Shown here piece by piece: positions 1-64,000 of a stretch of 64,000 nucleotides of DNA (positions within the stretch are counted from its first letter, which is position 1; every line of letters starts with the position of its first letter). The position numbers and the translations under genes are program-made. The DNA lies in NCBI RefSeq assembly GCF_019668485.1, contig NZ_AP024619.1, positions 1,425,001-1,489,000 on the forward strand, written 5' to 3'. Source of the DNA: Gelria sp. Kuro-4 (GTDB taxonomy: Bacteria > Bacillota > DTU030 > DUMP01). The notes beneath the pieces were generated by a model, which was not told where the DNA came from, searched no databases, and was given only the letters and a program-made list of their open reading frames with translations.

Positions 1-297
1 CTTATGTCCCCATACCCGGGCCTTTTTTAGTTCCCCCCTTCCTGGGACTGAAGGTGGAAAAGCATTTTAAGATAATATTACACGTCCATTGCAATAATCC
101 TGCTTGAGGTTAAAATAATTTTTGTTTTTGCCATCGGTGTTTCCTCCATGGAAGGGCAGAGGAAGGGCAGAAAATGCCGAAACGACAGGGATAAAGACAA
201 AAAGCAAGAAAATAGCTTTCGGAATAGAGGAAAACAAACTTTCACGGAGAAACAATATACTAGGAGAATATTACCGTAATGTTAAGGGGGATAGCAA
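1..297. other. Gene-free, AT-richer leader before larA
   Basis: No convincing gene is seen in the first 297 bases. A CCCGGG followed by a T run near positions 15-28 looks like the tail of a terminator of a gene lying upstream of the window. A 62-codon minus-strand reading frame here encodes a hydrophobic stretch, but it lacks a clear ribosome binding site and crosses the probable larA promoter region. The rest is AT-richer than the coding DNA and probably carries the larA promoter; no pair of hexamers stands out. Confidence 0.5.
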
Positions 298-1566
298 ATG
301 GAGCTCCGTTTTCTTTACCCGGACATAGAAGCAGTGAACATTCCTGCCGGCAATCTACTCGGGGTGTTCGAACCTAAGGAAGCGCCTGTGGGCGGCAATG
401 AAGGTGAAATCATCCGCCAGGGGCTGGCGGCCCCCTTCGGCACGCCCAGGCTCAAGGAGATGGCCCGACCAGGGCAGAAAATTCTCATTATCGGGGACGA
501 TAACACGCGGTTAACGCCGGTGGAGAAGATTCTTCCGTTTGTGGAGGAAGAATTGGCAGCAGCCGGAGTAAAAACAGACGACATCACCCTGATGATCGGG
601 TACGGGACGCATCGCTCGATGACGACCGAGGAAAAGCAAAGAAAATACGGCCGGTACACAGGTGGGCCGTATCGTTTGTTGGAGCACGATTTTCGCCGTA
701 CAGAAGATCTCGTTCACTTGGGCAAAACCGAACGCGGTACCGAGGTTTGGGTCAATAAGGCCGTTATCGAAGCGGATCTCGTGATAGGGCTCGGGCACAT
801 AGTACCGCACCGGGTGGCGGGGTTCAGCGGCGGCGCAAAGATCATTCAGCCTGCCGTCTGTGGTGAAATAACCACTGGCCAGACACACTGGCTGAGCGCG
901 CGATTCCCGGGCAAAGAAATCATGGGGAAAGCAGACAACCCGGTGCGCCTGGAAATGGAGGCCGTGGCCCGCCAAGCCGGCCTGAGTTTCATCATCAACG
1001 CCGTGCAGGACCGCAGCGGGCGCATCGTAAGGGTGGTGGCTGGCGATCCTGTAGTCGCCCACCGGGTGGGTACCCAGATAGCGCTGGATGTATTTGGGGT
1101 GGGGATTCCTCGCCTGGGAGACATAGTAATCACCGATACTTACCCGGCCGACATCGAGATGTGGCAGGCGGCCAAAGGGATGTACATGGCAGACCTGGCG
1201 GTAAGGGATGGTGGGGTAGTGATTTTGGTAACACCCTGCCCTGAGGGCGTGGCGGCGCAGCATCCTGAGGTAGAGCGTTACGGGTACCGAACGTACGCCG
1301 AAACAGAGAAACTGGTGGCTACCGGGGAGATAAAGGACCTCAGTGCGGCGGCGCATCTGGTGCATGTGGGTGAGGTAATCCACAAATGTGCCCGCTGTTA
1401 CCTGGTTTCCCCGGGGATTGACGCTGAGACGGCCCGCCGCCTCGGCTTCACCTGGATGCCTTCGGCGCAGAGGGCGTTAGATGAGGCCTTTGGACTCCTA
1501 GAAAAAAATGCGGCCGTACTGGCTTTCCGGCATGCGGGCGAAATCCTGCCGGTGGTGGGCAACTAG
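298..1566 (+). CDS. larA: LarA-family nickel-dependent 2-hydroxyacid racemase/epimerase
   Basis: The 422-residue protein has the length and motif set of lactate racemase LarA (DUF2088). The functional residues fall at a constant offset of three from Lactiplantibacillus plantarum LarA: His105 in GTHR, His171 in VPHRVAGFSGG, Lys181 (the lysine that carries the nickel pincer cofactor in the family) and His197. The ATG is preceded by AAGGGGG. LarA homologues act on lactate, malate, gluconate and other 2-hydroxy acids, so the substrate is open. The next gene, 23 bases on, is an IlvD/Edd dehydratase, which suggests a sugar acid rather than lactate. The cofactor genes larB, larC and larE are not in the window. 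The family call is firm; the substrate is inference. Confidence 0.9.
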   Translation: MELRFLYPDIEAVNIPAGNLLGVFEPKEAPVGGNEGEIIRQGLAAPFGTPRLKEMARPGQKILIIGDDNTRLTPVEKILPFVEEELAAAGVKTDDITLMIGYGTHRSMTTEEKQRKYGRYTGGPYRLLEHDFRRTEDLVHLGKTERGTEVWVNKAVIEADLVIGLGHIVPHRVAGFSGGAKIIQPAVCGEITTGQTHWLSARFPGKEIMGKADNPVRLEMEAVARQAGLSFIINAVQDRSGRIVRVVAGDPVVAHRVGTQIALDVFGVGIPRLGDIVITDTYPADIEMWQAAKGMYMADLAVRDGGVVILVTPCPEGVAAQHPEVERYGYRTYAETEKLVATGEIKDLSAAAHLVHVGEVIHKCARCYLVSPGIDAETARRLGFTWMPSAQRALDEAFGLLEKNAAVLAFRHAGEILPVVGN

Positions 1567-1589
1567 GTATAAAGTGGGGGAGAGGAAAG

Positions 1590-3308
1590 GTGTACAAAAG
1601 TCAAAAGCTCGCCCGGGTGGCGCCGGAGATCGGGGCGCTGCGGCTGGGAATGGGGTGGAGCCCGGAGGATCTGGAGAAGCCGCAGGTGCTCGTTGAAAGC
1701 ACGGCCGGGACCAGCCACCCGGGAAGCGTTCATCTGGGTTCGCTCGCGCAGGCGGCCGGCGAGGGCGTACGCGGCAGCGGCGGCCAGCCTTCGTTTTTCA
1801 CGGTAACTGACATCTGCGACGGGATTGCCCAGGGGCACGACGGGATGAACTACTCCCTGGCCTCGCGCGAGTTCATCTGTAACCTGATCGAGATCCACGC
1901 CCGCAGCACGCCCTTTGACGGTCTGGTGCTGGTGTCTTCCTGCGACAAGGCTGTCCCGGCTCACCTCATGGCAGCGGCGCGCCTGGGACTGCCTGCGGTG
2001 CACGTTCCCGGCGGTACCATGCCTGCCGGGCCGGATTTCCTAACGCTGGAGCAGATCGGGACCTACAACGTGAAACTGGAGCAGGGAGAGATCTCGCCCG
2101 AAGCGTTTCGCCGCTATGAACTGAACGCCTGCCCCTCCTGTGGGGCCTGCCAGTTCATGGGCACGGCCTGCACCATGCAGGTTATGGCCGAGGCCCTGGG
2201 GCTTGCTTTGCCGGGGAGCGCGCTTCTCCCTGCGGCGCAGAATGCCATCCTGAGAAGTGCCCGGGCGGCGGGGCAGGCGGTGGCCTGTCTGATCGACGCA
2301 GGCATCACGGCCAAAGACATCCTCACGCCTGCCGCCTTCCGCAACGCCATCCGGGTACACGCCGCCATCGCGGGCTCCACCAACGTGCTCCTGCACCTGC
2401 CGGCCGTCGCCCACGAGCTGGGCATTGCGCTGGAGCCTCGCCTCTTCGATGAAATCAACCGCCAGGTACCATGGCTGGTGGATACGAAGCCGGGCGGTCG
2501 CTACCCCACAGAGCTCATGCGTTACGCCGGCGGGGTTCCGGCGGTGATGCGGGAGATAAAGGATCTCCTCGAGCTCGACGCCCTCACCGTAACCGGAAAG
2601 ACCGTGGGGGAGAACCTGGAGGAGCTGGAGGCGCGCGGCTACTTCGCGCTGGGGGAGCTCGAGCTTAAGCGCTTCGGCCTGCACAAGGAGGACGTCATCC
2701 GGCCGCGTTCGCACCCGCTGCGCCCGGAGGGCGGCATCGCCGTGCTGAGCGGGAACCTGGCCCCGCTCGGGGCGGTGGTGAAGCCGGCGGCCATCGTTCC
2801 CCGGATGCTCTGCCACACCGGCCCCGCTGTCCCCTTCAACTCCGAAGAGGAGGCCTACCGGGCCATCGTCGAGAAGCGCATTCGGCCCGGCTCCGTCATC
2901 GTGATCCGCTACGAAGGCCCGCGCGGCTCCGGTATGCCCGAGATGTTCTACACCACCGAGGCCTTGGCGGCTGATCCCGAGCTGGTGGCCTCTACGGCCA
3001 TTGTCACCGATGGCCGCTTCTCCGGCGCCACGCGCGGCCCGGCGGTCGGCCACGTTTCGCCCGAGGCGATAAGCGGCGGGCCCCTCGCCCTGATAGAAGC
3101 GGGCGACCTCATCCGCATCGATATTCCAGGTCGGCGCCTCGACCTGGTGGGTGTAGCCGGGGCGGAAAAAAGCCCGGAGGAAATGGAGCGCATCCTGGCG
3201 GAGCGGCGGGCGACCTGGCAGCCGCCGGCGCTTCCCGAGAAGAAAGGCGTGCTCAAGATCTACTGCCGCTCAGCCGCCTCGGCCATGCAGGGCGGCTACC
3301 TGGAGTGA
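1590..3308 (+). CDS. IlvD/Edd-family dehydratase, probably for a sugar acid
   Basis: This 572-residue protein belongs to the dihydroxy-acid/6-phosphogluconate dehydratase family, which uses an Fe-S cluster to dehydrate 2,3-dihydroxy acids to 2-oxo acids. Cluster-type cysteines appear in SSCDK (near residue 112) and CPSCGACQFMGTAC (near residues 180-193). C-terminal RYEGPRGSGMPEM and TDGRFSGATRGP match the substrate and metal-binding blocks of the family. The GTG start has GGGGGAGAGG upstream. No ilvB, ilvC or leu genes are nearby, and the CDK motif is followed by AVPAH instead of the more usual PG, so an aldonate or another sugar acid is more likely than the branched-chain amino acid substrate. 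It is probably cotranscribed with the LarA-type gene. Confidence 0.85.
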   Translation: MYKSQKLARVAPEIGALRLGMGWSPEDLEKPQVLVESTAGTSHPGSVHLGSLAQAAGEGVRGSGGQPSFFTVTDICDGIAQGHDGMNYSLASREFICNLIEIHARSTPFDGLVLVSSCDKAVPAHLMAAARLGLPAVHVPGGTMPAGPDFLTLEQIGTYNVKLEQGEISPEAFRRYELNACPSCGACQFMGTACTMQVMAEALGLALPGSALLPAAQNAILRSARAAGQAVACLIDAGITAKDILTPAAFRNAIRVHAAIAGSTNVLLHLPAVAHELGIALEPRLFDEINRQVPWLVDTKPGGRYPTELMRYAGGVPAVMREIKDLLELDALTVTGKTVGENLEELEARGYFALGELELKRFGLHKEDVIRPRSHPLRPEGGIAVLSGNLAPLGAVVKPAAIVPRMLCHTGPAVPFNSEEEAYRAIVEKRIRPGSVIVIRYEGPRGSGMPEMFYTTEALAADPELVASTAIVTDGRFSGATRGPAVGHVSPEAISGGPLALIEAGDLIRIDIPGRRLDLVGVAGAEKSPEEMERILAERRATWQPPALPEKKGVLKIYCRSAASAMQGGYLE

Positions 3309-3315
3309 CGAAAAG

Positions 3316-3349
3316 CCCCGCAGCGGTAAGCTGCTGCGGGGTTCTTTTT
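3316..3349 (+). terminator. Rho-independent terminator after the dehydratase gene
   Basis: CCCCGCAGC pairs with GCTGCGGGG around an eight-base loop, followed by TTCTTTTT. It closes the larA-dehydratase unit and lies just before the 3' end of the opposing deacetylase gene. Confidence 0.9.
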
Positions 3350-3360
3350 CGCCTATTGCC

Positions 3361-4422
3361 CTATCTCACCTGGCGGTCTGCCCGGCCGCGACTCCCCGGT
3401 TGCTGCGTCACCACGCGCTTTTCCGCTTGTGGGGAACCAAAGCCGAAGAGCTCCGAGACGGTGACAAACTCGTATCCTTTGCTGCGCAATTGGTCGATGA
3501 TGGCGGGCAGGGCCTGGTAGGTTTGCGGCTTGCCTTCGTGCAGCAGGATGACGGCACCCGGCCGCACGTGGCTTACCACGCTGCTTACGATGTGCTGTGC
3601 ACTCGTGGCTTCCCAGTCACGGGGATCGACGTTCCACAGGACGATGGTTTGTCCCAGTTCCTCGGCCGTTTCAAGGACGGTGCTGTTGGTTGCCCCGTAC
3701 GGGGGGCGGAAGTAGTAGACAGGGCGTTTGGTGATTTGGTAGATGGAGGTACCTGCGTCCCAGAACTCTTCCTGTACCTGAGGCTTTTCCAACCAGGTGA
3801 GTTTGCGGTGGGAGTACGAGTGCGCACCAATCTCGTGCCCGTCGGCGGCCGCCTTTTTCACCAACTGCGCCTCCTTGGCGGCGTTCCGCCCGACAAAGAA
3901 GAACGTAGCCGGAACATGCTTTTCGCGGAGCACCGCCAGGTACTTTTCCGTCCACTCGGGAGCCGGGCCGTCATCAAACGTGAGGGCGATGCGTTTACCT
4001 GCCTGCGGGTTTCCGCCCAGCCGCTCGGCGCTGTACTGCTTGTTTGGAAAAGCCGCCTGGCGGAGCGCAGCCTTGGCGGCTTCCGGTGCCGGTGGCGGCC
4101 CGGCTTCGGCGGGGGCAGCCGGCGGGGGAGCAAGGTCGGCAACGGGGGTGGTGCTCCCCGGGTTCTCCTGGTACACGGCGGCGGGCACGGTCGGCTGCGG
4201 TGGTGCTTCCGGTGCTGTACCTTTTACACCTTGGTCTTTCGGCTGCTCCGGCTCTTCCTGCGCCGGTTGGTCGGTGGCGGCGGCCACGCGCATGGCCGGG
4301 CCTGCCACCAACCTGCTCTCCACGAGAGCGGCAGCCAGGGTCCAGGAGGCGAAGAGAAAAAGCACGGTCAACACACCCACGGCAAAAAGTCCTTTACGTC
4401 CCTTGAACAAATTTGGCACCAC
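3361..4422 (-). CDS. Membrane-anchored polysaccharide deacetylase (NodB domain)
   Basis: The 353-residue protein begins with a basic stretch and one hydrophobic segment (about residues 11-34). A Pro/Ala/Glu-rich linker to about residue 125 follows, then a carbohydrate esterase 4 NodB domain. Visible catalytic and metal motifs are TFDDGP (Asp150, Asp151), HSYSH (His201, His205), RPPYG (239-243) and a late LLHE (His295). It should remove N-acetyl groups from peptidoglycan or a related polymer outside the membrane. The GTG start has GGGAGAGG upstream. It is transcribed alone, convergent with the dehydratase gene. A second, PdaB-like deacetylase lies 1.1 kb away on the other strand. Confidence 0.9.
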   Translation of the reverse strand: MVPNLFKGRKGLFAVGVLTVLFLFASWTLAAALVESRLVAGPAMRVAAATDQPAQEEPEQPKDQGVKGTAPEAPPQPTVPAAVYQENPGSTTPVADLAPPPAAPAEAGPPPAPEAAKAALRQAAFPNKQYSAERLGGNPQAGKRIALTFDDGPAPEWTEKYLAVLREKHVPATFFFVGRNAAKEAQLVKKAAADGHEIGAHSYSHRKLTWLEKPQVQEEFWDAGTSIYQITKRPVYYFRPPYGATNSTVLETAEELGQTIVLWNVDPRDWEATSAQHIVSSVVSHVRPGAVILLHEGKPQTYQALPAIIDQLRSKGYEFVTVSELFGFGSPQAEKRVVTQQPGSRGRADRQVR

Positions 4423-4698
4423 GGCTGTCCTCTCCCATTTCGAGCCGGTTGGAAGTCTTTCGTTCTTTTACCTCATGATACCACTTTTCGTCGCTGCGAA
4501 GGTTACAAAAAAGCAAAAGTTTGTCCTGGAAGTTCCCGCCGGTTAAGAGCCCGGGGGTTTTTCTTGTCTGCGGCGGCCGGGTATGATGCGACCCTTGCGG
4601 GGAGGTGAAATCAAGCTGGTCTTTTCCCGGCTGGGGCGGTTGTGGTATGATAGGGCTGTATCACCGCCGGGCGGAGCCCGGGCGCCGGGGGGAGAGCC

Positions 4699-5376
4699 GT
4701 GCCTGACATCCATGCTGTGCTGTTTGATCTGGATGGTACCCTTATCGATACCAACCGGCTCGTGATCGAGTCGTTCCAGTATACGCTGAGGCTGCATCTC
4801 GGGCGCGAGGTTCCGGCTGCCGAAATCGTGCCAACCTTTGGCATGCCGCTCATCGAGGGCCTACGCCACTTCTCAGCGGAGAAGGCGGAGGAGATGCTTG
4901 CCACCTACCGCAGCTACAACGAATCCCGGCACGACGCCACTACCACCCTTATCCCGGGTGCCAAGGAAACGCTCGCGGCTTTGAAAGAAGCGGGGCTTTC
5001 CCTGGCGCTGGTCACCTCTAAACGGCGCGGGCTGGCCCTCAGGGGGCTCAAGCTTTTTGGCCTGGATGCGTACATGGACGCCGTCATCACGCCCGAAGAC
5101 ACAGTGCGGCACAAGCCGGAGCCGGAACCGGTGCTGAAAGCATTGGAGCTGCTCGGTGCGCGCCCGCACGGCGCGCTCATGGTGGGTGACAGCCCCATGG
5201 ACCTGGCGTGTGCGCGGGCGGCTGGCAGCCGTACGGCCGCGGCGCTCTGGAGCGCCCTGCCGCGCGAACTGCTCCTGGCAGAAAAGCCGGACTTCCTGCT
5301 GGACGAGCTGTTGGATCTTCTAGACATCTGCTTACCGCACGGCCGGCGGGGCCGGGCCGGGGCAGAGACGGCCTGA
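4699..5376 (+). CDS. HAD-superfamily phosphatase, PpaX/Gph-like
   Basis: The 225-residue protein has the HAD motifs in order: FDLDGTL with Asp10 and Asp12 near the N-terminus, VTSKRRG (motif II), the Lys of RHKPEPEP and VGDSPMD (motif IV). The cap is the small helical type of the phosphoglycolate phosphatase / pyrophosphatase PpaX group. The overall pattern resembles Bacillus PpaX, which hydrolyses pyrophosphate released by HPr kinase, but HAD substrates cannot be fixed from sequence. The GTG start follows GGGGGGAGAGCC. The gene stands alone between divergent and following deacetylase genes and ends at a strong terminator. Confidence 0.85.
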   Translation: MPDIHAVLFDLDGTLIDTNRLVIESFQYTLRLHLGREVPAAEIVPTFGMPLIEGLRHFSAEKAEEMLATYRSYNESRHDATTTLIPGAKETLAALKEAGLSLALVTSKRRGLALRGLKLFGLDAYMDAVITPEDTVRHKPEPEPVLKALELLGARPHGALMVGDSPMDLACARAAGSRTAAALWSALPRELLLAEKPDFLLDELLDLLDICLPHGRRGRAGAETA

Positions 5377-5389
5377 GAATGAATGGGCA

Positions 5390-5419
5390 GAGGGTGTTTA
5401 AAAAGCACCCTCTTTTTTG
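5390..5419 (+). terminator. Rho-independent terminator after the HAD phosphatase gene
   Basis: GAGGGTG pairs with CACCCTC across a short AT loop and is followed by six T residues. Confidence 0.9.
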
Positions 5420-5550
5420 TTTTCCAGCCTCCGCTGAAGCCACGGGGCGTGTCAAGGCCCGCCGCGGAGTCTGGTGCACTTCCCGGCTGCCGCGAGGGAG
5501 AGTTCTATGCCCGCTGAAAAGGCCATAGGATGAAGGGAGGGGGGAGGTGC

Positions 5551-6366
5551 ATGAAGGTACTGTATTTTCCCTGGCCGCGCGTCATTATCGGCGCGGTGAT
5601 CATAAGTTTAGGACTTGGCCTAGGTGTGGCCGAATCGATAACCCGGCTCCTTCCTGTTCTAGCCCCCGCCGACCGCCTGGTCCCCATTTACTCGGTGGAG
5701 ACCCCGGCCAAAAAGGTGGCCATCTCCTTTGACGCCGCCTGGGGGGCGGACAAGACGGAGGAACTACTGCGCATCCTGGAAAAGTACAAGGTCAAAACGA
5801 CCTTCTTTTTGGTGGACTTTTGGATGGAGAAATATCCGGAGATGACGAAGAAAATTGCCGCCGCCGGCCACGAAATCGGCAACCACTCGGCCACCCACCC
5901 GCACATGGCGGCGTTAAGCCAGGCTCAGATCCGTGAAGAGCTTACGGCCACCAACAAGCGCATCAAAGACCTCACCGGGCAGGACCCGCTGCTCTTTCGC
6001 CCGCCCTTTGGCGAGTACAACAATACCCTCATTCGCACTGTAGAGGACCTGGGGATGTTTACCATTCAGTGGGATGTGGACTCACTCGACTGGCAGGACC
6101 TTTCTGCCGCCGAGATCGCCGGACGCGTGCTGGAGCAGGTGAAACCAGGATCCATCGTCCTTTTCCACAACAACGCCGTGCATACCCCCGAAGCTCTTCC
6201 CGGCATCATTGCAAAACTGCAGGCCGATGGTTACCAGATTGTCCCCGTCTCGCAACTCATTTACAAAGATCATTACTATATTGAAAGCCACAGCGGGCGT
6301 CAGTGCCCGAAACCGGGGCCGCGGCCCGCTGCCGGCGGCGGGGCAGGTGAGGTGCGGCCTGAGTGA
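5551..6366 (+). CDS. PdaB-like polysaccharide deacetylase
   Basis: The protein is 271 residues from the ATG at 5551, which follows GGGAGGGGGGAGGTGC. An in-frame ATG 21 bases upstream has no such site. One membrane segment (about residues 10-27) precedes a NodB domain. The metal motif reads SFDAAWG (Asp61), lacking the second Asp of TFDDG; this is usual in the PdaB/YlxY sporulation subgroup. HSATH (His112, His116), RPPFGEYN and LFHNN follow. In Bacillus, PdaB helps maintain the spore after late sporulation. The next gene encodes a small acid-soluble spore protein, which fits a sporulation role. Activity with the altered metal site is uncertain. Confidence 0.88.
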   Translation: MKVLYFPWPRVIIGAVIISLGLGLGVAESITRLLPVLAPADRLVPIYSVETPAKKVAISFDAAWGADKTEELLRILEKYKVKTTFFLVDFWMEKYPEMTKKIAAAGHEIGNHSATHPHMAALSQAQIREELTATNKRIKDLTGQDPLLFRPPFGEYNNTLIRTVEDLGMFTIQWDVDSLDWQDLSAAEIAGRVLEQVKPGSIVLFHNNAVHTPEALPGIIAKLQADGYQIVPVSQLIYKDHYYIESHSGRQCPKPGPRPAAGGGAGEVRPE

Positions 6367-6477
6367 GTGCCCGGTCTGGCAGAAGCCAGCAGGGACACCA
6401 GCTGTTCACTGGAATGGTGGAAGGAGGTTCCGGAAAAACTAACTTTGCCGCTACTTTAGTCTTAAGGAGTGAGGCTA

Positions 6478-6657
6478 ATGAGTAGGCGAGGTCGCGGGGT
6501 CATGTCCGAACGACTCAAGTACGAGTTAGCCGAAGAGCTCGGGGTGGCCGATGCGGTCCGTGACGGCTACTGGGGCGAGGTGTCATCGCGCAACTGCGGC
6601 AACCTGGTCCGGCTGGCGATCGAGCGGGCCGAAAGGGCACTGGCGGATAACAAGTAG
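6478..6657 (+). CDS. Small acid-soluble spore protein, alpha/beta type
   Basis: The 59-residue product carries the two SASP blocks: RLKYELAEELGV and a C-terminal stretch beginning EVSSRNCGNLVR. These proteins coat DNA in the dormant spore. The ATG at 6478 is eight bases after AAGGAG; a GTG three codons upstream overlaps that site and is rejected. The central spacer contains DGYWGE, common in clostridial members. Expression is expected in the forespore under sigma-G; no such promoter was assigned. Confidence 0.9.
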   Translation: MSRRGRGVMSERLKYELAEELGVADAVRDGYWGEVSSRNCGNLVRLAIERAERALADNK

Positions 6658-6664
6658 TGGCTGC

Positions 6665-6690
6665 GGGAGGTACGCTGTACCTCCCTAAGT
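6665..6690 (+). terminator. Hairpin after the spore protein gene
   Basis: GGGAGGTAC and GTACCTCCC form a perfect nine-pair stem with a three-base loop, seven bases after the stop codon. The T run is poor, so termination may be partial. Confidence 0.55.
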
Positions 6691-6694
6691 TATT

Positions 6695-6756
6695 GGCTGT
6701 CGGCGTTGGGCGCTTGGCGTTAGGAGAGATGAGGCTGTCGGCGTTGGGCGCTTGGC
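6695..6756. repeat. Perfect 24-bp direct repeat
   Basis: Two identical 24-base copies begin with GGCTGTCGGCGTTGG and sit at 6695-6718 and 6733-6756, a 38-base period. The spacer also contains GGCGTTAGG, a partial third unit. The repeat lies between the spore protein gene and the rubredoxin-like gene. Its function is unknown. Confidence 0.85.
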
Positions 6757-6833
6757 TTCTGGGCGCGCTTTTTGCCTAAGCCTGGAAGGAAAAAAGTGGG
6801 CATTGTCGAAATGCTTCTCAGGAGGTGAACTGT

Positions 6834-6959
6834 ATGGCTGTCTGGCAGTGCAGTAAGTGCGGCTTTGAGAAAGAGGGGCGCTGCAAACCCCAGAAGTGCC
6901 CGGAATGCGGCGAAAAGGGTACGTTTACGAAAAAAGAAGGAGGGGGTAAGAAGGCGTGA
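6834..6959 (+). CDS. RCKP-type rubredoxin-like metal-binding mini-protein
   Basis: This 41-residue protein, easily missed by length filters, begins MAVWQCSKCGF and contains GRCKPQKCPECG. The two CxxC pairs (CSKC and CPEC) form a rubredoxin-like knuckle able to bind iron or zinc, and the RCKP signature names the small family it resembles. The ATG follows GGAGGTGAACTGT. Its TGA overlaps the GTG of ptb (GTGA), so the two genes are probably translationally coupled. A role in electron transfer or metal sensing next to the 2-oxoacid oxidoreductase genes is inference. Confidence 0.85.
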   Translation: MAVWQCSKCGFEKEGRCKPQKCPECGEKGTFTKKEGGGKKA

Positions 6960-7861
6960 CCAAAAGCCTGGCTGAACTCTTAGCGAGGGCCAGGGAGTAC
7001 GGTCCGCTGCGCTTGGCGGTGGCGGCAGCGGAGGACGATGAGGTCCTTTTGGCGGTCAAGGCAGCACGGGAGCAAGGGATCGCCACCCCGCTTCTTGTCG
7101 GTCAGGAAGATAAGATCCGTGTCCGGGCGCAAGAGGTGGGCTTTGACCTGAGCGGTGTTGCGGTATACAACGAGCCCGGGGTAGCCGGCTGCGCCCGCCG
7201 AGCGGTGGAGCTGGTGAGCTCCGGACAGGCCGACCTGGTGATGAAGGGGCTCATGTCCACCGCTGACATCCTGCGCGCGGTGTTAGATAAAGAAGTGGGC
7301 CTCAGAACGGGCCGTATTCTCAGCCACGTGATGATTTACGAACTGCCTGGCTACGACCACCTCTTTTTCCTCACTGACGGCGGCATGAACCCGGCGCCGG
7401 ACCTGAAGCAGAAGGCCGACATCGTGGCCAATGCCGTGGAAACGGCCCACGCCCTCGGCATTGTCCGGCCTAAGGTGGCGGCCTTGGCGGCCGTTGAGGT
7501 GGTCAACCCGGACATGCCGGCCACCCTGGATGCGGCAGCCCTGGCGCAGATGGGTGCGCGCGGGCAGATCAAGGACTGCCTTATCGACGGCCCGCTCGCC
7601 CTGGACAACGCCATCAGCACCGAGGCGGCGGCCCACAAGGGTATCAAGAGCCCGGTGGCCGGGCAGGCCGACATTCTCCTGGTTCCCGATATTGAAGCCG
7701 GGAACCTTTTAGGCAAGGCCATGACCTACTTCGGCCACGGCAAGTCGGCGGGCATCATCGTCGGTGCCAGGACGCCGGTAGTGCTGGTGTCGCGGGCCGA
7801 TCCGCATGAAACAAAACTCCTTTCCATCGCCCTGGGTGTGGTGGCCACGAAAAAGAAGTAG
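6956..7861 (+). CDS. ptb: Phosphate butyryltransferase (phosphotransbutyrylase)
   Basis: The 301-residue protein matches the Ptb family in length and sequence, including LVMKGLMSTADILRAVLDKE, ILSHVMIYELP and TDGGMNPAPDL. It exchanges CoA for phosphate on butyryl-CoA and other short or branched acyl-CoAs, giving an acyl phosphate. The GTG start overlaps the stop of the preceding mini-protein gene. The following iorAB genes make an acyl-CoA from a 2-oxoacid, and butyrate kinase at 25.3 kb could harvest ATP from the acyl phosphate. The physiological substrate may therefore be a branched or aromatic acyl group. A strong terminator ends the unit. Confidence 0.92.
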   Translation: MTKSLAELLARAREYGPLRLAVAAAEDDEVLLAVKAAREQGIATPLLVGQEDKIRVRAQEVGFDLSGVAVYNEPGVAGCARRAVELVSSGQADLVMKGLMSTADILRAVLDKEVGLRTGRILSHVMIYELPGYDHLFFLTDGGMNPAPDLKQKADIVANAVETAHALGIVRPKVAALAAVEVVNPDMPATLDAAALAQMGARGQIKDCLIDGPLALDNAISTEAAAHKGIKSPVAGQADILLVPDIEAGNLLGKAMTYFGHGKSAGIIVGARTPVVLVSRADPHETKLLSIALGVVATKKK

Positions 7862-7875
7862 GCTATAATTAGGAA

Positions 7876-7903
7876 GCAGGGGAGGAACCCTCCCCTGTTT
7901 TCT
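7876..7903 (+). terminator. Rho-independent terminator after ptb
   Basis: CAGGGGAG pairs with CTCCCCTG around a short loop and is followed by TTTTCTT. Confidence 0.9.
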
Positions 7904-8004
7904 TATTCACAAAGAGGAATCGGGTCGCAATTGGCGAAATCTATGGTGGAGGATGGTAGGACGGTAGTTAGCAGAGCCGAAAATCTGCGAAAGGGGGAAG
8001 TAGC

Positions 8005-9762
8005 GTGAAGAAGCTCCTTTCGGGGGACGAGGCCATCGCCCGCGGCGCCTATGAATATGGGGCCACGTTCGCGACGGCCTACCCGGGGACTCCAAGTACG
8101 GAGATTCTAGAGAACCTCATCCCGTACAAAGAGATCTATGCCGAGTGGTCCCCCAACGAGAAGGTGGCCTTGGAAGTTGCCCTGGGCGCTTCCCTGGCCG
8201 GTGCCCGCACCATTGTGTCCATGAAACACGTGGGGCTTAACGTGGCAGCCGATCCCCTCTTTACTGCCGCCTACACCGGAGTTAACGGAGGCCTGGTGGT
8301 CGTCTCGGCCGATGAACCGAGCCTCCACAGCTCCCAGAACGAGCAGGACAACCGTAACATCGCACCCTTCGCCAAGATCCCCATGCTCGAGCCCAGCGAC
8401 AGCCAGGAAGCCAAGGACCTGGTGGGCGAGGCCTTCCGGATCAGCGAAGAGTTCGACACCCCGGTGCTTCTCAGGATCACCACCCGCATCGCCCATGCCA
8501 AGGGGCTCGTCGAGTGCCACGAGCGCCAGGAGGTCCCGCTCAAGGAGTACAAAAAAGATGCGGCCAAGTACTGCATGGTCCCGGCCAACGCCATGAAGCG
8601 GCGGGTTTTTGTGGAAGAACGGACGCGCCGCCTGGCCGAGTTCGGCGAGACCTTCCCGTGGAGCCGCATCGAGTGGGGCGATAAGGCGGTCGGCATCATT
8701 ACCAGCGGCATCAGCTACCAGTATGCCAAAGAGGTTTTTGGGGACAAAGCCTCCTACCTCAAGCTCACCCTCACCTGGCCGCTACCGGAAAAACTCATCC
8801 GCGAGTTTGCGGCCGGCGTCGAGAAGCTCTATGTCATCGAAGAACTCGACCCCTTCCTCGAGACTCACATCAAGGCCCTGGGCATCCCTGTGGTGGGCAA
8901 AGACATTGTGCCCAATATGTATGAGCTTTCCGCGGACATCCTGCGTCAGAAGTTCTTCGGCGGCGCGCCGGCACCTAACCCGGTGGCCGGCGTCAACGTG
9001 CCGCCCCGGCCACCTGTCCTCTGCGCCGGGTGCCCGCACCGGCCTGTCTTCTACATCCTCAAGAAGCTGCGCGTGCCGGTGATGGGCGACATCGGCTGCT
9101 ACGGCCTTGGCCTACAGCCGCCGCTGGAGGCGGTGGACACCACCGTCTGCATGGGCGCCAGCGTCGGCATGGCCCATGGCTTCCAAAAGGCCAGCGCCTG
9201 GAGCGGGCTCAGCCGCAAGGCCGTCGGTGTCATCGGCGACTCCACCTTCTTCCACGGCGGCATGCCGGGCTTGGCCGACATGGTCTTTAACAAAGGCGGC
9301 GGCGTGCTCGTCGTGCTGGACAACCGTACCACCGCCATGACCGGCCACCAGCCGCACCCCGGCACCGGCATCACGGCCAAGGGTGAACCCACCGAGGAGA
9401 TTAAGATCGAAGACGTCGTACGCGCCATGGGCGTAAAAGACGTCGCCATCGTCGACTCCTACGACCTTAAAGCCGTGGAGACGGCCCTGCGCCACGCCCT
9501 GGAGTTCGACGGTCCCTCCGTGGTCATTTGCCGCCGGGCCTGCGCCCTCCTCAAGGGGCTCCCCAACCTGGGCAAGGCTGTCATCAACCAAGAAAAGTGC
9601 ACCCAGTGCCATGCCTGCCTCAGAACCGGCTGCCCGGCCCTGGTGAGCCACCCGGACGGGAGCGTCACCATCGATCCGAATGCCTGCAACGGCTGCTTTG
9701 TCTGCGGCCAGGTCTGCGCCTTTGGTGCCATCGAAAAAGCAGGGGGTGGGGAGCGTGGCTAA
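8005..9762 (+). CDS. iorA: Indolepyruvate ferredoxin oxidoreductase, alpha subunit
   Basis: The 585-residue protein has an N-terminal pyrimidine-binding domain (TAYPGTPSTEI near residues 28-38), a thiamine-diphosphate domain (GDIGCYGLG, CMGASVGMA, GDSTFFHGGMPG, LDNRTTAMTGHQ) and a C-terminal pair of 4Fe-4S motifs (CTQCHACLRTGCP, CNGCFVCGQVC). It oxidatively decarboxylates aryl- or branched 2-oxoacids to acyl-CoA and passes electrons to ferredoxin. The GTG start follows AAAGGGGGAAG. It overlaps iorB by eight bases. The location behind ptb suggests amino-acid fermentation with energy recovery through acyl phosphate. Confidence 0.95.
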   Translation: MKKLLSGDEAIARGAYEYGATFATAYPGTPSTEILENLIPYKEIYAEWSPNEKVALEVALGASLAGARTIVSMKHVGLNVAADPLFTAAYTGVNGGLVVVSADEPSLHSSQNEQDNRNIAPFAKIPMLEPSDSQEAKDLVGEAFRISEEFDTPVLLRITTRIAHAKGLVECHERQEVPLKEYKKDAAKYCMVPANAMKRRVFVEERTRRLAEFGETFPWSRIEWGDKAVGIITSGISYQYAKEVFGDKASYLKLTLTWPLPEKLIREFAAGVEKLYVIEELDPFLETHIKALGIPVVGKDIVPNMYELSADILRQKFFGGAPAPNPVAGVNVPPRPPVLCAGCPHRPVFYILKKLRVPVMGDIGCYGLGLQPPLEAVDTTVCMGASVGMAHGFQKASAWSGLSRKAVGVIGDSTFFHGGMPGLADMVFNKGGGVLVVLDNRTTAMTGHQPHPGTGITAKGEPTEEIKIEDVVRAMGVKDVAIVDSYDLKAVETALRHALEFDGPSVVICRRACALLKGLPNLGKAVINQEKCTQCHACLRTGCPALVSHPDGSVTIDPNACNGCFVCGQVCAFGAIEKAGGGERG

Positions 9763-10342
9763 AGTCACGAACGTCCTCCTGGTCGGCGTCGGCGGCCAGG
9801 GCACCATCCTCGCGACCCGTGTGCTGGCCGGCGTCCTCATGCAGGAAGGCTACGACGTAAAGATGTCCGAGGTGCACGGCATGTCCCAGCGCGGCGGCAG
9901 CGTAGTGACCTTCGTTCGCTACGGCGACAAAGTCAATTCCCCGCTGGTGGAAAAGGCCACGGCCGACCTCATCCTGGCCTTCGAGAAGCTGGAGGCCCTG
10001 CGCTACCTGCCCTATCTCAAGCCGGAGGGGACCCTGGTAGTGAACGACCTGGCCATCCTGCCTGCGCCGGTGCTCCTGGGCAAGGCGGAGTACCCGTACA
10101 ACGCCCTTGACATCCTGGGGCAGAAGGTAAAGGATCTGGTGGTGGTGGACGCCGCCAAGCTGGCCGAGGAGAAAACCGGTAACGCCCGCACCCAGAACAT
10201 TGTCCTCTTAGGTGCCCTGGCCAAGCGCCTGGGCATCGCCCCCGGCACCTGGGAGAAGGCCGTCAGCGAAAACGTCCCCCCGCAAACCGTTGACGCCAAC
10301 CTCAAGGCGTTCTGGGCCGGCTGGGACCGGGGTCAGGTATAA
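9755..10342 (+). CDS. iorB: Indolepyruvate ferredoxin oxidoreductase, beta subunit
   Basis: The 195-residue protein is the gamma-type domain subunit that pairs with IorA. It shows VGVGGQGTILATRVLAG near the N-terminus and EVHGMSQRGGSV. I chose the GTG at 9755, inside the end of iorA, because GGGGGTGGGGAGC lies just before it; the frame is open for 25 codons upstream but without homology. The overlap indicates translational coupling and a 1:1 complex. Transcription probably ends at the hairpin 44 bases downstream. Confidence 0.95.
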   Translation: MAKVTNVLLVGVGGQGTILATRVLAGVLMQEGYDVKMSEVHGMSQRGGSVVTFVRYGDKVNSPLVEKATADLILAFEKLEALRYLPYLKPEGTLVVNDLAILPAPVLLGKAEYPYNALDILGQKVKDLVVVDAAKLAEEKTGNARTQNIVLLGALAKRLGIAPGTWEKAVSENVPPQTVDANLKAFWAGWDRGQV

Positions 10343-10385
10343 ACTTTCCTTCGTTTTTCTCAAAGCTGCGAAAAAGAGCAACTGT

Positions 10386-10415
10386 AGGGCAGGCGATGAG
10401 CCTGCCCTGCTTTTT
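10386..10415 (+). terminator. Rho-independent terminator after iorB
   Basis: GGGCAGGC and GCCTGCCC form an eight-pair stem with a five-base loop, followed by TGCTTTTT. Confidence 0.9.
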
Positions 10416-10444
10416 ACTCTCGCTTTTTAGTCCGTCGGCGATGA

Positions 10445-10702
10445 CGGACTGGGAACGGGTGGGCGCCCAGATGGTCACAATCCAGCAAACCTTTCTGCCG
10501 CGCCTGTCGGGCCCGGTACTTCTGTGGCGGCGGATGCCACGCCAACGCCGATCTCTTTCACGGCGACCCTCATCAACCCTGCGAACCGGGCTGCGCCCAG
10601 GCGCGCAATCGGGTGGAGTGCGCCCTGTACCGGAAAGCAGTGCTCGAGCTGGGCGGAAAGCGGGAACCACTGGCGAAGGCAAAGAGTCTCCCGATGACAT
10701 AA
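10445..10702 (+). pseudogene. 5'-truncated remnant of a SPASM-domain radical-SAM peptide maturase
   Basis: One frame, opened by a TGA at 10442-10444 and closed by TAA at 10700-10702, encodes 85 residues with no in-frame start in its first part. It contains CRACRARYFCGGGC, the CX2CX5CX3C signature of SPASM auxiliary clusters. HANADLFHGD, GCAQARNRVEC and ALYRKAV follow, matching the C-terminus of SCIFF-type six-cysteine peptide maturases. The radical-SAM core (CX3CX2C), about 350 residues in intact relatives, is missing: directly upstream are a stop codon and the iorB terminator. No SCIFF-like precursor peptide is seen nearby. I read it as a decayed gene end, not a functional gene. Confidence 0.75.
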
Positions 10703-10710
10703 TAAGTAGA

Positions 10711-10747
10711 ACCCGGGGGCCGTATGGCGTACCCCGGGCCGGGTTTT
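10711..10747. terminator. GC-rich hairpin between the maturase remnant and the SorC gene
   Basis: CCCGGGG and CCCCGGG flank a 13-base loop, followed by CCGGGTTTT on the plus strand. It lies just past the maturase remnant and 12 bases beyond the 3' end of the opposing regulator gene, so it could end transcription in either direction. Confidence 0.6.
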
Positions 10748-10758
10748 AATTGCGGTGT

Positions 10759-11772
10759 TTAGATTTTCTCTATTGGGAATAGACGCTTGTTGCAGGTTTG
10801 CGAATAACTTTGCGAAGTTGATACCTGACCCTGGAGGGCGGCGGTGGCGGTGGCGGCGTCGGTGATGAGAACATCGATATAGCCGCCGCGCAGAGCGCCG
10901 AGGAGACTCTGCCCTTTGCCCAGGCCGGCGGCCAGGGCGATGACGCAGGGGATGCGCCGCAGTTCCTGGAGTGACAGCCCGATGGTGCGCGCGTCCAGGT
11001 CCGGGTCGCACACGCGGCCGTTGATATCGAAGTAACGCGAGCAGATATCGCCTACGGCGCCTTTGGCCTTGAGCGCGGCGATGTCCGCGGCGCTGAAGTA
11101 ACCGGCCTGCACGAGAACGGACTCCGGACCGGGAACGCCCACGCTGACGAGCGCCTTGGTGGCGCGGCGGCCGAGCTCCAGGACGCGGGCCAGGCGGTCG
11201 TCCCGCATGAAGGCGGCGCGAATCTCCGGGCTCCCGACAATGTCAGGGCAGGGGAGGGTGTAAGCCTCCGCCTGCAGGCGCCGCGCCAGGCCTTGGACAA
11301 TATCGGCGGCGTGGTTGCGGGTATTGGCGTTGTCCACACCACCGTTCAGTTGCACCACCGTGCTCCCCGGGAGCGGCAGGGCGGGGAAAACACGTACCAA
11401 TTCGTACAGCGAGGTGCCCCAGGACACGCCGATGGTATCGCCCGGCGTGAGAAAGCGGGGAACGAAGGCCGCCGCCTCTTGTGCGACGGCCTGTTTGATC
11501 AGCATGTCGTCGAGGGCGGGTGCCGGGGCCACGCGCACCGCCCGCAGCCTAAAGCGCGCGGCCAGTTCATTCTCGAGTTTCGCGAGATCGGCGTGGGGAT
11601 CAAGGATGAGGACTTTAACCAGGCCTTGCTCCCGGGCCTCCTTGAGAAGACGTGAGACCTTGGGACGGGAAAGGCCCAGCCGACCGGCAATCTCGTTTTG
11701 GGTGAGGTTTTGTTCGTAATAAAGGTGCGCGATCTCTAAGAGCAGTCGCTCCTCCGTCCTTGTTCCCACCAT
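10759..11772 (-). CDS. SorC/DeoR-type sugar-binding transcriptional regulator
   Basis: The 337-residue protein has an N-terminal helix-turn-helix (LTQNEIAGRLGLSRPKVSRLLKEA, about residues 22-45) and a SorC-type sugar-phosphate binding domain (GVSWGTSLYELV, QLNGGVDN, VSVGVPGPES, GDICSRYFDINGR). Such regulators respond to phosphorylated sugars. It is the last gene of a four-gene minus-strand unit, three bases after deoC. The palindromes before the first gene of that unit resemble the Bacillus DeoR-type operator, so self-contained regulation by the kinase or aldolase substrate is likely. Confidence 0.88.
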   Translation of the reverse strand: MVGTRTEERLLLEIAHLYYEQNLTQNEIAGRLGLSRPKVSRLLKEAREQGLVKVLILDPHADLAKLENELAARFRLRAVRVAPAPALDDMLIKQAVAQEAAAFVPRFLTPGDTIGVSWGTSLYELVRVFPALPLPGSTVVQLNGGVDNANTRNHAADIVQGLARRLQAEAYTLPCPDIVGSPEIRAAFMRDDRLARVLELGRRATKALVSVGVPGPESVLVQAGYFSAADIAALKAKGAVGDICSRYFDINGRVCDPDLDARTIGLSLQELRRIPCVIALAAGLGKGQSLLGALRGGYIDVLITDAATATAALQGQVSTSQSYSQTCNKRLFPIEKI

Positions 11773-11775
11773 CGC

Positions 11776-12447
11776 TTAGTGAATTCCAGCCTCCTCAGCT
11801 TCCTTGATGATTTGCACGCCGCTGCTGGCGCCCAGGCGAGTGGCTCCGGCCTCGATCATGGCCTGAGCGTCGCGGAAGGTCCGAATCCCGCCGGCGGCTT
11901 TCACGCCGATGTTAGGCCCCACGGTCTGCCGCATCAGCCGCACGTGTTCCGGCTTGGCGCCGGCCGGGCCGAACCCGGTGGAGGTCTTGACAAACCCGGC
12001 GCCTGCTGCTACGGCGGCCTGACAGGCGCGCACGATCTCCTCGTCGGTAAGGTAACACGTTTCCAGGATGACCTTTACCAGCGCCGTCCCCGCCGCCTGG
12101 ACGACGGCGCGGATGTCGTTTTCCACCCGGTCCCAGCCGCCGGCCTTGACCGCGCCGATATTCAGCACCATGTCCAGCTCGTCGGCACCGTTTGCCACGG
12201 CTTCCCCGGCCTCAGCGGCTTTGACTAAACTCGTGGTCACCCCCAGGGGAAAGCCGATGACGGTGGCCACCTTCACCGCTGTTTCCTTGAGTTCCTCCTC
12301 GGCCAGCTTGACATAACACGGCTGCACGCAGACAGCGCCGAAGCCGTGCTCTTTGGCTTCTTGACAGAGAGCCCGGATCGCCGCCGGCGTGGCGGTGGGC
12401 TTGAGCAGGGTGTGATCGATCATCCGAGCGAGTTCTTTAAGCTGCAT
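11776..12447 (-). CDS. deoC: Deoxyribose-phosphate aldolase
   Basis: The 223-residue protein matches DeoC, which splits 2-deoxyribose 5-phosphate into glyceraldehyde 3-phosphate and acetaldehyde. Residues expected for the Schiff-base mechanism are visible: Asp92 in ELDMV, Lys154 in FVKTSTGFG and Lys183 in VKAAGGIRT. The partners here are an FGGY kinase and a zinc dehydrogenase rather than nucleoside phosphorylases or phosphopentomutase. It may therefore act on another deoxy- or keto-sugar phosphate; the family chemistry is secure, the substrate is not. Confidence 0.93.
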
Positions 12448-12455
12448 CTTACCAA

Positions 12456-14006
12456 CTATGCTCCTTCCACGTGGTGCACCAGCTCATGCATGAGCTCCTT
12501 CATCCGCGGATAGCCGGCCACATACTGCCGGTAGAAAAACTCATAGGCCGCGTGCGCCTCAGGGTCGGGTTCAATTCTATCGGTTATCGTGACCATCTTA
12601 CCGGCGGCTTCTTCCACATTCCGGTAGGCACCGGCTGCTACAGCAGCGCACACGGCCGTCCCTAACGTGGAGGCCTCGCCGACCTTGGTAAGGTAGATCG
12701 GCACGCCGCTCACATCGGCGTGGATCTTGAGCCAGAGCTGGCTCTTCGTACCGCCGCCGCAGGCATAAATCTCCTGCACATGGAAGTTCGAGGCGGCGAA
12801 GGTGTCCAGAATGTGGCGCGTACCGAAGGCCGTCCCTTCGTAGGCCGCGCGTAGCAGGTGGGCCAGGCCGTGCTTTAAGCTGAGGCCCCAGATCATCCCG
12901 CGGGCCAGCGGGTCCCGCAGGGGGGTACGGTTACCCTGGAAATAGTCCAGCATGACCAATCCCTCGGCACCGGGCGGCAGGGCGGCCGCTTTCGCGTCCA
13001 AGAGCTCAAAGACATTTTTCCCTTGTTCCTTGGCCTCGCACTCTTCACGGTAGGCAAAGTTCTCCCTGAGCCAGGAGATCACGGAGCCGCTGGAGACCTG
13101 GCCGCCTTCAATCAACCAGGCCCCGCGCACCACAGCCTCGGGGTACGGCCCCCAAATGCCGGGGTCATAGACGGGTTCGCTGGAGAGGGCCAGGTGCACG
13201 GTAGAAGAGCCGATGATGAGCGCCAAGCGGCCGGGGCGCACCACGTTGAGTCCGAACATGGCAGCGTGGGCGTCGATGCCGCTCTGGCCCACGGCTATGC
13301 CCCCGGGAAGCCCCAACTCGGCGGCGGCCGCCGGCGTGAGCCGGCCTACCTGGTCACCCATAAAGAGGACGCGCTGCGGCCACTTGGCGAGGATGTCGTC
13401 CAGTCCTACAGCCGACAGGAACTCCGCATTCCAGCCACCCTCAGATTGAACGTAGTTCCACTTACAGGTGGCGTTGCACACCGATGCCGTCCACTTGCCG
13501 CTCAGCTTCCAGGTGAGCCAGTCGGTGCTCTCAACAATGCGCGCTGCCTTATGGTACACCTCAGGTTCGCTTTCCTTGAGCCAGAGCGCTTTGGGCACCA
13601 TCCATTCCACTGCATCCTGTCCACCTACATATTTTAGCACCGGATGGCGACTGGCGGCAATCGTTTCCACCTGCCGGTGCGCGCGGCTGTCCATCCAGAG
13701 AATGGCGCGACGCAGCGGTGTGCCGTCTTCTGTAACAGGTACCACAGTGGAGGAAGTGCCGTCGACGCTGATGCCGATGATGTCGGCGGGGTTGACCCCG
13801 CTTCTTTCCAGACAGGCGCGCACGGTAGCTACGGTGGCGGTCCACCAATCTGCGGCCTCCTGCTCGGCCCAGCCGGGCTTAGGGAAGTAGGTGGGGTACT
13901 CGTAGGTGGCGAAGACGACCGGGTTTCCTTCCAGGTCAAAGATGCCGGAACGCAGACTTTGGGTACCGGAGTCGATGCCGATGACATACGGGGGCTGCGG
14001 GCTCAT
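12456..14006 (-). CDS. FGGY-family carbohydrate kinase
   Basis: The 516-residue protein has the FGGY two-lobed fold: [16 protein letters not shown] near the N-terminus, [31 protein letters not shown] (catalytic Asp region), [21 protein letters not shown] and a C-terminal [11 protein letters not shown]. It phosphorylates a sugar or sugar alcohol with ATP. Family members that look alike act on xylulose, ribulose, gluconate or erythritol. The GTSST/GQSG variants do not match a standard xylulokinase well enough to name it. It lies nine bases before deoC, so its product is probably the aldolase substrate or leads to it. Confidence 0.88.
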
Positions 14007-14023
14007 CCCATAGGCCTCCTTCC

Positions 14024-15085
14024 TTATTTCTCTTCCCCGTGGGGGAAGAACATGACCTTACCGAAGTAGGCGCGCCGTTCGTACATCATCTGGAAGGCAT
14101 CCTTTAGTTCCGGTAGGGGCAGGCGGTGCGTGATGATCGGGGCGGTCTTAAGCTGTCCGGTGTCCATAAACTCCAGAGCCACCCGCCAGTCGTTTTCGCT
14201 GAGGCTGGCGAAGGAGGAGTTCCAGGAACCGTGCAGGGTGAGTTCGTAGCGCAGGAGGTGTTCCACGGCCTCGGGGGAAAGCGGCAGATCTGTGTGCGAG
14301 ATGCCGCCGAAGACGGCATGACCGCGTTTGGCGAGCAGGCGGAGCGCCTGGTCCTGCGTGATTTTATTGCCGGCGAACTCAATGGCATGGTCCGCCCCGC
14401 CAAGGAGTTCCTGGACTTTTTTCACTGGGTCTTCTTCCCGGCCGTTGATCGCGTAGTCCGCGCCCAGGTCCTTGGCCACGGCCAGCTTTTCCGGGAAGAT
14501 GTCGACGGCCACCACCTTACCGGCACCGAGGAGTTTGGCCCACTCCAGCGCCAGCAGGCCGATCGGCCCGATGCCGAGCACCACCACACTTTGCCCGGGC
14601 TGGAGGGGTAGACGGCGGATGGCATGGAGCGCCACGGCCGCCGGGTCGGTCATGGCGGCGGCCTCAAAGGGGACGCCTTTCGGGAGAGGCAGCACATTGC
14701 CGGCCCATACCTTCACGTACTCGGCATAGGCACCGTCCGTACGGGAGCCAAGGTAGTTGTAATGCTCGCACAGCTGATAGTGGCCCAGACGGCAGTAGTC
14801 ACAGGTGCCGCAGGGGAGCAGCGGGATCACGGTGACCCGATCCCCGACCCGGCAGTTCGCAACATCCGGTGCTGCGGCCACCACCTCGCCGGCAAACTCG
14901 TGGCCGCAGATGGTGGGGTAGTGGTAGGTTCCAGTTTTCATGAGGCGGGAAATGTCAGAGCCGCAGACCCCGACCGCCCGCACCTTCACTAACACTTCAC
15001 CTGGACCGATCTCCGGCACTGGCACCTCTTCGTACCGCAGGTCGGCCGGCGCGTATAGGTTCCAGGCCCACATCTTATTGCGCAT
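14024..15085 (-). CDS. Zinc-dependent medium-chain alcohol/polyol dehydrogenase
   Basis: The 353-residue protein is of the sorbitol/galactitol-phosphate dehydrogenase group. Catalytic zinc ligands Cys41, His62 and Glu63 (CGSD, GHE) and the structural zinc cysteines 92, 95, 98 and 106 are present. VVLGIGPIG is the NAD-binding loop. I start at the ATG at 15085, preceded by AAGGGGG; the frame stays open 21 codons upstream but those codons run through the operator palindromes. As the first gene of the unit it probably oxidises a polyol or sugar to the ketose used by the FGGY kinase. Confidence 0.88.
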   Translation of the reverse strand: MRNKMWAWNLYAPADLRYEEVPVPEIGPGEVLVKVRAVGVCGSDISRLMKTGTYHYPTICGHEFAGEVVAAAPDVANCRVGDRVTVIPLLPCGTCDYCRLGHYQLCEHYNYLGSRTDGAYAEYVKVWAGNVLPLPKGVPFEAAAMTDPAAVALHAIRRLPLQPGQSVVVLGIGPIGLLALEWAKLLGAGKVVAVDIFPEKLAVAKDLGADYAINGREEDPVKKVQELLGGADHAIEFAGNKITQDQALRLLAKRGHAVFGGISHTDLPLSPEAVEHLLRYELTLHGSWNSSFASLSENDWRVALEFMDTGQLKTAPIITHRLPLPELKDAFQMMYERRAYFGKVMFFPHGEEK

Positions 15086-15099
15086 GCCAGCAACCCCCT

Positions 15100-15129
15100 T
15101 GAACAAATGTTCACCAATGAACGTTGGTG
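15100..15129 (-). promoter_or_regulatory. Paired palindromic operators for the dehydrogenase-kinase-deoC-sorC unit
   Basis: TGAACAAATGTTCA (15100-15113) is a perfect 14-bp palindrome. It abuts CACCAA-6-TTGGTG (15112-15129), a second inverted repeat that also holds TGAACG. The first resembles the Bacillus DeoR operator core (ATTGAACAAAATTTCAAT); DeoR is a SorC-family protein like the regulator encoded at the end of this unit. The sites lie directly upstream of the ribosome binding site of the first gene. Confidence 0.65.
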
Positions 15130-15278
15130 CTAGAAGAATATTCACCACTACATGTCAGTATTCCTGCTGGGAGAGCGGTTGTTTTTCTGGAGGATATTCC
15201 CAAGGGGTGGTCTGGTCTAGAGGGAACAGCCTAAGAATAGGAATTCTAAAGGGAAATGGGCAAAAGGAGGTGTGCAGG

Positions 15279-15815
15279 GTGGAACTTCCGCGGGTGCGGG
15301 CGAAGGTACCGCGGGTTTTGGGGGAGGCCCGCGAGGTGCAGCGGGCGGCACGGCTGATCGTGTTCATTGTCCTTTCTGCGTTGGGGGCGATGGCCAAGGT
15401 GCCGGGGCCGTTGGGGGCGGTCACCCTGGATGCGGCGCCGAGCTACTTCGCGGCCTTGGCCTTCGGCTGGGGTGAAGGGGCCTTGGTGGCAGGACTGGGT
15501 TCGCTGCTCAGTGCGCTCATTTCCGGTTTCCCGCTGGGTGTTCTGGTACATGTTTACGCCGCCGTCCAAGCGGCCCTCTGGGCGACCTGTTTGCGCCTGG
15601 CCTACGAACGGGGTGGGCCCGTGCTGGCCATGCTGGCCACCATCTTCCTGGCCGGCGTGGTGGCGGCTGCGCTCTCCTGGCCGCTGGGCGGGCAGGCGTT
15701 GGTGACGAGTTCGCTGGCTCCTTTCATCGTCGCTGCGGCGGTGAATGTGATGCTCGCCATGGCGGCTTACGTCTTTCTCATGCGCAGCAAGGTGGTGTAC
15801 GTGCGGCGGCGGTGA
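15279..15815 (+). CDS. ECF-type transporter S component-like membrane protein
   Basis: The 178-residue protein has a basic N-terminus and about five hydrophobic segments (roughly residues 25-45, 55-85, 90-110, 118-140 and 150-170). This size and topology fit substrate-binding S components of energy-coupling factor vitamin transporters. The frame is open far upstream, but GTG at 15279 follows AAAGGAGG at the right distance. No ATPase or T component is near, so it would share a common ECF module. The substrate cannot be told. It reads away from the polyol operon and ends at a terminator before glpR. Confidence 0.65.
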   Translation: MELPRVRAKVPRVLGEAREVQRAARLIVFIVLSALGAMAKVPGPLGAVTLDAAPSYFAALAFGWGEGALVAGLGSLLSALISGFPLGVLVHVYAAVQAALWATCLRLAYERGGPVLAMLATIFLAGVVAAALSWPLGGQALVTSSLAPFIVAAAVNVMLAMAAYVFLMRSKVVYVRRR

Positions 15816-15831
15816 GCGGCAGCCGCCCGCT

Positions 15832-15856
15832 GCCCGGGGTAACCCGGGCTTTTATT
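15832..15856 (+). terminator. Rho-independent terminator after the ECF-like gene
   Basis: GCCCGGG and CCCGGGC flank a four-base loop; TTTTATT follows. Confidence 0.85.
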
Positions 15857-15943
15857 CTTGCCTGGTTATTACGGTGATTGCTGCATCGAGCATAAAGTGA
15901 ATAAGATGTTACCATAAATGATCACAAGATCTAAAATATGTTA

Positions 15944-15972
15944 TTGCAAAATGAACAACAAAGTGCTACGAT
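15944..15972 (+). promoter_or_regulatory. Probable sigma-A promoter of glpR
   Basis: TTGCAA (15944-15949) and TACGAT (15967-15972) are separated by 17 bases in an unusually AT-rich stretch. Transcription would start about 90 bases before glpR. The AT-rich flank upstream (15885-15945) could hold regulator sites, but no clear dyad was found. Confidence 0.65.
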
Positions 15973-16068
15973 GTCCTTAGGGAGCAGGTCCAGCGAGAAC
16001 TCGCTCGAAGAAAATGGACGGCTTGGCGCGGCGCAAAAAAGGCGCCGCCGCACAGGGGGTGGGGTAGC

Positions 16069-16827
16069 ATGCTGCCGATAGAACGGCGCCGCCGGATCCT
16101 GGAGCTTCTAAGCAAGAACGGTACCATTACGGTAGCGGAATTGGTAGAAAAGTTTGACGTCGGTGAGGCGACGATTCGACGCGACCTCCGTTACCTGGAG
16201 AAAAACTACGGCGTAGTGGTGACCTACGGTGGGGCGCACCTGCCGCATTACGGGATGCTGCAGGAGTTTCCCCTTACCCAGAAAACGCTCATCAACACAG
16301 AGCAGAAGAACCTCATTGCCCAAAAAGCAGCGGCCTTGGTCCAAGAAGGGGACTCCATTGGCCTCAATGCGGGCAGCACGGTGGAGTTGATTTTGGACTA
16401 TCTGCCCAAGCTGACGGCGCTGACGGTGGTGACACTGTCCCTCAACGTCGCCGTGCGGGCCGCAAAGATTCCTTACGTCAATTTGGTTTTGCCCGGCGGG
16501 GTGTTTCGCCGCACTTCATATGAATTTTGCGGCAGCCACGCCGAGCGTTTTTTGTCTACCTTGAGCGTGGACAAGGCCTTCATCGGTGCCTCGGCGGTTT
16601 CACTGGAAAAGGGTGTTACCCACCCGGTGCTGGAGGAGGTGCCGCTCAATCGGCTTATGATGGAGATCGCCCGCGAGAAGTACTTGGTGGTGGACTCCTC
16701 CAAGTTTGGGCGGGTGGCTTTCGGCCAGTTCGCGCGCTTGGAGGAGTTTACGGGCTTCATCGTGGACGACGACTTCCCGGCCGACATGCGCGCCTATGCT
16801 GCCGCCCACGACATCAAGGTAATCTAG
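16069..16827 (+). CDS. glpR: DeoR/GlpR-family regulator of the glycerol operon
   Basis: The 252-residue protein has the DeoR N-terminal helix-turn-helix with ERRRRILELLSKNGTITVAEL and VGEATIRRDLRYLE. A DeoRC sugar-phosphate sensor follows (GLNAGSTVELI near residue 103, TLSLNVA, GGVFRR, VDKAFIGA, VVDSSKFG). It is the first gene before the glycerol genes and probably represses them until a glycerol-derived phosphate binds. The name glpR rests on this context; the regulator is not otherwise distinguishable from other DeoR sugar regulators. Confidence 0.85.
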   Translation: MLPIERRRRILELLSKNGTITVAELVEKFDVGEATIRRDLRYLEKNYGVVVTYGGAHLPHYGMLQEFPLTQKTLINTEQKNLIAQKAAALVQEGDSIGLNAGSTVELILDYLPKLTALTVVTLSLNVAVRAAKIPYVNLVLPGGVFRRTSYEFCGSHAERFLSTLSVDKAFIGASAVSLEKGVTHPVLEEVPLNRLMMEIAREKYLVVDSSKFGRVAFGQFARLEEFTGFIVDDDFPADMRAYAAAHDIKVI

Positions 16828-16885
16828 GCGCGGGCTTGCAGCTTAAAGAACAGTCCAGTCTGGGAGCGAAGACGGGGGGAGAAAC

Positions 16886-17101
16886 GTGGCGCTGGAAGAG
16901 GATGTTCTCAAGGAGTTTTGGGGGCAGGTTAAGGCCGACCCGGACCTGGCCGCTCAGGCGATAACTGCCCGCTTTGAAGGCAGGGTGGTTTACCTCTCGG
17001 GCACCTGCGCCACCTGGGACCAGGTGGTGCGCTGTGGGCACATCGCCGGCGCCCTGCCGGGGGTAAAAGGGGTTATCAACGACCTCAAGACTAGGGGGTA
17101 G
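16886..17101 (+). CDS. Short BON-domain protein
   Basis: The 71-residue protein carries one BON-like motif: AITARFEGRVVYLSGTCATW, then VVRCGHIAGALPGVKGVINDL. BON domains are thought to bind lipids or ligands; most occur in exported or larger proteins. Here there is no signal peptide, so it is probably cytoplasmic. The GTG start follows GGGGGGAGAAAC. It sits 58 bases after glpR and 5 bases before the first flavoprotein gene, firmly inside the glycerol unit. Its role there is unknown. Confidence 0.75.
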   Translation: MALEEDVLKEFWGQVKADPDLAAQAITARFEGRVVYLSGTCATWDQVVRCGHIAGALPGVKGVINDLKTRG

Positions 17102-17106
17102 CTCAG

Positions 17107-18576
17107 GTGGGAGAGGAGTACGATGTGGTCATTGTGGGCGCGGGCATCACGGGTTGCGGCATCGCCCGGGAACTGGCCCGCTATGACTTAAGGATCCTCG
17201 TGGTGGACAAAGAAGAGGATGTGTGCTGTGGGGCTTCCAAGGCCAACAACGGCATGGTCCACTCCGGGTACGAGCCGAAGCCCGGCACCTTGAAGGCCAA
17301 GCTCAACGTGCGCGGTGTGGAACTTTACCCGCGCTGGGCTGCTGAGCTGGACTTTAAACTCGTTCAGACGGGCTCGATGGTGGCAGCATTCAGCGAAGAA
17401 GAACTTCCGGCCCTGGAGAAGTTCTTAGAGCGGGGTAAGGTGAACGGTGTCCCTGGGATCGAAATCATCTCGGGGGACGAAGCGCGCAAAAAGGAGCCCA
17501 ACCTGAGCCCCGAGATCATCGCTGTGCTCTGGACACCCTCGGCCGGCTATGTGGAGGTGCAGCAGGTGGTGCTGGCCCTGGCTGAAAATGCCGTGGCCAA
17601 CGGGGTGCGCTTTCTCCTCGGGGCTGAGGTGACGGATGTGCTGGTGGAAGGAGGCCGGGTTCAAGGTGTGGTCACCACCCGGGGTACCTTCCGCAGCCGT
17701 TACGTCATCAACGCCGCCGGCGTCTATGCGGACAAGGTGGCGGAGATGGCCGGGGCCCGGGAGTTCACCATTCACCCCCGGCGCGGCACGCTGATCGTCT
17801 TCGACAAGCGGGAGGGCAAACACCTCTCCTGCTTTATCGGGGCGGTGCCGGGCGAGTACACCAAGGGAGGCGGTCCCATGACCACCCCGGACGGCAACCC
17901 GCTCTGGGGACCGTCGGCCATTGAGGTGGCGGACAAAGAAGACACGGCCGTCAGCGCAGAAGACCTCCGCCAGGTGATCGAGAAGGACGGCCGTTTCATT
18001 CCGAACTTCCCGACCGACACGGTGATCACTTACTTCTCCGGTAATCGCCCGGCCACCTACACCGAGGACTTTTTCATCGAGCCTTCGGCGAAAGTGCACG
18101 GCTTCGTCAATGTGGCCGGGATTCAGTCGCCGGGTGTCGCCTCTTCGCCCGCCATTGCGGAGATGGTGGTAGGGATCATGAAGGAGTACGAACCCCTGCA
18201 CGAGCGGCCGGACTTTAACCCTTACCGTAAGCGCTTTGTGCCTTTCCGCGAGCGCTCCCGGGAAGAGCAGGCCGCCCTCATCGCGGCAGACCCGCGCTTC
18301 GGGCACATTATCTGCCGCTGCGAGCACGTGACGGAGGCGGAGATCGTACGGGCCATCCACAGCGCCATCCCGGCGCGCAACGTGGACGCCGTGAAGCGCC
18401 GTACCCGCGCCGGCATGGGGCGTTGCCAGGGCGGCTTCTGCGGGCCGCGCGTGGCGGCCATTCTAGCGCGCGAACTGGGCGTACCGGTTACGGCCGTCAC
18501 CAAAAAGGGGCCGGGCTCGGAGCTTTTCGCCGGGCGCATTGAGGACCTCCGGCTGGAAAAGGGGGCGGCAAAGTGA
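17107..18576 (+). CDS. GlpA-like FAD-dependent glycerol-3-phosphate dehydrogenase with BFD iron-sulfur domain
   Basis: The 489-residue protein has an N-terminal FAD loop (IVGAGITGCGIARELA, residues 9-24), a DAO-type oxidoreductase domain and a C-terminal BFD-like [2Fe-2S] domain with CRC and, 33 residues on, CQGGFCGPR. This is the architecture of anaerobic glycerol-3-phosphate dehydrogenase subunit A and its clostridial relatives, which oxidise glycerol 3-phosphate to dihydroxyacetone phosphate. The GTG start follows AGGGGG. It overlaps the next flavoprotein gene by four bases (GTGA), and a DUF1667 gene follows. That trio is a recurrent set in anaerobes. Confidence 0.88.
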   Translation: MGEEYDVVIVGAGITGCGIARELARYDLRILVVDKEEDVCCGASKANNGMVHSGYEPKPGTLKAKLNVRGVELYPRWAAELDFKLVQTGSMVAAFSEEELPALEKFLERGKVNGVPGIEIISGDEARKKEPNLSPEIIAVLWTPSAGYVEVQQVVLALAENAVANGVRFLLGAEVTDVLVEGGRVQGVVTTRGTFRSRYVINAAGVYADKVAEMAGAREFTIHPRRGTLIVFDKREGKHLSCFIGAVPGEYTKGGGPMTTPDGNPLWGPSAIEVADKEDTAVSAEDLRQVIEKDGRFIPNFPTDTVITYFSGNRPATYTEDFFIEPSAKVHGFVNVAGIQSPGVASSPAIAEMVVGIMKEYEPLHERPDFNPYRKRFVPFRERSREEQAALIAADPRFGHIICRCEHVTEAEIVRAIHSAIPARNVDAVKRRTRAGMGRCQGGFCGPRVAAILARELGVPVTAVTKKGPGSELFAGRIEDLRLEKGAAK

Positions 18577-19835
18577 GCATTAAAAACATGAACGTGGACG
18601 TTGCCGTCGTGGGCGGCGGGCCGGCGGGCCTGGCGGCGGCCCTGGCTGCCAAGGAGGCCGGTGCCCCCCGGGTGCTGGTGTTGGAGCGGGACTTCGAGCT
18701 GGGCGGTATCCTGCAGCAGTGCGTACACGACGGCTTCGGGCTCCTCAGGTTCGGCGAGCGTCTGCCCGGTCCGGCCTACATGCAGCGCTACATTGACGCC
18801 CTGGCCCAAACGGACGTTCAGGTGTTGACGGACAGCATGGTGCTGGAACTCACCCCGGAGCGGATCCTCTACGTGGCCAGCCCGGCCGCAGGACTCCTGG
18901 CCGTGCAGGCAGGCGCGGTGGTCCTGGCCATGGGTTGCCGGGAACGCACCCGGAACCAGATCTGGCTTCCCGGGACGCGCCCGGCCGGCATCTTCACCGC
19001 CGGCGCGGTGCAGCGCTACATCAACATGGAAGGCATCCTGCCCGGGCGCAGGGTGGTGATTCTCGGCTCCGGTGATGTGGGCCTCATCATGGCCCGGCGC
19101 CTCACCCTTGAAGGGGCGGAGGTGGAGGGCGTCTATGAGGTGATGCCCCAGCCGGGGGGCCTCACCCGCAACATTGTGCAGTGTCTGGAGGACTACAACA
19201 TTCCGCTTCATCTCTCCCACACGGTGGTGGACATCCACGGGGAAAAGCGCCTTACGGGCGTCACCGTGGCCCAGGTGGGGCCGGACCGGCGGCCGGTGCC
19301 GGGGACGGAACGCTACATCCCCTGCGACACCCTGGTGCTGTCTGTGGGTCTGATCCCGGAGAACGAGCTCTCGCGCGGGGCCGGCGTGGAACTTCACCCG
19401 GTGACGGGCGGGCCGGTGGTGGACGAGAGCATGGCAACCGGCCTGCCGGGCGTGTTCGCCGCCGGGAACGCGGTGGCGGTGTTCGACCTGGTGGACTACG
19501 TGAGCGCCACCGGGGAGGTGGCCGGGCGGTCCGCGGCACGTTACGCCGCCGGCGAACTGCGGGATGGGCCGGCCCTGGCCGTACAGCCGGGGGCCAACGT
19601 GAGCTTTGTCTTGCCCCAGAGGCTGCACCCGGAGCGCGTCCACGCAGGGGTGGCCTTCTACCTCCGGGTAAAGGAGAGCAAAGAACGCGCCCAGGTTGTG
19701 GTGCGGGCCGGCGGCGAGGTTGTGAAGACGCTGCTGCAGGTGGTGGTGCGGCCGCCGGAGATGATAAGCTTTACGCTCACCGCGTCGGAACTGGCCCGGG
19801 CCGGAGCGGCCGACCTTGTGGTAAGTGTGGAGTGA
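18573..19835 (+). CDS. FAD/NAD-dependent oxidoreductase partner of the GlpA-like enzyme
   Basis: The 420-residue protein is a thioredoxin-reductase-fold flavoprotein. It has VVGGGPAGLAAALAA (residues 12-26), a CxxC-free middle, a second dinucleotide loop VVILGSGDVGLIMARR and ATGLPGVFAAGNA. Its C-terminus, after residue 345, resembles the small CHAP-like tail seen in this group. It probably moves electrons from the GlpA-like subunit to NAD or another carrier. The overlap with the preceding gene and the 12-base gap to the DUF1667 gene indicate one complex. Confidence 0.83.
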   Translation: MSIKNMNVDVAVVGGGPAGLAAALAAKEAGAPRVLVLERDFELGGILQQCVHDGFGLLRFGERLPGPAYMQRYIDALAQTDVQVLTDSMVLELTPERILYVASPAAGLLAVQAGAVVLAMGCRERTRNQIWLPGTRPAGIFTAGAVQRYINMEGILPGRRVVILGSGDVGLIMARRLTLEGAEVEGVYEVMPQPGGLTRNIVQCLEDYNIPLHLSHTVVDIHGEKRLTGVTVAQVGPDRRPVPGTERYIPCDTLVLSVGLIPENELSRGAGVELHPVTGGPVVDESMATGLPGVFAAGNAVAVFDLVDYVSATGEVAGRSAARYAAGELRDGPALAVQPGANVSFVLPQRLHPERVHAGVAFYLRVKESKERAQVVVRAGGEVVKTLLQVVVRPPEMISFTLTASELARAGAADLVVSVE

Positions 19836-19847
19836 GGGGGCGTAGGT

Positions 19848-20210
19848 ATGAGCACGCGCATTTTAACCTGTATCGTCTGCCCCAGGAGCTGCCGCATCAC
19901 GGTGGAAGACGGGGGCGCCGAGATAACCGGCTACGGCTGCAGGCGCGGCCTGAAGTATGCTGAGCAAGAGATCCGCGAGCCGCGGCGGATGCTGACCACC
20001 ACCGTTACCGTCCGGGGCGGCATCCTGCCGCGCCTGCCGGTGGTCTCCAGCGCCGATATTCCCCGCCGGCTGTTTCCTGCCTGCCTGGCTGAGCTGGCCC
20101 GGGTGGTGGTGGATGCCCCAGTCGCTTACGGGCAGGTCATTGTGAAGGACATCGCCGGCACGGGAGTGGATATTGTCGCCGCGCGCGAACTAGCCGAAAA
20201 GGTGGGATAA
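19848..20210 (+). CDS. DUF1667 cysteine-rich protein of the glycerol-3-phosphate oxidation set
   Basis: The 120-residue protein begins with CIVCPRSCRI (Cys9, Cys12, Cys16) and has a fourth cysteine in GYGCRRG, an arrangement likely to bind an Fe-S cluster or zinc. The rest, from PRRMLTTTV onward, is the conserved DUF1667 body. DUF1667 genes follow paired FAD oxidoreductases like these in many anaerobes; a role as electron-transfer subunit (the place of GlpC) is inferred from context. Confidence 0.85.
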   Translation: MSTRILTCIVCPRSCRITVEDGGAEITGYGCRRGLKYAEQEIREPRRMLTTTVTVRGGILPRLPVVSSADIPRRLFPACLAELARVVVDAPVAYGQVIVKDIAGTGVDIVAARELAEKVG

Positions 20211-20213
20211 AGT

Positions 20214-21647
20214 TTGACCCTGGCAGCTGAGACGCTGACACAAGTCCTGGCAGAGCTTAAGGAGAAGCTGAGACCCGAGCAGATTTCCGCGCAGATCACC
20301 GATCGCCTGGCCTGCGCCCGGGGCACCTGCCCCTACGAGTTCAAGTGGCTTGAGCAGGGACCCTACCCCTGCCTCCCGGACCTGGTGGTGTGGCCGGAGA
20401 GCACCGCGGATGTGGCGGCGGTGGTCAAGGCCGCGGTGCGCCACCGGGTGCCCGTGATCCCGTACGGGGGCGGCTCGGGCATTGTGGGCGGCACCGTGCC
20501 GGAGCACGGCGGGATCGTGCTCGACCTGAAGCGCCTGACCAGCCTGAGCGTAAACGACACCAATCTTACCGTAACAGCAGGTGCCGGCTACAACGGCCAG
20601 CACCTGGAAGACGAACTCAACCGGCGCGGCTATACCCTGGGGCACTTCCCGCAGTCCATTCACTCGGCCACCGTAGGCGGCTGGGTGGCGCCCATGGCCA
20701 TCGGAACTTTTTCTACCAAGTACGGGAAAATCGACGACATGCTCGTGGGGTTGGAGGTGGTCCTGCCGACAGGGGAGGTCCTAAGGACACCCGAGGCCCC
20801 GAAAGAGTCCACCGGCCCGGATCTTAAGCACCTCTTTCTCGGCTCTGAAGGTGCCTTCGGCGTGATCACCCAGGCCACCTTCCGTATCTGGCCGCGGCCG
20901 GAGGCGCGGGAGTGGGAAGGCTACACCTTTCCCACCACGGGCGCGGGCCTCACCGCGGTGCGCAAGATACTGCGCACCGGCCTCTACCCGGCCCTGGTGC
21001 GGCTTTACGACCCGGACGAGGCCGCTGCGCGCATCGCCGCCCTGGGGTACGAGCAGGGCTACGCGCTTCTCATCCTGGCTTTTGAGGGCCGGCGCGACCT
21101 GGTGGCGCTGGAGCGGCGGGTGGCGGACGAGCTCTGCCGTGCCGAGGGCGGCCTCCCGAAAGGCCCGGAGCCGGGCCGGCATTGGTTTGCGTCGCGGCTC
21201 AGCACCCAGCACCTGGTGGAGACCAACTACCTCCCCGGGGGCGCGGCGGATGCCATCGAGGTGTCAGCGCCCTGGGACAAGCTCGAGGGCGTCTGGCGGG
21301 CCATGCGCCGGGCCCTGGAGCCCCTGGCGCAAGAGGTCCACTGCCACTTCTCGCACTTCTACCACACCGGCGGTTCCGTCTACGTCCTCTTTTACGCCCG
21401 CACGGGCGGCGACGCCCGGCAGGGCGAAGAACACTACCGGCGCTGCGTTAGAGCCGCCGTCGAGGCCTCCTTGGCGGCGGGCGGCACCATCTCGCACCAC
21501 CACGGCGTCGGTAGGGTGAAGGCGCCCTGGATGCCGGCGGAGCACGGGGTGGGTTTCGAAGTGATGCGAAAGATTAAGGCCGCCCTGGACCCCGCGGACA
21601 TCATGAACCCGGGCGTGCTGGGGCTGGGAGGGAAGGCCCCATGCTAG
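20214..21647 (+). CDS. FAD-linked oxidoreductase of the alkyl-DHAP synthase / D-lactate dehydrogenase group
   Basis: The 477-residue protein has a PCMH-type FAD domain (PYGGGSGIVGGTVPE near residues 83-97, HFPQSIHSATVGGWVAPMA near 143-161) and a C-terminal FAD-oxidase domain. The latter has SHFYHTGGSVYVLF, then SHHHGVGRVKAPW with a triple histidine and DPADIMNPG. The HHHGVG and YHTGG blocks match alkylglycerone-phosphate synthase more than glycolate oxidase. Yet its partner is an Fe-S protein and its neighbours oxidise glycerol 3-phosphate. It may oxidise a three-carbon hydroxy acid or phosphate. The TTG start follows AGGTGGGATAAAG. Confidence 0.82.
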   Translation: MTLAAETLTQVLAELKEKLRPEQISAQITDRLACARGTCPYEFKWLEQGPYPCLPDLVVWPESTADVAAVVKAAVRHRVPVIPYGGGSGIVGGTVPEHGGIVLDLKRLTSLSVNDTNLTVTAGAGYNGQHLEDELNRRGYTLGHFPQSIHSATVGGWVAPMAIGTFSTKYGKIDDMLVGLEVVLPTGEVLRTPEAPKESTGPDLKHLFLGSEGAFGVITQATFRIWPRPEAREWEGYTFPTTGAGLTAVRKILRTGLYPALVRLYDPDEAAARIAALGYEQGYALLILAFEGRRDLVALERRVADELCRAEGGLPKGPEPGRHWFASRLSTQHLVETNYLPGGAADAIEVSAPWDKLEGVWRAMRRALEPLAQEVHCHFSHFYHTGGSVYVLFYARTGGDARQGEEHYRRCVRAAVEASLAAGGTISHHHGVGRVKAPWMPAEHGVGFEVMRKIKAALDPADIMNPGVLGLGGKAPC

Positions 21648-22765
21648 AGCAACACGCAGAAGTCTTGGAGCGCTGCACCATCTGCCACGACCAGTGCGCC
21701 TTCAGCTGCCCGGTGTTTACCGAAGACCGCCGTACGACCGTTTATCCCTCGCGCAAGGCCCAGGTCGCCCGTGCTGTGCTGCACGGTGAACTGCCGTTAA
21801 ACCAGGAGACCGCCCGTCTCTTTTACCAGTGCACCTCCTGCCGCCTCTGCCGGCGCTGGTGCGTGTACCTCAAGGAGCGCCAGGACTTGGCCCCCGCCCT
21901 GCGCGCCGCGCGGGCGGAAGCCGTGGCCCGGGGCGTTGTCCTGCCGGAGGTGGCGGCCCTGGCGGCCCGTACCCAGGCGGAGGGAACCCCGTGGGGGAAC
22001 GTGGACGGCCGGCGCAACGAGCTGGCTGAGGAAGCGCCGCGCACCGGCCGGGAAGAGGTGCTCATTTTTGCCGATGCAGCGACCTTGGCCCAGGGCTGGG
22101 AGGCGGTACGCGCCTTCTTTGCCCTTGCCCGAGCGGCGCAGGTGGCGGTGCGGCTGAGCAAGAGCCTGCTCACCGGCTTTGAGCTGGCTGACATCGGCCT
22201 GGCGGATGCGGCGCGGGCGCTGCGCACAGAAACCGCGGCCGAACTGGTGGACTGGTTCCGCTCGCCCGGCGCGGGGCCGGTGGTTACCCTTAATCCGCAG
22301 GTAGCTTACGCTCTCACCACCTGGTACGGGGAGGAGGGCACGCCCCTTCCCGGACCGGTGACCACGGCCGGCGCTTTCCTGGCCGGCCTCATGAAGAAGG
22401 GCCGCTTACGGTTCAACCTGGCCCCGGGGCCGGTAGTCTTCCAAGACAGCGCCTACCAGGTGCGCTACTTGGAGGATGCGGACTCACCCCGCGCGCTACT
22501 GGGCGCCGCCTTTGACGATGTCTGCGAAGCAAACCCCAGCCAAGCCGAGGCGAACCCGGCTGCGCCGGAGGGCCTGGCCGCCGCGCTTGCCCCGGCCGTG
22601 CCCAAGGGCATGGCGGTGCGGCGCCTGGCCGAGCTCAGGGACACCGGCGCGCGGCTCATAATCACCGCCGATCCGTACTCGTACCACGCCTTGAAAGCGG
22701 CGGCCGGGGACGTGGTGGAGGTGGCGGACCTCAGCCAGGCCTTGGCGATGCGTCTGCCGAGCTGA
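21641..22765 (+). CDS. Iron-sulfur oxidoreductase subunit (GlcF/LutA-like) paired with the FAD protein
   Basis: The 374-residue protein starts with two 4Fe-4S motifs: CTICHDQCAFSCP (residues 12-24) and CTSCRLCRRWC (65-75). A long Ala-rich region follows. It lacks the two clear CCG domains usual in heterodisulfide-reductase D/GlcF proteins, so the C-terminal half is divergent. The ATG overlaps the end of the flavoprotein gene (ATGCTAG), so the two proteins are probably made together. It should accept electrons from the FAD subunit. Confidence 0.78.
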   Translation: MLEQHAEVLERCTICHDQCAFSCPVFTEDRRTTVYPSRKAQVARAVLHGELPLNQETARLFYQCTSCRLCRRWCVYLKERQDLAPALRAARAEAVARGVVLPEVAALAARTQAEGTPWGNVDGRRNELAEEAPRTGREEVLIFADAATLAQGWEAVRAFFALARAAQVAVRLSKSLLTGFELADIGLADAARALRTETAAELVDWFRSPGAGPVVTLNPQVAYALTTWYGEEGTPLPGPVTTAGAFLAGLMKKGRLRFNLAPGPVVFQDSAYQVRYLEDADSPRALLGAAFDDVCEANPSQAEANPAAPEGLAAALAPAVPKGMAVRRLAELRDTGARLIITADPYSYHALKAAAGDVVEVADLSQALAMRLPS

Positions 22766-22981
22766 AGAACAATGCACCTGGCAGGAAGCGGCGCCACGGG
22801 CGATCGTTTCCTCGTGTCCGAGGCAAGGTCTATCCCACCCTTTGCCGGAAGCTCCGGCGGAGGGGTGCAGCCGGATTAACGGATGCTCGCGCCGGGGGGT
22901 GAGCAAGAGCGACTCAGCGGCCACACGGTGTCATCCGGAGAGAAATCAGGGATAGCTCTTTAAGAAAACGGGGGGAAGAGC
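22766..22981 (+). other. 216-base gene-free leader of glpK with small hairpins
   Basis: No gene with a good ribosome binding site is visible. GCCGGA-AGC-TCCGGC is a six-pair hairpin, and GCTC and GAGC flank a C/G-rich loop further down. The segment was compared by eye with B12, c-di-AMP and molybdenum-cofactor riboswitch patterns without a match. It may be a decayed gene end or an unassigned leader. Confidence 0.4.
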
Positions 22982-24478
22982 ATGGAGAAGAAGCACATCC
23001 TCGTTATCGACGAGGGTACCACCGGCACACGGGCGCTCGTTTTTGACCAAGAGGGGGCTGTTGTTTCGCAGGCTTACAGTGAGTTTACCCAGTACACCCC
23101 GAGTCCCGACAAGGTCGAGCACGATCCCGTAGAGATTTGGGACACCACACTGGCCATGGTCCGGCAGGCCCTGGAAAAGGCGGGGCTAAAACCCGCGGAC
23201 GTCACGGCCATCGGCATCACCAACCAGCGGGCCACCGCGGTGGTTTGGGACAAGCTCACCGGTGAGCCCATCCACCGGGCCATCGTCTGGCAGGACATGC
23301 GCACCGGCGACTTGGTGGAGGAAATCCGGGCCAGCGAGTGGGGTGAGAAGGCGCACCAGGGCACCGGTTGGACTGTTGCCCAGGTGTACTCCTCCCTGAT
23401 GCTCAAGTGGATCTTCACCCACGTGCCGGAGGCGAAAACTCTGGCCGCGCAGGGACGGCTGGCCTTCGGTACCATCGACAGCTGGCTCATCTGGAAACTT
23501 ACCGGCGGCAAAGAGCACGCCATCGGATACTCCAACGCTTCAGTAACCGGCAGCCTTAACCTGCACACGCTGAAGTGGTACGACGAGTGGCTCACCTGGT
23601 TGGGCGTCCCGGTGAGCATCTTTCCCGAGCCCAAGGATGACAGCGGCTTCTTCGGCGAGACCGACCCGGCTGTGTTCGGCGCCTGCGTTCCCATCCTGGC
23701 CGCCGTCGCCGACCAGCACGCCGCGCTCTTCGCCCAGGGGTGCTTTACCCCCGGCACGGTAAAGTGCACCCACGGCACCGGTACCTTCCTGGACATGAAC
23801 ATCGGCGCTAAACCCGTTATCTCCAGTTACGGTCTCAACAGCCTCATCGCCTGGCGCATCAAGGGGCAGACCACCTTTGGCCTGGAAGGGTACGCCAACG
23901 TCACCGGCTCAGCCATCCAGTGGCTGCGCGACGGCCTGGAAATCATCACAAAGTCCGCCGAGACGGAGGCAATCGCCACCTCTGTTCCTTCCAGCGAAGG
24001 GGTGTACTTTGTGCTCGGCCACACCGGTGTAGGGGCGCCTTACTGGGATCCCTTTGCCCGCGGCCTCATCATTGGCATTACCCGCGGCACCAAGCGGGCA
24101 CACATCGTCCGCGCCACCCTGGAGGCCATCGTTTACCACACCAAGGACATCCTCGAGGCCATGCGCAAGGAGTCGGGCGTGAACATCACCTCTGTGAAAG
24201 TTGACGGCGGCGCGGCGGCCAACAACTTCCTTCTCCAGTTCCAGGCTGACATGCTGGACGCCGAAGTGGAGCGGCCGCGTTCGGTGGAGGCCACCAGCCT
24301 GGGCGCTGCCTTCCTGGCCGGACTGGCGGCGGGGGTCTGGCAGTCGCAGCAGGAACTTTTGGCCATCCGGGAGATCGACCGCGTCTTTTATCCGCAGATG
24401 CCGGCCGAGGAGCGGGAGCGCCTTTACGCCGACTGGGTGCGGGCGGTGGAGCGCTCCCTGGGTTGGGCCAAACACTGA
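22982..24478 (+). CDS. glpK: Glycerol kinase
   Basis: The 498-residue protein matches GlpK: IDEGTTGTRALVFD at residues 10-23, ITNQRATAVVWD, WQDMRTG, AVADQHAALFAQ, THGTGTFLDMN and a C-terminal VDGGAAANNFLLQFQADML. It makes glycerol 3-phosphate for the dehydrogenases encoded upstream. The segment around residues 219-232 reads KDDSGFFGETDP and lacks the histidine that HPr phosphorylates in many low-GC Firmicutes, so PTS control at that site is unlikely. No glycerol facilitator gene is seen. The ATG follows GGGGGGAAGAGC. Confidence 0.93.
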   Translation: MEKKHILVIDEGTTGTRALVFDQEGAVVSQAYSEFTQYTPSPDKVEHDPVEIWDTTLAMVRQALEKAGLKPADVTAIGITNQRATAVVWDKLTGEPIHRAIVWQDMRTGDLVEEIRASEWGEKAHQGTGWTVAQVYSSLMLKWIFTHVPEAKTLAAQGRLAFGTIDSWLIWKLTGGKEHAIGYSNASVTGSLNLHTLKWYDEWLTWLGVPVSIFPEPKDDSGFFGETDPAVFGACVPILAAVADQHAALFAQGCFTPGTVKCTHGTGTFLDMNIGAKPVISSYGLNSLIAWRIKGQTTFGLEGYANVTGSAIQWLRDGLEIITKSAETEAIATSVPSSEGVYFVLGHTGVGAPYWDPFARGLIIGITRGTKRAHIVRATLEAIVYHTKDILEAMRKESGVNITSVKVDGGAAANNFLLQFQADMLDAEVERPRSVEATSLGAAFLAGLAAGVWQSQQELLAIREIDRVFYPQMPAEERERLYADWVRAVERSLGWAKH

Positions 24479-24498
24479 ACACTCGTGAGCGGAGCGCA

Positions 24499-24536
24499 GG
24501 GCCTGCCGGGTATTCCGGCGGGCCCTCCTGTCTGAC
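24499..24536 (+). terminator. Long hairpin after glpK
   Basis: An 11-pair stem with one G-T wobble runs from GGGCCTGCCGG to CCGGCGGGCCC around a five-base loop. The following bases are only moderately T-rich (TCCTGTCTG), so it may be a weak terminator. Confidence 0.55.
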
Positions 24537-24641
24537 GGCCGCCGGCACAGGCAGCATTGCGGGTTTGGCCGAGCGCGGCCCTGGCACGGCCCTTCGCCGC
24601 TGCCTGGGGCCTGCAAGGGCCGTCGCCGCCGGCTCTTGCTG

Positions 24642-24670
24642 TTGACAGCGAAGGTCACGAATAGTATAAT
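24642..24670 (+). promoter_or_regulatory. Perfect-consensus sigma-A promoter
   Basis: TTGACA (24642-24647), a 17-base spacer and TATAAT (24665-24670) match the vegetative consensus exactly. It points at the FmdB zinc-ribbon gene, about 45 bases downstream of the expected start. Confidence 0.92.
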
Positions 24671-24720
24671 TGAAAACAAATTGGTGGATGCGTCTTGCCG
24701 GAACAGGGGAGGTGAGGACT

Positions 24721-24909
24721 GTGCCGAGCTATGAGTTCATCTGCCGGGAGTGCGGCGAGAACTTCACTACCATTGTTCCCTACAGCCAGAAGAAGGAAGT
24801 CCGCTGTCCCAAGTGCGGCAGCCAGGACCTGAAAGAAGTTTTTGGCCTTGGCTTTGTGGGCGGAGGTGACGGCGGCGGCGCCGCTGCACCGAGTTGTTCC
24901 TTTGGCTGA
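24721..24909 (+). CDS. FmdB-family zinc ribbon protein
   Basis: The 62-residue protein begins PSYEFICRECGENFT and continues with VRCPKCGSQDL, giving two CxxC knuckles for zinc. A Gly/Ala-rich tail follows. The family is named after a regulator of formylmethanofuran dehydrogenase, but its function is unknown in bacteria. I chose the GTG at 24721 after GGGGAGGTGAGG over an ATG 51 bases upstream that adds unrelated residues. It is driven by an exact-consensus promoter, suggesting high constitutive expression. Confidence 0.88.
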   Translation: MPSYEFICRECGENFTTIVPYSQKKEVRCPKCGSQDLKEVFGLGFVGGGDGGGAAAPSCSFG

Positions 24910-24948
24910 GGGGGCAGGTGAGGACCGGTGGTTCTCATGCAAGCTGGC

Positions 24949-24977
24949 ACCCGGGCGTTACCCGGGTAATTCTTTTA
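24949..24977 (+). terminator. Hairpin terminator or attenuator between the zinc ribbon and ferredoxin genes
   Basis: ACCCGGG and CCCGGGT flank a five-base loop, followed by AATTCTTTT. It lies 14 bases before the ribosome binding site region of the ferredoxin gene, so it may only reduce readthrough. Confidence 0.6.
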
Positions 24978-24990
24978 AGGAGGAATAGCC

Positions 24991-25206
24991 GTGGCCGCCA
25001 AACGCGTTGCGGTGGTAAACGAGGCACGCTGTGACCGTTCACCCTTTTGCCCGGCCCGCCAGAGCTGTCCGGCCGGGGCGCTCCGCCAGGAACGCCTGGG
25101 CCTGTTTCGCGTCTCTGCACCTAAGGTCGATCCCGACCTGTGCACCGGGTGCGGCAGCTGCACCCGCGTTTGCCCGCACGGTGCCATCACTGTGGTCGCG
25201 CGCTAG
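24991..25206 (+). CDS. Small ferredoxin with one atypical and one classical 4Fe-4S motif
   Basis: The 71-residue protein has an N-terminal cysteine cluster CDRSPFCPARQSCP, with wider spacing than usual, and a C-terminal classical CTGCGSCTRVCP. Proteins with CDxSPxCPxxxxCP recur in anaerobic Firmicutes as small electron carriers. The GTG start follows AAGGAGGAATAGCC. It ends just before a strong terminator, so it is either alone or at the end of the FmdB unit. Confidence 0.85.
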   Translation: MAAKRVAVVNEARCDRSPFCPARQSCPAGALRQERLGLFRVSAPKVDPDLCTGCGSCTRVCPHGAITVVAR

Positions 25207-25207
25207 A

Positions 25208-25239
25208 AAACCAAGCCGGTTCAAGCGAACCGGTTTTTT
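25208..25239 (+). terminator. Rho-independent terminator after the ferredoxin gene
   Basis: CCGGTTC and GAACCGG surround a four-base loop and are followed by six T residues. Confidence 0.92.
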
Positions 25240-25348
25240 GTTGGGCGGAGGAAGGAAGCCGGGGCGAAGGCAGCGAAAATAGATACAGGTGAAGAACGGA
25301 AGAACGGGCCCGGCAGGAGAACGTGGAGCTGACGAAGGGGGACGCAAT

Positions 25349-26431
25349 ATGTCGGAAGATTTGCGGGTTTTGGCCATCAACCCGGGCTCGACCAGCACCA
25401 AGATCGCCGTCTTCGCGGGCGATAGGCTGCTCCTGGAGTCCAAGGTGGAGCACCGGCCAGAGGAGCTGAAGGGGTTCAAGAAAGCCACCGACCAGTACGA
25501 GTACCGGCTGAACGTCCTGCGCCGGGCCCTGGCGGCGGCGGGGATCGACCTTAAAACACTGGCGGCCGTGGTGGGCCGGGGCGGGCTGCTCAAGCCTTTA
25601 GCCGGCGGCACGTACCGGGTGAATGCGCAGATGGTGGACGACCTCATCAACCGTCCCGGGGCGGACCACGCCTCGAACCTGGGGGCGGTGATCGCGTATC
25701 ACCTGGGCCAGGAGCTGGGCATTCCGGCGTTTATCGTCGACCCGGTGGTGGTGGATGAATACGAAGAGGTGGCGCGCATCTCGGGCCACCCGGCCATCGA
25801 GCGCCTCAGCCGTTCGCATGCTCTTAACATGAAGGCGGTGGCCCGCAAGGTGGCGGCCGATCTGGGCCGCTCCTACCAGGATGTCACTTTGGTGGTGGCG
25901 CACCTGGGCAGTGGTTTTTCGATAAGCGTGCACCGCGAGGGCCGCATGATCGACACCACCAACGCCAACGACGAGGGCCCTCTTTCCATTGAGCGCGCCG
26001 GCGACCTGCCGACGACGCAGCTGGTGGCCTTCTGCTACGAGAAGTTCCGGCAGGGGCTGAGCGCTGAAGACGTCCAGGGGATTCTCACCAAGGAGTCAGG
26101 TCTTTACGCCTACCTGGGCATTAAAGACCTGCGCGAGGCGGAGCGGCGGGCTGCTGCCGGCGACGCCCGGGCGGCCCGGGTGCTGGACGCCATGGTCTAC
26201 CAGGTGGCGAAGGCCATCGGCGCCATGGCCACGGTGGTGGAAGGCAGGGTGGACCGGGTGGTGCTCACCGGAGGGGTGGCCCACTCAGAGCGCATCACGG
26301 CCGGCGTGCGGCGGCGCGTGGAGTTCATCGCCCCGGTGGTGGTGGTACCGGGCGAGGAGGAACTGCCGGCGCTGGCGCAGGGCGCGCTGCGGGTGCTGCG
26401 GGGCGAGGAAACAGCCCAGGAGTACGCATAG
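25349..26431 (+). CDS. buk: Butyrate kinase
   Basis: The 360-residue protein is an acetate/butyrate kinase-fold enzyme with INPGSTSTKIAVF (residues 9-21), VVAHLGSGFSISVH, DTTNANDEGPLSIERAGDLPT and VLTGGVAHSE. It converts acyl phosphate and ADP to the free acid and ATP, completing the route that starts with Ptb at 7 kb. The ATG at 25349 follows GAAGGGGGAC; an in-frame ATG 60 bases upstream adds residues with no family match. Ptb and Buk are usually adjacent; here they are 17.5 kb apart. Confidence 0.92.
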   Translation: MSEDLRVLAINPGSTSTKIAVFAGDRLLLESKVEHRPEELKGFKKATDQYEYRLNVLRRALAAAGIDLKTLAAVVGRGGLLKPLAGGTYRVNAQMVDDLINRPGADHASNLGAVIAYHLGQELGIPAFIVDPVVVDEYEEVARISGHPAIERLSRSHALNMKAVARKVAADLGRSYQDVTLVVAHLGSGFSISVHREGRMIDTTNANDEGPLSIERAGDLPTTQLVAFCYEKFRQGLSAEDVQGILTKESGLYAYLGIKDLREAERRAAAGDARAARVLDAMVYQVAKAIGAMATVVEGRVDRVVLTGGVAHSERITAGVRRRVEFIAPVVVVPGEEELPALAQGALRVLRGEETAQEYA

Positions 26432-26488
26432 GTGGTAAAGGCGCACCTTACCCGCCGCTGAAGCGGGGAAAGAGGAAGAACCGAGGAA

Positions 26489-26531
26489 GCAGGCGCAGGA
26501 GAGAGGGCTCTCTCCCGGCGCCTGCTTTTTG
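26489..26531 (+). terminator. Rho-independent terminator after buk
   Basis: GCAGGCGC and a GAGAGAG inner arm pair with CTCTCTC and GGCGCCTGC; TTTTT follows. Confidence 0.88.
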
Positions 26532-26590
26532 CTTGGAGGTATACTTGCGCGCTGCAGCGGAAAACCTGATGACACAAGGGGGGAGGCAGT

Positions 26591-27535
26591 GTGCAGCAGT
26601 GGGACTGGCGGCGGCGGGAGAACTGGCACCCAGGGTGGTGGCTAGTGGTGGGGGTGGTGTTCACCCTGGTGCTGGCCGTAGGGACCCACAGCCTGCTTTT
26701 GCCGCGCGGTTATTACAAATATGGTCCGGACCCGCTGGCTATCCGCGAGCACTGCGACGAATTAAAGGCTGCCGTGGAGGAATACATTAAAACAAAGCCC
26801 GGCACCTTCGGTGTGTATTTTTGGGACCTTAAAAGCGGCGGCCATTTCGGCATCAACGAGACGGTGGCCCTGCCGGCGGCGAGCTCCATCAAGGTGGCTG
26901 TTGCCCTTTATCTTTACAGCCTGGCGGCGGAGGGCCGGCTCAGCCTGGACGAGCGCATGGCCTATAATCCCGATCTCGATTACGAGGGCGGTGCCGGGAC
27001 CCTGCAGTTCACGGCTGCTCCCGGTCAAACCTTTACCCTGCGCGAGCTGGCCCAGGTGATGATCCGGGTCAGCGACAACATCGCCTGGCACATGCTGACA
27101 CGCCGTCTGGGCAAAGAAAACCTGAAGGCCTTTATGCGCAGCCTGGGCGGGAAAACCGTGTACCCCGAGGACAAGAATTTCTCTACGGCGGAAGACCTCA
27201 GCACCTACATGCGCGCAACGCTCGACTTCGCGCAGAAAAACCCTGAGCTGGGCGGTCTCCTCATCGACGACCTTACCCACAGCATCTACAAAGACGGCCT
27301 CCCGGCCCTGCTGCCCGAGGATGTTACGGTGGGCCACAAGGTAGGGGCGCTGCCGGCGGTGGCCAACGATACGGGCATTGTTTTTTTGCCGGACCGTCCC
27401 TACATCCTCACGGTAATGACCAAGGACGTGGGCGCGAGCGAAAATCCAGGCTTTGCGGCCATCGGGGAAATCTCGCGCCTGATATACGATTACCGCGTCC
27501 GCCAGCGCCAGGGCGGGGCCGTGGCCGGCCAGTGA
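26591..27535 (+). CDS. Membrane-anchored class A beta-lactamase-fold serine hydrolase
   Basis: The 314-residue protein has one N-terminal membrane segment (about residues 17-37) and an extracellular beta-lactamase-like domain. The motifs are SSIK (Ser98 to Lys101), SDN (161-163) and HKVG (249-252) in place of KTG. The family includes real class A enzymes and cell-wall or housekeeping hydrolases. The lack of a clear Glu166-type omega loop and the anchor favour a cell-wall role over antibiotic resistance. The GTG start follows GGGGAGGCAGT. Transcription is probably independent, since a terminator precedes it. Confidence 0.82.
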   Translation: MQQWDWRRRENWHPGWWLVVGVVFTLVLAVGTHSLLLPRGYYKYGPDPLAIREHCDELKAAVEEYIKTKPGTFGVYFWDLKSGGHFGINETVALPAASSIKVAVALYLYSLAAEGRLSLDERMAYNPDLDYEGGAGTLQFTAAPGQTFTLRELAQVMIRVSDNIAWHMLTRRLGKENLKAFMRSLGGKTVYPEDKNFSTAEDLSTYMRATLDFAQKNPELGGLLIDDLTHSIYKDGLPALLPEDVTVGHKVGALPAVANDTGIVFLPDRPYILTVMTKDVGASENPGFAAIGEISRLIYDYRVRQRQGGAVAGQ

Positions 27536-27552
27536 CGAAAGGAGAGGCCCCT

Positions 27553-27687
27553 GTGCCCTTCCTGGCCCCCGCAGGTGCCCCGGGCGGAGGCGAGAAGCAG
27601 GTGGCGGCGGCCCTTACGGCCGGCGCGGCTTCAGGCAGAAGTGTACCCCTTAAGAGTCCCACCGGCGCGGGAGACGAGAGCGCGTAG
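27553..27687 (+). CDS. Possible small protein of unknown function
   Basis: A 44-codon frame begins with GTG, nine bases after AAAGGAGAGG, and ends before a hairpin. The product is rich in Ala and Gly, with no cysteine, membrane segment or motif. The good ribosome binding site is the only argument for it; composition alone could produce such a frame in this GC-rich DNA. Confidence 0.25.
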   Translation: MPFLAPAGAPGGGEKQVAAALTAGAASGRSVPLKSPTGAGDESA

Positions 27688-27717
27688 AAAAGCTGCAGGT
27701 TAAGCCCGCAGCCTTTT
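27686..27717. terminator. Bidirectional hairpin between the serine hydrolase and hemerythrin genes
   Basis: GCTGC and GCAGC enclose an 11-base loop with a T run on each side (CTTTTCTT on the plus strand, TTTTCT on the minus). It covers the end of the hemerythrin gene and could serve both converging units. Confidence 0.6.
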
Positions 27718-28149
27718 CTTGATTTCCTCCCAGTCTTCCTTGTCCAGTTTCTCCTTCGCCTGGGGGTAAAGCTCGTCAGCCTCATGCTTTAAGTGGGACG
27801 GCAGGAGGCGTACGATCTTAACCACCGCGGCGGCGATGTCGGCGGGCGATTCTTCTTTCACCCCCCGGATGAAGCTGTTAAAGGCCTGGTAGATTTCTCG
27901 GTGTTCTTTAAGGAGCGTCGGGATGAGGTCGTTTTTGCCCAGCGCGGCCCCCAGCACCGGGAAGAAGGCTGCTTCCTCGTTGGCCAGGTGGTTGATGGCC
28001 TTATCGGCCAAGAACTTGGCCACCTCACCCAGAAGGGGGCCGTACTTGGGGAGAGTCTCTTCCGTCAGCTCTTCCGAAATATCCCCAAGCTTTTTCACCA
28101 TCTTCAGCATTTCCCGGCTGTTCTCCAGCAGGGTTTCCAGTACCTCCAC
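27700..28149 (-). CDS. Hemerythrin-like (HHE) cation-binding protein
   Basis: The 149-residue helical protein carries histidines and acidic residues in hemerythrin order: INHLANEEAAFFP, KEHREIYQAF and LPSHLKHEADELYP. These would bind a di-iron centre that senses or holds oxygen, nitric oxide or iron. The usual N-terminal histidine is not obvious, so the metal site may be incomplete. The GTG start follows GAGGAGG. It is a single gene, divergent from glycerate kinase. Confidence 0.8.
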   Translation of the reverse strand: MEVLETLLENSREMLKMVKKLGDISEELTEETLPKYGPLLGEVAKFLADKAINHLANEEAAFFPVLGAALGKNDLIPTLLKEHREIYQAFNSFIRGVKEESPADIAAAVVKIVRLLPSHLKHEADELYPQAKEKLDKEDWEEIKKRLRA

Positions 28150-28258
28150 AACGTAGCCTCCTCAGCGCTTTTTCTGCCCCTAGTATGCCCTGAGCGGCAG
28201 GAAAACCCGGTGCGGTAGCCAATTCTTTTCCAGAAGAAAGCGTGGGAGGAGAAAAACT

Positions 28259-29401
28259 ATGCGTGTCGTGATAGCACCCGATTCATTCAAGGGGAGCCTC
28301 AGCGCCTGGGAAGCCGCCGAGGCCATGGCCGCTGGCGTGCGGCGCCTGTGGCCGCAGGCGGAGACGGTGCTGGTCCCCATGGCGGATGGGGGCGAAGGCA
28401 CCACGGAGGCGCTGGTGCGCGCCACCGGCGGTAGGTTGCAGGAGAAAACTGTCACGGGCCCGCTGGGCGAGCCGGTACGGGCCGGCTTCGGTATCCTGGG
28501 CGACGGTGAGACGGGAGTTATCGAGATGGCGGCGGCGGCCGGGCTGTACCTGGTCCCCGAGGAGCGGCGCGACCCGCGCGTTACCACCACCTACGGCGTG
28601 GGCGAGCTGATCCGCGCGGCCCTGGACGCCGGTTGCCGCCGCCTGGTGGTGGGCATCGGCGGCAGCGCCACCAACGACGGCGGTGTCGGTATGGCCCAGG
28701 CGCTGGGCGCCCGCTTCACTGATGCTGCCGGCCGGGAGATCGGCCGGGGCGGCGGCAGCCTCGGGGAGCTGGCGCACATCGACCTTACGGGCCTGGATCC
28801 CCGGCTTAAGGCCGTGGCGGTGCGCGTGGCCTGTGACGTGGACAATCCGCTCTGCGGCCCGCGCGGGGCGGCGGCCGTCTACGGCCCGCAAAAGGGCGCC
28901 ACGCCGGAAATGGTGGCCACGCTGGATGCCAACCTGAGCCACCTGGCAAAGGTTATCGCGCAGGACCTGGGGCGGAGCGTGGCCGACATCCCCGGCGCGG
29001 GCGCGGCGGGCGGGCTCGGGGCGGGGCTGATCGCTTTTTTGGACGCCAGCCTCATGGCGGGTGTGGAGATGGTGATTCAGGCCGTCAACCTGCCGGCGCG
29101 CGTGGCGGGGGCCGACCTGGTGCTCACGGGCGAAGGCAAGATCGATGCCCAGACGGCCTTCGGGAAAACACCCGCCGGGGTAGCGCGGGTGGCCAAAGCG
29201 GCGGGGCTGCCTGTAATCGCCGTCGCCGGTGGAATTGGGGATGACGTGGAACCGGTTTACAGCTGCGGCATCGACGCTTTGTACCCGCTGACGCCGTATC
29301 CGCTCGCGCTCGGTGAAGCCATGCGGCGGGGCGGCGAACTGCTCGCGCTGGCCACCGAGCGCGCCCTGCGGCTCGTTGCGGTAGGGAGGAAACTGGGCTA
29401 G
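28259..29401 (+). CDS. Glycerate kinase (GarK/GlxK family)
   Basis: The 380-residue protein begins RVVIAPDSFKGSLSAWEAA and contains MADGGEGT, GIGGSATNDGG, CDVDNPLCGP.GAAAVYGPQKGA and LTGEGKIDAQT, all typical of the type I glycerate kinase family. It phosphorylates D-glycerate, normally at carbon 2. In this window it could link oxidised three-carbon acids from the glycerol region to glycolysis. The ATG follows GGGAGGAGAAAAACT. Confidence 0.92.
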   Translation: MRVVIAPDSFKGSLSAWEAAEAMAAGVRRLWPQAETVLVPMADGGEGTTEALVRATGGRLQEKTVTGPLGEPVRAGFGILGDGETGVIEMAAAAGLYLVPEERRDPRVTTTYGVGELIRAALDAGCRRLVVGIGGSATNDGGVGMAQALGARFTDAAGREIGRGGGSLGELAHIDLTGLDPRLKAVAVRVACDVDNPLCGPRGAAAVYGPQKGATPEMVATLDANLSHLAKVIAQDLGRSVADIPGAGAAGGLGAGLIAFLDASLMAGVEMVIQAVNLPARVAGADLVLTGEGKIDAQTAFGKTPAGVARVAKAAGLPVIAVAGGIGDDVEPVYSCGIDALYPLTPYPLALGEAMRRGGELLALATERALRLVAVGRKLG

Positions 29402-29632
29402 CTAGTAATGGTAGATCACGCCGTACCCGCCCGGCGGGTAGTGCCAGACGATGTTACCGCTGGGGCAGACGAAGGGGCAGGCCAGGCACTCGATGCAGCG
29501 CCGGTAGTCCACCGTAAGCCGCTCCGCCTGCCAGGCGTAGACGCCGCTGGGGCAAAAGGCTACGCAGGCGCGGTCCCGACAGCGCCCGCAGCCCTGCGGG
29601 TCTTTAAGGGCGATGTGGGACCGGTGGGCCAC
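29402..29632 (-). CDS. fixX: FixX-like ferredoxin partner of FixC
   Basis: The product has two 4Fe-4S motifs, CGRCRDRACVAFCP and CIECLACPFVCP, and ends GGYGVIYHY as FixX proteins do. With the GTG at 29632 it is 76 residues, short for FixX and without a ribosome binding site. The frame continues upstream to a CTG at 29674, directly after the fixC stop and preceded by GGGGGGTG. That would give 90 residues with an N-terminus closer to other FixX proteins, so the true start may be the CTG. It passes electrons to the FixC flavoprotein. Confidence 0.85.
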   Translation of the reverse strand: MAHRSHIALKDPQGCGRCRDRACVAFCPSGVYAWQAERLTVDYRRCIECLACPFVCPSGNIVWHYPPGGYGVIYHY

Positions 29633-29674
29633 CTTGATGGTGGTGTGCTGGAGTGGGTCGCCGTCCGCGTGCAG

Positions 29675-30982
29675 TTAAAACACCCCCCAGTTGTTCAAAC
29701 CGGCCCACAGGTCCCGCAGAGTTTTACCCGGGGCCTGCATGGACTTCAGCTTGATCATAATGCGCTGCAGCTTTTCCTGGTGCGTCCTCAGGTCCATGCG
29801 GAAAAACTCGCTCAGGGCGTCGTTCAAGGCCTTGGTGATGAGCAGGTCGGCGTCGCTGTGCTGCTGATAATAAACATGCGTGTTGCGGGCTGCTTTGATG
29901 TCGGCCAGAAAGAAGCTGCTTTTGATGCGACGGTCATAGGCCGAGAGGATCCCGGCGCTGAAGTCCTGCTTGGCGTGGGCCTGCACGACAGTCTCACCCG
30001 CGTACTGGCCGGTGAGAAGCGCCAGGTCGGAGCCGCGGCGTCCGCTGACCATCACCGCGGCGTCGCCGGCCACCAGGAGGCCGGCGGTGGAAAGCTGCGG
30101 TATGGCGCTGAACCCGCCCTTGGGAATCACATGGGCCTGGTACTCGAGCGGCTCGGCCCCGGCCAAAAGCCGTCGCACCAGCGGGTGGGACTTGAAACGG
30201 GTGAGAAGTTGGTACGGGCTGTAACCGGCGTCTTTTAGTTGGTTGAGGTATCCGCCCACCACCACGGCCAGCGAGTCCCGGTTGGTCCAGATGCCGCCCT
30301 TGCCGATGATGCCGCCTGCCGGGTAACCCACAAAGCCCAAGTTCGCCCCCTCGCCGGGTTCCAGTTCAAAACGCTCCTCGATCTTTTCCGCCGGCAGTGC
30401 CAGCACCTCGCGCGCGTACAGGGTGAGTTGATCCGGCCGGATGGGCCGGCGCAGGCCGGCCTTCTGGGCGAGAAAGGCCGCTACCCCTTCTGCCAGGACC
30501 ACAGCGTTGGCTTCGACTGCCGTGCCGTCTTCCAGTACCACCCCGGCGGCACGGCGGCCGGTAAGCCCCTCCCGGCGCCAGAGGATGTCCCGCACGAGGG
30601 TGGCGGTATGCAGCGCGGCTCCGGCTGCGACCGCCTCCTGAGCAAACCAGCGGTCGAACTCGGGGCGGAGCACGGTGAATTTGTTGTACGGTGGGCGGCC
30701 AAACTTAAGGGAGGTGAAGCCCAGCTTCACCGCCGAGGTATCATCCAAGAACCACAGCTCTTCGCTTACCACCGGGCGCTCGAGCGGCGCCCTTTCCCAA
30801 AAGGCCGGGATCAGCTCCGCCGTGGGCAGCCGGTAGATCGTTCCGCCGAACATGTTCTTGGTACCGGGTGACGGGCCGCGCTCAAAGAGGCCCACTTTGA
30901 GATTGTTGCGCGCCAGCATGAGTGCGGCCGCCGCACCGGCCGGTCCGGCGCCCACCACTACGGCATCGTAGCTTGGGGACAT
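29675..30982 (-). CDS. fixC: FixC-family electron-transfer flavoprotein:quinone oxidoreductase-like protein
   Basis: The 435-residue FAD protein begins YDAVVVGAGPAGAAAALMLAR. It has KNMFGGTIY, the EFDRWF block and a C-terminal AGDAAVMVSGRRGSDLALLTGQYAGE, as in FixC and ETF-QO. FixABCX complexes bifurcate electrons from NADH to ferredoxin and quinone; here only C and X are present. I start at the ATG at 30982, seven bases after GAGGTG; a GTG nine bases upstream overlaps that site. Without FixAB nearby, its electron donor must be encoded elsewhere. Confidence 0.88.
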   Translation of the reverse strand: MSPSYDAVVVGAGPAGAAAALMLARNNLKVGLFERGPSPGTKNMFGGTIYRLPTAELIPAFWERAPLERPVVSEELWFLDDTSAVKLGFTSLKFGRPPYNKFTVLRPEFDRWFAQEAVAAGAALHTATLVRDILWRREGLTGRRAAGVVLEDGTAVEANAVVLAEGVAAFLAQKAGLRRPIRPDQLTLYAREVLALPAEKIEERFELEPGEGANLGFVGYPAGGIIGKGGIWTNRDSLAVVVGGYLNQLKDAGYSPYQLLTRFKSHPLVRRLLAGAEPLEYQAHVIPKGGFSAIPQLSTAGLLVAGDAAVMVSGRRGSDLALLTGQYAGETVVQAHAKQDFSAGILSAYDRRIKSSFFLADIKAARNTHVYYQQHSDADLLITKALNDALSEFFRMDLRTHQEKLQRIMIKLKSMQAPGKTLRDLWAGLNNWGVF

Positions 30983-31077
30983 GGCGTTCACCTCAGTGTT
31001 AGTCTAACTGGCGCGCGGGGGCTTTATTCCCGTGTACAGGGACGGGTGCAGCGGGCGCTTAAACGAGGGGAAGGACC

Positions 31078-31737
31078 ATGGCGCAGAAAAAAATAAGTCC
31101 CGGCTGGGACCTTATTGCCCTGGTGGCTCTGCTGCTGGTACTCTTTGTTTGCCGCAGCGGTTGGCGGAACGCCGTTACCACCAAGACCCTGGCTTATTAC
31201 CTTGCGCGCCGGGGGAGCCTGGCGCCCTGGGTTTTTCTGGGCGCTTGCCTGGTGCGGCCTTTCGTCCTCATTCCCAGTTCAGTGTTCGCCCTGGCGGCGG
31301 GGCTGGTTTTCGGCGCGTGGCGCGGTTTCGGCTACGCCTGGCTCGGTACCTGGCTGGGGGCTTTTGCGGCCTACGCTGCAAGCAACTGGCTGGCGCACGG
31401 CCTGGTGGAGCGCCTGCTGCCGCGCCGCTGGCAGGGTCTCTTGGCGGAGTTCACCGACATCCGCTGGCAAAGGTTGCTCGCCCTGCGCTTTACCCCGGTC
31501 TTACCCTTTGACGCCGTCAACTATGCCGCCGGGTTAAGCGGGGTTGCCCCCGGTCCCTACCTCTTGGCCACGGCCGTCGGCATCGTGCCCGGTGTCCTGC
31601 TCTATTCTTACCTGGGGAGTCGGCTCCGCGCGGCTCCCGGCTGCGGAAACGTAGCTCCCTTCATCCTTTATTTCCTGGTCCTGGCCGCCGGCTTTCTTTG
31701 GGCCTGGCGGGGGGAGCGGGGGCAGAGACGTCACTGA
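31078..31737 (+). CDS. TVP38/TMEM64 (DedA-like) membrane protein
   Basis: The 219-residue protein has five to six hydrophobic segments and the VTT-domain signature: FVLIPSSVFALAAGLVFG near residue 63, then a reentrant region, and LRFTPVLPFDAVNYAAG near residue 143. Such proteins are linked to lipid scrambling or proton-driven membrane homeostasis. The ATG follows GAGGGGAAGG. The end overlaps the end of the opposing ECF gene by seven bases. The upstream region shared with fixC contains the palindrome GTTAGTCTAAC. Confidence 0.85.
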   Translation: MAQKKISPGWDLIALVALLLVLFVCRSGWRNAVTTKTLAYYLARRGSLAPWVFLGACLVRPFVLIPSSVFALAAGLVFGAWRGFGYAWLGTWLGAFAAYAASNWLAHGLVERLLPRRWQGLLAEFTDIRWQRLLALRFTPVLPFDAVNYAAGLSGVAPGPYLLATAVGIVPGVLLYSYLGSRLRAAPGCGNVAPFILYFLVLAAGFLWAWRGERGQRRH

Positions 31738-32261
31738 CGCCCTTCAAAGCCGCGCCGGTGCAGGCCAATGCGCCTCAGTGCCAGGGAAAGGGGCAGGGCG
31801 ATCACGATGCTGCCGCCCGCCTGCAGGCCGTTACCCGGCAGCTCCACCAGCGCGGCGGGCAGCCCGTAGAGGAGCACCTCGGCCGCGAAGTAGCCGGCAG
31901 CCATGAGAAGCCCGCCCAGCACCAGACCCAGTACGGCCGGTCCCAACCGGCCGTCGCTGCTGAAGGGCGGGTGGCCCGCCCGGCCGGCCACGAATCCTTC
32001 CAGGCCTTTGATAAAAAAGGTGAAGGGCGCCCAGTGCGGGTACCCGCCCAGCACGTCGGCCAGCGCCGAGCCGATGCTCCCGGCCCAAAAGGCGCTGGAG
32101 GGGCCCCAGAGCAGAGCGGCGGCAAAGATGAAGGTATCGCCCAGGTTGATAAAGCCGTTGGTGGCCGGCACCGGCACCTTAAAGACGACGGTGGACATGG
32201 TCACCAGGGCGGCAAAGAGCGCCGTGAAGGCAAAAGAGTGAAGCGTCGGCTTGGACCTCAC
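31731..32261 (-). CDS. ECF transporter S component, substrate unknown
   Basis: The 176-residue protein has about six hydrophobic segments with the pattern of ECF S components: a basic start, FTALFAALVTMSTVVFKVPVP, then INLGDTFIFAAALLWGPSSAF and a GSALADVLGGYPHWAPFTFFIKGLEGF stretch. The latter two resemble HmpT/PdxU-type and related members. The substrate-binding subunit would share a common ECF ATPase module, which is not in the window. The GTG follows GAGAGGTG. It starts 35 bases after the PPDK-domain gene and may be cotranscribed with it. Confidence 0.82.
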   Translation of the reverse strand: MRSKPTLHSFAFTALFAALVTMSTVVFKVPVPATNGFINLGDTFIFAAALLWGPSSAFWAGSIGSALADVLGGYPHWAPFTFFIKGLEGFVAGRAGHPPFSSDGRLGPAVLGLVLGGLLMAAGYFAAEVLLYGLPAALVELPGNGLQAGGSIVIALPLSLALRRIGLHRRGFEGRQ

Positions 32262-32296
32262 TTTTGCACCTCTCTTCTTTTAGGCTCAGCCTTTCC

Positions 32297-34018
32297 TCAG
32301 CGGCTCAGCGCTACACAGCCGCACAGTCCTTCACCGTCCAGGTAGACATCGAAAAGCCCGCTGTAAACGCGCACCGCCGGGTGGCCGGTGGGTTCGGCCG
32401 GGTGGTTTTGAAACCAGGCCGCGTTAAAGACGTTGGTAGCAATGGTATCGAAGACGGGGAGGTACAGAATCCCGTCCACCTCCAGGTCCGCGAAGAAGTG
32501 AGTGCCGTAGGAAAGCTCCGGCACAAAGTTCGCCTGGCGGATGCCGAGTTCCACCAGAAGCCCCGTGTTCGAGATCTCACTGTAATTCACCGGTACGCCC
32601 AGCTCCGGGCTGGTGGACCCCCAGCGGCCCGGTCCCACCAGGATGTAGCGCTCGCCTTCCAAGCGCCGGTTAACCCGCCCCACCTCCCGGGCCACGGCAT
32701 ACTTATCGGGCGCCTCCTGGTAAATGTACGGGTCCACATACACCAGGTGTTTTACCCCGAGGAGCGTGCCGTTGGTGAGCATGCGGTCGCCTTTTAGGAG
32801 CACGTGGTCCGCCGGCAGATGGGGCGGGATATGCACGGAACGGTACTCTTCGTAACTTGAGAGCGGCCGCACCTGCACCAGGGTGAAAACCTTGTCTTCC
32901 GCCTCATAGGTGAATTCGATGTCCACCGGCACGCCCATTTCTTCCTCCAGGGTGGCGAAGAGGGCGTGCATGACGCTGAAAAGCTCCGGGTGATAGCGGG
33001 GAAAGTTCCGGAAGGTAAAAACGATCTTGTCTCCCGGGCCGAGGTTGGGGAGGAAGGCGCCCAGGTCACGAATCTCGTTGCTGCCGGCCAGGTACACCTG
33101 TGCATACTGGTGGAAGCCGGGGTGGTAATCGAGCGCGCTCAGGCGGTGATTGATGTTGAACACCTGCACCTGGCCCGTGGCCAGATCCACGGAATCGAAA
33201 CGCTCCTGGGAGTACTTGGCGATCTCGCGCGGGTTGTGGCCTTCAGGACGCAGGTTCAGGTTGGTGAGGGAAAAAGTGCGGGCATACTCGCGGCCGACGC
33301 AGCGCGTTCCCAGCCCGAACACCAGGCGTACCACGCCGTCCTCTTTCTTAATGCGCTCCGTCCAGCGCCGATAATTTTTGGAAAAGCCAACACCGGCCGT
33401 CTCCGGGTAAAAGTAACCGCCACGTTCTTTCCCGATGAGCCGTTGGATGAGCACCGCCATCTTGTCGCCCCGCAGGCCGTGCTTGCGCCGGTATTCGGCG
33501 GCGCTGGGCGAGTACACGCTGGCGTAGACGCGTTTAATGGCCGCCTCCAGCGCCAGGAGGCGCGATTCCGGGTCGCCGCTGCCGGAAACAAACGTGGTCA
33601 GGTATTTGCCGGCGAACGAGTACTTGAGGTTGTCTTCCAGCTGCGACGAGGAACGCACGGCGAGCGGGCAGGGGAGTTTCTCCAGCAGCGCGGCGAGCGC
33701 TTCCCGGAACCAGGGCGCGAAAGCACCGCGCTCGAAAGCCGCTTCGATTTCGCTGTAATCGCGGCCGCTCTCCGCCAGGACCTGCAGCCCGTTGGCGCTG
33801 ACGAACTCATCAAAGACACCGGTGGCGATAAAATAGCTTTCAGGTATGGCTACTTGGGCCAGGGCTGGGTCCCGGCGGTGCGCCAGCACTTCACGGGCGA
33901 AAAGCAGGCCCCGGGCCTTGCCGCCGATTTTGCCCGTACCGATGGTTTGGGAGCGGTAGAGCGGATTATCCAGGGGGTCAAAGGCTAGAAACTGGGTGAT
34001 TTTACTGGCATCCGGCAC
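32297..34018 (-). CDS. PEP/pyruvate-binding-domain protein without the phosphohistidine domain
   Basis: The 573-residue protein has an N-terminal pyruvate phosphate dikinase ATP-grasp-like domain: IGGKARGL, AVRSSSQLEDNLKYSFAGKYLT, YPETAGVGFSKN and FTLVQVRPLS near residue 370. The remaining 200 residues (VLLKGDRM, ILVGPGRWGS, YGTHFFADLEVDGILYLP) do not contain the TSH motif of the swivelling phosphohistidine domain, nor a PEP-binding barrel. It therefore cannot be a PEP synthase by itself. The GTG at 34018 follows TGGGGAGGC; the long open frame beyond it runs through the promoter region and is not coding. Confidence 0.8.
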   Translation of the reverse strand: MPDASKITQFLAFDPLDNPLYRSQTIGTGKIGGKARGLLFAREVLAHRRDPALAQVAIPESYFIATGVFDEFVSANGLQVLAESGRDYSEIEAAFERGAFAPWFREALAALLEKLPCPLAVRSSSQLEDNLKYSFAGKYLTTFVSGSGDPESRLLALEAAIKRVYASVYSPSAAEYRRKHGLRGDKMAVLIQRLIGKERGGYFYPETAGVGFSKNYRRWTERIKKEDGVVRLVFGLGTRCVGREYARTFSLTNLNLRPEGHNPREIAKYSQERFDSVDLATGQVQVFNINHRLSALDYHPGFHQYAQVYLAGSNEIRDLGAFLPNLGPGDKIVFTFRNFPRYHPELFSVMHALFATLEEEMGVPVDIEFTYEAEDKVFTLVQVRPLSSYEEYRSVHIPPHLPADHVLLKGDRMLTNGTLLGVKHLVYVDPYIYQEAPDKYAVAREVGRVNRRLEGERYILVGPGRWGSTSPELGVPVNYSEISNTGLLVELGIRQANFVPELSYGTHFFADLEVDGILYLPVFDTIATNVFNAAWFQNHPAEPTGHPAVRVYSGLFDVYLDGEGLCGCVALSR

Positions 34019-34111
34019 GGCCGTTGCCTCCCCACGCGGATTTTTGTGTCTATTATAGCACAGCGTCCTGCCCGCGCAAACGAAAAAATCGCGCCCCGGC
34101 CTGTCTACGCG

Positions 34112-34140
34112 TTGCACCAGCGCAGGCGGTGTGTTATAAT
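34112..34140 (+). promoter_or_regulatory. Sigma-A promoter of the cation exporter
   Basis: TTGCAC (34112-34117) and TATAAT (34135-34140) are 17 bases apart, with TG one base before the -10. Transcription would start near 34147, immediately before the riboswitch. Confidence 0.88.
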
Positions 34141-34149
34141 GCTGCAAGA

Positions 34150-34228
34150 ACAGGCGGCCGACCTCACAGTTGGTGAAGCCGGGCACCTTGGGTGCAGCAA
34201 GTGTCGGAAAGAGCACTTGTGGGACTGT
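34150..34228 (+). promoter_or_regulatory. NiCo (czcD) nickel/cobalt riboswitch
   Basis: The leader shows the conserved NiCo elements in order. AGGC is at 34152-34155, a variable arm follows, then GCCGGGC (34178-34184) with a CACC/GGTG helix, and GCAAGTG (34197-34203) pairs with CACTTGT (34214-34220) as P4. P4 is followed by GGGAC and TGT. This matches the published czcD motif, in which the last junction reads GUGGGAC. The closing P1 helix is short and not obvious. The class binds Ni2+ and Co2+ and switches on cation diffusion facilitator genes; the next gene is one. Confidence 0.82.
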
Positions 34229-34252
34229 AAAGCCTCCACAAGTGCCTTTTTT
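34213..34252 (+). terminator. Riboswitch-controlled terminator
   Basis: GCACTTGTGG (34213-34222) pairs with CCACAAGTGC (34236-34245) in a ten-pair stem followed by CTTTTTT. The left arm is also the 3' strand of riboswitch helix P4, so metal binding should block the terminator and allow transcription of the exporter gene. Confidence 0.9.
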
Positions 34253-34282
34253 AACGGCTGGAGGCAGAAAGGAGAGAGATCC

Positions 34283-35248
34283 TTGATTCAGCGCTTTACT
34301 GACTGGCTGCTTTCTGTTTTCCTCCGCGGCCACCGCGATCCAGCCGATCCAGAAGTTCGCGCCCGCTACGGCTTTCTTGAGGGGTGGCTCAGCATCGGCG
34401 GGAACATCGTCCTGTCCCTCGTCAAGCTGTTCCTCGGGCTCACCCTCAACAGTGTCTCCCTTCTCGCCGACGCAGCACACACCTTCTCCGACGTGGTTAC
34501 CTCTGCCGTGGTAGTGGTCGGGTTTTACGCCGCCCGCCGGCGCCCTGACAAGGAGCACCCCTTTGGGCATGGGCGGATTGAGTTTGTGGCCACGCTGGTG
34601 ATAGCCCTCCTTTTGGGCCTAGTGGGTCTGGAGTTCGCGCGTTCCTCTTTTCTGCGGCTCCTTTATGGCAACAAGGTCGCCGGCAGCATCGCAGCTGCGG
34701 TGATAATGCTTGTCTCCGGCGCGGTGAAGGAGGCCATGGCCCTTGTCTCCATTGACCTGGGCCGCCGCATTGATTCCGGCGCCCTCCTGGCCGATGCCTG
34801 GCACCACCGTAGCGATGCCATCGCCTCCGTGCTGGTGGCTGTTGCCATTGTGGCAGCCCGCTACGGCTTTGCCAGCGTAGATGCCGTCTTCGGGCTGCTG
34901 GTCTCCGGCCTTATCCTTTACACGGCCTGGGAACTGGGGCACTCGGCCGGCAGCACCCTAATGGGTGAAGCACCGACCACCGGGCAGGTGCAGGAGATAC
35001 TGGCCCTCGCCAAAAGCGTCCCCGGCGTGCTCAGCGTTCACGATGTGGCCGTCCACGACTACGGCAGCGTGAAGGCCGTCTCCCTGCACATTGTGGTGGA
35101 TGTGGACATAAGCTTCGACCGGGCACACCAGATTGCCGCCCAGGTGGAAAAGCGTATCAAAGAACGTGTGCCGGGAACGGTAGTGGTGCACGTGGACCCG
35201 AATAATGTGAAAGAAGAAGATGAAGAGCTGCTGACGCAGCTCTCCTGA
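34283..35248 (+). CDS. Cation diffusion facilitator, probable Ni2+/Co2+ exporter
   Basis: The 321-residue protein has about six membrane segments and the CDF metal-site motifs: SLLADAAHTFSDVV (near residues 55-68), HPFGHGRIE and LLADAWHHRSDA (near 173-184). A cytoplasmic C-terminal domain with HDVAVHDYG and VHVDPNN follows. CDF proteins exchange cytoplasmic divalent metals for protons. The TTG start follows AAAGGAGAG; open codons upstream belong to the riboswitch leader. Control by a NiCo riboswitch makes nickel or cobalt the likely substrate, although zinc and iron are known for other members. Confidence 0.92.
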   Translation: MIQRFTDWLLSVFLRGHRDPADPEVRARYGFLEGWLSIGGNIVLSLVKLFLGLTLNSVSLLADAAHTFSDVVTSAVVVVGFYAARRRPDKEHPFGHGRIEFVATLVIALLLGLVGLEFARSSFLRLLYGNKVAGSIAAAVIMLVSGAVKEAMALVSIDLGRRIDSGALLADAWHHRSDAIASVLVAVAIVAARYGFASVDAVFGLLVSGLILYTAWELGHSAGSTLMGEAPTTGQVQEILALAKSVPGVLSVHDVAVHDYGSVKAVSLHIVVDVDISFDRAHQIAAQVEKRIKERVPGTVVVHVDPNNVKEEDEELLTQLS

Positions 35249-35428
35249 AGGAAAAGGACGTCAGAAGGCGAAAAAATTCTTGGGGGAAAAGAGGATTTTG
35301 GCTGTGCGGTGAGAATCTATATACTGGTTCTGCGCGGTAGGAGGCCAGTGGAGGACCAGTGGCAGCTTCAGCTGCGAGCCAGGCTGGCCCACGCCAAGGA
35401 AGCCAAGCGAAAGACGGAGGTGACACAG

Positions 35429-35596
35429 GTGGCTTACAAGATCGGGGAAGAGTGCATTGCCTGCGGTTCCTGCCAGCCGGAGTGCCCGGTGGAGGCCATC
35501 AGCGAAGGGGACATCTACGTTATCGACCCGGAGAAGTGCATTGAGTGCGGTTCGTGTGCTGATGTCTGCCCGGTAGGCGCCCCGAAGCCCGAATAA
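35429..35596 (+). CDS. Clostridial-type 2[4Fe-4S] ferredoxin
   Basis: The 55-residue protein has two classical motifs, CIACGSCQPECP and CIECGSCADVCP, the hallmark of the low-potential ferredoxin of anaerobes. The GTG at 35429 follows GGAGGTGACACAG; an upstream in-frame ATG adds 40 residues with no family match. It is the likely electron acceptor for enzymes such as IorAB. It is monocistronic and ends in a perfect 16-bp hairpin. Confidence 0.95.
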   Translation: MAYKIGEECIACGSCQPECPVEAISEGDIYVIDPEKCIECGSCADVCPVGAPKPE

Positions 35597-35607
35597 GCCG
35601 GAAAGAG

Positions 35608-35646
35608 ATTGCGCCCCTGCAGGCGGCCTGCAGGGGCGCAATGCTT
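35608..35646. terminator. Perfect 16-bp inverted-repeat terminator between the ferredoxin and niaX genes
   Basis: A 16-pair perfect stem (35608-35623 with 35627-35642) encloses a three-base loop. The T content after the stem is modest on the plus strand. The hairpin lies between convergent genes and can serve both. Confidence 0.85.
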
Positions 35647-35657
35647 GTAAGACAGGT

Positions 35658-36152
35658 TTATACCTGGCGCGGGCGCAGGAAGCTGGAAAGCTTCAGGCTG
35701 CTCACCGCCGCCAGGGCGATGAGGGCATCGGCCGCGTGATGCAGCACCGTGCCGACGCCGACCACAACCACCGCCTGGTAAGAGGTAAAGCCGAAGGGAA
35801 GTACCACCAGAGCTTCACCCAGGGCGTGGATCGGGGCCGTGGCCGTGAGCGCCCCCCGGAAGCTCAGGCCGCGCCGGATGAGGAGGGCCCCAGCCAGCCC
35901 AAAGAACGCGTGCACAGCGGCGCGCGCGGCGATTACCGGCCCCATCGCCACCAAAAAGCCGAGGGCCGAGCCCAGCCCCACCAGCACTGCTGCAGCCGGG
36001 CTTATCAGCATGGCCAGCATCGCCGGAACGTGCGAGGCCAAAGTGGCTGAAAAAGGCGGTAGGTAGATGCGCAGGTAATTGCCGAAGGCCAGCGGAATAA
36101 CCAGCGAGAGGGCGGTGAGCAGCGCTCCATACACCAGGTCGCGGGCACGCAT
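35658..36152 (-). CDS. niaX: NiaX, niacin-specific ECF transporter S component
   Basis: The 164-residue membrane protein has about six hydrophobic segments. From the ATG at 36152, preceded by AGGGGAGAAGGGG, it begins with a short basic stretch and LVYGALLTALSLVIP. IRIYLPPFSATLASHVPAMLAM-like text near residue 22 and AVHAFFGLAGALLIRRG fit the niacin group. Its place directly after the niacin repressor gene, with a repressor-type operator in between, supports niacin uptake. The frame is open 25 codons upstream, but those codons cover the promoter. Confidence 0.88.
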   Translation of the reverse strand: MRARDLVYGALLTALSLVIPLAFGNYLRIYLPPFSATLASHVPAMLAMLISPAAAVLVGLGSALGFLVAMGPVIAARAAVHAFFGLAGALLIRRGLSFRGALTATAPIHALGEALVVLPFGFTSYQAVVVVGVGTVLHHAADALIALAAVSSLKLSSFLRPRQV

Positions 36153-36198
36153 TAAGATCCCCTTCTCCCCTGTAAGTTCTTGGTTAACGTTCAGTGAC

Positions 36199-36250
36199 AT
36201 TGTAGCGGAAGAAGGGCGTCTTGTCAAGTGTAAAGTCAGGTGTAATGTTC
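36199..36250 (-). promoter_or_regulatory. niaX promoter overlapped by a NiaR-type operator
   Basis: On the minus strand TTGACA (36227-36222), a 17-base spacer and TACAAT (36204-36199) form a near-perfect sigma-A promoter. Immediately upstream, and including the -35, are repeated ACAC/TGAC half-sites (TTACACCTGAC, TTTACACTTGACA), which resemble NiaR boxes built from TACAC and TGACA units. Repression in the presence of niacin by blocking RNA polymerase is the expected mode. Confidence 0.8.
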
Positions 36251-36761
36251 AAGTCAGCAGAATCCCCAGCCGCTTGAGTTCCTTTTCCGCCCGCTCCAGC
36301 GCCGCCGGCATGGCTGCTTCCAGGGTGTGCAGGTGGACGCCGCCGGTGAGGCTGGAGAGAAGCTGGGCGCCCTGGCTTTCGTAGCGGCGGACAAACTCCT
36401 CGACATCGGCTGCTGTCCTCAAGAGCAGCAGGCCGCGGATCTCACCGTACAGGGGATGTTCCACAATAACGTCCACCACCCGGCACCCTGCTTTCACCAT
36501 GGACAGAAGTTCCGCCCGCGTTTGCTGCGCCGTGTGCCGGCAGGCCAGGCGCCGCGAGACCACGGCCGGCACACTCGCTTCGCCGTACAGGTAACCCTGC
36601 GCCGTGGCGACGATGTCGGCGCCCTGGGCCCGGAGCAGGGCGATATCTTGCACAATAACCTGGCGGCTTACCCCGAAACGCTGGGCCAGCTCGGCGCCGG
36701 TGACGGGCTGGCGGCGCTCCCGGAGCAGCTGCAGCAGGGCAAGACGACGATCTGCGCCCAT
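36249..36761 (-). CDS. niaR: NiaR, niacin-responsive transcriptional repressor
   Basis: The 170-residue protein has an N-terminal HTH_11 domain (PVTGAELAQRFGVSRQVIVQDI, about residues 19-40) and a C-terminal 3H domain with its namesake histidines in CRHT, VEHPLYGE and GVHLHT. The 3H domain binds niacin and a metal. It represses niacin uptake and NAD synthesis genes; the next gene in the same direction is niaX. The start is an ATG with GGGAGGG upstream. Confidence 0.93.
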   Translation of the reverse strand: MGADRRLALLQLLRERRQPVTGAELAQRFGVSRQVIVQDIALLRAQGADIVATAQGYLYGEASVPAVVSRRLACRHTAQQTRAELLSMVKAGCRVVDVIVEHPLYGEIRGLLLLRTAADVEEFVRRYESQGAQLLSSLTGGVHLHTLEAAMPAALERAEKELKRLGILLT

Positions 36762-36874
36762 GAAAATCCCTCCCCTCTAATTATTCCCGTACCTGGCGCC
36801 CTATTCCTGCTGCGGCGTATTTTTCGTGCAACATCCCCGCCGGCCAGGGGATACTACGAGAAGGAGGGGATAAA

Positions 36875-37105
36875 ATGGCGCGCAAGGAAAGAAGAAAGAC
36901 GGAGATCCCGTCGGCTGAGGATGAACTGGATGCCCTCAAGGATGAAGTGGCCGCAGACTTAGGCCTGGAGGACGACATCGCCGAAGAAGGCTGGGAGAAC
37001 ATGACCACCCGCGAGGTGGGAAAGATCGGCGGGCACATGGTGAAGAAGATGGTGCGCTTTGCCGAAAAAGAGATGGACCGGCGCGACGGCAGAATCAAGG
37101 ATTAG
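36875..37105 (+). CDS. Small acid-soluble spore protein, alpha/beta type, divergent
   Basis: The 76-residue protein has LDALKDEVAADLGL and NMTTREVGKIGGHMVKKMV, the two conserved SASP alpha/beta blocks. It has a longer, highly charged N-terminus (RKERRKTE) and an acidic middle instead of the usual glycine-rich spacer. The ATG follows AGAAGGAGGGG. It would bind spore DNA. It is the second such gene in the window and ends at its own terminator. Confidence 0.85.
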   Translation: MARKERRKTEIPSAEDELDALKDEVAADLGLEDDIAEEGWENMTTREVGKIGGHMVKKMVRFAEKEMDRRDGRIKD

Positions 37106-37127
37106 ACCCCGGACTCCGGGGTCTTTA
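37105..37127 (+). terminator. Rho-independent terminator after the second spore protein gene
   Basis: GACCCCGG and CCGGGGTC enclose a three-base loop and begin at the stop codon; TTTAATT follows. Confidence 0.85.
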
Positions 37128-37196
37128 ATTGATAGTAACTTTTTCGTAATCTGTACGTCTTATAATTTGGGAAGAGAAACCGGGGAGGAAAAACCG

Positions 37197-38813
37197 ATGG
37201 CCGTACACAGGACAGCAATCCGGGCTTTAGTCGCTGTACTCATAGTGTTACTCGCCCTTACCGGCTGCCGGCTTCAGCGGCCGAGCGGCGGGCGTGACCT
37301 GCCGGCGCCGGCTGCGGTGGGCCCCGGCTTGGCTCCCGGGGAGGGAAATTCGGCAGCGCCCGTTCCTCCGGAAGGGCCGGCAGCAGATGAACCGGCACCG
37401 GCAGAACCTACACCGCCGGCGGAACCGGAGCCGCCAGGTGCGGCCGCCCCGCTTTTGCCGGCCGGGGTGGAGCTTTCCCACACGCAGGGCAGGATCGCCA
37501 TCGGGCCTTTTTACGGCATCTTGCCGGAGCTGGCCTGGTCCCCGGCGGGCGACCGCCTGGCCATTTACGGCGAAACAGGCGGGTATGGGATTTGGGTGTG
37601 GAACAAAGATAAGGGGGACGTGGTGCGACTCCTGAAGCTCCTTGACCGCAGCGGCCAGGGAGCGACGGCGGTGGCCTTTTTCGGCTGGAGCCGGGACGGC
37701 GGGGCCCTCTATTACGCCGTCGACGGCGTGCAGGCGGCAGGTCCGCACCTGGGCGAGCGCGGTGTGGCGGTGAAAAAGGTGAGGCTCGACGGGGTGGAGG
37801 AAGAGATTGCCTGGCTGCCCGGCGGGCCGGAACTGATCCGCAGCCAGCATTTCAACCCCGCGACCGGGTGGCTCCTCATCCACCGGGGGCAGGACCTCTG
37901 GCGCGTCAATGTGGAAAGCGGCCAGAAGGTTCACCTGAAAGACAACCTCCCCACCTGGGACGGCCTCTTCGGCGTGGCCCCTTCACCTACGGGCGAGGTG
38001 GTGGCCTATCCGGACACCCGGCCCCGGCGGCACGGGCTCCTGTTGCTGGACGTGAACACAGGGAAAGAGGTCGAGGTGGGAGCGGCCGGCGAGTATGCTT
38101 TTGCTCCCGTCTGGTCGCCGGACGGGAGCAAACTGAGCTTCCTGAGCGCCCAGGCCCGGGGTGAAACCTACGACTTCCAGATCGGTGAGGACGGCCCGCT
38201 GCCGCCGGCCACCCGCCTTAACGTGGTCACGAAAGAGGGGCACCCCCTCGCCTCTTGGGTGGCGCCTCAAGGGGAAAAGGCCGGTGCACCGGTTTGGTCG
38301 GCGGACGGCCGGCAGGTGGCATTTCTTAGCGCGGTGGTGACCAAGGGCGCCGACGGCATGGATGCGGTGCGCTGGCAGCGCCTGCTGCTCGCTGCGCCGG
38401 GTGAAGCGCTGCGGGACTTGGGAGCGGTCCACGGCGAATGGCTGGCTGTGGCCGGTTTTGTGCCCGGCGGGCGCCAGGTGCTGGTGTACCGTTACGAGGC
38501 GGGCGGCGGGGTTACAGTCCTGGCGTATGGGCCGGATGCCGGCCGGGTCCAGGTGCTGATGGAGGAAGCGGTGGACGAGCCGCCGGCGTGGTGGGGCGCC
38601 AACCTGCTGACGGCACGGCTGGAAAGCGGCCCCAACGACACTCTCAATACCCAGATCTACCTGCGCAGCCCGGCCGGTAAGACCACCCAGCTTACCACCG
38701 GGGCCGGCTGGAAAAGCCGCCTCACCCTCTCCGACTCCTGGCTGGCTTATCTCAGTGCCGACAACCAGGCTGCTCCGTACCCGATCACCGTGTACCTGCG
38801 TTCCCTCCCCTAG
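37197..38813 (+). CDS. Lipoprotein with a TolB/WD40-like beta-propeller
   Basis: The 538-residue protein has a signal peptide ending in the lipobox LTGC (Cys25 or so). A Pro/Ala/Glu-rich linker to about residue 85 follows, then repeated blade motifs such as LAWSPAGDRLAIYG, FGWSRDGGALYYA, PVWSPDGSKLSFLS and PVWSADGRQVAFLS. It should be anchored outside the membrane and bind a protein or carbohydrate. The ATG at 37197 follows GGGGAGGAAAAACCG and a TATAAT at 37171. No partner gene suggests a more exact role. Confidence 0.85.
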   Translation: MAVHRTAIRALVAVLIVLLALTGCRLQRPSGGRDLPAPAAVGPGLAPGEGNSAAPVPPEGPAADEPAPAEPTPPAEPEPPGAAAPLLPAGVELSHTQGRIAIGPFYGILPELAWSPAGDRLAIYGETGGYGIWVWNKDKGDVVRLLKLLDRSGQGATAVAFFGWSRDGGALYYAVDGVQAAGPHLGERGVAVKKVRLDGVEEEIAWLPGGPELIRSQHFNPATGWLLIHRGQDLWRVNVESGQKVHLKDNLPTWDGLFGVAPSPTGEVVAYPDTRPRRHGLLLLDVNTGKEVEVGAAGEYAFAPVWSPDGSKLSFLSAQARGETYDFQIGEDGPLPPATRLNVVTKEGHPLASWVAPQGEKAGAPVWSADGRQVAFLSAVVTKGADGMDAVRWQRLLLAAPGEALRDLGAVHGEWLAVAGFVPGGRQVLVYRYEAGGGVTVLAYGPDAGRVQVLMEEAVDEPPAWWGANLLTARLESGPNDTLNTQIYLRSPAGKTTQLTTGAGWKSRLTLSDSWLAYLSADNQAAPYPITVYLRSLP

Positions 38814-38842
38814 TTTTTTTCCGCCCCAAGGCCGGCGGGGCC

Positions 38843-38871
38843 TTGTGGGCGCTCCGGAAGTATTGTATAAT
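38843..38871 (+). promoter_or_regulatory. Probable sigma-A promoter of the 36-residue membrane protein gene
   Basis: TTGTGG (38843-38848) and TATAAT (38866-38871) are 17 bases apart. The -35 lies in a small inverted repeat (CAAGGCC...GGCCTTG) that may also end transcription of the preceding gene. Confidence 0.7.
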
Positions 38872-38906
38872 AATTCTGGAGAGTAAACCAGAGGGGGGAC
38901 GGCAGA

Positions 38907-39017
38907 ATGGCGCTTTGGCTTGACCTCCTTCTTGGAACCCTGGTTCTGGCGGGTGTGCTCTTCGGTTTAGTTCGGTTCGCCTTGCGGCGGTATGGTAACC
39001 GGAATCGGGCGGGTTAA
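38907..39017 (+). CDS. 36-residue single-pass membrane mini-protein
   Basis: The frame encodes MALWLDLLLGTLVLAGVLFG, then a basic tail with RFALRRYGNRNR. This is one hydrophobic helix with the positive-inside end at the C-terminus. It has a good ribosome binding site (GAGGGGGGAC) and its own promoter. No family is recognised. Small membrane proteins of this shape often modulate a larger membrane protein, but nothing here shows which. Confidence 0.7.
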   Translation: MALWLDLLLGTLVLAGVLFGLVRFALRRYGNRNRAG

Positions 39018-39081
39018 AACGGACCGGCCACAAATCTTCCCCTGTTAAGACATCTTAATGTAAAATCATCCAAATACTTAC

Positions 39082-39110
39082 TTGATTTACCATTCATCGT
39101 TTGCTATGAT
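39082..39110 (+). promoter_or_regulatory. Sigma-A-type promoter of the Spo0E-like gene
   Basis: TTGATT (39082-39087) and TATGAT (39105-39110) are separated by 17 bases in an AT-rich stretch ahead of the Spo0E-like gene and the PHP phosphatase gene. Confidence 0.75.
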
Positions 39111-39141
39111 GGTAAGAGCTTGACAGGGGAGGCAAAGGGCG

Positions 39142-39306
39142 GTGACGTGTGAGCTTTTTAAGCGTATTGAGGCCTTGCGCGCAGAACTTTACCGGGCGGC
39201 GGCCGGCTGCGGTGGCAACCGGGACAAGGGTTCGGTGCTGGCCCTCAGCACCGAGCTCGATCGGTATCTGGTGCTGGCGACGCGGGAGCTTTCCGGTTTA
39301 CGCTAG
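39142..39306 (+). CDS. Spo0E-like aspartyl-phosphate phosphatase
   Basis: The 54-residue protein begins with RIEALRAELYRAA and contains SVLALSTELDRYLV, which matches the SxELDxLI signature of Spo0E proteins. These small helical hairpins dephosphorylate Spo0A and delay sporulation. The second helix ends in a threonine-rich stretch; the catalytic Asp is that of ELDR. The GTG start follows GGGGAGGCAAAGG. Length and motif make the call good despite the size. Confidence 0.8.
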   Translation: MTCELFKRIEALRAELYRAAAGCGGNRDKGSVLALSTELDRYLVLATRELSGLR

Positions 39307-39330
39307 TAACGTGTAGAGGAAGGGCTTTCA

Positions 39331-40095
39331 TTGCTGGTAGATTACCACGTCCACACCCTGGGGCACGATGCCTTTTATGTCGAGGAGTCCGAGATCGCCC
39401 GTTACTACGAAACGGCCCTCGCCCGCGGGGTAAAGGAACTGGGTATTGCCGACCACGACTACTATTACACCCATTTCCGGCCGGAGCGCATCCTGGCCCA
39501 GGCGCGCCGCTTCCCGGAGCTCACCGTGCGCGTGGGGATAGAAGTGGACTACATCCCCGGCCGGGAAGCTGAGATCCGCGCTCTTCTCGGAGCGCAGCCC
39601 CTCGACTTCGTTATTGGTTCCGTCCACCAGGTGGACGGCTTCTCTTTTGATGAGGAAAAGGACGTACCCAAGTACGCCGCCTGGGAGACGACAGCACTTT
39701 TCCGCCGCTACTTTGCCCATGTCGCCCGGGCGGCGGAGAGCGGGCTCTTCGACATCATCGGCCACCTCGACCTCATCAAAATCTTTAACTTTGTCCCGGC
39801 GGAGGACATGGTCGCCCTGGCGGAACCGGCCCTGGCCGGCATCCGGCGGGCGGGCACCTGCCTGGAACTCAACACCAACGGGCGTTACAAGCCGGTGCAC
39901 GAGTTTTACCCGGCCCAGGCTCTCCTGGCCAGGTGTCACGAGGAGGGGATCCCTTTAACGCTGGGCTCGGATGCGCATGCCCCGGAACAGGCCGGACGAG
40001 ACATTGCCGCCGCGGCGGCCCTGGCACGCCGGGCGGGGTACACGGCGGTTGCCACCTTTCAGGGGCGCCGGCGGACCCTGGTGCCGCTGGGATAG
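39331..40095 (+). CDS. PHP-domain phosphatase, histidinol-phosphatase-like
   Basis: The 254-residue protein has the PHP metal motifs: DYHVHT (residues 4-9), GIADHDYY, GIEVDYIPG, IGSVHQVDG, IGHLDLIK and GSDAHAPE. It resembles HisJ/HisK, which removes phosphate from histidinol phosphate, but related PHP proteins act on other phosphoesters. No other his genes are near. The TTG start follows GAGGAAGGGC, 25 bases after the Spo0E-like gene, so the two may be cotranscribed. Confidence 0.87.
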   Translation: MLVDYHVHTLGHDAFYVEESEIARYYETALARGVKELGIADHDYYYTHFRPERILAQARRFPELTVRVGIEVDYIPGREAEIRALLGAQPLDFVIGSVHQVDGFSFDEEKDVPKYAAWETTALFRRYFAHVARAAESGLFDIIGHLDLIKIFNFVPAEDMVALAEPALAGIRRAGTCLELNTNGRYKPVHEFYPAQALLARCHEEGIPLTLGSDAHAPEQAGRDIAAAAALARRAGYTAVATFQGRRRTLVPLG

Positions 40096-40112
40096 TTAAG
40101 GAGCGACTTTAT

Positions 40113-40196
40113 ATGGCTTGTTCGCAATGTCTTTTGACTTACGTTAAAAAGTTAAAGGGGCTCGGCCCGTCCAGGGTCAGTAAGAGATGGAATTGA
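40113..40196 (+). CDS. Possible 27-residue peptide with a CxxC motif
   Basis: An ATG preceded by AAGGAGCGAC opens a short frame starting MACSQCLLTYVKKLKGL. The CSQC pair and basic content are notable, but the length is too small for a firm call and no family is recognised. It lies 17 bases after the PHP gene. Confidence 0.3.
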   Translation: MACSQCLLTYVKKLKGLGPSRVSKRWN

Positions 40197-40249
40197 AAGT
40201 GTTGCTAAACAGAACGGGCAGATTTAGTGGATAGAAAAGGAGCTGGATC

Positions 40250-41203
40250 ATGACAGGTCAACCGGGGAAATTCGATAAGATTATACTTTTCATTTCTGTG
40301 GCTTTAATCTTAAGTATAGCCCTAAATTTAAACCAGTACCACCAACTGGGGAAATTAACCCAGAAAATGAACCAGCTTATGTCCGAGGTTTCATATATCC
40401 GTATGGAAACACAAAATCAAGCACAAGACATCAGGTCCTCGCTGGCGGAGTTCAGAGAAGAACAGAGGTGGGTGACGCCAGTTGAAATTCATCCTTCTTT
40501 GACAGATGAAGGCAAAGCACTTACCGTTCTTTTAACTTGGCAGGTCAAAGAATATGAAGAAGGGTCGCCGGTTGGGTTCTTCTACCGCCGACAGGGTGAA
40601 CAGGCCTTTGCGTCACTTGCAGCGGAAAACGTAGGAGGCAACACCTTTCAAGTAAAGTTTCCCATCGACGGTATCCCACACAGGCCTGCCTTTAGAATAC
40701 ATTTCAATGTTAAGAACCCGTCAGGCACCAACGACGATAAGAAAGCGGAAGAGGCGAAACCAGTAAAACCTGATCTTGAGGGTCCCGGGTATCTTTACGA
40801 TTATTATATTAATGTGCGGCAAGGTGGACAGGTCCGCAGCACAGAGTTATCTAGACTGGACCTGGGAAAATTGGCCCTATACCATTTCAGCCCTGTAACG
40901 GTCCAAATTGAGGAGGATCAGCGCCGTGGTGAGCTGCATGTGTCCATTTATGAAGAAGGGCCGCTAGAACCGCAGCACCGTTTGGTAGGCGCCTATTTGG
41001 AGGTTTATCCCGACCAAAAAAGTAGTGACGGAAATCCTGCCGAGATTTCCCTTAAAAAGGGTACCACTACTCTTCGGTACGCTGAGCGGGAAGTACCGGT
41101 ATATGAAGCTTCTTTCCAGGGAGAAACAAAAAGCCTCTCGCGTATAGTTGCACGGGTGGAGTACGAGGACGGTCAAGTTTTCCGCCACCAGATTTGGCCC
41201 TAA
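40250..41203 (+). CDS. Membrane-anchored protein of unknown function
   Basis: The 317-residue protein has one N-terminal membrane segment (about residues 10-27), then a short predicted coiled coil (KLTQKMNQLMSEVSYIRM) and a large extracellular part rich in beta-type residues. There are no cysteines and no family motif. Its codons are clearly more AT-rich (AAA, ATA, TTA, TTT) than those of its neighbours, suggesting acquisition from elsewhere. The ATG follows AAAGGAGCTGG. An extracellular sensor or adhesin is possible but unsupported. Confidence 0.7.
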   Translation: MTGQPGKFDKIILFISVALILSIALNLNQYHQLGKLTQKMNQLMSEVSYIRMETQNQAQDIRSSLAEFREEQRWVTPVEIHPSLTDEGKALTVLLTWQVKEYEEGSPVGFFYRRQGEQAFASLAAENVGGNTFQVKFPIDGIPHRPAFRIHFNVKNPSGTNDDKKAEEAKPVKPDLEGPGYLYDYYINVRQGGQVRSTELSRLDLGKLALYHFSPVTVQIEEDQRRGELHVSIYEEGPLEPQHRLVGAYLEVYPDQKSSDGNPAEISLKKGTTTLRYAEREVPVYEASFQGETKSLSRIVARVEYEDGQVFRHQIWP

Positions 41204-41454
41204 CGGCCACCGTGGCGTTGTCCCACTCTTCGTAGATTTTCGGGACGGCCGTTTTCGTGATTTCTAGGCTCGGGCGACTGCCCAATGTCTTTGCGAACCC
41301 TGACGAAAAGATCATTGAAATGTTGTCTTGATGTTCCGAAAGCCACGGCAAGGGAATGTGAGTTGCTCCCACCCTTTCACGAGGAATTGTCTCTTATCAG
41401 GTCCTCTATTGCAGGAACCTGACCGACTATATTGTACAAGGGGGGATAGTAACC

Positions 41455-41919
41455 ATGGAAGCAGCGCGCTCCAGCGAGGTGGCGCGCGCCGCCATTGAGA
41501 TGGCGGTGTCGCGCACGCGGGAGGATGAGCAGCGGCTCAAGGAGACCTACCGGTACGAAGGCATTCACGCCGCGGCCGTGGACTACGGGGGAGAGTTCAT
41601 CTCCTCGGTGAAGAAAGTCATTGAACGGGCGGTGGTGGCGGCCAAACGCGAAGGGCTGATCGCCGAGGTACAGGCCGAAGAGGGAGGTGTGGCGGGAGCC
41701 GCCCGGGAAGCGCTGTCGCAGATAATGCCCAAGGCCATTGGGCTTAATGTCGGCGGGAAAATCGGCATCGCCCGCAAGGGCGAGCACATTGTGGTGGTAA
41801 TCTTCTGCGGCATCGGGCTTCTGCACTTGAACGAGGTGGCGCTGGGGCTGGGGCACCGGGCGGTGGCCATGGCCGCCGCCGGCGAGGGCGGGGAGGCGCC
41901 GGCAAAGACAAACCCATAG
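41455..41919 (+). CDS. HutP-family protein
   Basis: The 154-residue protein has the clostridial HutP-like body: EGIHAAAVDYGGEF, ALSQIMPKAIGLNVGGKIGIARKG and a C-terminal FCGIGLLHLNEVALGLGHRA. In Bacillus, HutP is an RNA-binding antiterminator of histidine-use genes that needs histidine and Mg2+. No hut genes are present here, so the target and ligand are unknown. The ATG follows AAGGGGGGATAG, and a terminator ends the gene before mraZ. Confidence 0.82.
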   Translation: MEAARSSEVARAAIEMAVSRTREDEQRLKETYRYEGIHAAAVDYGGEFISSVKKVIERAVVAAKREGLIAEVQAEEGGVAGAAREALSQIMPKAIGLNVGGKIGIARKGEHIVVVIFCGIGLLHLNEVALGLGHRAVAMAAAGEGGEAPAKTNP

Positions 41920-41934
41920 CTTCCCCGAGAGGCG

Positions 41935-41967
41935 GGACCTGGTTTACCCAGGTCTTTTATTTTTTTC
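41935..41967 (+). terminator. Rho-independent terminator before the cell-wall cluster
   Basis: GACCTGG and CCAGGTC surround a five-base loop; TTTTATTTTTTT follows. It separates the HutP-like gene from mraZ. Confidence 0.92.
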
Positions 41968-42016
41968 CAAATCCGGAAGGAATTTTGCTCTTCAGGGCGA
42001 ATTTATGTGGTGAGAA

Positions 42017-42052
42017 GTGGGGGAAAGTGGGGAACAAGGCAGGCAGGTGGGG
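42017..42052 (+). promoter_or_regulatory. Phased MraZ-box repeats
   Basis: TGGG occurs at 42018, 42028 and 42048, that is, at 10-base and 20-base steps on one face of the DNA; the position at 42038 is degenerate. MraZ binds TGGGN repeats with five-base spacers before its own gene, so this is a likely autorepression site. It lies just upstream of the mraZ start. Confidence 0.75.
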
Positions 42053-42060
42053 TGAGCGGC

Positions 42061-42492
42061 GTGTTCATGGGTGAATTCCAGCACGCTCTAGACAGCAAAG
42101 GCCGGCTCTTTATCCCGGCCCGCCTCCGGGAGGAACTGGGCGAACGTTTCATCATGACCCGGGGGCTGGACCGCTGCCTGTTTGTATACCCGCTTGCCGA
42201 ATGGGCTACGCTGGAGCGCAAGCTGAAAGAACTCCCCTTCACCCGCAGCGAGGCCCGGGCCTTCGTGCGCTTCTTTTTTGCCGGGGCCACCGAGTGCCAG
42301 CCGGATAACCAGGGACGCGTCTTGATCCCGCCCAGCCTGCGCAGCTACGCCGGCATCGAGAAAGAAACGAGCATCATCGGGGTTTCCACCCGGGTGGAGA
42401 TCTGGAGCCAGCAGGAATGGGAGAACTACAGCGCCAAGGTGCGCGACAATTACGCCGAGTTGGCGGAGAAGATGGTGGACTTCGGCATCTAG
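42061..42492 (+). CDS. mraZ: Transcriptional regulator MraZ
   Basis: The 143-residue protein begins [23 protein letters not shown] and has two AbrB-like repeats; the second has [20 protein letters not shown]. MraZ binds repeats in its own promoter and controls the division and cell-wall cluster. The GTG at 42061 follows AGGTGGGG and gives the usual family N-terminus; 18 more codons are open upstream but run through the MraZ boxes. Confidence 0.95.
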
Positions 42493-42502
42493 GAGGTCCT
42501 GT

Positions 42503-43414
42503 ATGCGTTTCCAGCACCAGCCGGTTCTTCTGAGCGAGACGCTGGCGTACCTGGCCTGCCGGCCGGGCGGCATCTACATCGACTGCACCCTGGGCGGCGG
42601 CGGCCATGCCCGGGAAATCCTGCTCCGCAGTACCCCCGGCGGGCTCCTGCTCGGCATCGATCGTGATGCCGCCGCCCTCGAGGCGGCGCGGGAAAGGCTG
42701 GCGCCCTTTAAGGAACGCGTCCGTCTGGTACAGGGCAACTTCCGCGAGCTGGCAGGCATTTGGCGGGCCTCGTCGTTGCCGGCGCCGCAGGGCATTTTAT
42801 TTGATCTCGGCGTGTCTTCACCGCAGCTGGATGAGCCGGAGCGGGGCTTCTCTTATCAAGTGGACGCGCCGCTCGACATGCGCATGGACAAAAGGCAGGA
42901 GCTCACCGCCCGGCAGATAGTAAATACGTGGCCGCGCCACGAGCTGGCGCGCATCATACGCGAGTATGGTGAAGAAAGGTGGGCGCTGCGCATCGCCGGG
43001 TTTATAGACGAGCGCCGGCGGCGTGCTCCGCTGGAGACCACCGGGGAGTTGGTAGACGTGATCAAGGAGGCCATTCCGGCCGCCGTCCGGCGCCACGGGC
43101 CGCACCCGGCGCGGCGCACCTTTCAGGCTCTACGCATCGCCGTAAACGATGAACTGGGGGCACTTAAAGAAGGTCTGGCGGCGGCGGGCCACATCCTGGC
43201 GCCGGGCGGCCGCGTCTGCGTTATTTCCTTTCACTCCCTGGAAGACAGGATCGCCAAACATACCCTGCGCCAGCTGGCGGCCGCCGGAGAACTGGAGCTT
43301 CTAACGAAGAAACCGGTGACACCGGGAGAGGAAGAGATCCAAAACAATCCCCGTTCCCGCAGCGCTAAGCTCAGGGCGGCGGAAAGGGTTCTAGACCAAA
43401 GGAGGGACGCATAA
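42503..43414 (+). CDS. rsmH: 16S rRNA (cytosine-1402-N4) methyltransferase
   Basis: The 303-residue protein has the RsmH/MraW set: [27 protein letters not shown] (SAM-binding, near residue 27), [39 protein letters not shown] and [11 protein letters not shown]. It methylates C1402 of 16S rRNA. The ATG lies ten bases after the mraZ stop and follows AGGAGGTCC. Confidence 0.97.
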
Positions 43415-43415
43415 G

Positions 43416-43901
43416 GTGGTAGGGAAGACTGCAGTGCTGCGCGTACCCCTCGAGGAGGAAAGGCCGGCGGTGGAGCTGCGGCCGCGGCGACGGACGCGCA
43501 GGCGGGTGGCACCCCTGGCGGCGTACGGGCTTTTTGTGGCGGCGGCGGTTGTCCTGGTGCTGCTTTATGTGGCTCCGTACGCTTACGTTGCTCAGCTTAA
43601 CCTGCGGCTGGCACGGGCGCAAAAGGACCTGGCGCGCGCGATCACCGTGCAAGAACAGCTGGAACAGCAGGCCAGCGAGCTGAAGTCGCTGGCCCGGATC
43701 GAAAAAGAAGCCACTCAGCGCCTGGGCATGCGCGAGCCGGAAGAAGTGCAGGTAGTAGCCGCGGCGGTACCCCAGCCGAAGGCGGAGGAAAAGGCGGCCC
43801 CGGCGGCCGCTCCTACGGCCAAGCCGGACAAGGTCACGGCGCTTTTGGATTGGGCTCAGGGGGTACGCCGGGCGCTTGCCAAGGGGATAAGCGATAACTA
43901 A
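43416..43901 (+). CDS. ftsL: Cell division protein FtsL
   Basis: The 161-residue protein has a basic N-terminal tail (RPRRRTRRR), one membrane segment (about residues 35-55) and a coiled coil (AQLNLRLARAQKDLARA, then EQLEQQASELKSL). A Pro/Ala-rich tail ends it. Sequence is weakly conserved in FtsL; size, topology and place between rsmH and spoVD decide the call. It works with DivIB/FtsQ and the septal PBP. The GTG overlaps the region after the rsmH stop by only one base gap. Confidence 0.85.
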   Translation: MVGKTAVLRVPLEEERPAVELRPRRRTRRRVAPLAAYGLFVAAAVVLVLLYVAPYAYVAQLNLRLARAQKDLARAITVQEQLEQQASELKSLARIEKEATQRLGMREPEEVQVVAAAVPQPKAEEKAAPAAAPTAKPDKVTALLDWAQGVRRALAKGISDN

Positions 43902-43917
43902 AGGCTGGTGTATAGGC

Positions 43918-46032
43918 GTGAAACAGACCCTTCTCATGCGCAGGCGGATAGGGGTGTTTCTCCTCGTTATGGCGCTTTCTTACTGCGGGCTGGCGGCCCG
44001 CCTTTTCTACCTTCAGGTCCTGAACAACGCCAAGTACCAGTCCCAGGCTCTGGCGCAGCGGCTGCGCGAGATTGAGATCCAGCCCAAACGCGGCCTGATT
44101 ACCGATCGCAGTGGCAAGAAGCTGGCCATCAATGTGAGCCTGGACAGCGTGGTGGCCAACCCGCGGCAGATTCAAGAACCGGAGAAGGTAGCCCCCGCCT
44201 TGGCCGCGGCGCTGGGCCTCCCGGCGGACGACGTTCTGGCCAAGCTAAAAAAGAACACATCCTTTGAGTGGATCGAACGTAAGATCGAGCCTGAACGGGC
44301 GAAAAAGGTGCGCGACCTCAAGCTGAGCGGCATCTACCTGGTTGAGGAGAGCCAGCGCTATTATCCTAACGGCAGCTTAGCGGCCCACGTCCTGGGATTT
44401 GCCGGCATCGACAACCAGGGCCTGGAGGGCTTGGAGCTGGTGTATGATAAGGAGCTCCGGGGGACGTTGGGCCGCTTTCGCGGCGAGACCGATGCCTACG
44501 GGCGGGAAATACCCGGCGGGGAGAAACAGTACGTACCCTCTAAAGACGGCGCGAACCTGGTTCTTACCCTGGACGAGGTAATCCAGCACATCGCCGAGCG
44601 GGAACTGGACCGGTTGATGCAGGAGACGCACGCCAAAGGAGCAACCATTCTCGTCACCAACCCGCAGACAGGCGAGATTCTGGCCCTGGCGAACCGTCCC
44701 ACCTTCGACCCCAACAAACCGCTGGCGGTACCCGAGGCCGACCGGCGGGACCTGGCCGTGTGGTACAACTACGAGCCCGGGTCGACCTTCAAGATTGTCA
44801 CGGCGGCTGCCGCGCTCGAGGAGGGGGTCGTCCACCCCAACGACGGCTTTTACTGCCGCGGCGGCCTGCAGGTGGCCGATCACTACATCGGCTGTGTGAC
44901 AGCCCACGGCAGCCAGACGTTCGCCGAGGTGGTTAAGAACTCCTGCAACGTCGGCTTTATGACCGTGGGCCTAAGGATGAGCAAAGACCGGTTCTACCAC
45001 TACATCCACGCTTTTGGCTTTGGCGCAGCTCCCGGCTCCGACCTTCCGGGGGAGGCCGAAGGCATCCTTCTCCCCCTCGACCGGGTGGGTCCGGTGGAGC
45101 AGGCCAATATTTCCTTCGGCCAAGGCATTGCGGTTACCCCGCTGCAGATGATCGCCATGGTGGGGGCGGTGGCCAACCACGGCACACTGCTGAAGCCGCA
45201 GATTGTACGGGAGATCCGCGCCAGTGACGGGAAAGTAATAAAGCCCTTTGCCCCCGAGGAAGTACGCCAGGTGATATCCCCCGCCACCGCCGGCAAACTG
45301 GCCCAGCTGCTCGAGGGCGTGGTTGCCGATGGTACCGGCCGCGGGGCCCAGATACCCGGCTACCGCCTGGCCGGTAAAACCGGCACGGCGCAGAAGATCG
45401 TCGGCGGCCGTTACGTCTCCGACAAACATGTGGCCTCCTTCATTGGCTTTGGACCGGTGGACAATCCTCGCCTGGCCGTCCTGGTGGTGGTGGATGAACC
45501 CCAAGGCGCTTATTACGGCGGTGTGGTAGCGGCGCCGGTCTTCAAACGTGTTATGGAGGACAGCCTGCGGTATTTGGGTGTGCCGCCGGCTCCCACTGCG
45601 CCACCAAAGGAGGATCAAGAACCAAGCATAGAGGTGCCGAGCGTGGTTAACCTTCCTCCGGCGGAGGCGCGCAAGCTCCTGGAGGGCAAAGGCCTCCCGT
45701 ATCAGGTGGAGGGCACAGGCGGCGTGGTCATCGACCAGACGCCGCCGCCTGGGACCATGGTGGCGCCTGGAACGCGGGTCATCGTGGTGTTGGGCGAGGC
45801 GCGGCCTGCTCCCGGTCTGGTCACCGTGCCCAATCTCACCGGACAGACCATGCGCCAGGCGGCGCAGAATCTGGCGGAGATGGGACTTACGATGAAACCG
45901 GTAGGAACGGGGCTGGCAGTCAGCCAGGACCCGCCCCCGCGCCGCCAAGTGCCGGCCGGTTCCATGGTGGTGGTCAACTTTCAGCCGCCGCAGGCCGGGC
46001 CGCCGGCCGCCGACTCCCACCGCGCCCCCTAG
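43918..46032 (+). CDS. spoVD: SpoVD/FtsI-type penicillin-binding protein with two PASTA domains
   Basis: The 704-residue class B PBP has one N-terminal membrane segment (about residues 10-28), a dimerisation domain and a transpeptidase domain with STFK (Ser289 to Lys292), SCN (342-344) and KTGT (487-490). Two C-terminal PASTA repeats (about residues 575-635 and 640-695) follow. PBPs with PASTA domains in this gene position are usually SpoVD, needed for spore cortex, though the same protein may serve septal cell-wall synthesis here. No other ftsI is present in the cluster. Confidence 0.93.
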   Translation: MKQTLLMRRRIGVFLLVMALSYCGLAARLFYLQVLNNAKYQSQALAQRLREIEIQPKRGLITDRSGKKLAINVSLDSVVANPRQIQEPEKVAPALAAALGLPADDVLAKLKKNTSFEWIERKIEPERAKKVRDLKLSGIYLVEESQRYYPNGSLAAHVLGFAGIDNQGLEGLELVYDKELRGTLGRFRGETDAYGREIPGGEKQYVPSKDGANLVLTLDEVIQHIAERELDRLMQETHAKGATILVTNPQTGEILALANRPTFDPNKPLAVPEADRRDLAVWYNYEPGSTFKIVTAAAALEEGVVHPNDGFYCRGGLQVADHYIGCVTAHGSQTFAEVVKNSCNVGFMTVGLRMSKDRFYHYIHAFGFGAAPGSDLPGEAEGILLPLDRVGPVEQANISFGQGIAVTPLQMIAMVGAVANHGTLLKPQIVREIRASDGKVIKPFAPEEVRQVISPATAGKLAQLLEGVVADGTGRGAQIPGYRLAGKTGTAQKIVGGRYVSDKHVASFIGFGPVDNPRLAVLVVVDEPQGAYYGGVVAAPVFKRVMEDSLRYLGVPPAPTAPPKEDQEPSIEVPSVVNLPPAEARKLLEGKGLPYQVEGTGGVVIDQTPPPGTMVAPGTRVIVVLGEARPAPGLVTVPNLTGQTMRQAAQNLAEMGLTMKPVGTGLAVSQDPPPRRQVPAGSMVVVNFQPPQAGPPAADSHRAP

Positions 46033-46201
46033 CCAAATGTTTACGAAATGTTAACCGCTGCGGCCGCCGCAGGCAGCAGGAAATACTCAGCCACAGCCGA
46101 AATCTCTAGTCGGATTTGCAGCAGCCGTAGAGGAAAACCCTGGATGGGGTACCACGTTAAGGGCTATACTAGGGAGCGGAGGAACTGGGGAGGTCTGAGA
46201 G

Positions 46202-47719
46202 ATGCCGAAAAAGCTGCGCGCACTCCTGGAAAACATACCGGTGACCACCCTGGAAGGGCTGGGGCCGGAAGACGATCTCAGCATCAGCCAGATTGCTTAT
46301 GATTCCCGCCGGGTGGAGCCGGGCGGCCTCTTCGTAGCCGTGCGCGGCTTCCGCCAGGACGGCCATTTTTTCCTGCCGGAGGCCCTGGCCCGGGGGGCGC
46401 GGGCGGTGGTGGTCGATCGGCCGGAGGTAGCGGTGCCACCGGGGATTGCCAAGGTGGTGGTGCCGGACAGCCGGCAGGCGTTGCCGGACCTGACGGCGGC
46501 TTTTTATGACCACCCTTCCCGCCGGCTGCGCGTGGTGGGGGTTACGGGTACCAACGGGAAAACCACCACCGCTTTTTTGAGTGAGGCCATCTTCCGGGCG
46601 GCCGGCTACCGCACCGGGCTCATCGGCACCGTGGAGAACCACGTCGGCGCCGAGGTACTCCCGGTGGAAAGGACCACGCCGGAGTCGCTGGACGTAGAAG
46701 AGCTCTTCTGCCGCATGGTAAAGGCAGGCGTTACGCACGCCGCCATGGAGGTTTCCTCGCATGCCCTGGAGCTGGGGCGGGTGAAAAACATCGAGTTCGA
46801 TGTGGCTGTCTTCACCAACCTTACGCAGGACCACTTGGATTTTCATAAGACCCTGGATAACTACCGGCAGGCGAAGGCTAAGCTTTTTCAGCAGCTCAGC
46901 CGGCCCGGCGGTAAAGCCGGCGGGCGCACGGCGGTTATCAACGCCGATGATCCGAGCGGTGCCGCCATGCGCCGGGCCACCCAGGCGCGGGTTCTTACCT
47001 ACGGGGTCCGGCAGCCGGCCGACATCCGCGCCGGGGATATCGACATCGGGCTGCAGGCGGTGGAGTTCACCCTGCACACCCCAGCCGGCAGCGAGCGCCT
47101 GCGGCTTCACCTCACCGGCCTCTTCAGCGTTTATAACGCCCTGGCGGCCTGTGGCGTGGGCCTGGCCCAGAATATTCCCCTGCCGGTGATCAAGCAGGCT
47201 CTGGAAGGCCTGCCCGGGGTACCGGGGCGCTTCGAGCTGGTGAAAGAGGGCCAGGAGTTCGCCGTGATCGTAGACTACGCCCACACTCCGGATGGACTGG
47301 AGAATATACTGAAAACAGCGGAGGAGTTCGCCCGCGGGCGCATCATCCTTGTTTTTGGCTGCGGCGGCGACCGTGACCGCACCAAACGGCCCATCATGGG
47401 GCGGCTGGCGGTGGAGCACGCCGATCTGACCTTCATCACCTCTGATAATCCCCGGAGCGAAGACCCACTGGCTATCATCCGCGAGATTGAGGCGGGGGCC
47501 AAGGAAGAAGGATCGCCCAAGGGGAGCTACACCCTGGTCCCCGACCGGCGCGAGGCCATCCGCCAGGCCCTGGCGGCGGCCCGGCCCAAGGACGTGGTCC
47601 TCATTGCCGGCAAGGGCCACGAGACGTACCAGATAATCGGCGACCGCACTCTGCCCTTTGATGACCGGCAGGTGGCGCGCGAGTTCCTGAAGGAGATGAC
47701 GGGGCAATGCAGCCGGTAA
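46202..47719 (+). CDS. murE: UDP-MurNAc-L-Ala-D-Glu:meso-diaminopimelate ligase
   Basis: The 505-residue Mur ligase has GTNGKTTT (116-123), the carbamylated-lysine region QAKAKLF (near 225) and DNPRSEDP (415-422). DNPR is the signature of enzymes that add meso-diaminopimelate, so the peptidoglycan stem should contain this residue. The ATG follows GGGGAGGTCTGAG after a 169-base gap from spoVD, where a minor promoter may lie. It overlaps murF by 13 bases. Confidence 0.96.
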   Translation: MPKKLRALLENIPVTTLEGLGPEDDLSISQIAYDSRRVEPGGLFVAVRGFRQDGHFFLPEALARGARAVVVDRPEVAVPPGIAKVVVPDSRQALPDLTAAFYDHPSRRLRVVGVTGTNGKTTTAFLSEAIFRAAGYRTGLIGTVENHVGAEVLPVERTTPESLDVEELFCRMVKAGVTHAAMEVSSHALELGRVKNIEFDVAVFTNLTQDHLDFHKTLDNYRQAKAKLFQQLSRPGGKAGGRTAVINADDPSGAAMRRATQARVLTYGVRQPADIRAGDIDIGLQAVEFTLHTPAGSERLRLHLTGLFSVYNALAACGVGLAQNIPLPVIKQALEGLPGVPGRFELVKEGQEFAVIVDYAHTPDGLENILKTAEEFARGRIILVFGCGGDRDRTKRPIMGRLAVEHADLTFITSDNPRSEDPLAIIREIEAGAKEEGSPKGSYTLVPDRREAIRQALAAARPKDVVLIAGKGHETYQIIGDRTLPFDDRQVAREFLKEMTGQCSR

Positions 47720-49107
47720 CGGCAGCCGAGGTAGCCCAGGTTACCGGCGGCCGCCTCCTCTCTGGCGCGGCGGGAACCCCGATCACCGGTGTGGCCAGCG
47801 ACTCGCGCCGGGTGCGGCCGGGAGACCTTTTTGTGGCGCTTACCGGTGAGCGGGTGGACGGGCACTCGTTTGTGCCGGCCGTGCTGGCCGGCGCGGCGGC
47901 CGCCGCGCTGGTCGAGCGGGAAGTTGCGGTGGAGGTGCCGGAAGGCAAGGCGCTTATTGCGGTGGCGGACACCACCGCCGCCCTGCTCGCCTTGGCCGCT
48001 TGGTACCGCCGCCGTTTCGCCGTGCGCACCGTGGCCATCACCGGGAGCACAGGCAAAACCACCGCCAAGGACCTCACGGCGGCCGTCCTTAGTACCCGCT
48101 ATACCACCTTAAAGAACGAAGGTAACCTTAACACCGAGATCGGCCTGCCGCTAACGCTCTTTAACCTGGAGCCGCACCATGAAGCGGCGGTAGTGGAGCT
48201 GGCCATGCGCGGGCCGGGACAGATCGCCCGCCTGGCGGAGGTGGCGCAGCCGGAGGTCGGGGTGCTGATCAATGTCGGGCTCACCCACATAGAGGTTCTC
48301 GGCTCGCAGGAGAACATCGCCCGCGCTAAGGGTGAGCTCTTGGAGGCCCTGCCGGCTGCCGGCTTGGCCGTCCTCAACGGCGACGATCCTTGGGTGCTCA
48401 GCCAGGCGGCCCGCAGCCGGGCGCGCCGGGTGACCTTTGGCCTGGGGGAAGGAGTGGACTTCCGCGCTCAGGGTGTGGAGCCGGTGGGGGCGGAGGGCGT
48501 GCGTTTTACGGTGAGCGGCCCCTGCGGCAGCGGTGAGGTGTTTGTGCCCCTCCCGGGCCGCTTTACCGCCTGCAATGCCTTGGCGGCCCTGGCGGTGGGG
48601 CACTACTTCGGCCTGAACCTGGATGAGATGCGCGCCGGTTTAAGGGCCTTTCGCCCCTCGGCCATGCGGCTCAACCTCTGCCGGCGCCCGGACGGCACGC
48701 TCATCATCGACGACGCTTACAATGCCAATCCCACCTCCATGCGGGGGGCGCTGGAGACGCTGCGGGACCTCGCCGACGGACGGCGGCAGGTGGCGGTGTT
48801 GGGCGACATGCTGGAGCTGGGCGCTTACGGCCCGGAGGCCCACCGCGAAATCGGGCGCCGGGCGGTGGAGCTGGGCGTTACCTGCCTGATAACGGGCGGG
48901 CCGCTGGCGGCTCACCTGGGCGAGGCGGCGCTGGCAGCGGGCCTTACGCGCGACCAGGTCTTTATTTGTCCTGATGCCGCGGCGGCTGCCCAGGAGGCGA
49001 AGCGCCGGGTGCGGCCGGGGGATGCGGTTCTGGTGAAGGCCTCGCGGGGTATGCACTTTGAACAGGTGGCGGCGGCCCTAACAGGAAGAGGTTTGGAGGA
49101 GCACTGA
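47707..49107 (+). CDS. murF: UDP-MurNAc-tripeptide:D-Ala-D-Ala ligase
   Basis: The 466-residue ligase has VAITGSTGKTTAKDL (near residues 112-126), NEGNLNTEIGLPLT and DDAYNANPTSMRGAL. It adds D-Ala-D-Ala to the precursor. The ATG lies inside the end of murE, and the stop overlaps the mraY start by one base (TGATG), so the three are translationally coupled. Confidence 0.96.
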   Translation: MQPVTAAEVAQVTGGRLLSGAAGTPITGVASDSRRVRPGDLFVALTGERVDGHSFVPAVLAGAAAAALVEREVAVEVPEGKALIAVADTTAALLALAAWYRRRFAVRTVAITGSTGKTTAKDLTAAVLSTRYTTLKNEGNLNTEIGLPLTLFNLEPHHEAAVVELAMRGPGQIARLAEVAQPEVGVLINVGLTHIEVLGSQENIARAKGELLEALPAAGLAVLNGDDPWVLSQAARSRARRVTFGLGEGVDFRAQGVEPVGAEGVRFTVSGPCGSGEVFVPLPGRFTACNALAALAVGHYFGLNLDEMRAGLRAFRPSAMRLNLCRRPDGTLIIDDAYNANPTSMRGALETLRDLADGRRQVAVLGDMLELGAYGPEAHREIGRRAVELGVTCLITGGPLAAHLGEAALAAGLTRDQVFICPDAAAAAQEAKRRVRPGDAVLVKASRGMHFEQVAAALTGRGLEEH

Positions 49108-50066
49108 TGTTAAGTTCTCTGTTGGCGGCGGCGGTGTTCAGCCTGGCGCTTACCCTTACGCTTACGCCGCCTCTTATCAGTTATCTCAGGCGCCTGCACT
49201 ATGGCCAGGCCATCCGCAGCCAGGGGCCGGCCCGGCACCAGGTGAAGGCGGGCACGCCCACCATGGGCGGAGTGGTGCTGGTGGGGGCGGCAGCCGCCGG
49301 TACCCTGCTCTTCGCGCGGGGAGCGCCGGAGACCCTGCCGGCGGTAGGCCTGACGGTGGGATATGCCCTCATCGGGCTTGAGGACGACGCCCGTAAAGCC
49401 GTGCGCCGGCGTGCCTTAGGGCTTAAGGCGCGGGAGAAACTGGTCGCTCAGGTTGTCCTGGCCGGCCTGCTGGGGGCCTGGGTGTACTTTCACCCGGCGC
49501 TGGGCGGCGGCGTCCGCATTCCCTTCTGGGGGACTGTTCACCCCGGCTGGTGGTACATCCCCTTTATCGTCTTGGTGGTGGTGGGCAGTGCCAACGCCGT
49601 CAACCTCACGGATGGCCTGGACGGCCTGGCGGCCGGCACGGCCGGCATCGCCTTTTTGGCTTTTACCTTCATCGCCTTGGGGCAGAATCCAGGGCTTGCC
49701 GTCTTTACGGCGGCTTTTGCCGGGGCCTGTGTGGGCTTTCTCTGGTTCAACTCCTACCCGGCGCAGATCTTCATGGGCGACACAGGCTCCCTGGCGCTGG
49801 GTGCCGCCTTGGCGGCCACCGCGGTGCTCACCAAAACAGAGATCTGGCTGGCCGTGATCGGCGGCGTTTTTGTGGTGGAGACGCTGTCGGTGATCCTGCA
49901 GGTGGTCTACTTTCGGCTCACCGGCGGGCGCATCTTTCGCATGAGCCCCCTGCACCACCACTTTGAGTTGGGGGGCTGGCCCGAACCGGTGGTGGTACGG
50001 CGCTTCTGGCTGGGTGGGACGGCCCTGGCCGTCCTCGGCCTGGCCCTCTGGTATTTCGGGGCCTAG
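49107..50066 (+). CDS. mraY: Phospho-MurNAc-pentapeptide transferase
   Basis: The 319-residue membrane protein has about ten hydrophobic segments and the MraY motifs: GTPTMGGVVL, GLEDDARK, VGSANAVNLTDGLDGLAAG, FMGDTGSLALG and MSPLHHHFELGGWPEP. It moves the precursor onto undecaprenyl phosphate to form lipid I. Its start overlaps the murF stop. Confidence 0.97.
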   Translation: MLSSLLAAAVFSLALTLTLTPPLISYLRRLHYGQAIRSQGPARHQVKAGTPTMGGVVLVGAAAAGTLLFARGAPETLPAVGLTVGYALIGLEDDARKAVRRRALGLKAREKLVAQVVLAGLLGAWVYFHPALGGGVRIPFWGTVHPGWWYIPFIVLVVVGSANAVNLTDGLDGLAAGTAGIAFLAFTFIALGQNPGLAVFTAAFAGACVGFLWFNSYPAQIFMGDTGSLALGAALAATAVLTKTEIWLAVIGGVFVVETLSVILQVVYFRLTGGRIFRMSPLHHHFELGGWPEPVVVRRFWLGGTALAVLGLALWYFGA

Positions 50067-50078
50067 GGGGTGCGGAGC

Positions 50079-51449
50079 ATGGAGGATTTTTGTGGCCGGC
50101 GCATCTTGGTGGTGGGACTGGCGCGGAGCGGGACCGCCGCAGCCCAGGTGCTGGCCCGGCGCGGGGCGCACGTGGTTGCCACCGACGTGCGGGCGGAACG
50201 AGACCTGGGCGCAGCGGTCGCCGGGCTGCGCGTCCTGGGGGTGGAGCTGGTGCTTGGCGGTCACCCGCTGAGTCTCCTGGACAGGGTGGACCTGATCATC
50301 GTGAGCCCAGGCGTGCCGGACGACATCCCGCTTCTTCTCGAGGCCGAGCGGCGCCGCCTCCCGGTGCTGAGCGAGGTGGAGCTGGCGGCCCGCCTGTACG
50401 CGGGGCCTTATCTTGCGATCACCGGCTCCAACGGCAAAACAACCACCACCAGCTGGGTGGGGTGGACGCTCGAGCAGGCGGGGGTGCCGGCGGCCGTAGC
50501 CGGGAACATCGGTGTGCCGGTAAGCCGTACTGTAACCGAACTTGCCCCTGGTACCTGGGTGGTGGCGGAGGTGTCGAGCTTTCAGCTGGCGCGTACCGAG
50601 CGCTTCCATCCGCGCGTGGCCGCCGTTTTAAACCTCAGCGAAGACCACCTGGACCGGCATGGCGGCTTCGCCGCTTACCGGGCGGCCAAGGCCCGGATTT
50701 TCGCCAACCAGGGGCCCGAGGACTACCTGGTGCTCAATGCCGACGATGAACCGACCCGTACCCTGGCCGGCGCGGCCCCGGCCCACGTGCTCTACTTCAG
50801 CCGGCGGCAGCGCCTGGCGGAGGGGGCGTGGCTTGAGGAGGACCGGCTGGTGCTGGGATGGGAGGGGGGGCTGGAGCGTCTCTGCCGGGCGGAGGAAGTG
50901 GCCCTGCCCGGCGCCCACAACCTGGAAAACGCCCTGGCCACGGCGCTGCTGGCCCGCTGCGCGGGGGCTGCGCCGGCAGCCATTGCTGCAGCGCTGAGAA
51001 CTTTTCCCGCCGTGGAGCACCGCTGCGAGTACGTGGCTACGGTGGACGGCGTGCGCTACATCAACGACTCCAAGGGCACCAACCCCGACGCCGCCATTAA
51101 GGCCCTGGAAGCCTTTCCCCCGCCTATTGTGCTCATCGCCGGGGGCCGTGAAAAGGGCACCGACCTCGGCGCTCTGGTGGAGGTTATTAAGAACCGCTGC
51201 CGGGCGGTGGTGCTGCTGGGCGAAGCCGTGCCCAAGTTTCGCCGCGCCCTGGCGGCCGGCGGCTTCAGTGCCGTTACAGAAGTCGACTCCCTGGCGGCGG
51301 CCGTGCGCTCGGCCCGCTCCCTGGCCCGGCCGGGGGACACGGTGCTCCTTTCGCCGGCCTGCGCCAGCTTTGACATGTTTAAGAACTACGAGGAGCGGGG
51401 GCTCCTCTTCAAGGCGTTGGTGGCTGAACTTGGGAGGGAGCCGGCATGA
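50079..51449 (+). CDS. murD: UDP-MurNAc-L-Ala:D-Glu ligase
   Basis: The 456-residue ligase has an N-terminal dinucleotide-like loop (ILVVGLARSGTAAAQVLA), ITGSNGKTTTTSWVG (near residues 112-126), NLSEDHLDRHG, INDSKGTNPDA and LLSPACASFDMFKNYEERG. It adds D-Glu to UDP-MurNAc-L-Ala. I use the ATG at 50079, eight bases after GGGGG; a GTG nine bases earlier overlaps this site. It overlaps ftsW by four bases. Confidence 0.96.
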   Translation: MEDFCGRRILVVGLARSGTAAAQVLARRGAHVVATDVRAERDLGAAVAGLRVLGVELVLGGHPLSLLDRVDLIIVSPGVPDDIPLLLEAERRRLPVLSEVELAARLYAGPYLAITGSNGKTTTTSWVGWTLEQAGVPAAVAGNIGVPVSRTVTELAPGTWVVAEVSSFQLARTERFHPRVAAVLNLSEDHLDRHGGFAAYRAAKARIFANQGPEDYLVLNADDEPTRTLAGAAPAHVLYFSRRQRLAEGAWLEEDRLVLGWEGGLERLCRAEEVALPGAHNLENALATALLARCAGAAPAAIAAALRTFPAVEHRCEYVATVDGVRYINDSKGTNPDAAIKALEAFPPPIVLIAGGREKGTDLGALVEVIKNRCRAVVLLGEAVPKFRRALAAGGFSAVTEVDSLAAAVRSARSLARPGDTVLLSPACASFDMFKNYEERGLLFKALVAELGREPA

Positions 51450-52546
51450 AGGAGAAGGGGAGAACTGACTTCCTGATCTTTTTTGCCACCGCCACCCTGC
51501 TCGGTCTGGGGATTGTCATGGTCTTCAGCTCCAGCAGCGTGGCCGCCCTGGCCGAGTTCAACGACAGCCTGTATTACCTGAAACGCCAGGCTGTTTGGAC
51601 CCTCATCGGCTTGGTGGGCATGAGCGTTTTCATGCAGCTGGACTACCATTACCTTAAGCGCTGGGCCTTGCCGGCGCTGGCCGGTGCGGTGCTTCTTTTA
51701 GGGCTGGTGATGGTTAAGGACATCGGCGTGGCCGGCGGCGGTGCGCGCCGCTGGCTCCAGGTGGGGCCCCTTAACGTCCAGCCCTCCGAGGTGGCCAAGC
51801 TGTGCAGCGTCCTTTTTCTGGCCGCCTTCCTGGCCGACCGGGGAGACAAGATCAGGAATTTCTGGCGCGGCCTGCTGCCGGCGCTGGTCCTTTTGGGCGT
51901 GCTCTGCCTGATGATTCTCAAGCAGCCGGACCTGGGAACGGCGGTGGCCCTGGCGGGAACCGCCGGGGTGATGCTGTTTAGCGCGGGGGCGGATCTCAGG
52001 CACCTGGCCGGGTTGGGTGCAGCGGCCGTACCGGTGCTCTGGTGGGCCATCATGGGCGAGGAGTACCGGCGGGCCCGCTTCCTAGCCTTTCTGGACCCGG
52101 CGGCGGATCCGCAGGGCAGCGGGTACCACATCATCCAGTCCTTGTATGCCTTGGGTTCGGGCGGGCTTTTGGGCGTCGGCCTGGGGCAAAGCCACCAAAA
52201 ATTCCTCTACCTGCCGGAGCGGCACACTGACTTTATCTTTGCCATCTTAGGTGAGGAGCTGGGGCTCTTAGGAACTTTGCTCGTTCTCGCCCTGTTTTTC
52301 CTCTTGGCCTGGCGCGGCTGCCGGGCGGCCATGCTGGCGCCCGACCGCTTCGGCACTCTGCTCGCCATTGGCATAGTAAGCATGGTGGCACTACAGGCAC
52401 TGGTGAACATCGGGGTGGTGACCGGTTCGCTTCCCATTACCGGTATCCCCCTGCCCTTTATCAGTTACGGCGGCTCATCGCTGGTGTTTTCCCTCGCTGG
52501 AATTGGCATTCTGCTCAACATCTCCAGCCAGGGCCGACGGGCGTAG
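51446..52546 (+). CDS. ftsW: FtsW/SpoVE-type lipid II glycosyltransferase
   Basis: The 366-residue SEDS protein has about ten membrane segments: GIVMVFSSSSVAAL near residue 22, then GGARRWLQVGPLNVQPSEVAKL, the extracellular RRARFLAFLDPAADPQGSGYH, ERHTDFIFAILGEELGL and GIPLPFISYGGSSL near the end. It polymerises septal or cortex glycan with the class B PBP. Distinguishing FtsW from SpoVE by sequence is not possible here. Its start overlaps the murD stop. Confidence 0.95.
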   Translation: MKEKGRTDFLIFFATATLLGLGIVMVFSSSSVAALAEFNDSLYYLKRQAVWTLIGLVGMSVFMQLDYHYLKRWALPALAGAVLLLGLVMVKDIGVAGGGARRWLQVGPLNVQPSEVAKLCSVLFLAAFLADRGDKIRNFWRGLLPALVLLGVLCLMILKQPDLGTAVALAGTAGVMLFSAGADLRHLAGLGAAAVPVLWWAIMGEEYRRARFLAFLDPAADPQGSGYHIIQSLYALGSGGLLGVGLGQSHQKFLYLPERHTDFIFAILGEELGLLGTLLVLALFFLLAWRGCRAAMLAPDRFGTLLAIGIVSMVALQALVNIGVVTGSLPITGIPLPFISYGGSSLVFSLAGIGILLNISSQGRRA

Positions 52547-52563
52547 TGTAAGGAGGCTCCGTA

Positions 52564-53676
52564 ATGCGCGTTCTTTTTACAGGCGGTGGTACCGGGGGAC
52601 ACATCTACCCGGCGCTGGCGGTGGCCCAACTCCTGCGCCGGCGGGATTCCCAGGCGGACATTCTCTTTGTCGGTACCGAGCGCGGCCTGGAGCAGGACCT
52701 GGTGCCGAAGGCCGGGTTTGCGCTTAAGGCCATCCATTCGGCCGGCCTGCGCCGGCGCCTCACGCTGGCAAATTTAAGCACGCTGGTTCAGAACCTGCGC
52801 GGCTTTGGCCAGGCCCTGGCCATTATCCGGCGCTTTCGCCCGGACGTGGTGCTGGGAACGGGCGGCTATGTCACCGTCCCGGTGGTGATGGCTGCCTTTT
52901 TGCAGGGCGTTCCGGTTGTGCTGCACGAGCAAAATGCCCTGCCGGGGTTGGCCAATCGGTGGCTGAGCCGTTTTGCCCGGCGGGTTGCCGTGTCGTACGC
53001 CGATTCGGCCCGCTACTTTCCCCGGCGCAAGGTTTTGGTGAGTGGCAATCCGGTGCGGGAGGCCGTTTGGCGGCGCACGCGGGAAGAAGGGCGGCAAAAC
53101 CTGGAAATCCCGGCCGATGCCCGCCTGGTGCTCGTTTTTGGGGGGAGCCGGGGGGCCCGGCCGGTGACCGAGGCCGCCGTGGCGGCGGCGCCGGTACTTC
53201 TGAGCCAGCCCGGGAATATGCTACTTGTGGTGACAGGTAGCGGCGATTTTGCTACAATTGAGGAGAAAGTGCGGTGCCTGGGTATACAGCGTTCCGGGAA
53301 GGGGAAAATGTTACTAAGACCCTATTTGTACAACATGGAAGACGCCTTGGCGGCGGCAGATGTGGTGGTAACCAGGGCCGGAGCCACCACCATTGCCGAG
53401 ATCACCGCCCGCGGTATTCCTGCCATCCTGGTGCCCTCGCCTTACGTCACCGCCAACCACCAGGAATTCAACGCCCGGCTTTTGGTACGGCGGGGCGCCG
53501 CTCTTATGATCCGGGAAAAGGAACTGAGCGGCGAGCGGCTCGCGCGGGCGATCGAAGACCTCTTGGCCCGGCCGGATGAGCGGGCGCGGATGGCGGCGGC
53601 GGCCGGCGCCTTGGGAAAACGCGAGGCGGCAGAAACAATTGCCGACGAGATTGAGCGCCTGGCGCGGAGAAAGTAA
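52564..53676 (+). CDS. murG: Lipid II synthase (undecaprenyl-PP-MurNAc-pentapeptide GlcNAc transferase)
   Basis: The 370-residue glycosyltransferase has FTGGGTGGHIYPALAVA at the N-terminus, GTGGYVTVPVVMAA, HEQNALPGLANRWL, FGGSRGARPV and TRAGATTIAEITARGIPAILVPSP. It adds GlcNAc to lipid I on the inner membrane face. The ATG follows AAGGAGGCTCC, 17 bases after ftsW. Confidence 0.96.
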   Translation: MRVLFTGGGTGGHIYPALAVAQLLRRRDSQADILFVGTERGLEQDLVPKAGFALKAIHSAGLRRRLTLANLSTLVQNLRGFGQALAIIRRFRPDVVLGTGGYVTVPVVMAAFLQGVPVVLHEQNALPGLANRWLSRFARRVAVSYADSARYFPRRKVLVSGNPVREAVWRRTREEGRQNLEIPADARLVLVFGGSRGARPVTEAAVAAAPVLLSQPGNMLLVVTGSGDFATIEEKVRCLGIQRSGKGKMLLRPYLYNMEDALAAADVVVTRAGATTIAEITARGIPAILVPSPYVTANHQEFNARLLVRRGAALMIREKELSGERLARAIEDLLARPDERARMAAAAGALGKREAAETIADEIERLARRK

Positions 53677-53775
53677 CACTTGCACCGGTCGGCGCATACA
53701 GTACAATGCAGAGTGCCATCGAAAGGTTACCCTGCCGCGCGGAGGAAGTACAGAGTTGGGAAGGAGAGAACCTGA

Positions 53776-55167
53776 ATGCCGAGCAACAAACGCACCATTC
53801 ACTTCATCGGCATCGGCGGCGCCGGTATGAGCGCCATTGCCAAAGTGCTACTTGAAGCAGGGAATACCATCACAGGTTCCGACCTTAAACGGTCCGAGGC
53901 CACCGCGCGGCTAGCCAGAATGGGAGCGACCATTTACATCGGCCACCGGGCGAAGAACCTGAAGCACCCGGACCTGGTGGTGGTATCGTCGGCCATTCCG
54001 GCGACCAACGTGGAGCTGGCGGCGGCCAAAGAAGCCGGTATCCCCATCGTCCAGCGTGGCGAGATGCTGGCCGAGCTTATGGACGACCGTAAAGGCATCG
54101 CCGTGGCGGGAGCGCACGGTAAAACAACAACGACTTCCATGATTTCTTTGGTTCTGGAACGGGCAGGGCTTGACCCCACCGTTCTCATCGGCGGTGAGCT
54201 CAACGACATTGGCGGTAACGCCAAAGTGGGCCGAGGCGAGTACCTGGTGGCGGAGGCCGATGAAAGTGACGGGAGCTTTCTTAAGCTCAGGCCGCACATC
54301 GCGGTGGTTACCAATGTGGAGGACGATCACCTGGACTACTACGGCAGTGTGGAAAAAATAGCGGCGGCCTTTGCGACGTTCGTGGCCCGGGTGCCGGGCG
54401 CAGGCCTCGCCGTTCTGTGCGCCGACAACCCCACCGCTGCTCACATCGCCGGCGTGTGCCAACGGCGGACAGTAACATATGGGCTTGATAACCCGGCTAC
54501 CTACGAAGCCCGTAATATCAGCCACCGTACCCTGCACAGCGATTTCGATGTTTTTGAGCGCGGGGCCTACCTGGGATCGCTCAGCTTGAGTGTTCCCGGC
54601 CGGCACAACATCCTCAACGCGCTGGCCACGGTGGCCGTGGCACGAGAAGTGGGCGTGGACTTTGCCGTCGTACGGGAGGCCCTGGCCGTGTTTCACGGCG
54701 TGCATCGCCGCTTTGAGCTCTTGGGTGAAGTGGGCGGCGTCTACGTGGTGGATGACTACGGCCACCACCCCACAGAGATCAAGGCCACCCTCAGCGCGGC
54801 GAAACTGGGGCGCTTCAGCCGCATCATTTGTGTCTTCCAGCCCCACCGCTACACGCGGACCAAGTTCCTGCACAAGGAGTTCGGCGCGGCCTTCGGGCAG
54901 GCCGACGAGCTTATCATCACCGGCATCTACTCGGCCGGTGAAACACCGATTGCCGGTGTCAGCTCGGAGCTTATCGTTGACGCGGTGGCGGCGCAGGACG
55001 GGCCGCAACCGGTATACATCCCGGAGTTGAAACATATTGTACCGTACTTGCTGGAGCGCGTGCGCCCGGGCGATTTGGTGCTCACTGTGGGTGCCGGCAA
55101 CATCTGGACGGTGGGCGAGGAACTGGTGGCTGCCCTCAGTCAAGTGAAACGCGCCGCCCAGGCTTAA
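53776..55167 (+). CDS. murC: UDP-MurNAc:L-alanine ligase
   Basis: The 463-residue ligase has IHFIGIGGAGMSAIA at the N-terminus, AGAHGKTTTTSMIS (near residues 112-125), EADESDGSFL, VTNVEDDHLDYYG and VDDYGHHPTEIKATL. It starts the peptide stem by adding L-Ala. A 99-base gap before it may hold a promoter (TTGCAC-16-TACAAT, from about 53682). In many relatives murB follows; here the next gene is murA. Confidence 0.96.
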   Translation: MPSNKRTIHFIGIGGAGMSAIAKVLLEAGNTITGSDLKRSEATARLARMGATIYIGHRAKNLKHPDLVVVSSAIPATNVELAAAKEAGIPIVQRGEMLAELMDDRKGIAVAGAHGKTTTTSMISLVLERAGLDPTVLIGGELNDIGGNAKVGRGEYLVAEADESDGSFLKLRPHIAVVTNVEDDHLDYYGSVEKIAAAFATFVARVPGAGLAVLCADNPTAAHIAGVCQRRTVTYGLDNPATYEARNISHRTLHSDFDVFERGAYLGSLSLSVPGRHNILNALATVAVAREVGVDFAVVREALAVFHGVHRRFELLGEVGGVYVVDDYGHHPTEIKATLSAAKLGRFSRIICVFQPHRYTRTKFLHKEFGAAFGQADELIITGIYSAGETPIAGVSSELIVDAVAAQDGPQPVYIPELKHIVPYLLERVRPGDLVLTVGAGNIWTVGEELVAALSQVKRAAQA

Positions 55168-55207
55168 CCCGGGCTTTTGGGAGAGGAGAAACGGGGGTGT
55201 TGCCAGC

Positions 55208-56467
55208 ATGGACAGATTTCTTATCACCGGTGGAGCGCCGCTCAAAGGGACCGTCCGTATCGCTGGAGCAAAAAATGCCACCCTCCCTATCATGGCGGCT
55301 TCCCTGCTTTGCCCCGGCACCTGTGAGATACACGAGGTGCCGGACCTGCGCGATGTGCGGGTGATGTGCGAAATCCTGAAACTGATGGGCGCCAAGGTGG
55401 AAGCGGGCAAGGGGTACTGCCGGATCGACGCCGCCAGCGTGGCGGCGTGTGAAGTACCCGAGAACCTCATGCGCGAGATGCGCTCGTCCATCTTCATCAT
55501 GGGAGCCCTGCTCGGGCGCTTGGGCAAGGTGAAGGTCTCCTACCCGGGCGGTTGCGCCATCGGGCCGCGTCCGATCGACCTACACCTCAAGGGGCTTTCC
55601 GCCCTGGGGGCCAAGATCACCGAGAAACACGGCTATGTCCTGGCCGAGGGCCCGGCCCTGCGAGGGAGCGATGTACACCTGGACTTTCCCAGTGTGGGGG
55701 CCACGGAAAACATTATGATGGCGGCGGTGAAGGCCCAGGGAGTGACTGTCATCCGCAATGCGGCGAAAGAGCCCGAGGTGGTGGATCTACAGAATTTCCT
55801 CAATAAGATGGGGGCCAAGATCCGGGGTGCTGGTACCGACACCATCAAGATTGAAGGTGTCAGCGACCTTTATCCCACCAGCCATTCCGTGATTCCGGAC
55901 CGCATCGAAGCCGGCACCTTTATGCTGGCGGCGGCCATGACCCAAGGCGACGTTCACCTGGAAAACGTAATCGCTGAGCACACCGAACCGGTGGCGGCCA
56001 AACTGCGCGAGACGGGAGCGGAAGTGGTAAGCAGCGGGGAAGGGATTTACGTAACGGCCCGCCGGCGCCTGCAGGCGGTAGACATAAAGACATTGCCCTA
56101 TCCGGGGTACCCGACCGACATGCAGCCGCAGACCATGGCCATGCTGAGCGTTGCCGAAGGCACCAGCGTGGCAATTGAAAACATTTTTGTCAATCGCTTC
56201 AAACATGTCGATGAACTCCGCCGGATGGGCGCCCAGATCAACATTGAGGGCCGGGCGGCGGTTATCCGGGGCGTGGAGCGCCTGAGCGGCGCCTGCGTAG
56301 AGGCCTCCGACCTCAGAGCCGGCGTAGCCCTGGTGCTGGCCGGGCTGGTCGCCGACGGGCAGACGGTGCTGGAGAACGTTTACCATATCGATCGCGGCTA
56401 CGAGGCCTTGGAGGAAAAGTTGCGGCGCCTGGGTGCTCAGGTACAGCGGCTGAAAGAATCGCGGTGA
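55208..56467 (+). CDS. murA: UDP-GlcNAc 1-carboxyvinyltransferase
   Basis: The 419-residue enzyme has GAKNATLPIMAASLL at residues 20-34, the catalytic cysteine Cys116 in YPGGCAIGPRPIDLH, GATENIMMAAV and YPTDMQPQTMAML. The presence of Cys, not Asp, at position 116 fits a fosfomycin-sensitive enzyme. It makes UDP-GlcNAc-enolpyruvate; the reductase MurB needed next is not in this window. It overlaps ftsQ by four bases (GTGA). Confidence 0.97.
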   Translation: MDRFLITGGAPLKGTVRIAGAKNATLPIMAASLLCPGTCEIHEVPDLRDVRVMCEILKLMGAKVEAGKGYCRIDAASVAACEVPENLMREMRSSIFIMGALLGRLGKVKVSYPGGCAIGPRPIDLHLKGLSALGAKITEKHGYVLAEGPALRGSDVHLDFPSVGATENIMMAAVKAQGVTVIRNAAKEPEVVDLQNFLNKMGAKIRGAGTDTIKIEGVSDLYPTSHSVIPDRIEAGTFMLAAAMTQGDVHLENVIAEHTEPVAAKLRETGAEVVSSGEGIYVTARRRLQAVDIKTLPYPGYPTDMQPQTMAMLSVAEGTSVAIENIFVNRFKHVDELRRMGAQINIEGRAAVIRGVERLSGACVEASDLRAGVALVLAGLVADGQTVLENVYHIDRGYEALEEKLRRLGAQVQRLKESR

Positions 56468-57195
56468 GACAAATGCTTTCCAAACGGTCCTTCCGCATCC
56501 TTCTACTCATATTTGTCATCCTGATGGGAGCGGGCGGCGGGCTGCTGCGCTCCCCTTACTTTGCTGTACGCAGCGTGCAGGTCCTGGGTACCCAGCGGGT
56601 GAGCCCGGAGGAGGTTAAGGAACTCACCGGCGTGAGGCCGGGGGTGAACATCTTCAGCCTGCGCGCCGACGAACTGGCCAAAACGGTGAGCGGGCACCCG
56701 TGGATAAAGAGCATCGACCTTACACGTCACCTGCCCGGGCAGGTGGTGCTTACGGTTCACGAGCGCCGGCCCTTATTTTTGGTGCCCTACCGAACCTCGT
56801 TCCTGGAGGTGGCCGGCGACGGGGTGATCCTGGCTGTCCGGCCCACCTTGAGCGGACAAGCCCTGCCTTTGGTGACTGGTTTTAGCGTTGCAGGCGAGGT
56901 GCGCCTCGGCCAGCGCCTATCCGGCCCGGCGGTGGAGCAGATCAGCCGCTGCCTTAAGGGGCTGCCCGCCGACTTTCTGGCCCAGGTGGCCGAGATTCAC
57001 CTGGATGGGGCGGGGGAATTCACCCTTTATACCTTGAGCAGGCAGCAGATCCTGCTGGGGCAGCCCGAAAACCTGAACCAAAAACTGGCACTTTTGGCGG
57101 GAACTTTAGCCGAGCTGAAAGCGCAGGGGCAGGTGGCGGTCACCATCGACGTCAGAAGCGCCAAAGAGGCGGTAGTCCGCCTTAAGCAGAAATAA
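56464..57195 (+). CDS. ftsQ: Cell division protein FtsQ/DivIB
   Basis: The 243-residue protein has a short cytoplasmic start, one membrane segment (about residues 10-28) and a POTRA domain (YFAVRSVQVLGTQRVSPEEV, then NIFSLRADELAKTV and HPWIKSIDLTRHLPGQVVLTVHERRP). A FtsQ/DivIB beta domain follows. It joins FtsL in the divisome. The GTG start overlaps the murA stop; an ATG three codons on is an alternative. Confidence 0.92.
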   Translation: MRQMLSKRSFRILLLIFVILMGAGGGLLRSPYFAVRSVQVLGTQRVSPEEVKELTGVRPGVNIFSLRADELAKTVSGHPWIKSIDLTRHLPGQVVLTVHERRPLFLVPYRTSFLEVAGDGVILAVRPTLSGQALPLVTGFSVAGEVRLGQRLSGPAVEQISRCLKGLPADFLAQVAEIHLDGAGEFTLYTLSRQQILLGQPENLNQKLALLAGTLAELKAQGQVAVTIDVRSAKEAVVRLKQK

Positions 57196-57212
57196 ACCCG
57201 GATAGACAAGTG

Positions 57213-57221
57213 TGCTATAAT
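57213..57221 (+). promoter_or_regulatory. Extended -10 promoter before the DUF881 gene
   Basis: TGCTATAAT combines a TG extension with a perfect TATAAT, 29 bases before the DUF881 start. No good -35 is visible at 17 bases, which extended -10 promoters tolerate. Confidence 0.6.
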
Positions 57222-57249
57222 GAGGTAATGAAACGGAGGTGATCCTACC

Positions 57250-57966
57250 ATGAAGCGCAGCTCACAACTATGGATTACCTTTATCTGTATTATTCTCGGC
57301 GTTATTTTAACTGCTCAGCTTAGGACCCAGGCCAGCCTGCGCGGCAACATTCCCACCAAGCGGATCGAGGAGATGGCCAGTCTTCTTAAGCAGGCTGAGT
57401 CGGAGCGGGACGCGCTGCGGGTCCAGGTGAACAAGCTTACGGCCCAACTCGATGAGGTGATGACAAAAGAGGAAAGCGTTACCGCCGGCATGCAGGAGGA
57501 GCTGGAGCGGGTCCGGCTGATGGCCGGTTTGATTCCGCTGGAAGGCCCCGGCATTGTGGTGACGCTTAACGACAGCACGCGGGTGGCCCAGCCGGGCCAG
57601 GATCCGAACCTGTTTCTCATTCACGACGAGGACCTGCTCAAGCTCGTCAACGAGCTGAAGGCGGCGGGCGCCGAGGCCGTTACCGTAAACGGCCAGCGCG
57701 TGGTGGCCTCCACAGAGATCCGCTGCGCCGGGCCCACCATTTCGGTAAACAACACGCGCATCGCCCCGCCTTATGTGGTCCAGGCCATCGGCGACCCGGA
57801 CGGCCTGGAGACAGCCATCAAGATGCGGGGCGGTATCCTGGAGACAGTGCAGTTCTGGGGGATCCAGGTCCAGATAGAGAAAAAGGACAAGCTGACCCTC
57901 CCAGCCTATGTGGGCAGCCCGACGTGGCACTTTGCCCGGCCGGTGGCGAAGGAGGCGCAGAGCTGA
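57250..57966 (+). CDS. DUF881 membrane-anchored division-cluster protein
   Basis: The 238-residue protein has one N-terminal membrane segment (about residues 7-23), a coiled coil (SLLKQAESERDALRVQVNKLTAQLDEV) and the DUF881 domain (GPGIVVTLNDS, LLKLVNELKAAGAEAVTVNGQRV, GPPYV-like APPYVVQAIGD and MRGGILE). These proteins accompany ftsQ and sbp in Firmicutes and Actinobacteria; their function is unknown. The ATG follows ACGGAGGTGATCC, and the stop overlaps sbp (TGATG). Confidence 0.9.
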   Translation: MKRSSQLWITFICIILGVILTAQLRTQASLRGNIPTKRIEEMASLLKQAESERDALRVQVNKLTAQLDEVMTKEESVTAGMQEELERVRLMAGLIPLEGPGIVVTLNDSTRVAQPGQDPNLFLIHDEDLLKLVNELKAAGAEAVTVNGQRVVASTEIRCAGPTISVNNTRIAPPYVVQAIGDPDGLETAIKMRGGILETVQFWGIQVQIEKKDKLTLPAYVGSPTWHFARPVAKEAQS

Positions 57967-58325
57967 TGTGGGCACCGCTTTTCGGTTTGCTGCTGGGAAT
58001 TGCTCTCGGGCTGGCCTTTCCCTTCACCTTTCCCTTGGCCTACACCCGCTACGTGGCGGTGGCCATCCTGGCGGCACTGGACTCTGTTTTCGGCGGCCTG
58101 CGTGGCAGCATCGAGGAGCAATTCGATCCAGTCATCTTTATCACCGGCTTTTTTAGCAATGCTCTCCTGGCGGCCGGCCTCACCTACCTGGGGGACCGGC
58201 TGGGTGTGGAGATCTATTACGCCGCCCTTTTCGCCTTCGGGGTGCGCATCTTCCAGAACCTGGCGGTAATGCGCCGCCACCTGGTAGAGCACTTCCGGCG
58301 CAGGCTGGGAGCCAACCTACACTAA
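57966..58325 (+). CDS. sbp: Small basic protein Sbp (DUF1290)
   Basis: The 119-residue protein has three or four hydrophobic segments (GLLLGIALGLAF, YVAVAILAALDSVFGGLRG, ITGFFSNALLAAGLTYLGDRLGV and YYAALFAFGVRIFQNLAVMRR). It matches Bacillus Sbp, which lies between the DUF881 genes and ftsA. Its function is unknown. Here ftsA and ftsZ do not follow; the cluster ends after it. Confidence 0.92.
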   Translation: MWAPLFGLLLGIALGLAFPFTFPLAYTRYVAVAILAALDSVFGGLRGSIEEQFDPVIFITGFFSNALLAAGLTYLGDRLGVEIYYAALFAFGVRIFQNLAVMRRHLVEHFRRRLGANLH

Positions 58326-58671
58326 AAGAGGGTACCTTGTGCTGGCCATAGCGAACAGCCCGGCGCCTCCGCCTGCCCAGGCCGGCCCCGACTTCCCTCC
58401 TGCGCCGCGCCCCGGCCGGTAACCCGGGCCGCCTGTTTACCGCAACCTCCCCCTGCTACGCCTCTTCCCGGCGCGAAGCCGGCTTCCGGTTGAAGTCCCG
58501 GTTGATGTGCCGGTGGGTACGCCGGAACGCGCCGGGTGTTACCGTGATGTCCCGGGAATTGTCTGCCGGGAGGCGCTGCAGGGGAAGATAGTATACGAAC
58601 TTCAAAATGTGGAGGAGGCCCCGCCGGGTGCGGCGGTGCCTGAGGCGCTCGGCAAACCGAGGAGGGGGAGC
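58326..58671. other. Gene-free, very GC-rich stretch after the cell-wall cluster
   Basis: No gene is recognised in these 346 bases. The frame of the following protease is open from 58507, but the extra 55 codons have no ribosome binding site and no family match. CCCGGCCGGTAACCCGGG near 58410 might act as a hairpin, without a T run. ftsA and ftsZ would normally be here. Confidence 0.5.
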
Positions 58672-59904
58672 GTGCGGGGACGAGTGGTGTGGTGGGGGCT
58701 TCTTTTGCTGGCGGGCGTGTTCGCGCTGGCTTACCTGTACTTTACGTTGGTGCCGGGGCCGGTGGACCCGGCGGCGCGCCAGTATTTCACCGCAGCGGAG
58801 ATTGCTGCGGGGCGGCGGTACGCGCAGGCAAACCGGTTGATCTTCATCGTAAGCTTTTTCGTGGAGCTCGCTGTGCTGGCCGGGCTGGTTTTCAGCCCGG
58901 CGGCCGCCCGGCTCGGGCACGGTGCAACCCGGCTGGCCCAGGGACGGCCTTTAGTGGCTGGGCTTCTTTTCTTTGCAGCCCTGTGGGTGCTGCTCCGGGC
59001 GGTGAACCTGCCCTTTAGCCTTTTGAGCGGCTACTACCTGGAGCACCAGTGGGGCTTTTCCACTGAGAGCCTGGCGGGGTGGTGGGGCGACTACCTTAAG
59101 GGCGCCGTGCTTGACTTGATGCTGAGCGGTGCCGGGGTGGTGCTTTTCTTCTGGGCAACCAGGCGCTGGCCGCGCACCTGGTGGTTGGCCGCGGGCGCGT
59201 TTCTCGCCGCTTGGATCATAATCGCCAATTACCTCTGGCCGGTGGTGGTGGCGCCGCTCTTTAACCGCTTTACGCCGGCCACGGACCCGGAGGTGGTGGC
59301 CATGGTGCAGCGCCTGGCGGAGCGGGCCGACCTTTCCGTGGGCAAGGTTCTGGTGATGGACGCCAGCCGGCGCACCACCAAGGCCAACGCGTACTTCGCC
59401 GGCCTTGGCCGGACCAAGCGGATCGTGCTTTACGACACGCTCCTTCGCGACTACCCGCGCGACGAGGTGGAAGCTGTGGTGGCGCACGAGCTGGCCCACT
59501 GGAAGCTGGGGCACATCCGGCGCGGGACGGTCTACGGGATAGCGGCGAATTTTGCCCTCTGGCTACTCCTCTTTCTGGTCTTGCGCTTGTCGCTGGACCT
59601 GCCGCACCGCGGGCCTTACCCACCGCAGGCCTGGGCGCTGGTGGTGTTCTTTTTTCTCCTGACGTCTTTCATCGGGAACCCCATCACCAACGGCATCTCG
59701 CGGCGCATGGAGGCGGCCGCCGATGCGTACTCGGTAAAGCTCACCGGCGATCCCCGAGCGGTGGTACGCCTGCAGGTGGACTTGGCGCGGCGCGACCTGG
59801 CCGACATTTCCCCGCCGCCTTTCATCGAGTGGTTCACCTACACGCATCCCAGCACCATGCGCCGCATCGAGGCCGTGGTTGCTTTGTCTCCACGCCGTCC
59901 ATGA
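58672..59904 (+). CDS. M48-family membrane metalloprotease (Ste24/CAAX protease type)
   Basis: The 410-residue protein has a membrane segment near residues 7-25, further hydrophobic segments at about 55-75, 95-115, 145-160 and 172-192, and the zinc motif HELAH (272-276). A third ligand region, EAAADAYSVKLTGD, lies further on, and two late membrane segments sit between. The N-terminal CAAX_4-type domain and SGYYLEHQWGFS identify the Ste24 group. It probably cleaves membrane peptides or damaged membrane proteins. GTG at 58672 follows GGAGGGGGAGC and gives the typical family length. Confidence 0.88.
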   Translation: MRGRVVWWGLLLLAGVFALAYLYFTLVPGPVDPAARQYFTAAEIAAGRRYAQANRLIFIVSFFVELAVLAGLVFSPAAARLGHGATRLAQGRPLVAGLLFFAALWVLLRAVNLPFSLLSGYYLEHQWGFSTESLAGWWGDYLKGAVLDLMLSGAGVVLFFWATRRWPRTWWLAAGAFLAAWIIIANYLWPVVVAPLFNRFTPATDPEVVAMVQRLAERADLSVGKVLVMDASRRTTKANAYFAGLGRTKRIVLYDTLLRDYPRDEVEAVVAHELAHWKLGHIRRGTVYGIAANFALWLLLFLVLRLSLDLPHRGPYPPQAWALVVFFFLLTSFIGNPITNGISRRMEAAADAYSVKLTGDPRAVVRLQVDLARRDLADISPPPFIEWFTYTHPSTMRRIEAVVALSPRRP

Positions 59905-60130
59905 GGGCGAGGTAATTCCCGCCGTCCAGCTGGAGCTCGTGGCTAAGGGCGACGCCTCCGGACGGGGTGAGCGGCGGCTCCAGCTTAAGTGCCGTGTCCC
60001 TTCTTCCTGCGCCGGTTGAAAGGAGGGATGCTTTTTTGTAACCAGCCGCGAAGGTCGGCGGCCATACGTCAGAAGTTCTTCAGGGTGACAAAGTGACATC
60101 CCATGGGCGAGAATGAAGGCACCAGAGAGA

Positions 60131-60170
60131 AAAACCCGGCCGGCAGTCTTTCAGGACTACCGGCCGGGCG
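60131..60170 (-). terminator. Rho-independent terminator of the selenium-type cluster, minus strand
   Basis: Read on the minus strand, CCCGGCCGG and CCGGCCGGG close a stem of about 13 pairs with one mismatch, followed by TTTTTCTC. The stem begins within the last codons of the DUF3343 gene. Confidence 0.9.
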
Positions 60171-60432
60171 AAGGTGCCAGGCACCGGGGTTTTGCTCCCG
60201 GCACGAGGCGGTAGATCTCTTCGTATTCCACGTCTAGAGCGGCCAGCGAGGCAACAAGTTTTGTCGCGTCCTGGTCAGGCAGGCGCGCGGCGAGCCCACA
60301 GCTGGAGCTTATCTCCCGCGGCACGGGCACTAGCTTAGCTGCCCCTTTTTCCTTAAAAGCGCTGTCGAACTTAAGGGCTGCATGGGTGCTGGGGAAGGTA
60401 ATCACCAGGTACGGTTGGGCGGGGGTGTCCAT
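60157..60432 (-). CDS. DUF3343 protein, putative selenium/sulfur carrier-related
   Basis: The 91-residue protein matches DUF3343: YLVITFPSTHAALKFDSAFKE, LVPVPREISSSCGLA and EEIYRLVPG. The conserved cysteine in SSCG (Cys45 by my count) could carry sulfur or selenium. The family often accompanies YedE/YedF and SelD genes. It is the last gene of the yedE unit, nine bases after the TusA-like gene. Confidence 0.87.
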   Translation of the reverse strand: MDTPAQPYLVITFPSTHAALKFDSAFKEKGAAKLVPVPREISSSCGLAARLPDQDATKLVASLAALDVEYEEIYRLVPGAKPRCLAPSPGR

Positions 60433-60441
60433 GTTCCCACC

Positions 60442-60657
60442 CTACCCTTTGGTGATGCGGATAAGGTAGTCATCACCTGCGGCACCAAGCTCAACTCGGC
60501 AGCCGGTGTTCCGGGCGAAGCGCAGCACATTGTCCCGGGCGGCGGGGTTATCGACCAGCACCTCCAGCTGGCCCGCTGTGAGGCTGGCCAGCGCCTTTTT
60601 GGTTAGCACCACCGGCTGGGGGCAGGAGAGCCCCCGTGCATCAACCCTGTGCGGCAT
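60442..60657 (-). CDS. TusA/SirA-like sulfur carrier, YedF-type
   Basis: From the ATG at 60657, nine bases after AAGGAGG, the protein has 71 residues: RVDARGLSCPQPVVLTKKAL near the N-terminus with the TusA Cys12-Pro-x-Pro motif, then NTGCRVELG. It should carry a persulfide or selenium on Cys12. The start lies within the end of yedE, and an earlier ATG directly after the ribosome binding site is too close. It is shorter than full YedF, which has a second DsrE-like domain. Confidence 0.9.
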   Translation of the reverse strand: MPHRVDARGLSCPQPVVLTKKALASLTAGQLEVLVDNPAARDNVLRFARNTGCRVELGAAGDDYLIRITKG

Positions 60658-61747
60658 AGGAAGCATCCTCCTTCCGGCTGCCGGCGCGGGCAGCCCGGGG
60701 TAGATTGAAGTAGCCGATGGCGGTGACGACCAGAAGGCCGATGATCACCGCTACTTTACCGCCCACAGGGACCCCACTGGGCGAGGCGGCCAAGGAAAAG
60801 TTGTGGGCAAAGGCGGCGCCCACGAGCATGCCTAGGAAGGTGAGGGCGGCGTCGGTATCGCCCTCGCCGGCCAGGATGCACTGCCGGAGCGGACAACCGC
60901 CTAAAAGCACCGAACCATAGCCGGCGAGGAACATACCGAGGAAGTTCCACAGGACGTCGCTGTGGGCGATGGGCTGACCTACAAACCCGAGCTTAAACTG
61001 GCCGACGGTGAGATTGAGTCCCAAGGCAACCAGAAAGATGGCGACAAACCCTACGAAGAGGTGCGGGTCGCCAATGAGGAAGAGGTCACGGATGCCCCCG
61101 GCCATACAGAGGCGCGAGCGCTGGGCCAGGGCACCGATGACGAGGCCGGCGAGGAGGGAGAAGTAAAAAGGCGCGTGTGCGGCGCCCGGGCCCTTGGCGC
61201 TGAAGAAGATGAAGGGCGGCGCAACCAGGACGAAAAGCAAAAGCACCACGGCTACTCCCGGCAGGATGAAACCGTTCACCGGTGCCAGCCGCCCGGCCTT
61301 GCCTAGGGAAAAGCCGTTTTTTATGTAGATGAGTCCGACCCAAATGCCGGCGGCAAAGCCGAACAGGGCGACGACGGCGTTCAAGTCACCAGCGGCCAGG
61401 CGGAGCACCATGCGCAACGGGCAGCCCAGGAAAACGAGGGCACCGACCATCACAAAGAAGCCCAGAAAACAGCGCTGCAAGGACGCCGAACCGCCCCGGG
61501 CGCGGAACTCGCCCGTCGCCAGGGCCACCAGGGTGGAGCCGAGAATAAAGCCCGGCACTTCCGGCCGGAGGTACTGGACGATCTCCGCCCGGTGGAGCCC
61601 CAGGCCGCCGGCGATGTCCCGGATAAAGCAGGCGACGCACACCCCCATGTTCGGCGGATTTCCAAACTTCATGAGCAGTACGCTTAAGAGACCGATGACC
61701 GCTCCTGTCCCCAGAACCAGCTTCTTTTCGTTCACCGGCAATACCAC
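60641..61747 (-). CDS. yedE: YedE/YeeE-family putative selenium or sulfur transporter
   Basis: The 368-residue protein has about ten membrane segments arranged as two related halves. The conserved cysteines are GVCVACFIRD, GCPLRMVLR, RSRLCMAGGIRD and GGCPLRQCIL. YeeE/YedE proteins take up thiosulfate or, in the YedE group next to SelD, a selenium compound. The GTG at 61747 is kept; a GTG four codons later has better spacing to AAGAGGTGG. It is the first gene of a unit with the TusA-like and DUF3343 genes. Confidence 0.88.
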   Translation of the reverse strand: MVLPVNEKKLVLGTGAVIGLLSVLLMKFGNPPNMGVCVACFIRDIAGGLGLHRAEIVQYLRPEVPGFILGSTLVALATGEFRARGGSASLQRCFLGFFVMVGALVFLGCPLRMVLRLAAGDLNAVVALFGFAAGIWVGLIYIKNGFSLGKAGRLAPVNGFILPGVAVVLLLFVLVAPPFIFFSAKGPGAAHAPFYFSLLAGLVIGALAQRSRLCMAGGIRDLFLIGDPHLFVGFVAIFLVALGLNLTVGQFKLGFVGQPIAHSDVLWNFLGMFLAGYGSVLLGGCPLRQCILAGEGDTDAALTFLGMLVGAAFAHNFSLAASPSGVPVGGKVAVIIGLLVVTAIGYFNLPRAARAGSRKEDASYAAQG

Positions 61748-61816
61748 CTCTTGTGAAGATTATAACAGAACACCACTTCAATTATAGGGCAGCCGGTAAA
61801 GGGCGACAAATACAAA

Positions 61817-61890
61817 CTATTGATCTTGCCGAAGTTACCCATCAAGAAAAACAATAGGTCATTGACAAGGCCTGGCAGCTATAGGATACT
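61817..61890 (+). promoter_or_regulatory. Promoter and dyad before the LysR gene
   Basis: TTGACA (61862-61867) and GATACT (61885-61890) are 17 bases apart and drive the LysR gene. Upstream, CTATTGAT (61817-61824) and ATCAAG with CAATAG (to 61857) form nested inverted repeats within the intergenic region shared with yedE. This is a plausible binding site for the LysR protein on both promoters. Confidence 0.65.
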
Positions 61891-61920
61891 GATTCCAGGA
61901 GAAATCAGGGGGTACGCAGG

Positions 61921-62829
61921 GTGGAACTGAAGCAGCTGGAGATGTTCCTTGAGATCGCCAGGCAGGGAACGTTTACGGAAGCGGCCAAGACGCTCTACAT
62001 TTCGCAACCGACGATCAGCATGCAGATGGCAGCGCTGGAGAAAGAACTGGGGGCGAAACTCTTTGAACGCCAGGGCCGAAGGAACGCGCTGACCCCGGCC
62101 GGGAAGATGTTCCTTAGGTATGCGACGGATATCCTGATGCTGCGCGCCAAAGCGGTCAAAGCCGTGAGCGCCTACTCCCGGGAGATTGCCGGTACGGTGA
62201 ATGTGTGGGCCAGCAGCGTACCGGCCGACTACCTGCTCCCCCGCTTCCTGCCGGACTTCTTGCGGCAGCACCCACGCGTTTTCATCAACCTGGCCCGCTC
62301 CGACTCGCAGGAGGTGTGGGAGAAGGTGGCGGGTTACGCGGCCGACCTAGGCGTGGTGGGTACGCTTGGGGACGGGGCAGAGATCGGGTACGTGCCCTTC
62401 TTGGCCGACCACATTATCGTGGTGGCGGCACCCGAGGGCAAGTACGGGCGATGGGGGCCGGAAATCGGGGTGGAGACACTTTTGGCCGAACCCCTGGTAG
62501 TGCGGGAGGTGGGGTCGGGGACCCAGCACACCTTTGAACAGGCCCTGGCGGAGAAGGGGTTCCCGGCTGCAACCCTGCACGTGGTGGCCCGCCTGCAGAG
62601 CACGGAGGCGGTTAAAGCCGCGGCGGCGGCCGGCCTGGGCCTAGGGGTTATCTCCGAGCTCGCGGCCCGACGGGAACTTGCGGCTGGCACGCTGCGCGGT
62701 TTCCGGGTCAAGGACCTTAACCTCAGGCGCCAGTTCTACCTGATCACCCATAAGCAGAAGGTGCTTTCGCCGGCGACGGAGGCGCTCCGGTGCTACCTGA
62801 TAGAAAAGGCGGGAGAGGAGGAAACATAG
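61921..62829 (+). CDS. LysR-family regulator, selenium-metabolism type
   Basis: The 302-residue protein has the LysR helix-turn-helix (LKQLEMFLEIARQGTFTEAAKTL, residues 3-25, and ISQPTISMQMAALEKELGAKLF) and a periplasmic-binding-like effector domain. Family members with this N-terminus lie beside yedE, csd and selD genes. It is divergent from yedE and its stop abuts the start of the aminotransferase V gene, so it probably controls both sides. The effector is unknown. Confidence 0.86.
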   Translation: MELKQLEMFLEIARQGTFTEAAKTLYISQPTISMQMAALEKELGAKLFERQGRRNALTPAGKMFLRYATDILMLRAKAVKAVSAYSREIAGTVNVWASSVPADYLLPRFLPDFLRQHPRVFINLARSDSQEVWEKVAGYAADLGVVGTLGDGAEIGYVPFLADHIIVVAAPEGKYGRWGPEIGVETLLAEPLVVREVGSGTQHTFEQALAEKGFPAATLHVVARLQSTEAVKAAAAAGLGLGVISELAARRELAAGTLRGFRVKDLNLRRQFYLITHKQKVLSPATEALRCYLIEKAGEEET

Positions 62830-63984
62830 GTGCTGTATTTTGATAACGCGGCCACGTCCAACCCCAAGCCCGAGGTTACCTGGCAGGCCATGGAGCACTA
62901 CATGAGGGATGTTGGGTGTAACCCGGGTCGGGGCGGCTATGCCGGCAGCATCGCGGCGGGCCGGATTGTCTTCATGGCCCGGGAGCGGCTCATGACCCTG
63001 TTCAATGCTCCTTCCGAAAAACAGGTCATCTTCACCCCCAACGTCACCTATGCCTTGAATTTCGCCATCAAAGGCCTCCTTACGCCGGGGGATCACGTGA
63101 TCCTGAGCAGCATGGAACATAATTCCGTGGTGAGGCCGCTCCGGTTTATGGAAAAGAACTGCGGGGTGGAGCTTTCCGTTGTTCCGTGCGACCGCGCCGG
63201 GAGGCTCAATCCAGAGGACATCCGCCGGGCACTGAGAAAAAACACCAAACTGGTTGTGCTCACCCACGCCTCCAATGTTACGGGAACGATTCTGCCCGTA
63301 AACGAAGTGGCCGCCATCGTCCGGCAGACAGATGCCTTTTTCGTCCTCGACACGGCGCAGACGGCCGGGGTGCTGAGCATCGACTTTCAGGAGCTGGGCC
63401 TCGATTTCCTTGCCTTTACCGGGCACAAGTCCCTCTACGGCCCGCCTGGGACGGGCGGCTTTGTCGTCAGCGAGCGGGCTGCAGAGCGCCTGATCCCATT
63501 GGTGGAGGGGGGCACGGGCAGCAAGTCCGACCAGGAGGAACAGCCGGACTTCCTTCCCGATAAATTCGAGGCCGGCACGGCCAACACCGTGGGCATTGCC
63601 GGCCTGGGCGCCGGGGCTCAGTTTGTCCTCGGCACCGGCTTGGAGAAGATCCGGGAGCACGAACAACATTTAACCCGGCTCTTCCTGGCTGGCATACGGG
63701 AGATTCCAGGCGTGCAGGTGTACGGGCCGGCAAAGGTGGAGGAACGGGTGGCTACCGTTTCGCTCACCCTGGGTGGGGCCGATTTAGGGGAGGTAGCCGC
63801 GGTTTTGGACGCGGAGTACGGGATTATGGTGCGTTCCGGCCTGCACTGCTCGCCCCTGGCGCACCGGACCCTCGGCACCTTCCCGGCCGGTACCCTGCGC
63901 TTCAGCTTCGGCTACTTCAATACGGAAGAAGAAGTGCAGACGGCGGTAGAGGCCTTGCATACACTGGCAAGACAATACTGCTAA
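62830..63984 (+). CDS. Cysteine desulfurase / selenocysteine lyase-like PLP enzyme
   Basis: The 384-residue class V aminotransferase begins YFDNAATSNPKPEV. It has SSMEHNSVVRP, THASNVTGT, LDTAQTAG and FTGHKSLYGPPGTGG with the PLP lysine Lys200. Cys340 in SGLHCSPLAHRTLGT is the expected persulfide-forming cysteine. This subgroup is found with selD and the YedE set and could supply sulfur or selenium to selenophosphate synthesis. The GTG follows GAGGAGGAAAC. It is complete in the window; more cluster genes may follow. Confidence 0.9.
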   Translation: MLYFDNAATSNPKPEVTWQAMEHYMRDVGCNPGRGGYAGSIAAGRIVFMARERLMTLFNAPSEKQVIFTPNVTYALNFAIKGLLTPGDHVILSSMEHNSVVRPLRFMEKNCGVELSVVPCDRAGRLNPEDIRRALRKNTKLVVLTHASNVTGTILPVNEVAAIVRQTDAFFVLDTAQTAGVLSIDFQELGLDFLAFTGHKSLYGPPGTGGFVVSERAAERLIPLVEGGTGSKSDQEEQPDFLPDKFEAGTANTVGIAGLGAGAQFVLGTGLEKIREHEQHLTRLFLAGIREIPGVQVYGPAKVEERVATVSLTLGGADLGEVAAVLDAEYGIMVRSGLHCSPLAHRTLGTFPAGTLRFSFGYFNTEEEVQTAVEALHTLARQYC

Positions 63985-64000
63985 GCGGCTGGCAGCGCGC

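Follow-up and report, generated by a model that had tools for sequence, protein, structure and literature searches.

A NiCo-class riboswitch that very probably controls the single CDF exporter gene of Gelria sp. Kuro-4 by transcription attenuation

Background

The NiCo (czcD) riboswitch class was first described for nickel and cobalt, and responses to Fe(II) were found later (PMC7689651, PMC9294342). The natural metal of the class, Ni/Co or Fe(II), is disputed, and reviewers call the question unsettled (PMC7689651, PMC9294342). Ligand-dependent attenuation is the reviewed mechanism (PMC7689651).

The leader that we describe from Gelria sp. Kuro-4 is, as judged from its sequence, a genuine and ordinary member of this class. 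It shares with the class (Rfam RF02683) the four-helix core, the GCCGGGC and GUGGGAC elements, a terminator using the 3' arm of helix P4, and a downstream CDF gene. It differs in that its closing helix P1 is weaker than most and that an extended -10 promoter abuts the aptamer. NiCo riboswitches located before P-type ATPase genes have the same aptamer and terminator logic but regulate a different type of exporter, and many of those loci have an additional conserved stretch upstream, which the Gelria locus lacks. The Gelria locus comes from a lineage that is poorly sampled within the phylum, for which it contributes a well-conserved NiCo riboswitch, and it leaves the general picture unchanged.

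Aptamer and class membership

We searched the window, the whole 64-kb stretch of DNA that was analysed, against Rfam with cmscan. RF02683 matched 34136-34229 on the forward strand over the full length of the model (1-96 of 96) with 50.4 bits (E 1.6e-8), compared to a gathering cut-off of 37 bits; this bore out the class assignment proposed in the first-pass annotation. No other Rfam family exceeded its own cut-off anywhere in the window. A genome-wide search identified this match as the only one to RF02683 in its genome, and its score was the highest among the NiCo loci of the bacterial family. The features of the aptamer are as follows.

34136..34229 (+): NiCo riboswitch aptamer (RF02683), by the cmscan match above
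34147..34226 (+): P1, A34147-U34226 and G34148-C34225, plus C34151-G34223 (covariance match, alignment)
34153..34180 (+): P2, 34153-34155/34178-34180 and 34157-34162/34169-34174
34178..34184 (+): GCCGGGC, G run in the presumed metal-binding core (Rfam consensus match; ligand role suggested by the class structure, PMC7689651)
34183..34195 (+): P3, 34183-34187/34191-34195
34197..34220 (+): P4, 34197-34204/34213-34220
34219..34225 (+): GUGGGAC, G run in the presumed metal-binding core (Rfam consensus match; suggested ligand role, PMC7689651)

All of the consensus elements named in the first-pass annotation were located, with AGGC at 34152-34155 and GCAA at 34197-34200 in addition to the two G-rich elements, which agree with the consensus and are invariant across seven relatives. 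A four-helix junction was recovered in which P2, P3 and P4 are clear and P1 is weak, pairing at 2 of its 4 positions in addition to the C-G pair. The fold z-score was -0.26 for the aptamer alone, which is uninformative, and -3.1 when the terminator was included.

Two computed alternatives were set aside. An ACAG (34150-34153)/CUGU (34225-34228) closing helix, from the aptamer-only fold, would break P2 and is not conserved in relatives (e.g. L003 and L007). A misfold pairing 34141-34146 with 34193-34198 requires bases upstream of the likely transcription start.

Terminator and proposed mechanism

34213..34252 (+): intrinsic terminator of 10 pairs (34213-34222/34236-34245) followed by T6, its 5' arm common with the P4 3' arm

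The segment GCACTTGTGG (34213-34222) pairs perfectly over ten bases with CCACAAGTGC (34236-34245), which is followed by a C and then by six T residues (34247-34252). The first-pass claim that the P4 3' arm doubles as the 5' arm of a ten-pair terminator is thus exact at the level of complementarity. When the downstream sequence was shuffled, an equally good terminator on the P4 3' arm arose in just 13 of 2000 shuffles. A standard terminator scan missed this structure, as the 13-nt loop exceeds the 8 nt that the scan permits.

The 5' arm of the terminator takes in the P4 3' arm as well as two G residues at the start of the conserved GGG, and therefore aptamer and terminator are mutually exclusive. 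Computed energies were -15.9 kcal/mol for the terminator versus -9.1 kcal/mol for P4, so the metal-free RNA is expected to terminate by default. Without metal, 34236-34245 would pair with the P4 3' arm plus two residues from the metal-binding GGG, and the resulting ten-pair terminator before the U run would stop transcription. Binding of the cognate divalent metal would lock in P4 and the GGG runs of the four-helix aptamer, the terminator would be blocked, and polymerase would continue into the exporter gene. For this to happen, ligand binding during transcription would have to tip the balance against the default terminator. The architecture points to a metal-on switch, and most likely certain metal ions must be abundant for the CDF gene to be transcribed. 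Taking together the class membership, terminator, overlap, gene and conservation that can be read from the DNA, we conclude that a NiCo (czcD) class riboswitch very probably controls the genome's single CDF exporter via transcription attenuation.

Exporter gene

34268..34274 (+): AAAGGAG, ribosome-binding site, 8-nt spacing to the TTG start (sequence)
34283..35248 (+): CDF family metal exporter gene, 321 aa, TTG start, HxxxD/HxxxD metal site (PF01545, PF16916, TIGR01297, motifs)

The gene downstream of the switch encodes a CDF exporter, as had been annotated in the first pass. Both Pfam domains scored above their cut-offs (Cation_efflux, PF01545, 145.7 bits; ZT_dimer, PF16916, 71.4 bits), and the protein, which also matches TIGR01297, has a transmembrane domain and a dimerisation domain. 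It was the lone Cation_efflux gene found in the genome, and we infer that it is under control of the riboswitch. The protein aligns with the YiiP/FieF structures, which are among its best PDB matches. HxxxD/HxxxD was present at the metal site in 47 of 55 rows compared, a count in which the CDF protein appears twice and the E. coli YiiP row is a yardstick whose sequence is approximate, the remainder following the structure alignment. None of the equivalog models FieF, MntE, DmeF and Cdf31 came near its cut-off for this protein; all were far below, and therefore the transported metal is not nameable from them.

Promoter and closing helix

34112..34117 (+): weak -35-like hexamer TTGCAC (consensus match at 3 of 6 positions only), with a 17-nt spacer to the -10
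34132..34140 (+): extended -10 promoter element TGTTATAAT (TGnTATAMT, common to 7/7 family loci)
34146..34148 (+): likely transcription start, inside the P1 5' arm (from the usual -10 spacing)

The first-pass interval began at 34112, where the weak -35 hexamer also starts. The last base of the extended -10 (TGnTATAMT) lies 11-12 nt before AGGC in all seven family loci. Assuming the usual distance of 6-8 bases from -10 to start, the RNA is predicted from the sequence to begin probably at 34146-34148, within the P1 5' arm. P1 may be weak because the promoter adjoins the aptamer and the RNA likely starts inside P1, so that no longer 5' arm would be possible. Computed folding does not favour closing of P1 without ligand. 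In relatives, the G-C pair of P1 is invariant and the A-U pair is replaced by G-C and G-U. Promoter-like hexamers were equally near the aptamer at a few other NiCo loci, and the layout is therefore not unique to this bacterial family. That promoter and aptamer are fused in the family, such that start-site choice sets P1 strength and hence the metal threshold, is an unlikely proposition in our estimate.

Conservation in the family and in the phylum

Of the eight genomes from the bacterial family, seven had the NiCo riboswitch, always upstream of a CDF gene, and the P4/terminator overlap was kept in the same proportion (7 of 8). When these seven loci were aligned, all 68 terminator cells that could be compared were paired, and at two pairs both partners had changed in a compensatory way; the aptamer was paired in 93.7% of cells versus 25-42% when the pairing was slid. 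Aptamer covariation among these seven sequences, which are too similar, was not above shuffling.

In the genome of the sister species, G008, the CDF gene is kept and no NiCo match was found. All that is left, at 1323-1375 of locus L087, is the P4 3' arm, GUGGGAC and a terminator whose T run is interrupted, which would be consistent with loss of most of the aptamer or with a misassembly. The compact promoter-aptamer layout together with this aptamer-depleted sister genome offers a natural comparison for the importance of P1.

We also surveyed the phylum. NiCo matches at E up to 0.001 were found in 99 of 398 sampled genomes, 71 of them above the family's cut-off. The downstream gene at 77 NiCo loci encoded a CDF protein in 53 and a P-type ATPase in 19, in agreement with the reviewed exporter function (PMC7689651). 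A terminator using the P4 3' arm was found at 70 of 76 loci, where the looser sharing criterion by itself is satisfied by 31% of shuffles; a strong-score terminator was found at 65 of the 76, compared to 0.9% of shuffles. Since 70 of 76 loci share the P4 3' arm with a terminator, the arrangement is the class norm.

The sequence CTCTTTGCRCTGC lies upstream of the aptamer at many NiCo loci (L008-L019, L021 and L023), mostly before P-type ATPase genes. The sequence GTGCCRTAGAGCTATC or a similar one precedes the gene in eight loci (L010, L011, L014, L017-L019, L023 and, slightly differing, L024). Neither belongs to any Rfam match that we found.

Alternative readings

The first-pass annotation rightly described a very short closing helix and suggested that the locus may be a minimal variant; the helix has two contiguous pairs plus C34151-G34223. 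A distinct variant whose closing helix is truncated and whose ligand or affinity is changed would fit a P1 that ranks in the bottom 7 of the 76 loci, next to a promoter that leaves no space for a longer 5' arm. However, the core elements are intact, close relatives with the same architecture pair 3-4 positions, and most of the class has a P1 of just 3-4 pairs: among the 76 loci compared, all 4 positions were paired in 42, 3 in 27 and 2 in 7, the Gelria locus included. A short P1 is thus the class norm and does not define a minimal variant of the core; we regard that reading as quite improbable and did not retain it. The sister genome G008, with its aptamer loss and partly retained terminator, gives a precedent for a decayed, non-functional aptamer preceding a constitutive terminator. 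Here, though, no core element is damaged, no other locus in the family scores as high and the terminator pairs without a mismatch, which makes decay extremely improbable.

The identity of the metal bears on a further reading, which is compatible with attenuation by a NiCo-class riboswitch: Fe(II) could be the physiological ligand and the CDF protein chiefly an iron exporter. Class members have responded to Fe(II) in reviewed work, and the metal levels predicted for cells speak for Fe(II) or Mn(II) (PMC7689651, PMC9294342). FieF/YiiP is also among the best PDB matches of the protein, but it is the closest solved relative for many CDFs, the equivalog scores give this assignment no help, and the HxxxD/HxxxD site is not metal-diagnostic. 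We hold iron as a credible possibility, tentatively and short of preferring it.

Neighbouring features

On the reverse strand of the window, TGCTATAAT at 34050-34062 is the likely promoter of a divergent gene with a PPDK_N domain, and it is conserved among aligned relatives. Downstream of the exporter gene and on the same strand lies a two-cluster ferredoxin gene (35309-35596, +). The segment 35658-36761 (-) encodes a 3H-domain/HTH regulator beside a small, unassigned and probably membrane protein; the two are possibly a NiaR-type niacin regulator and its transporter.
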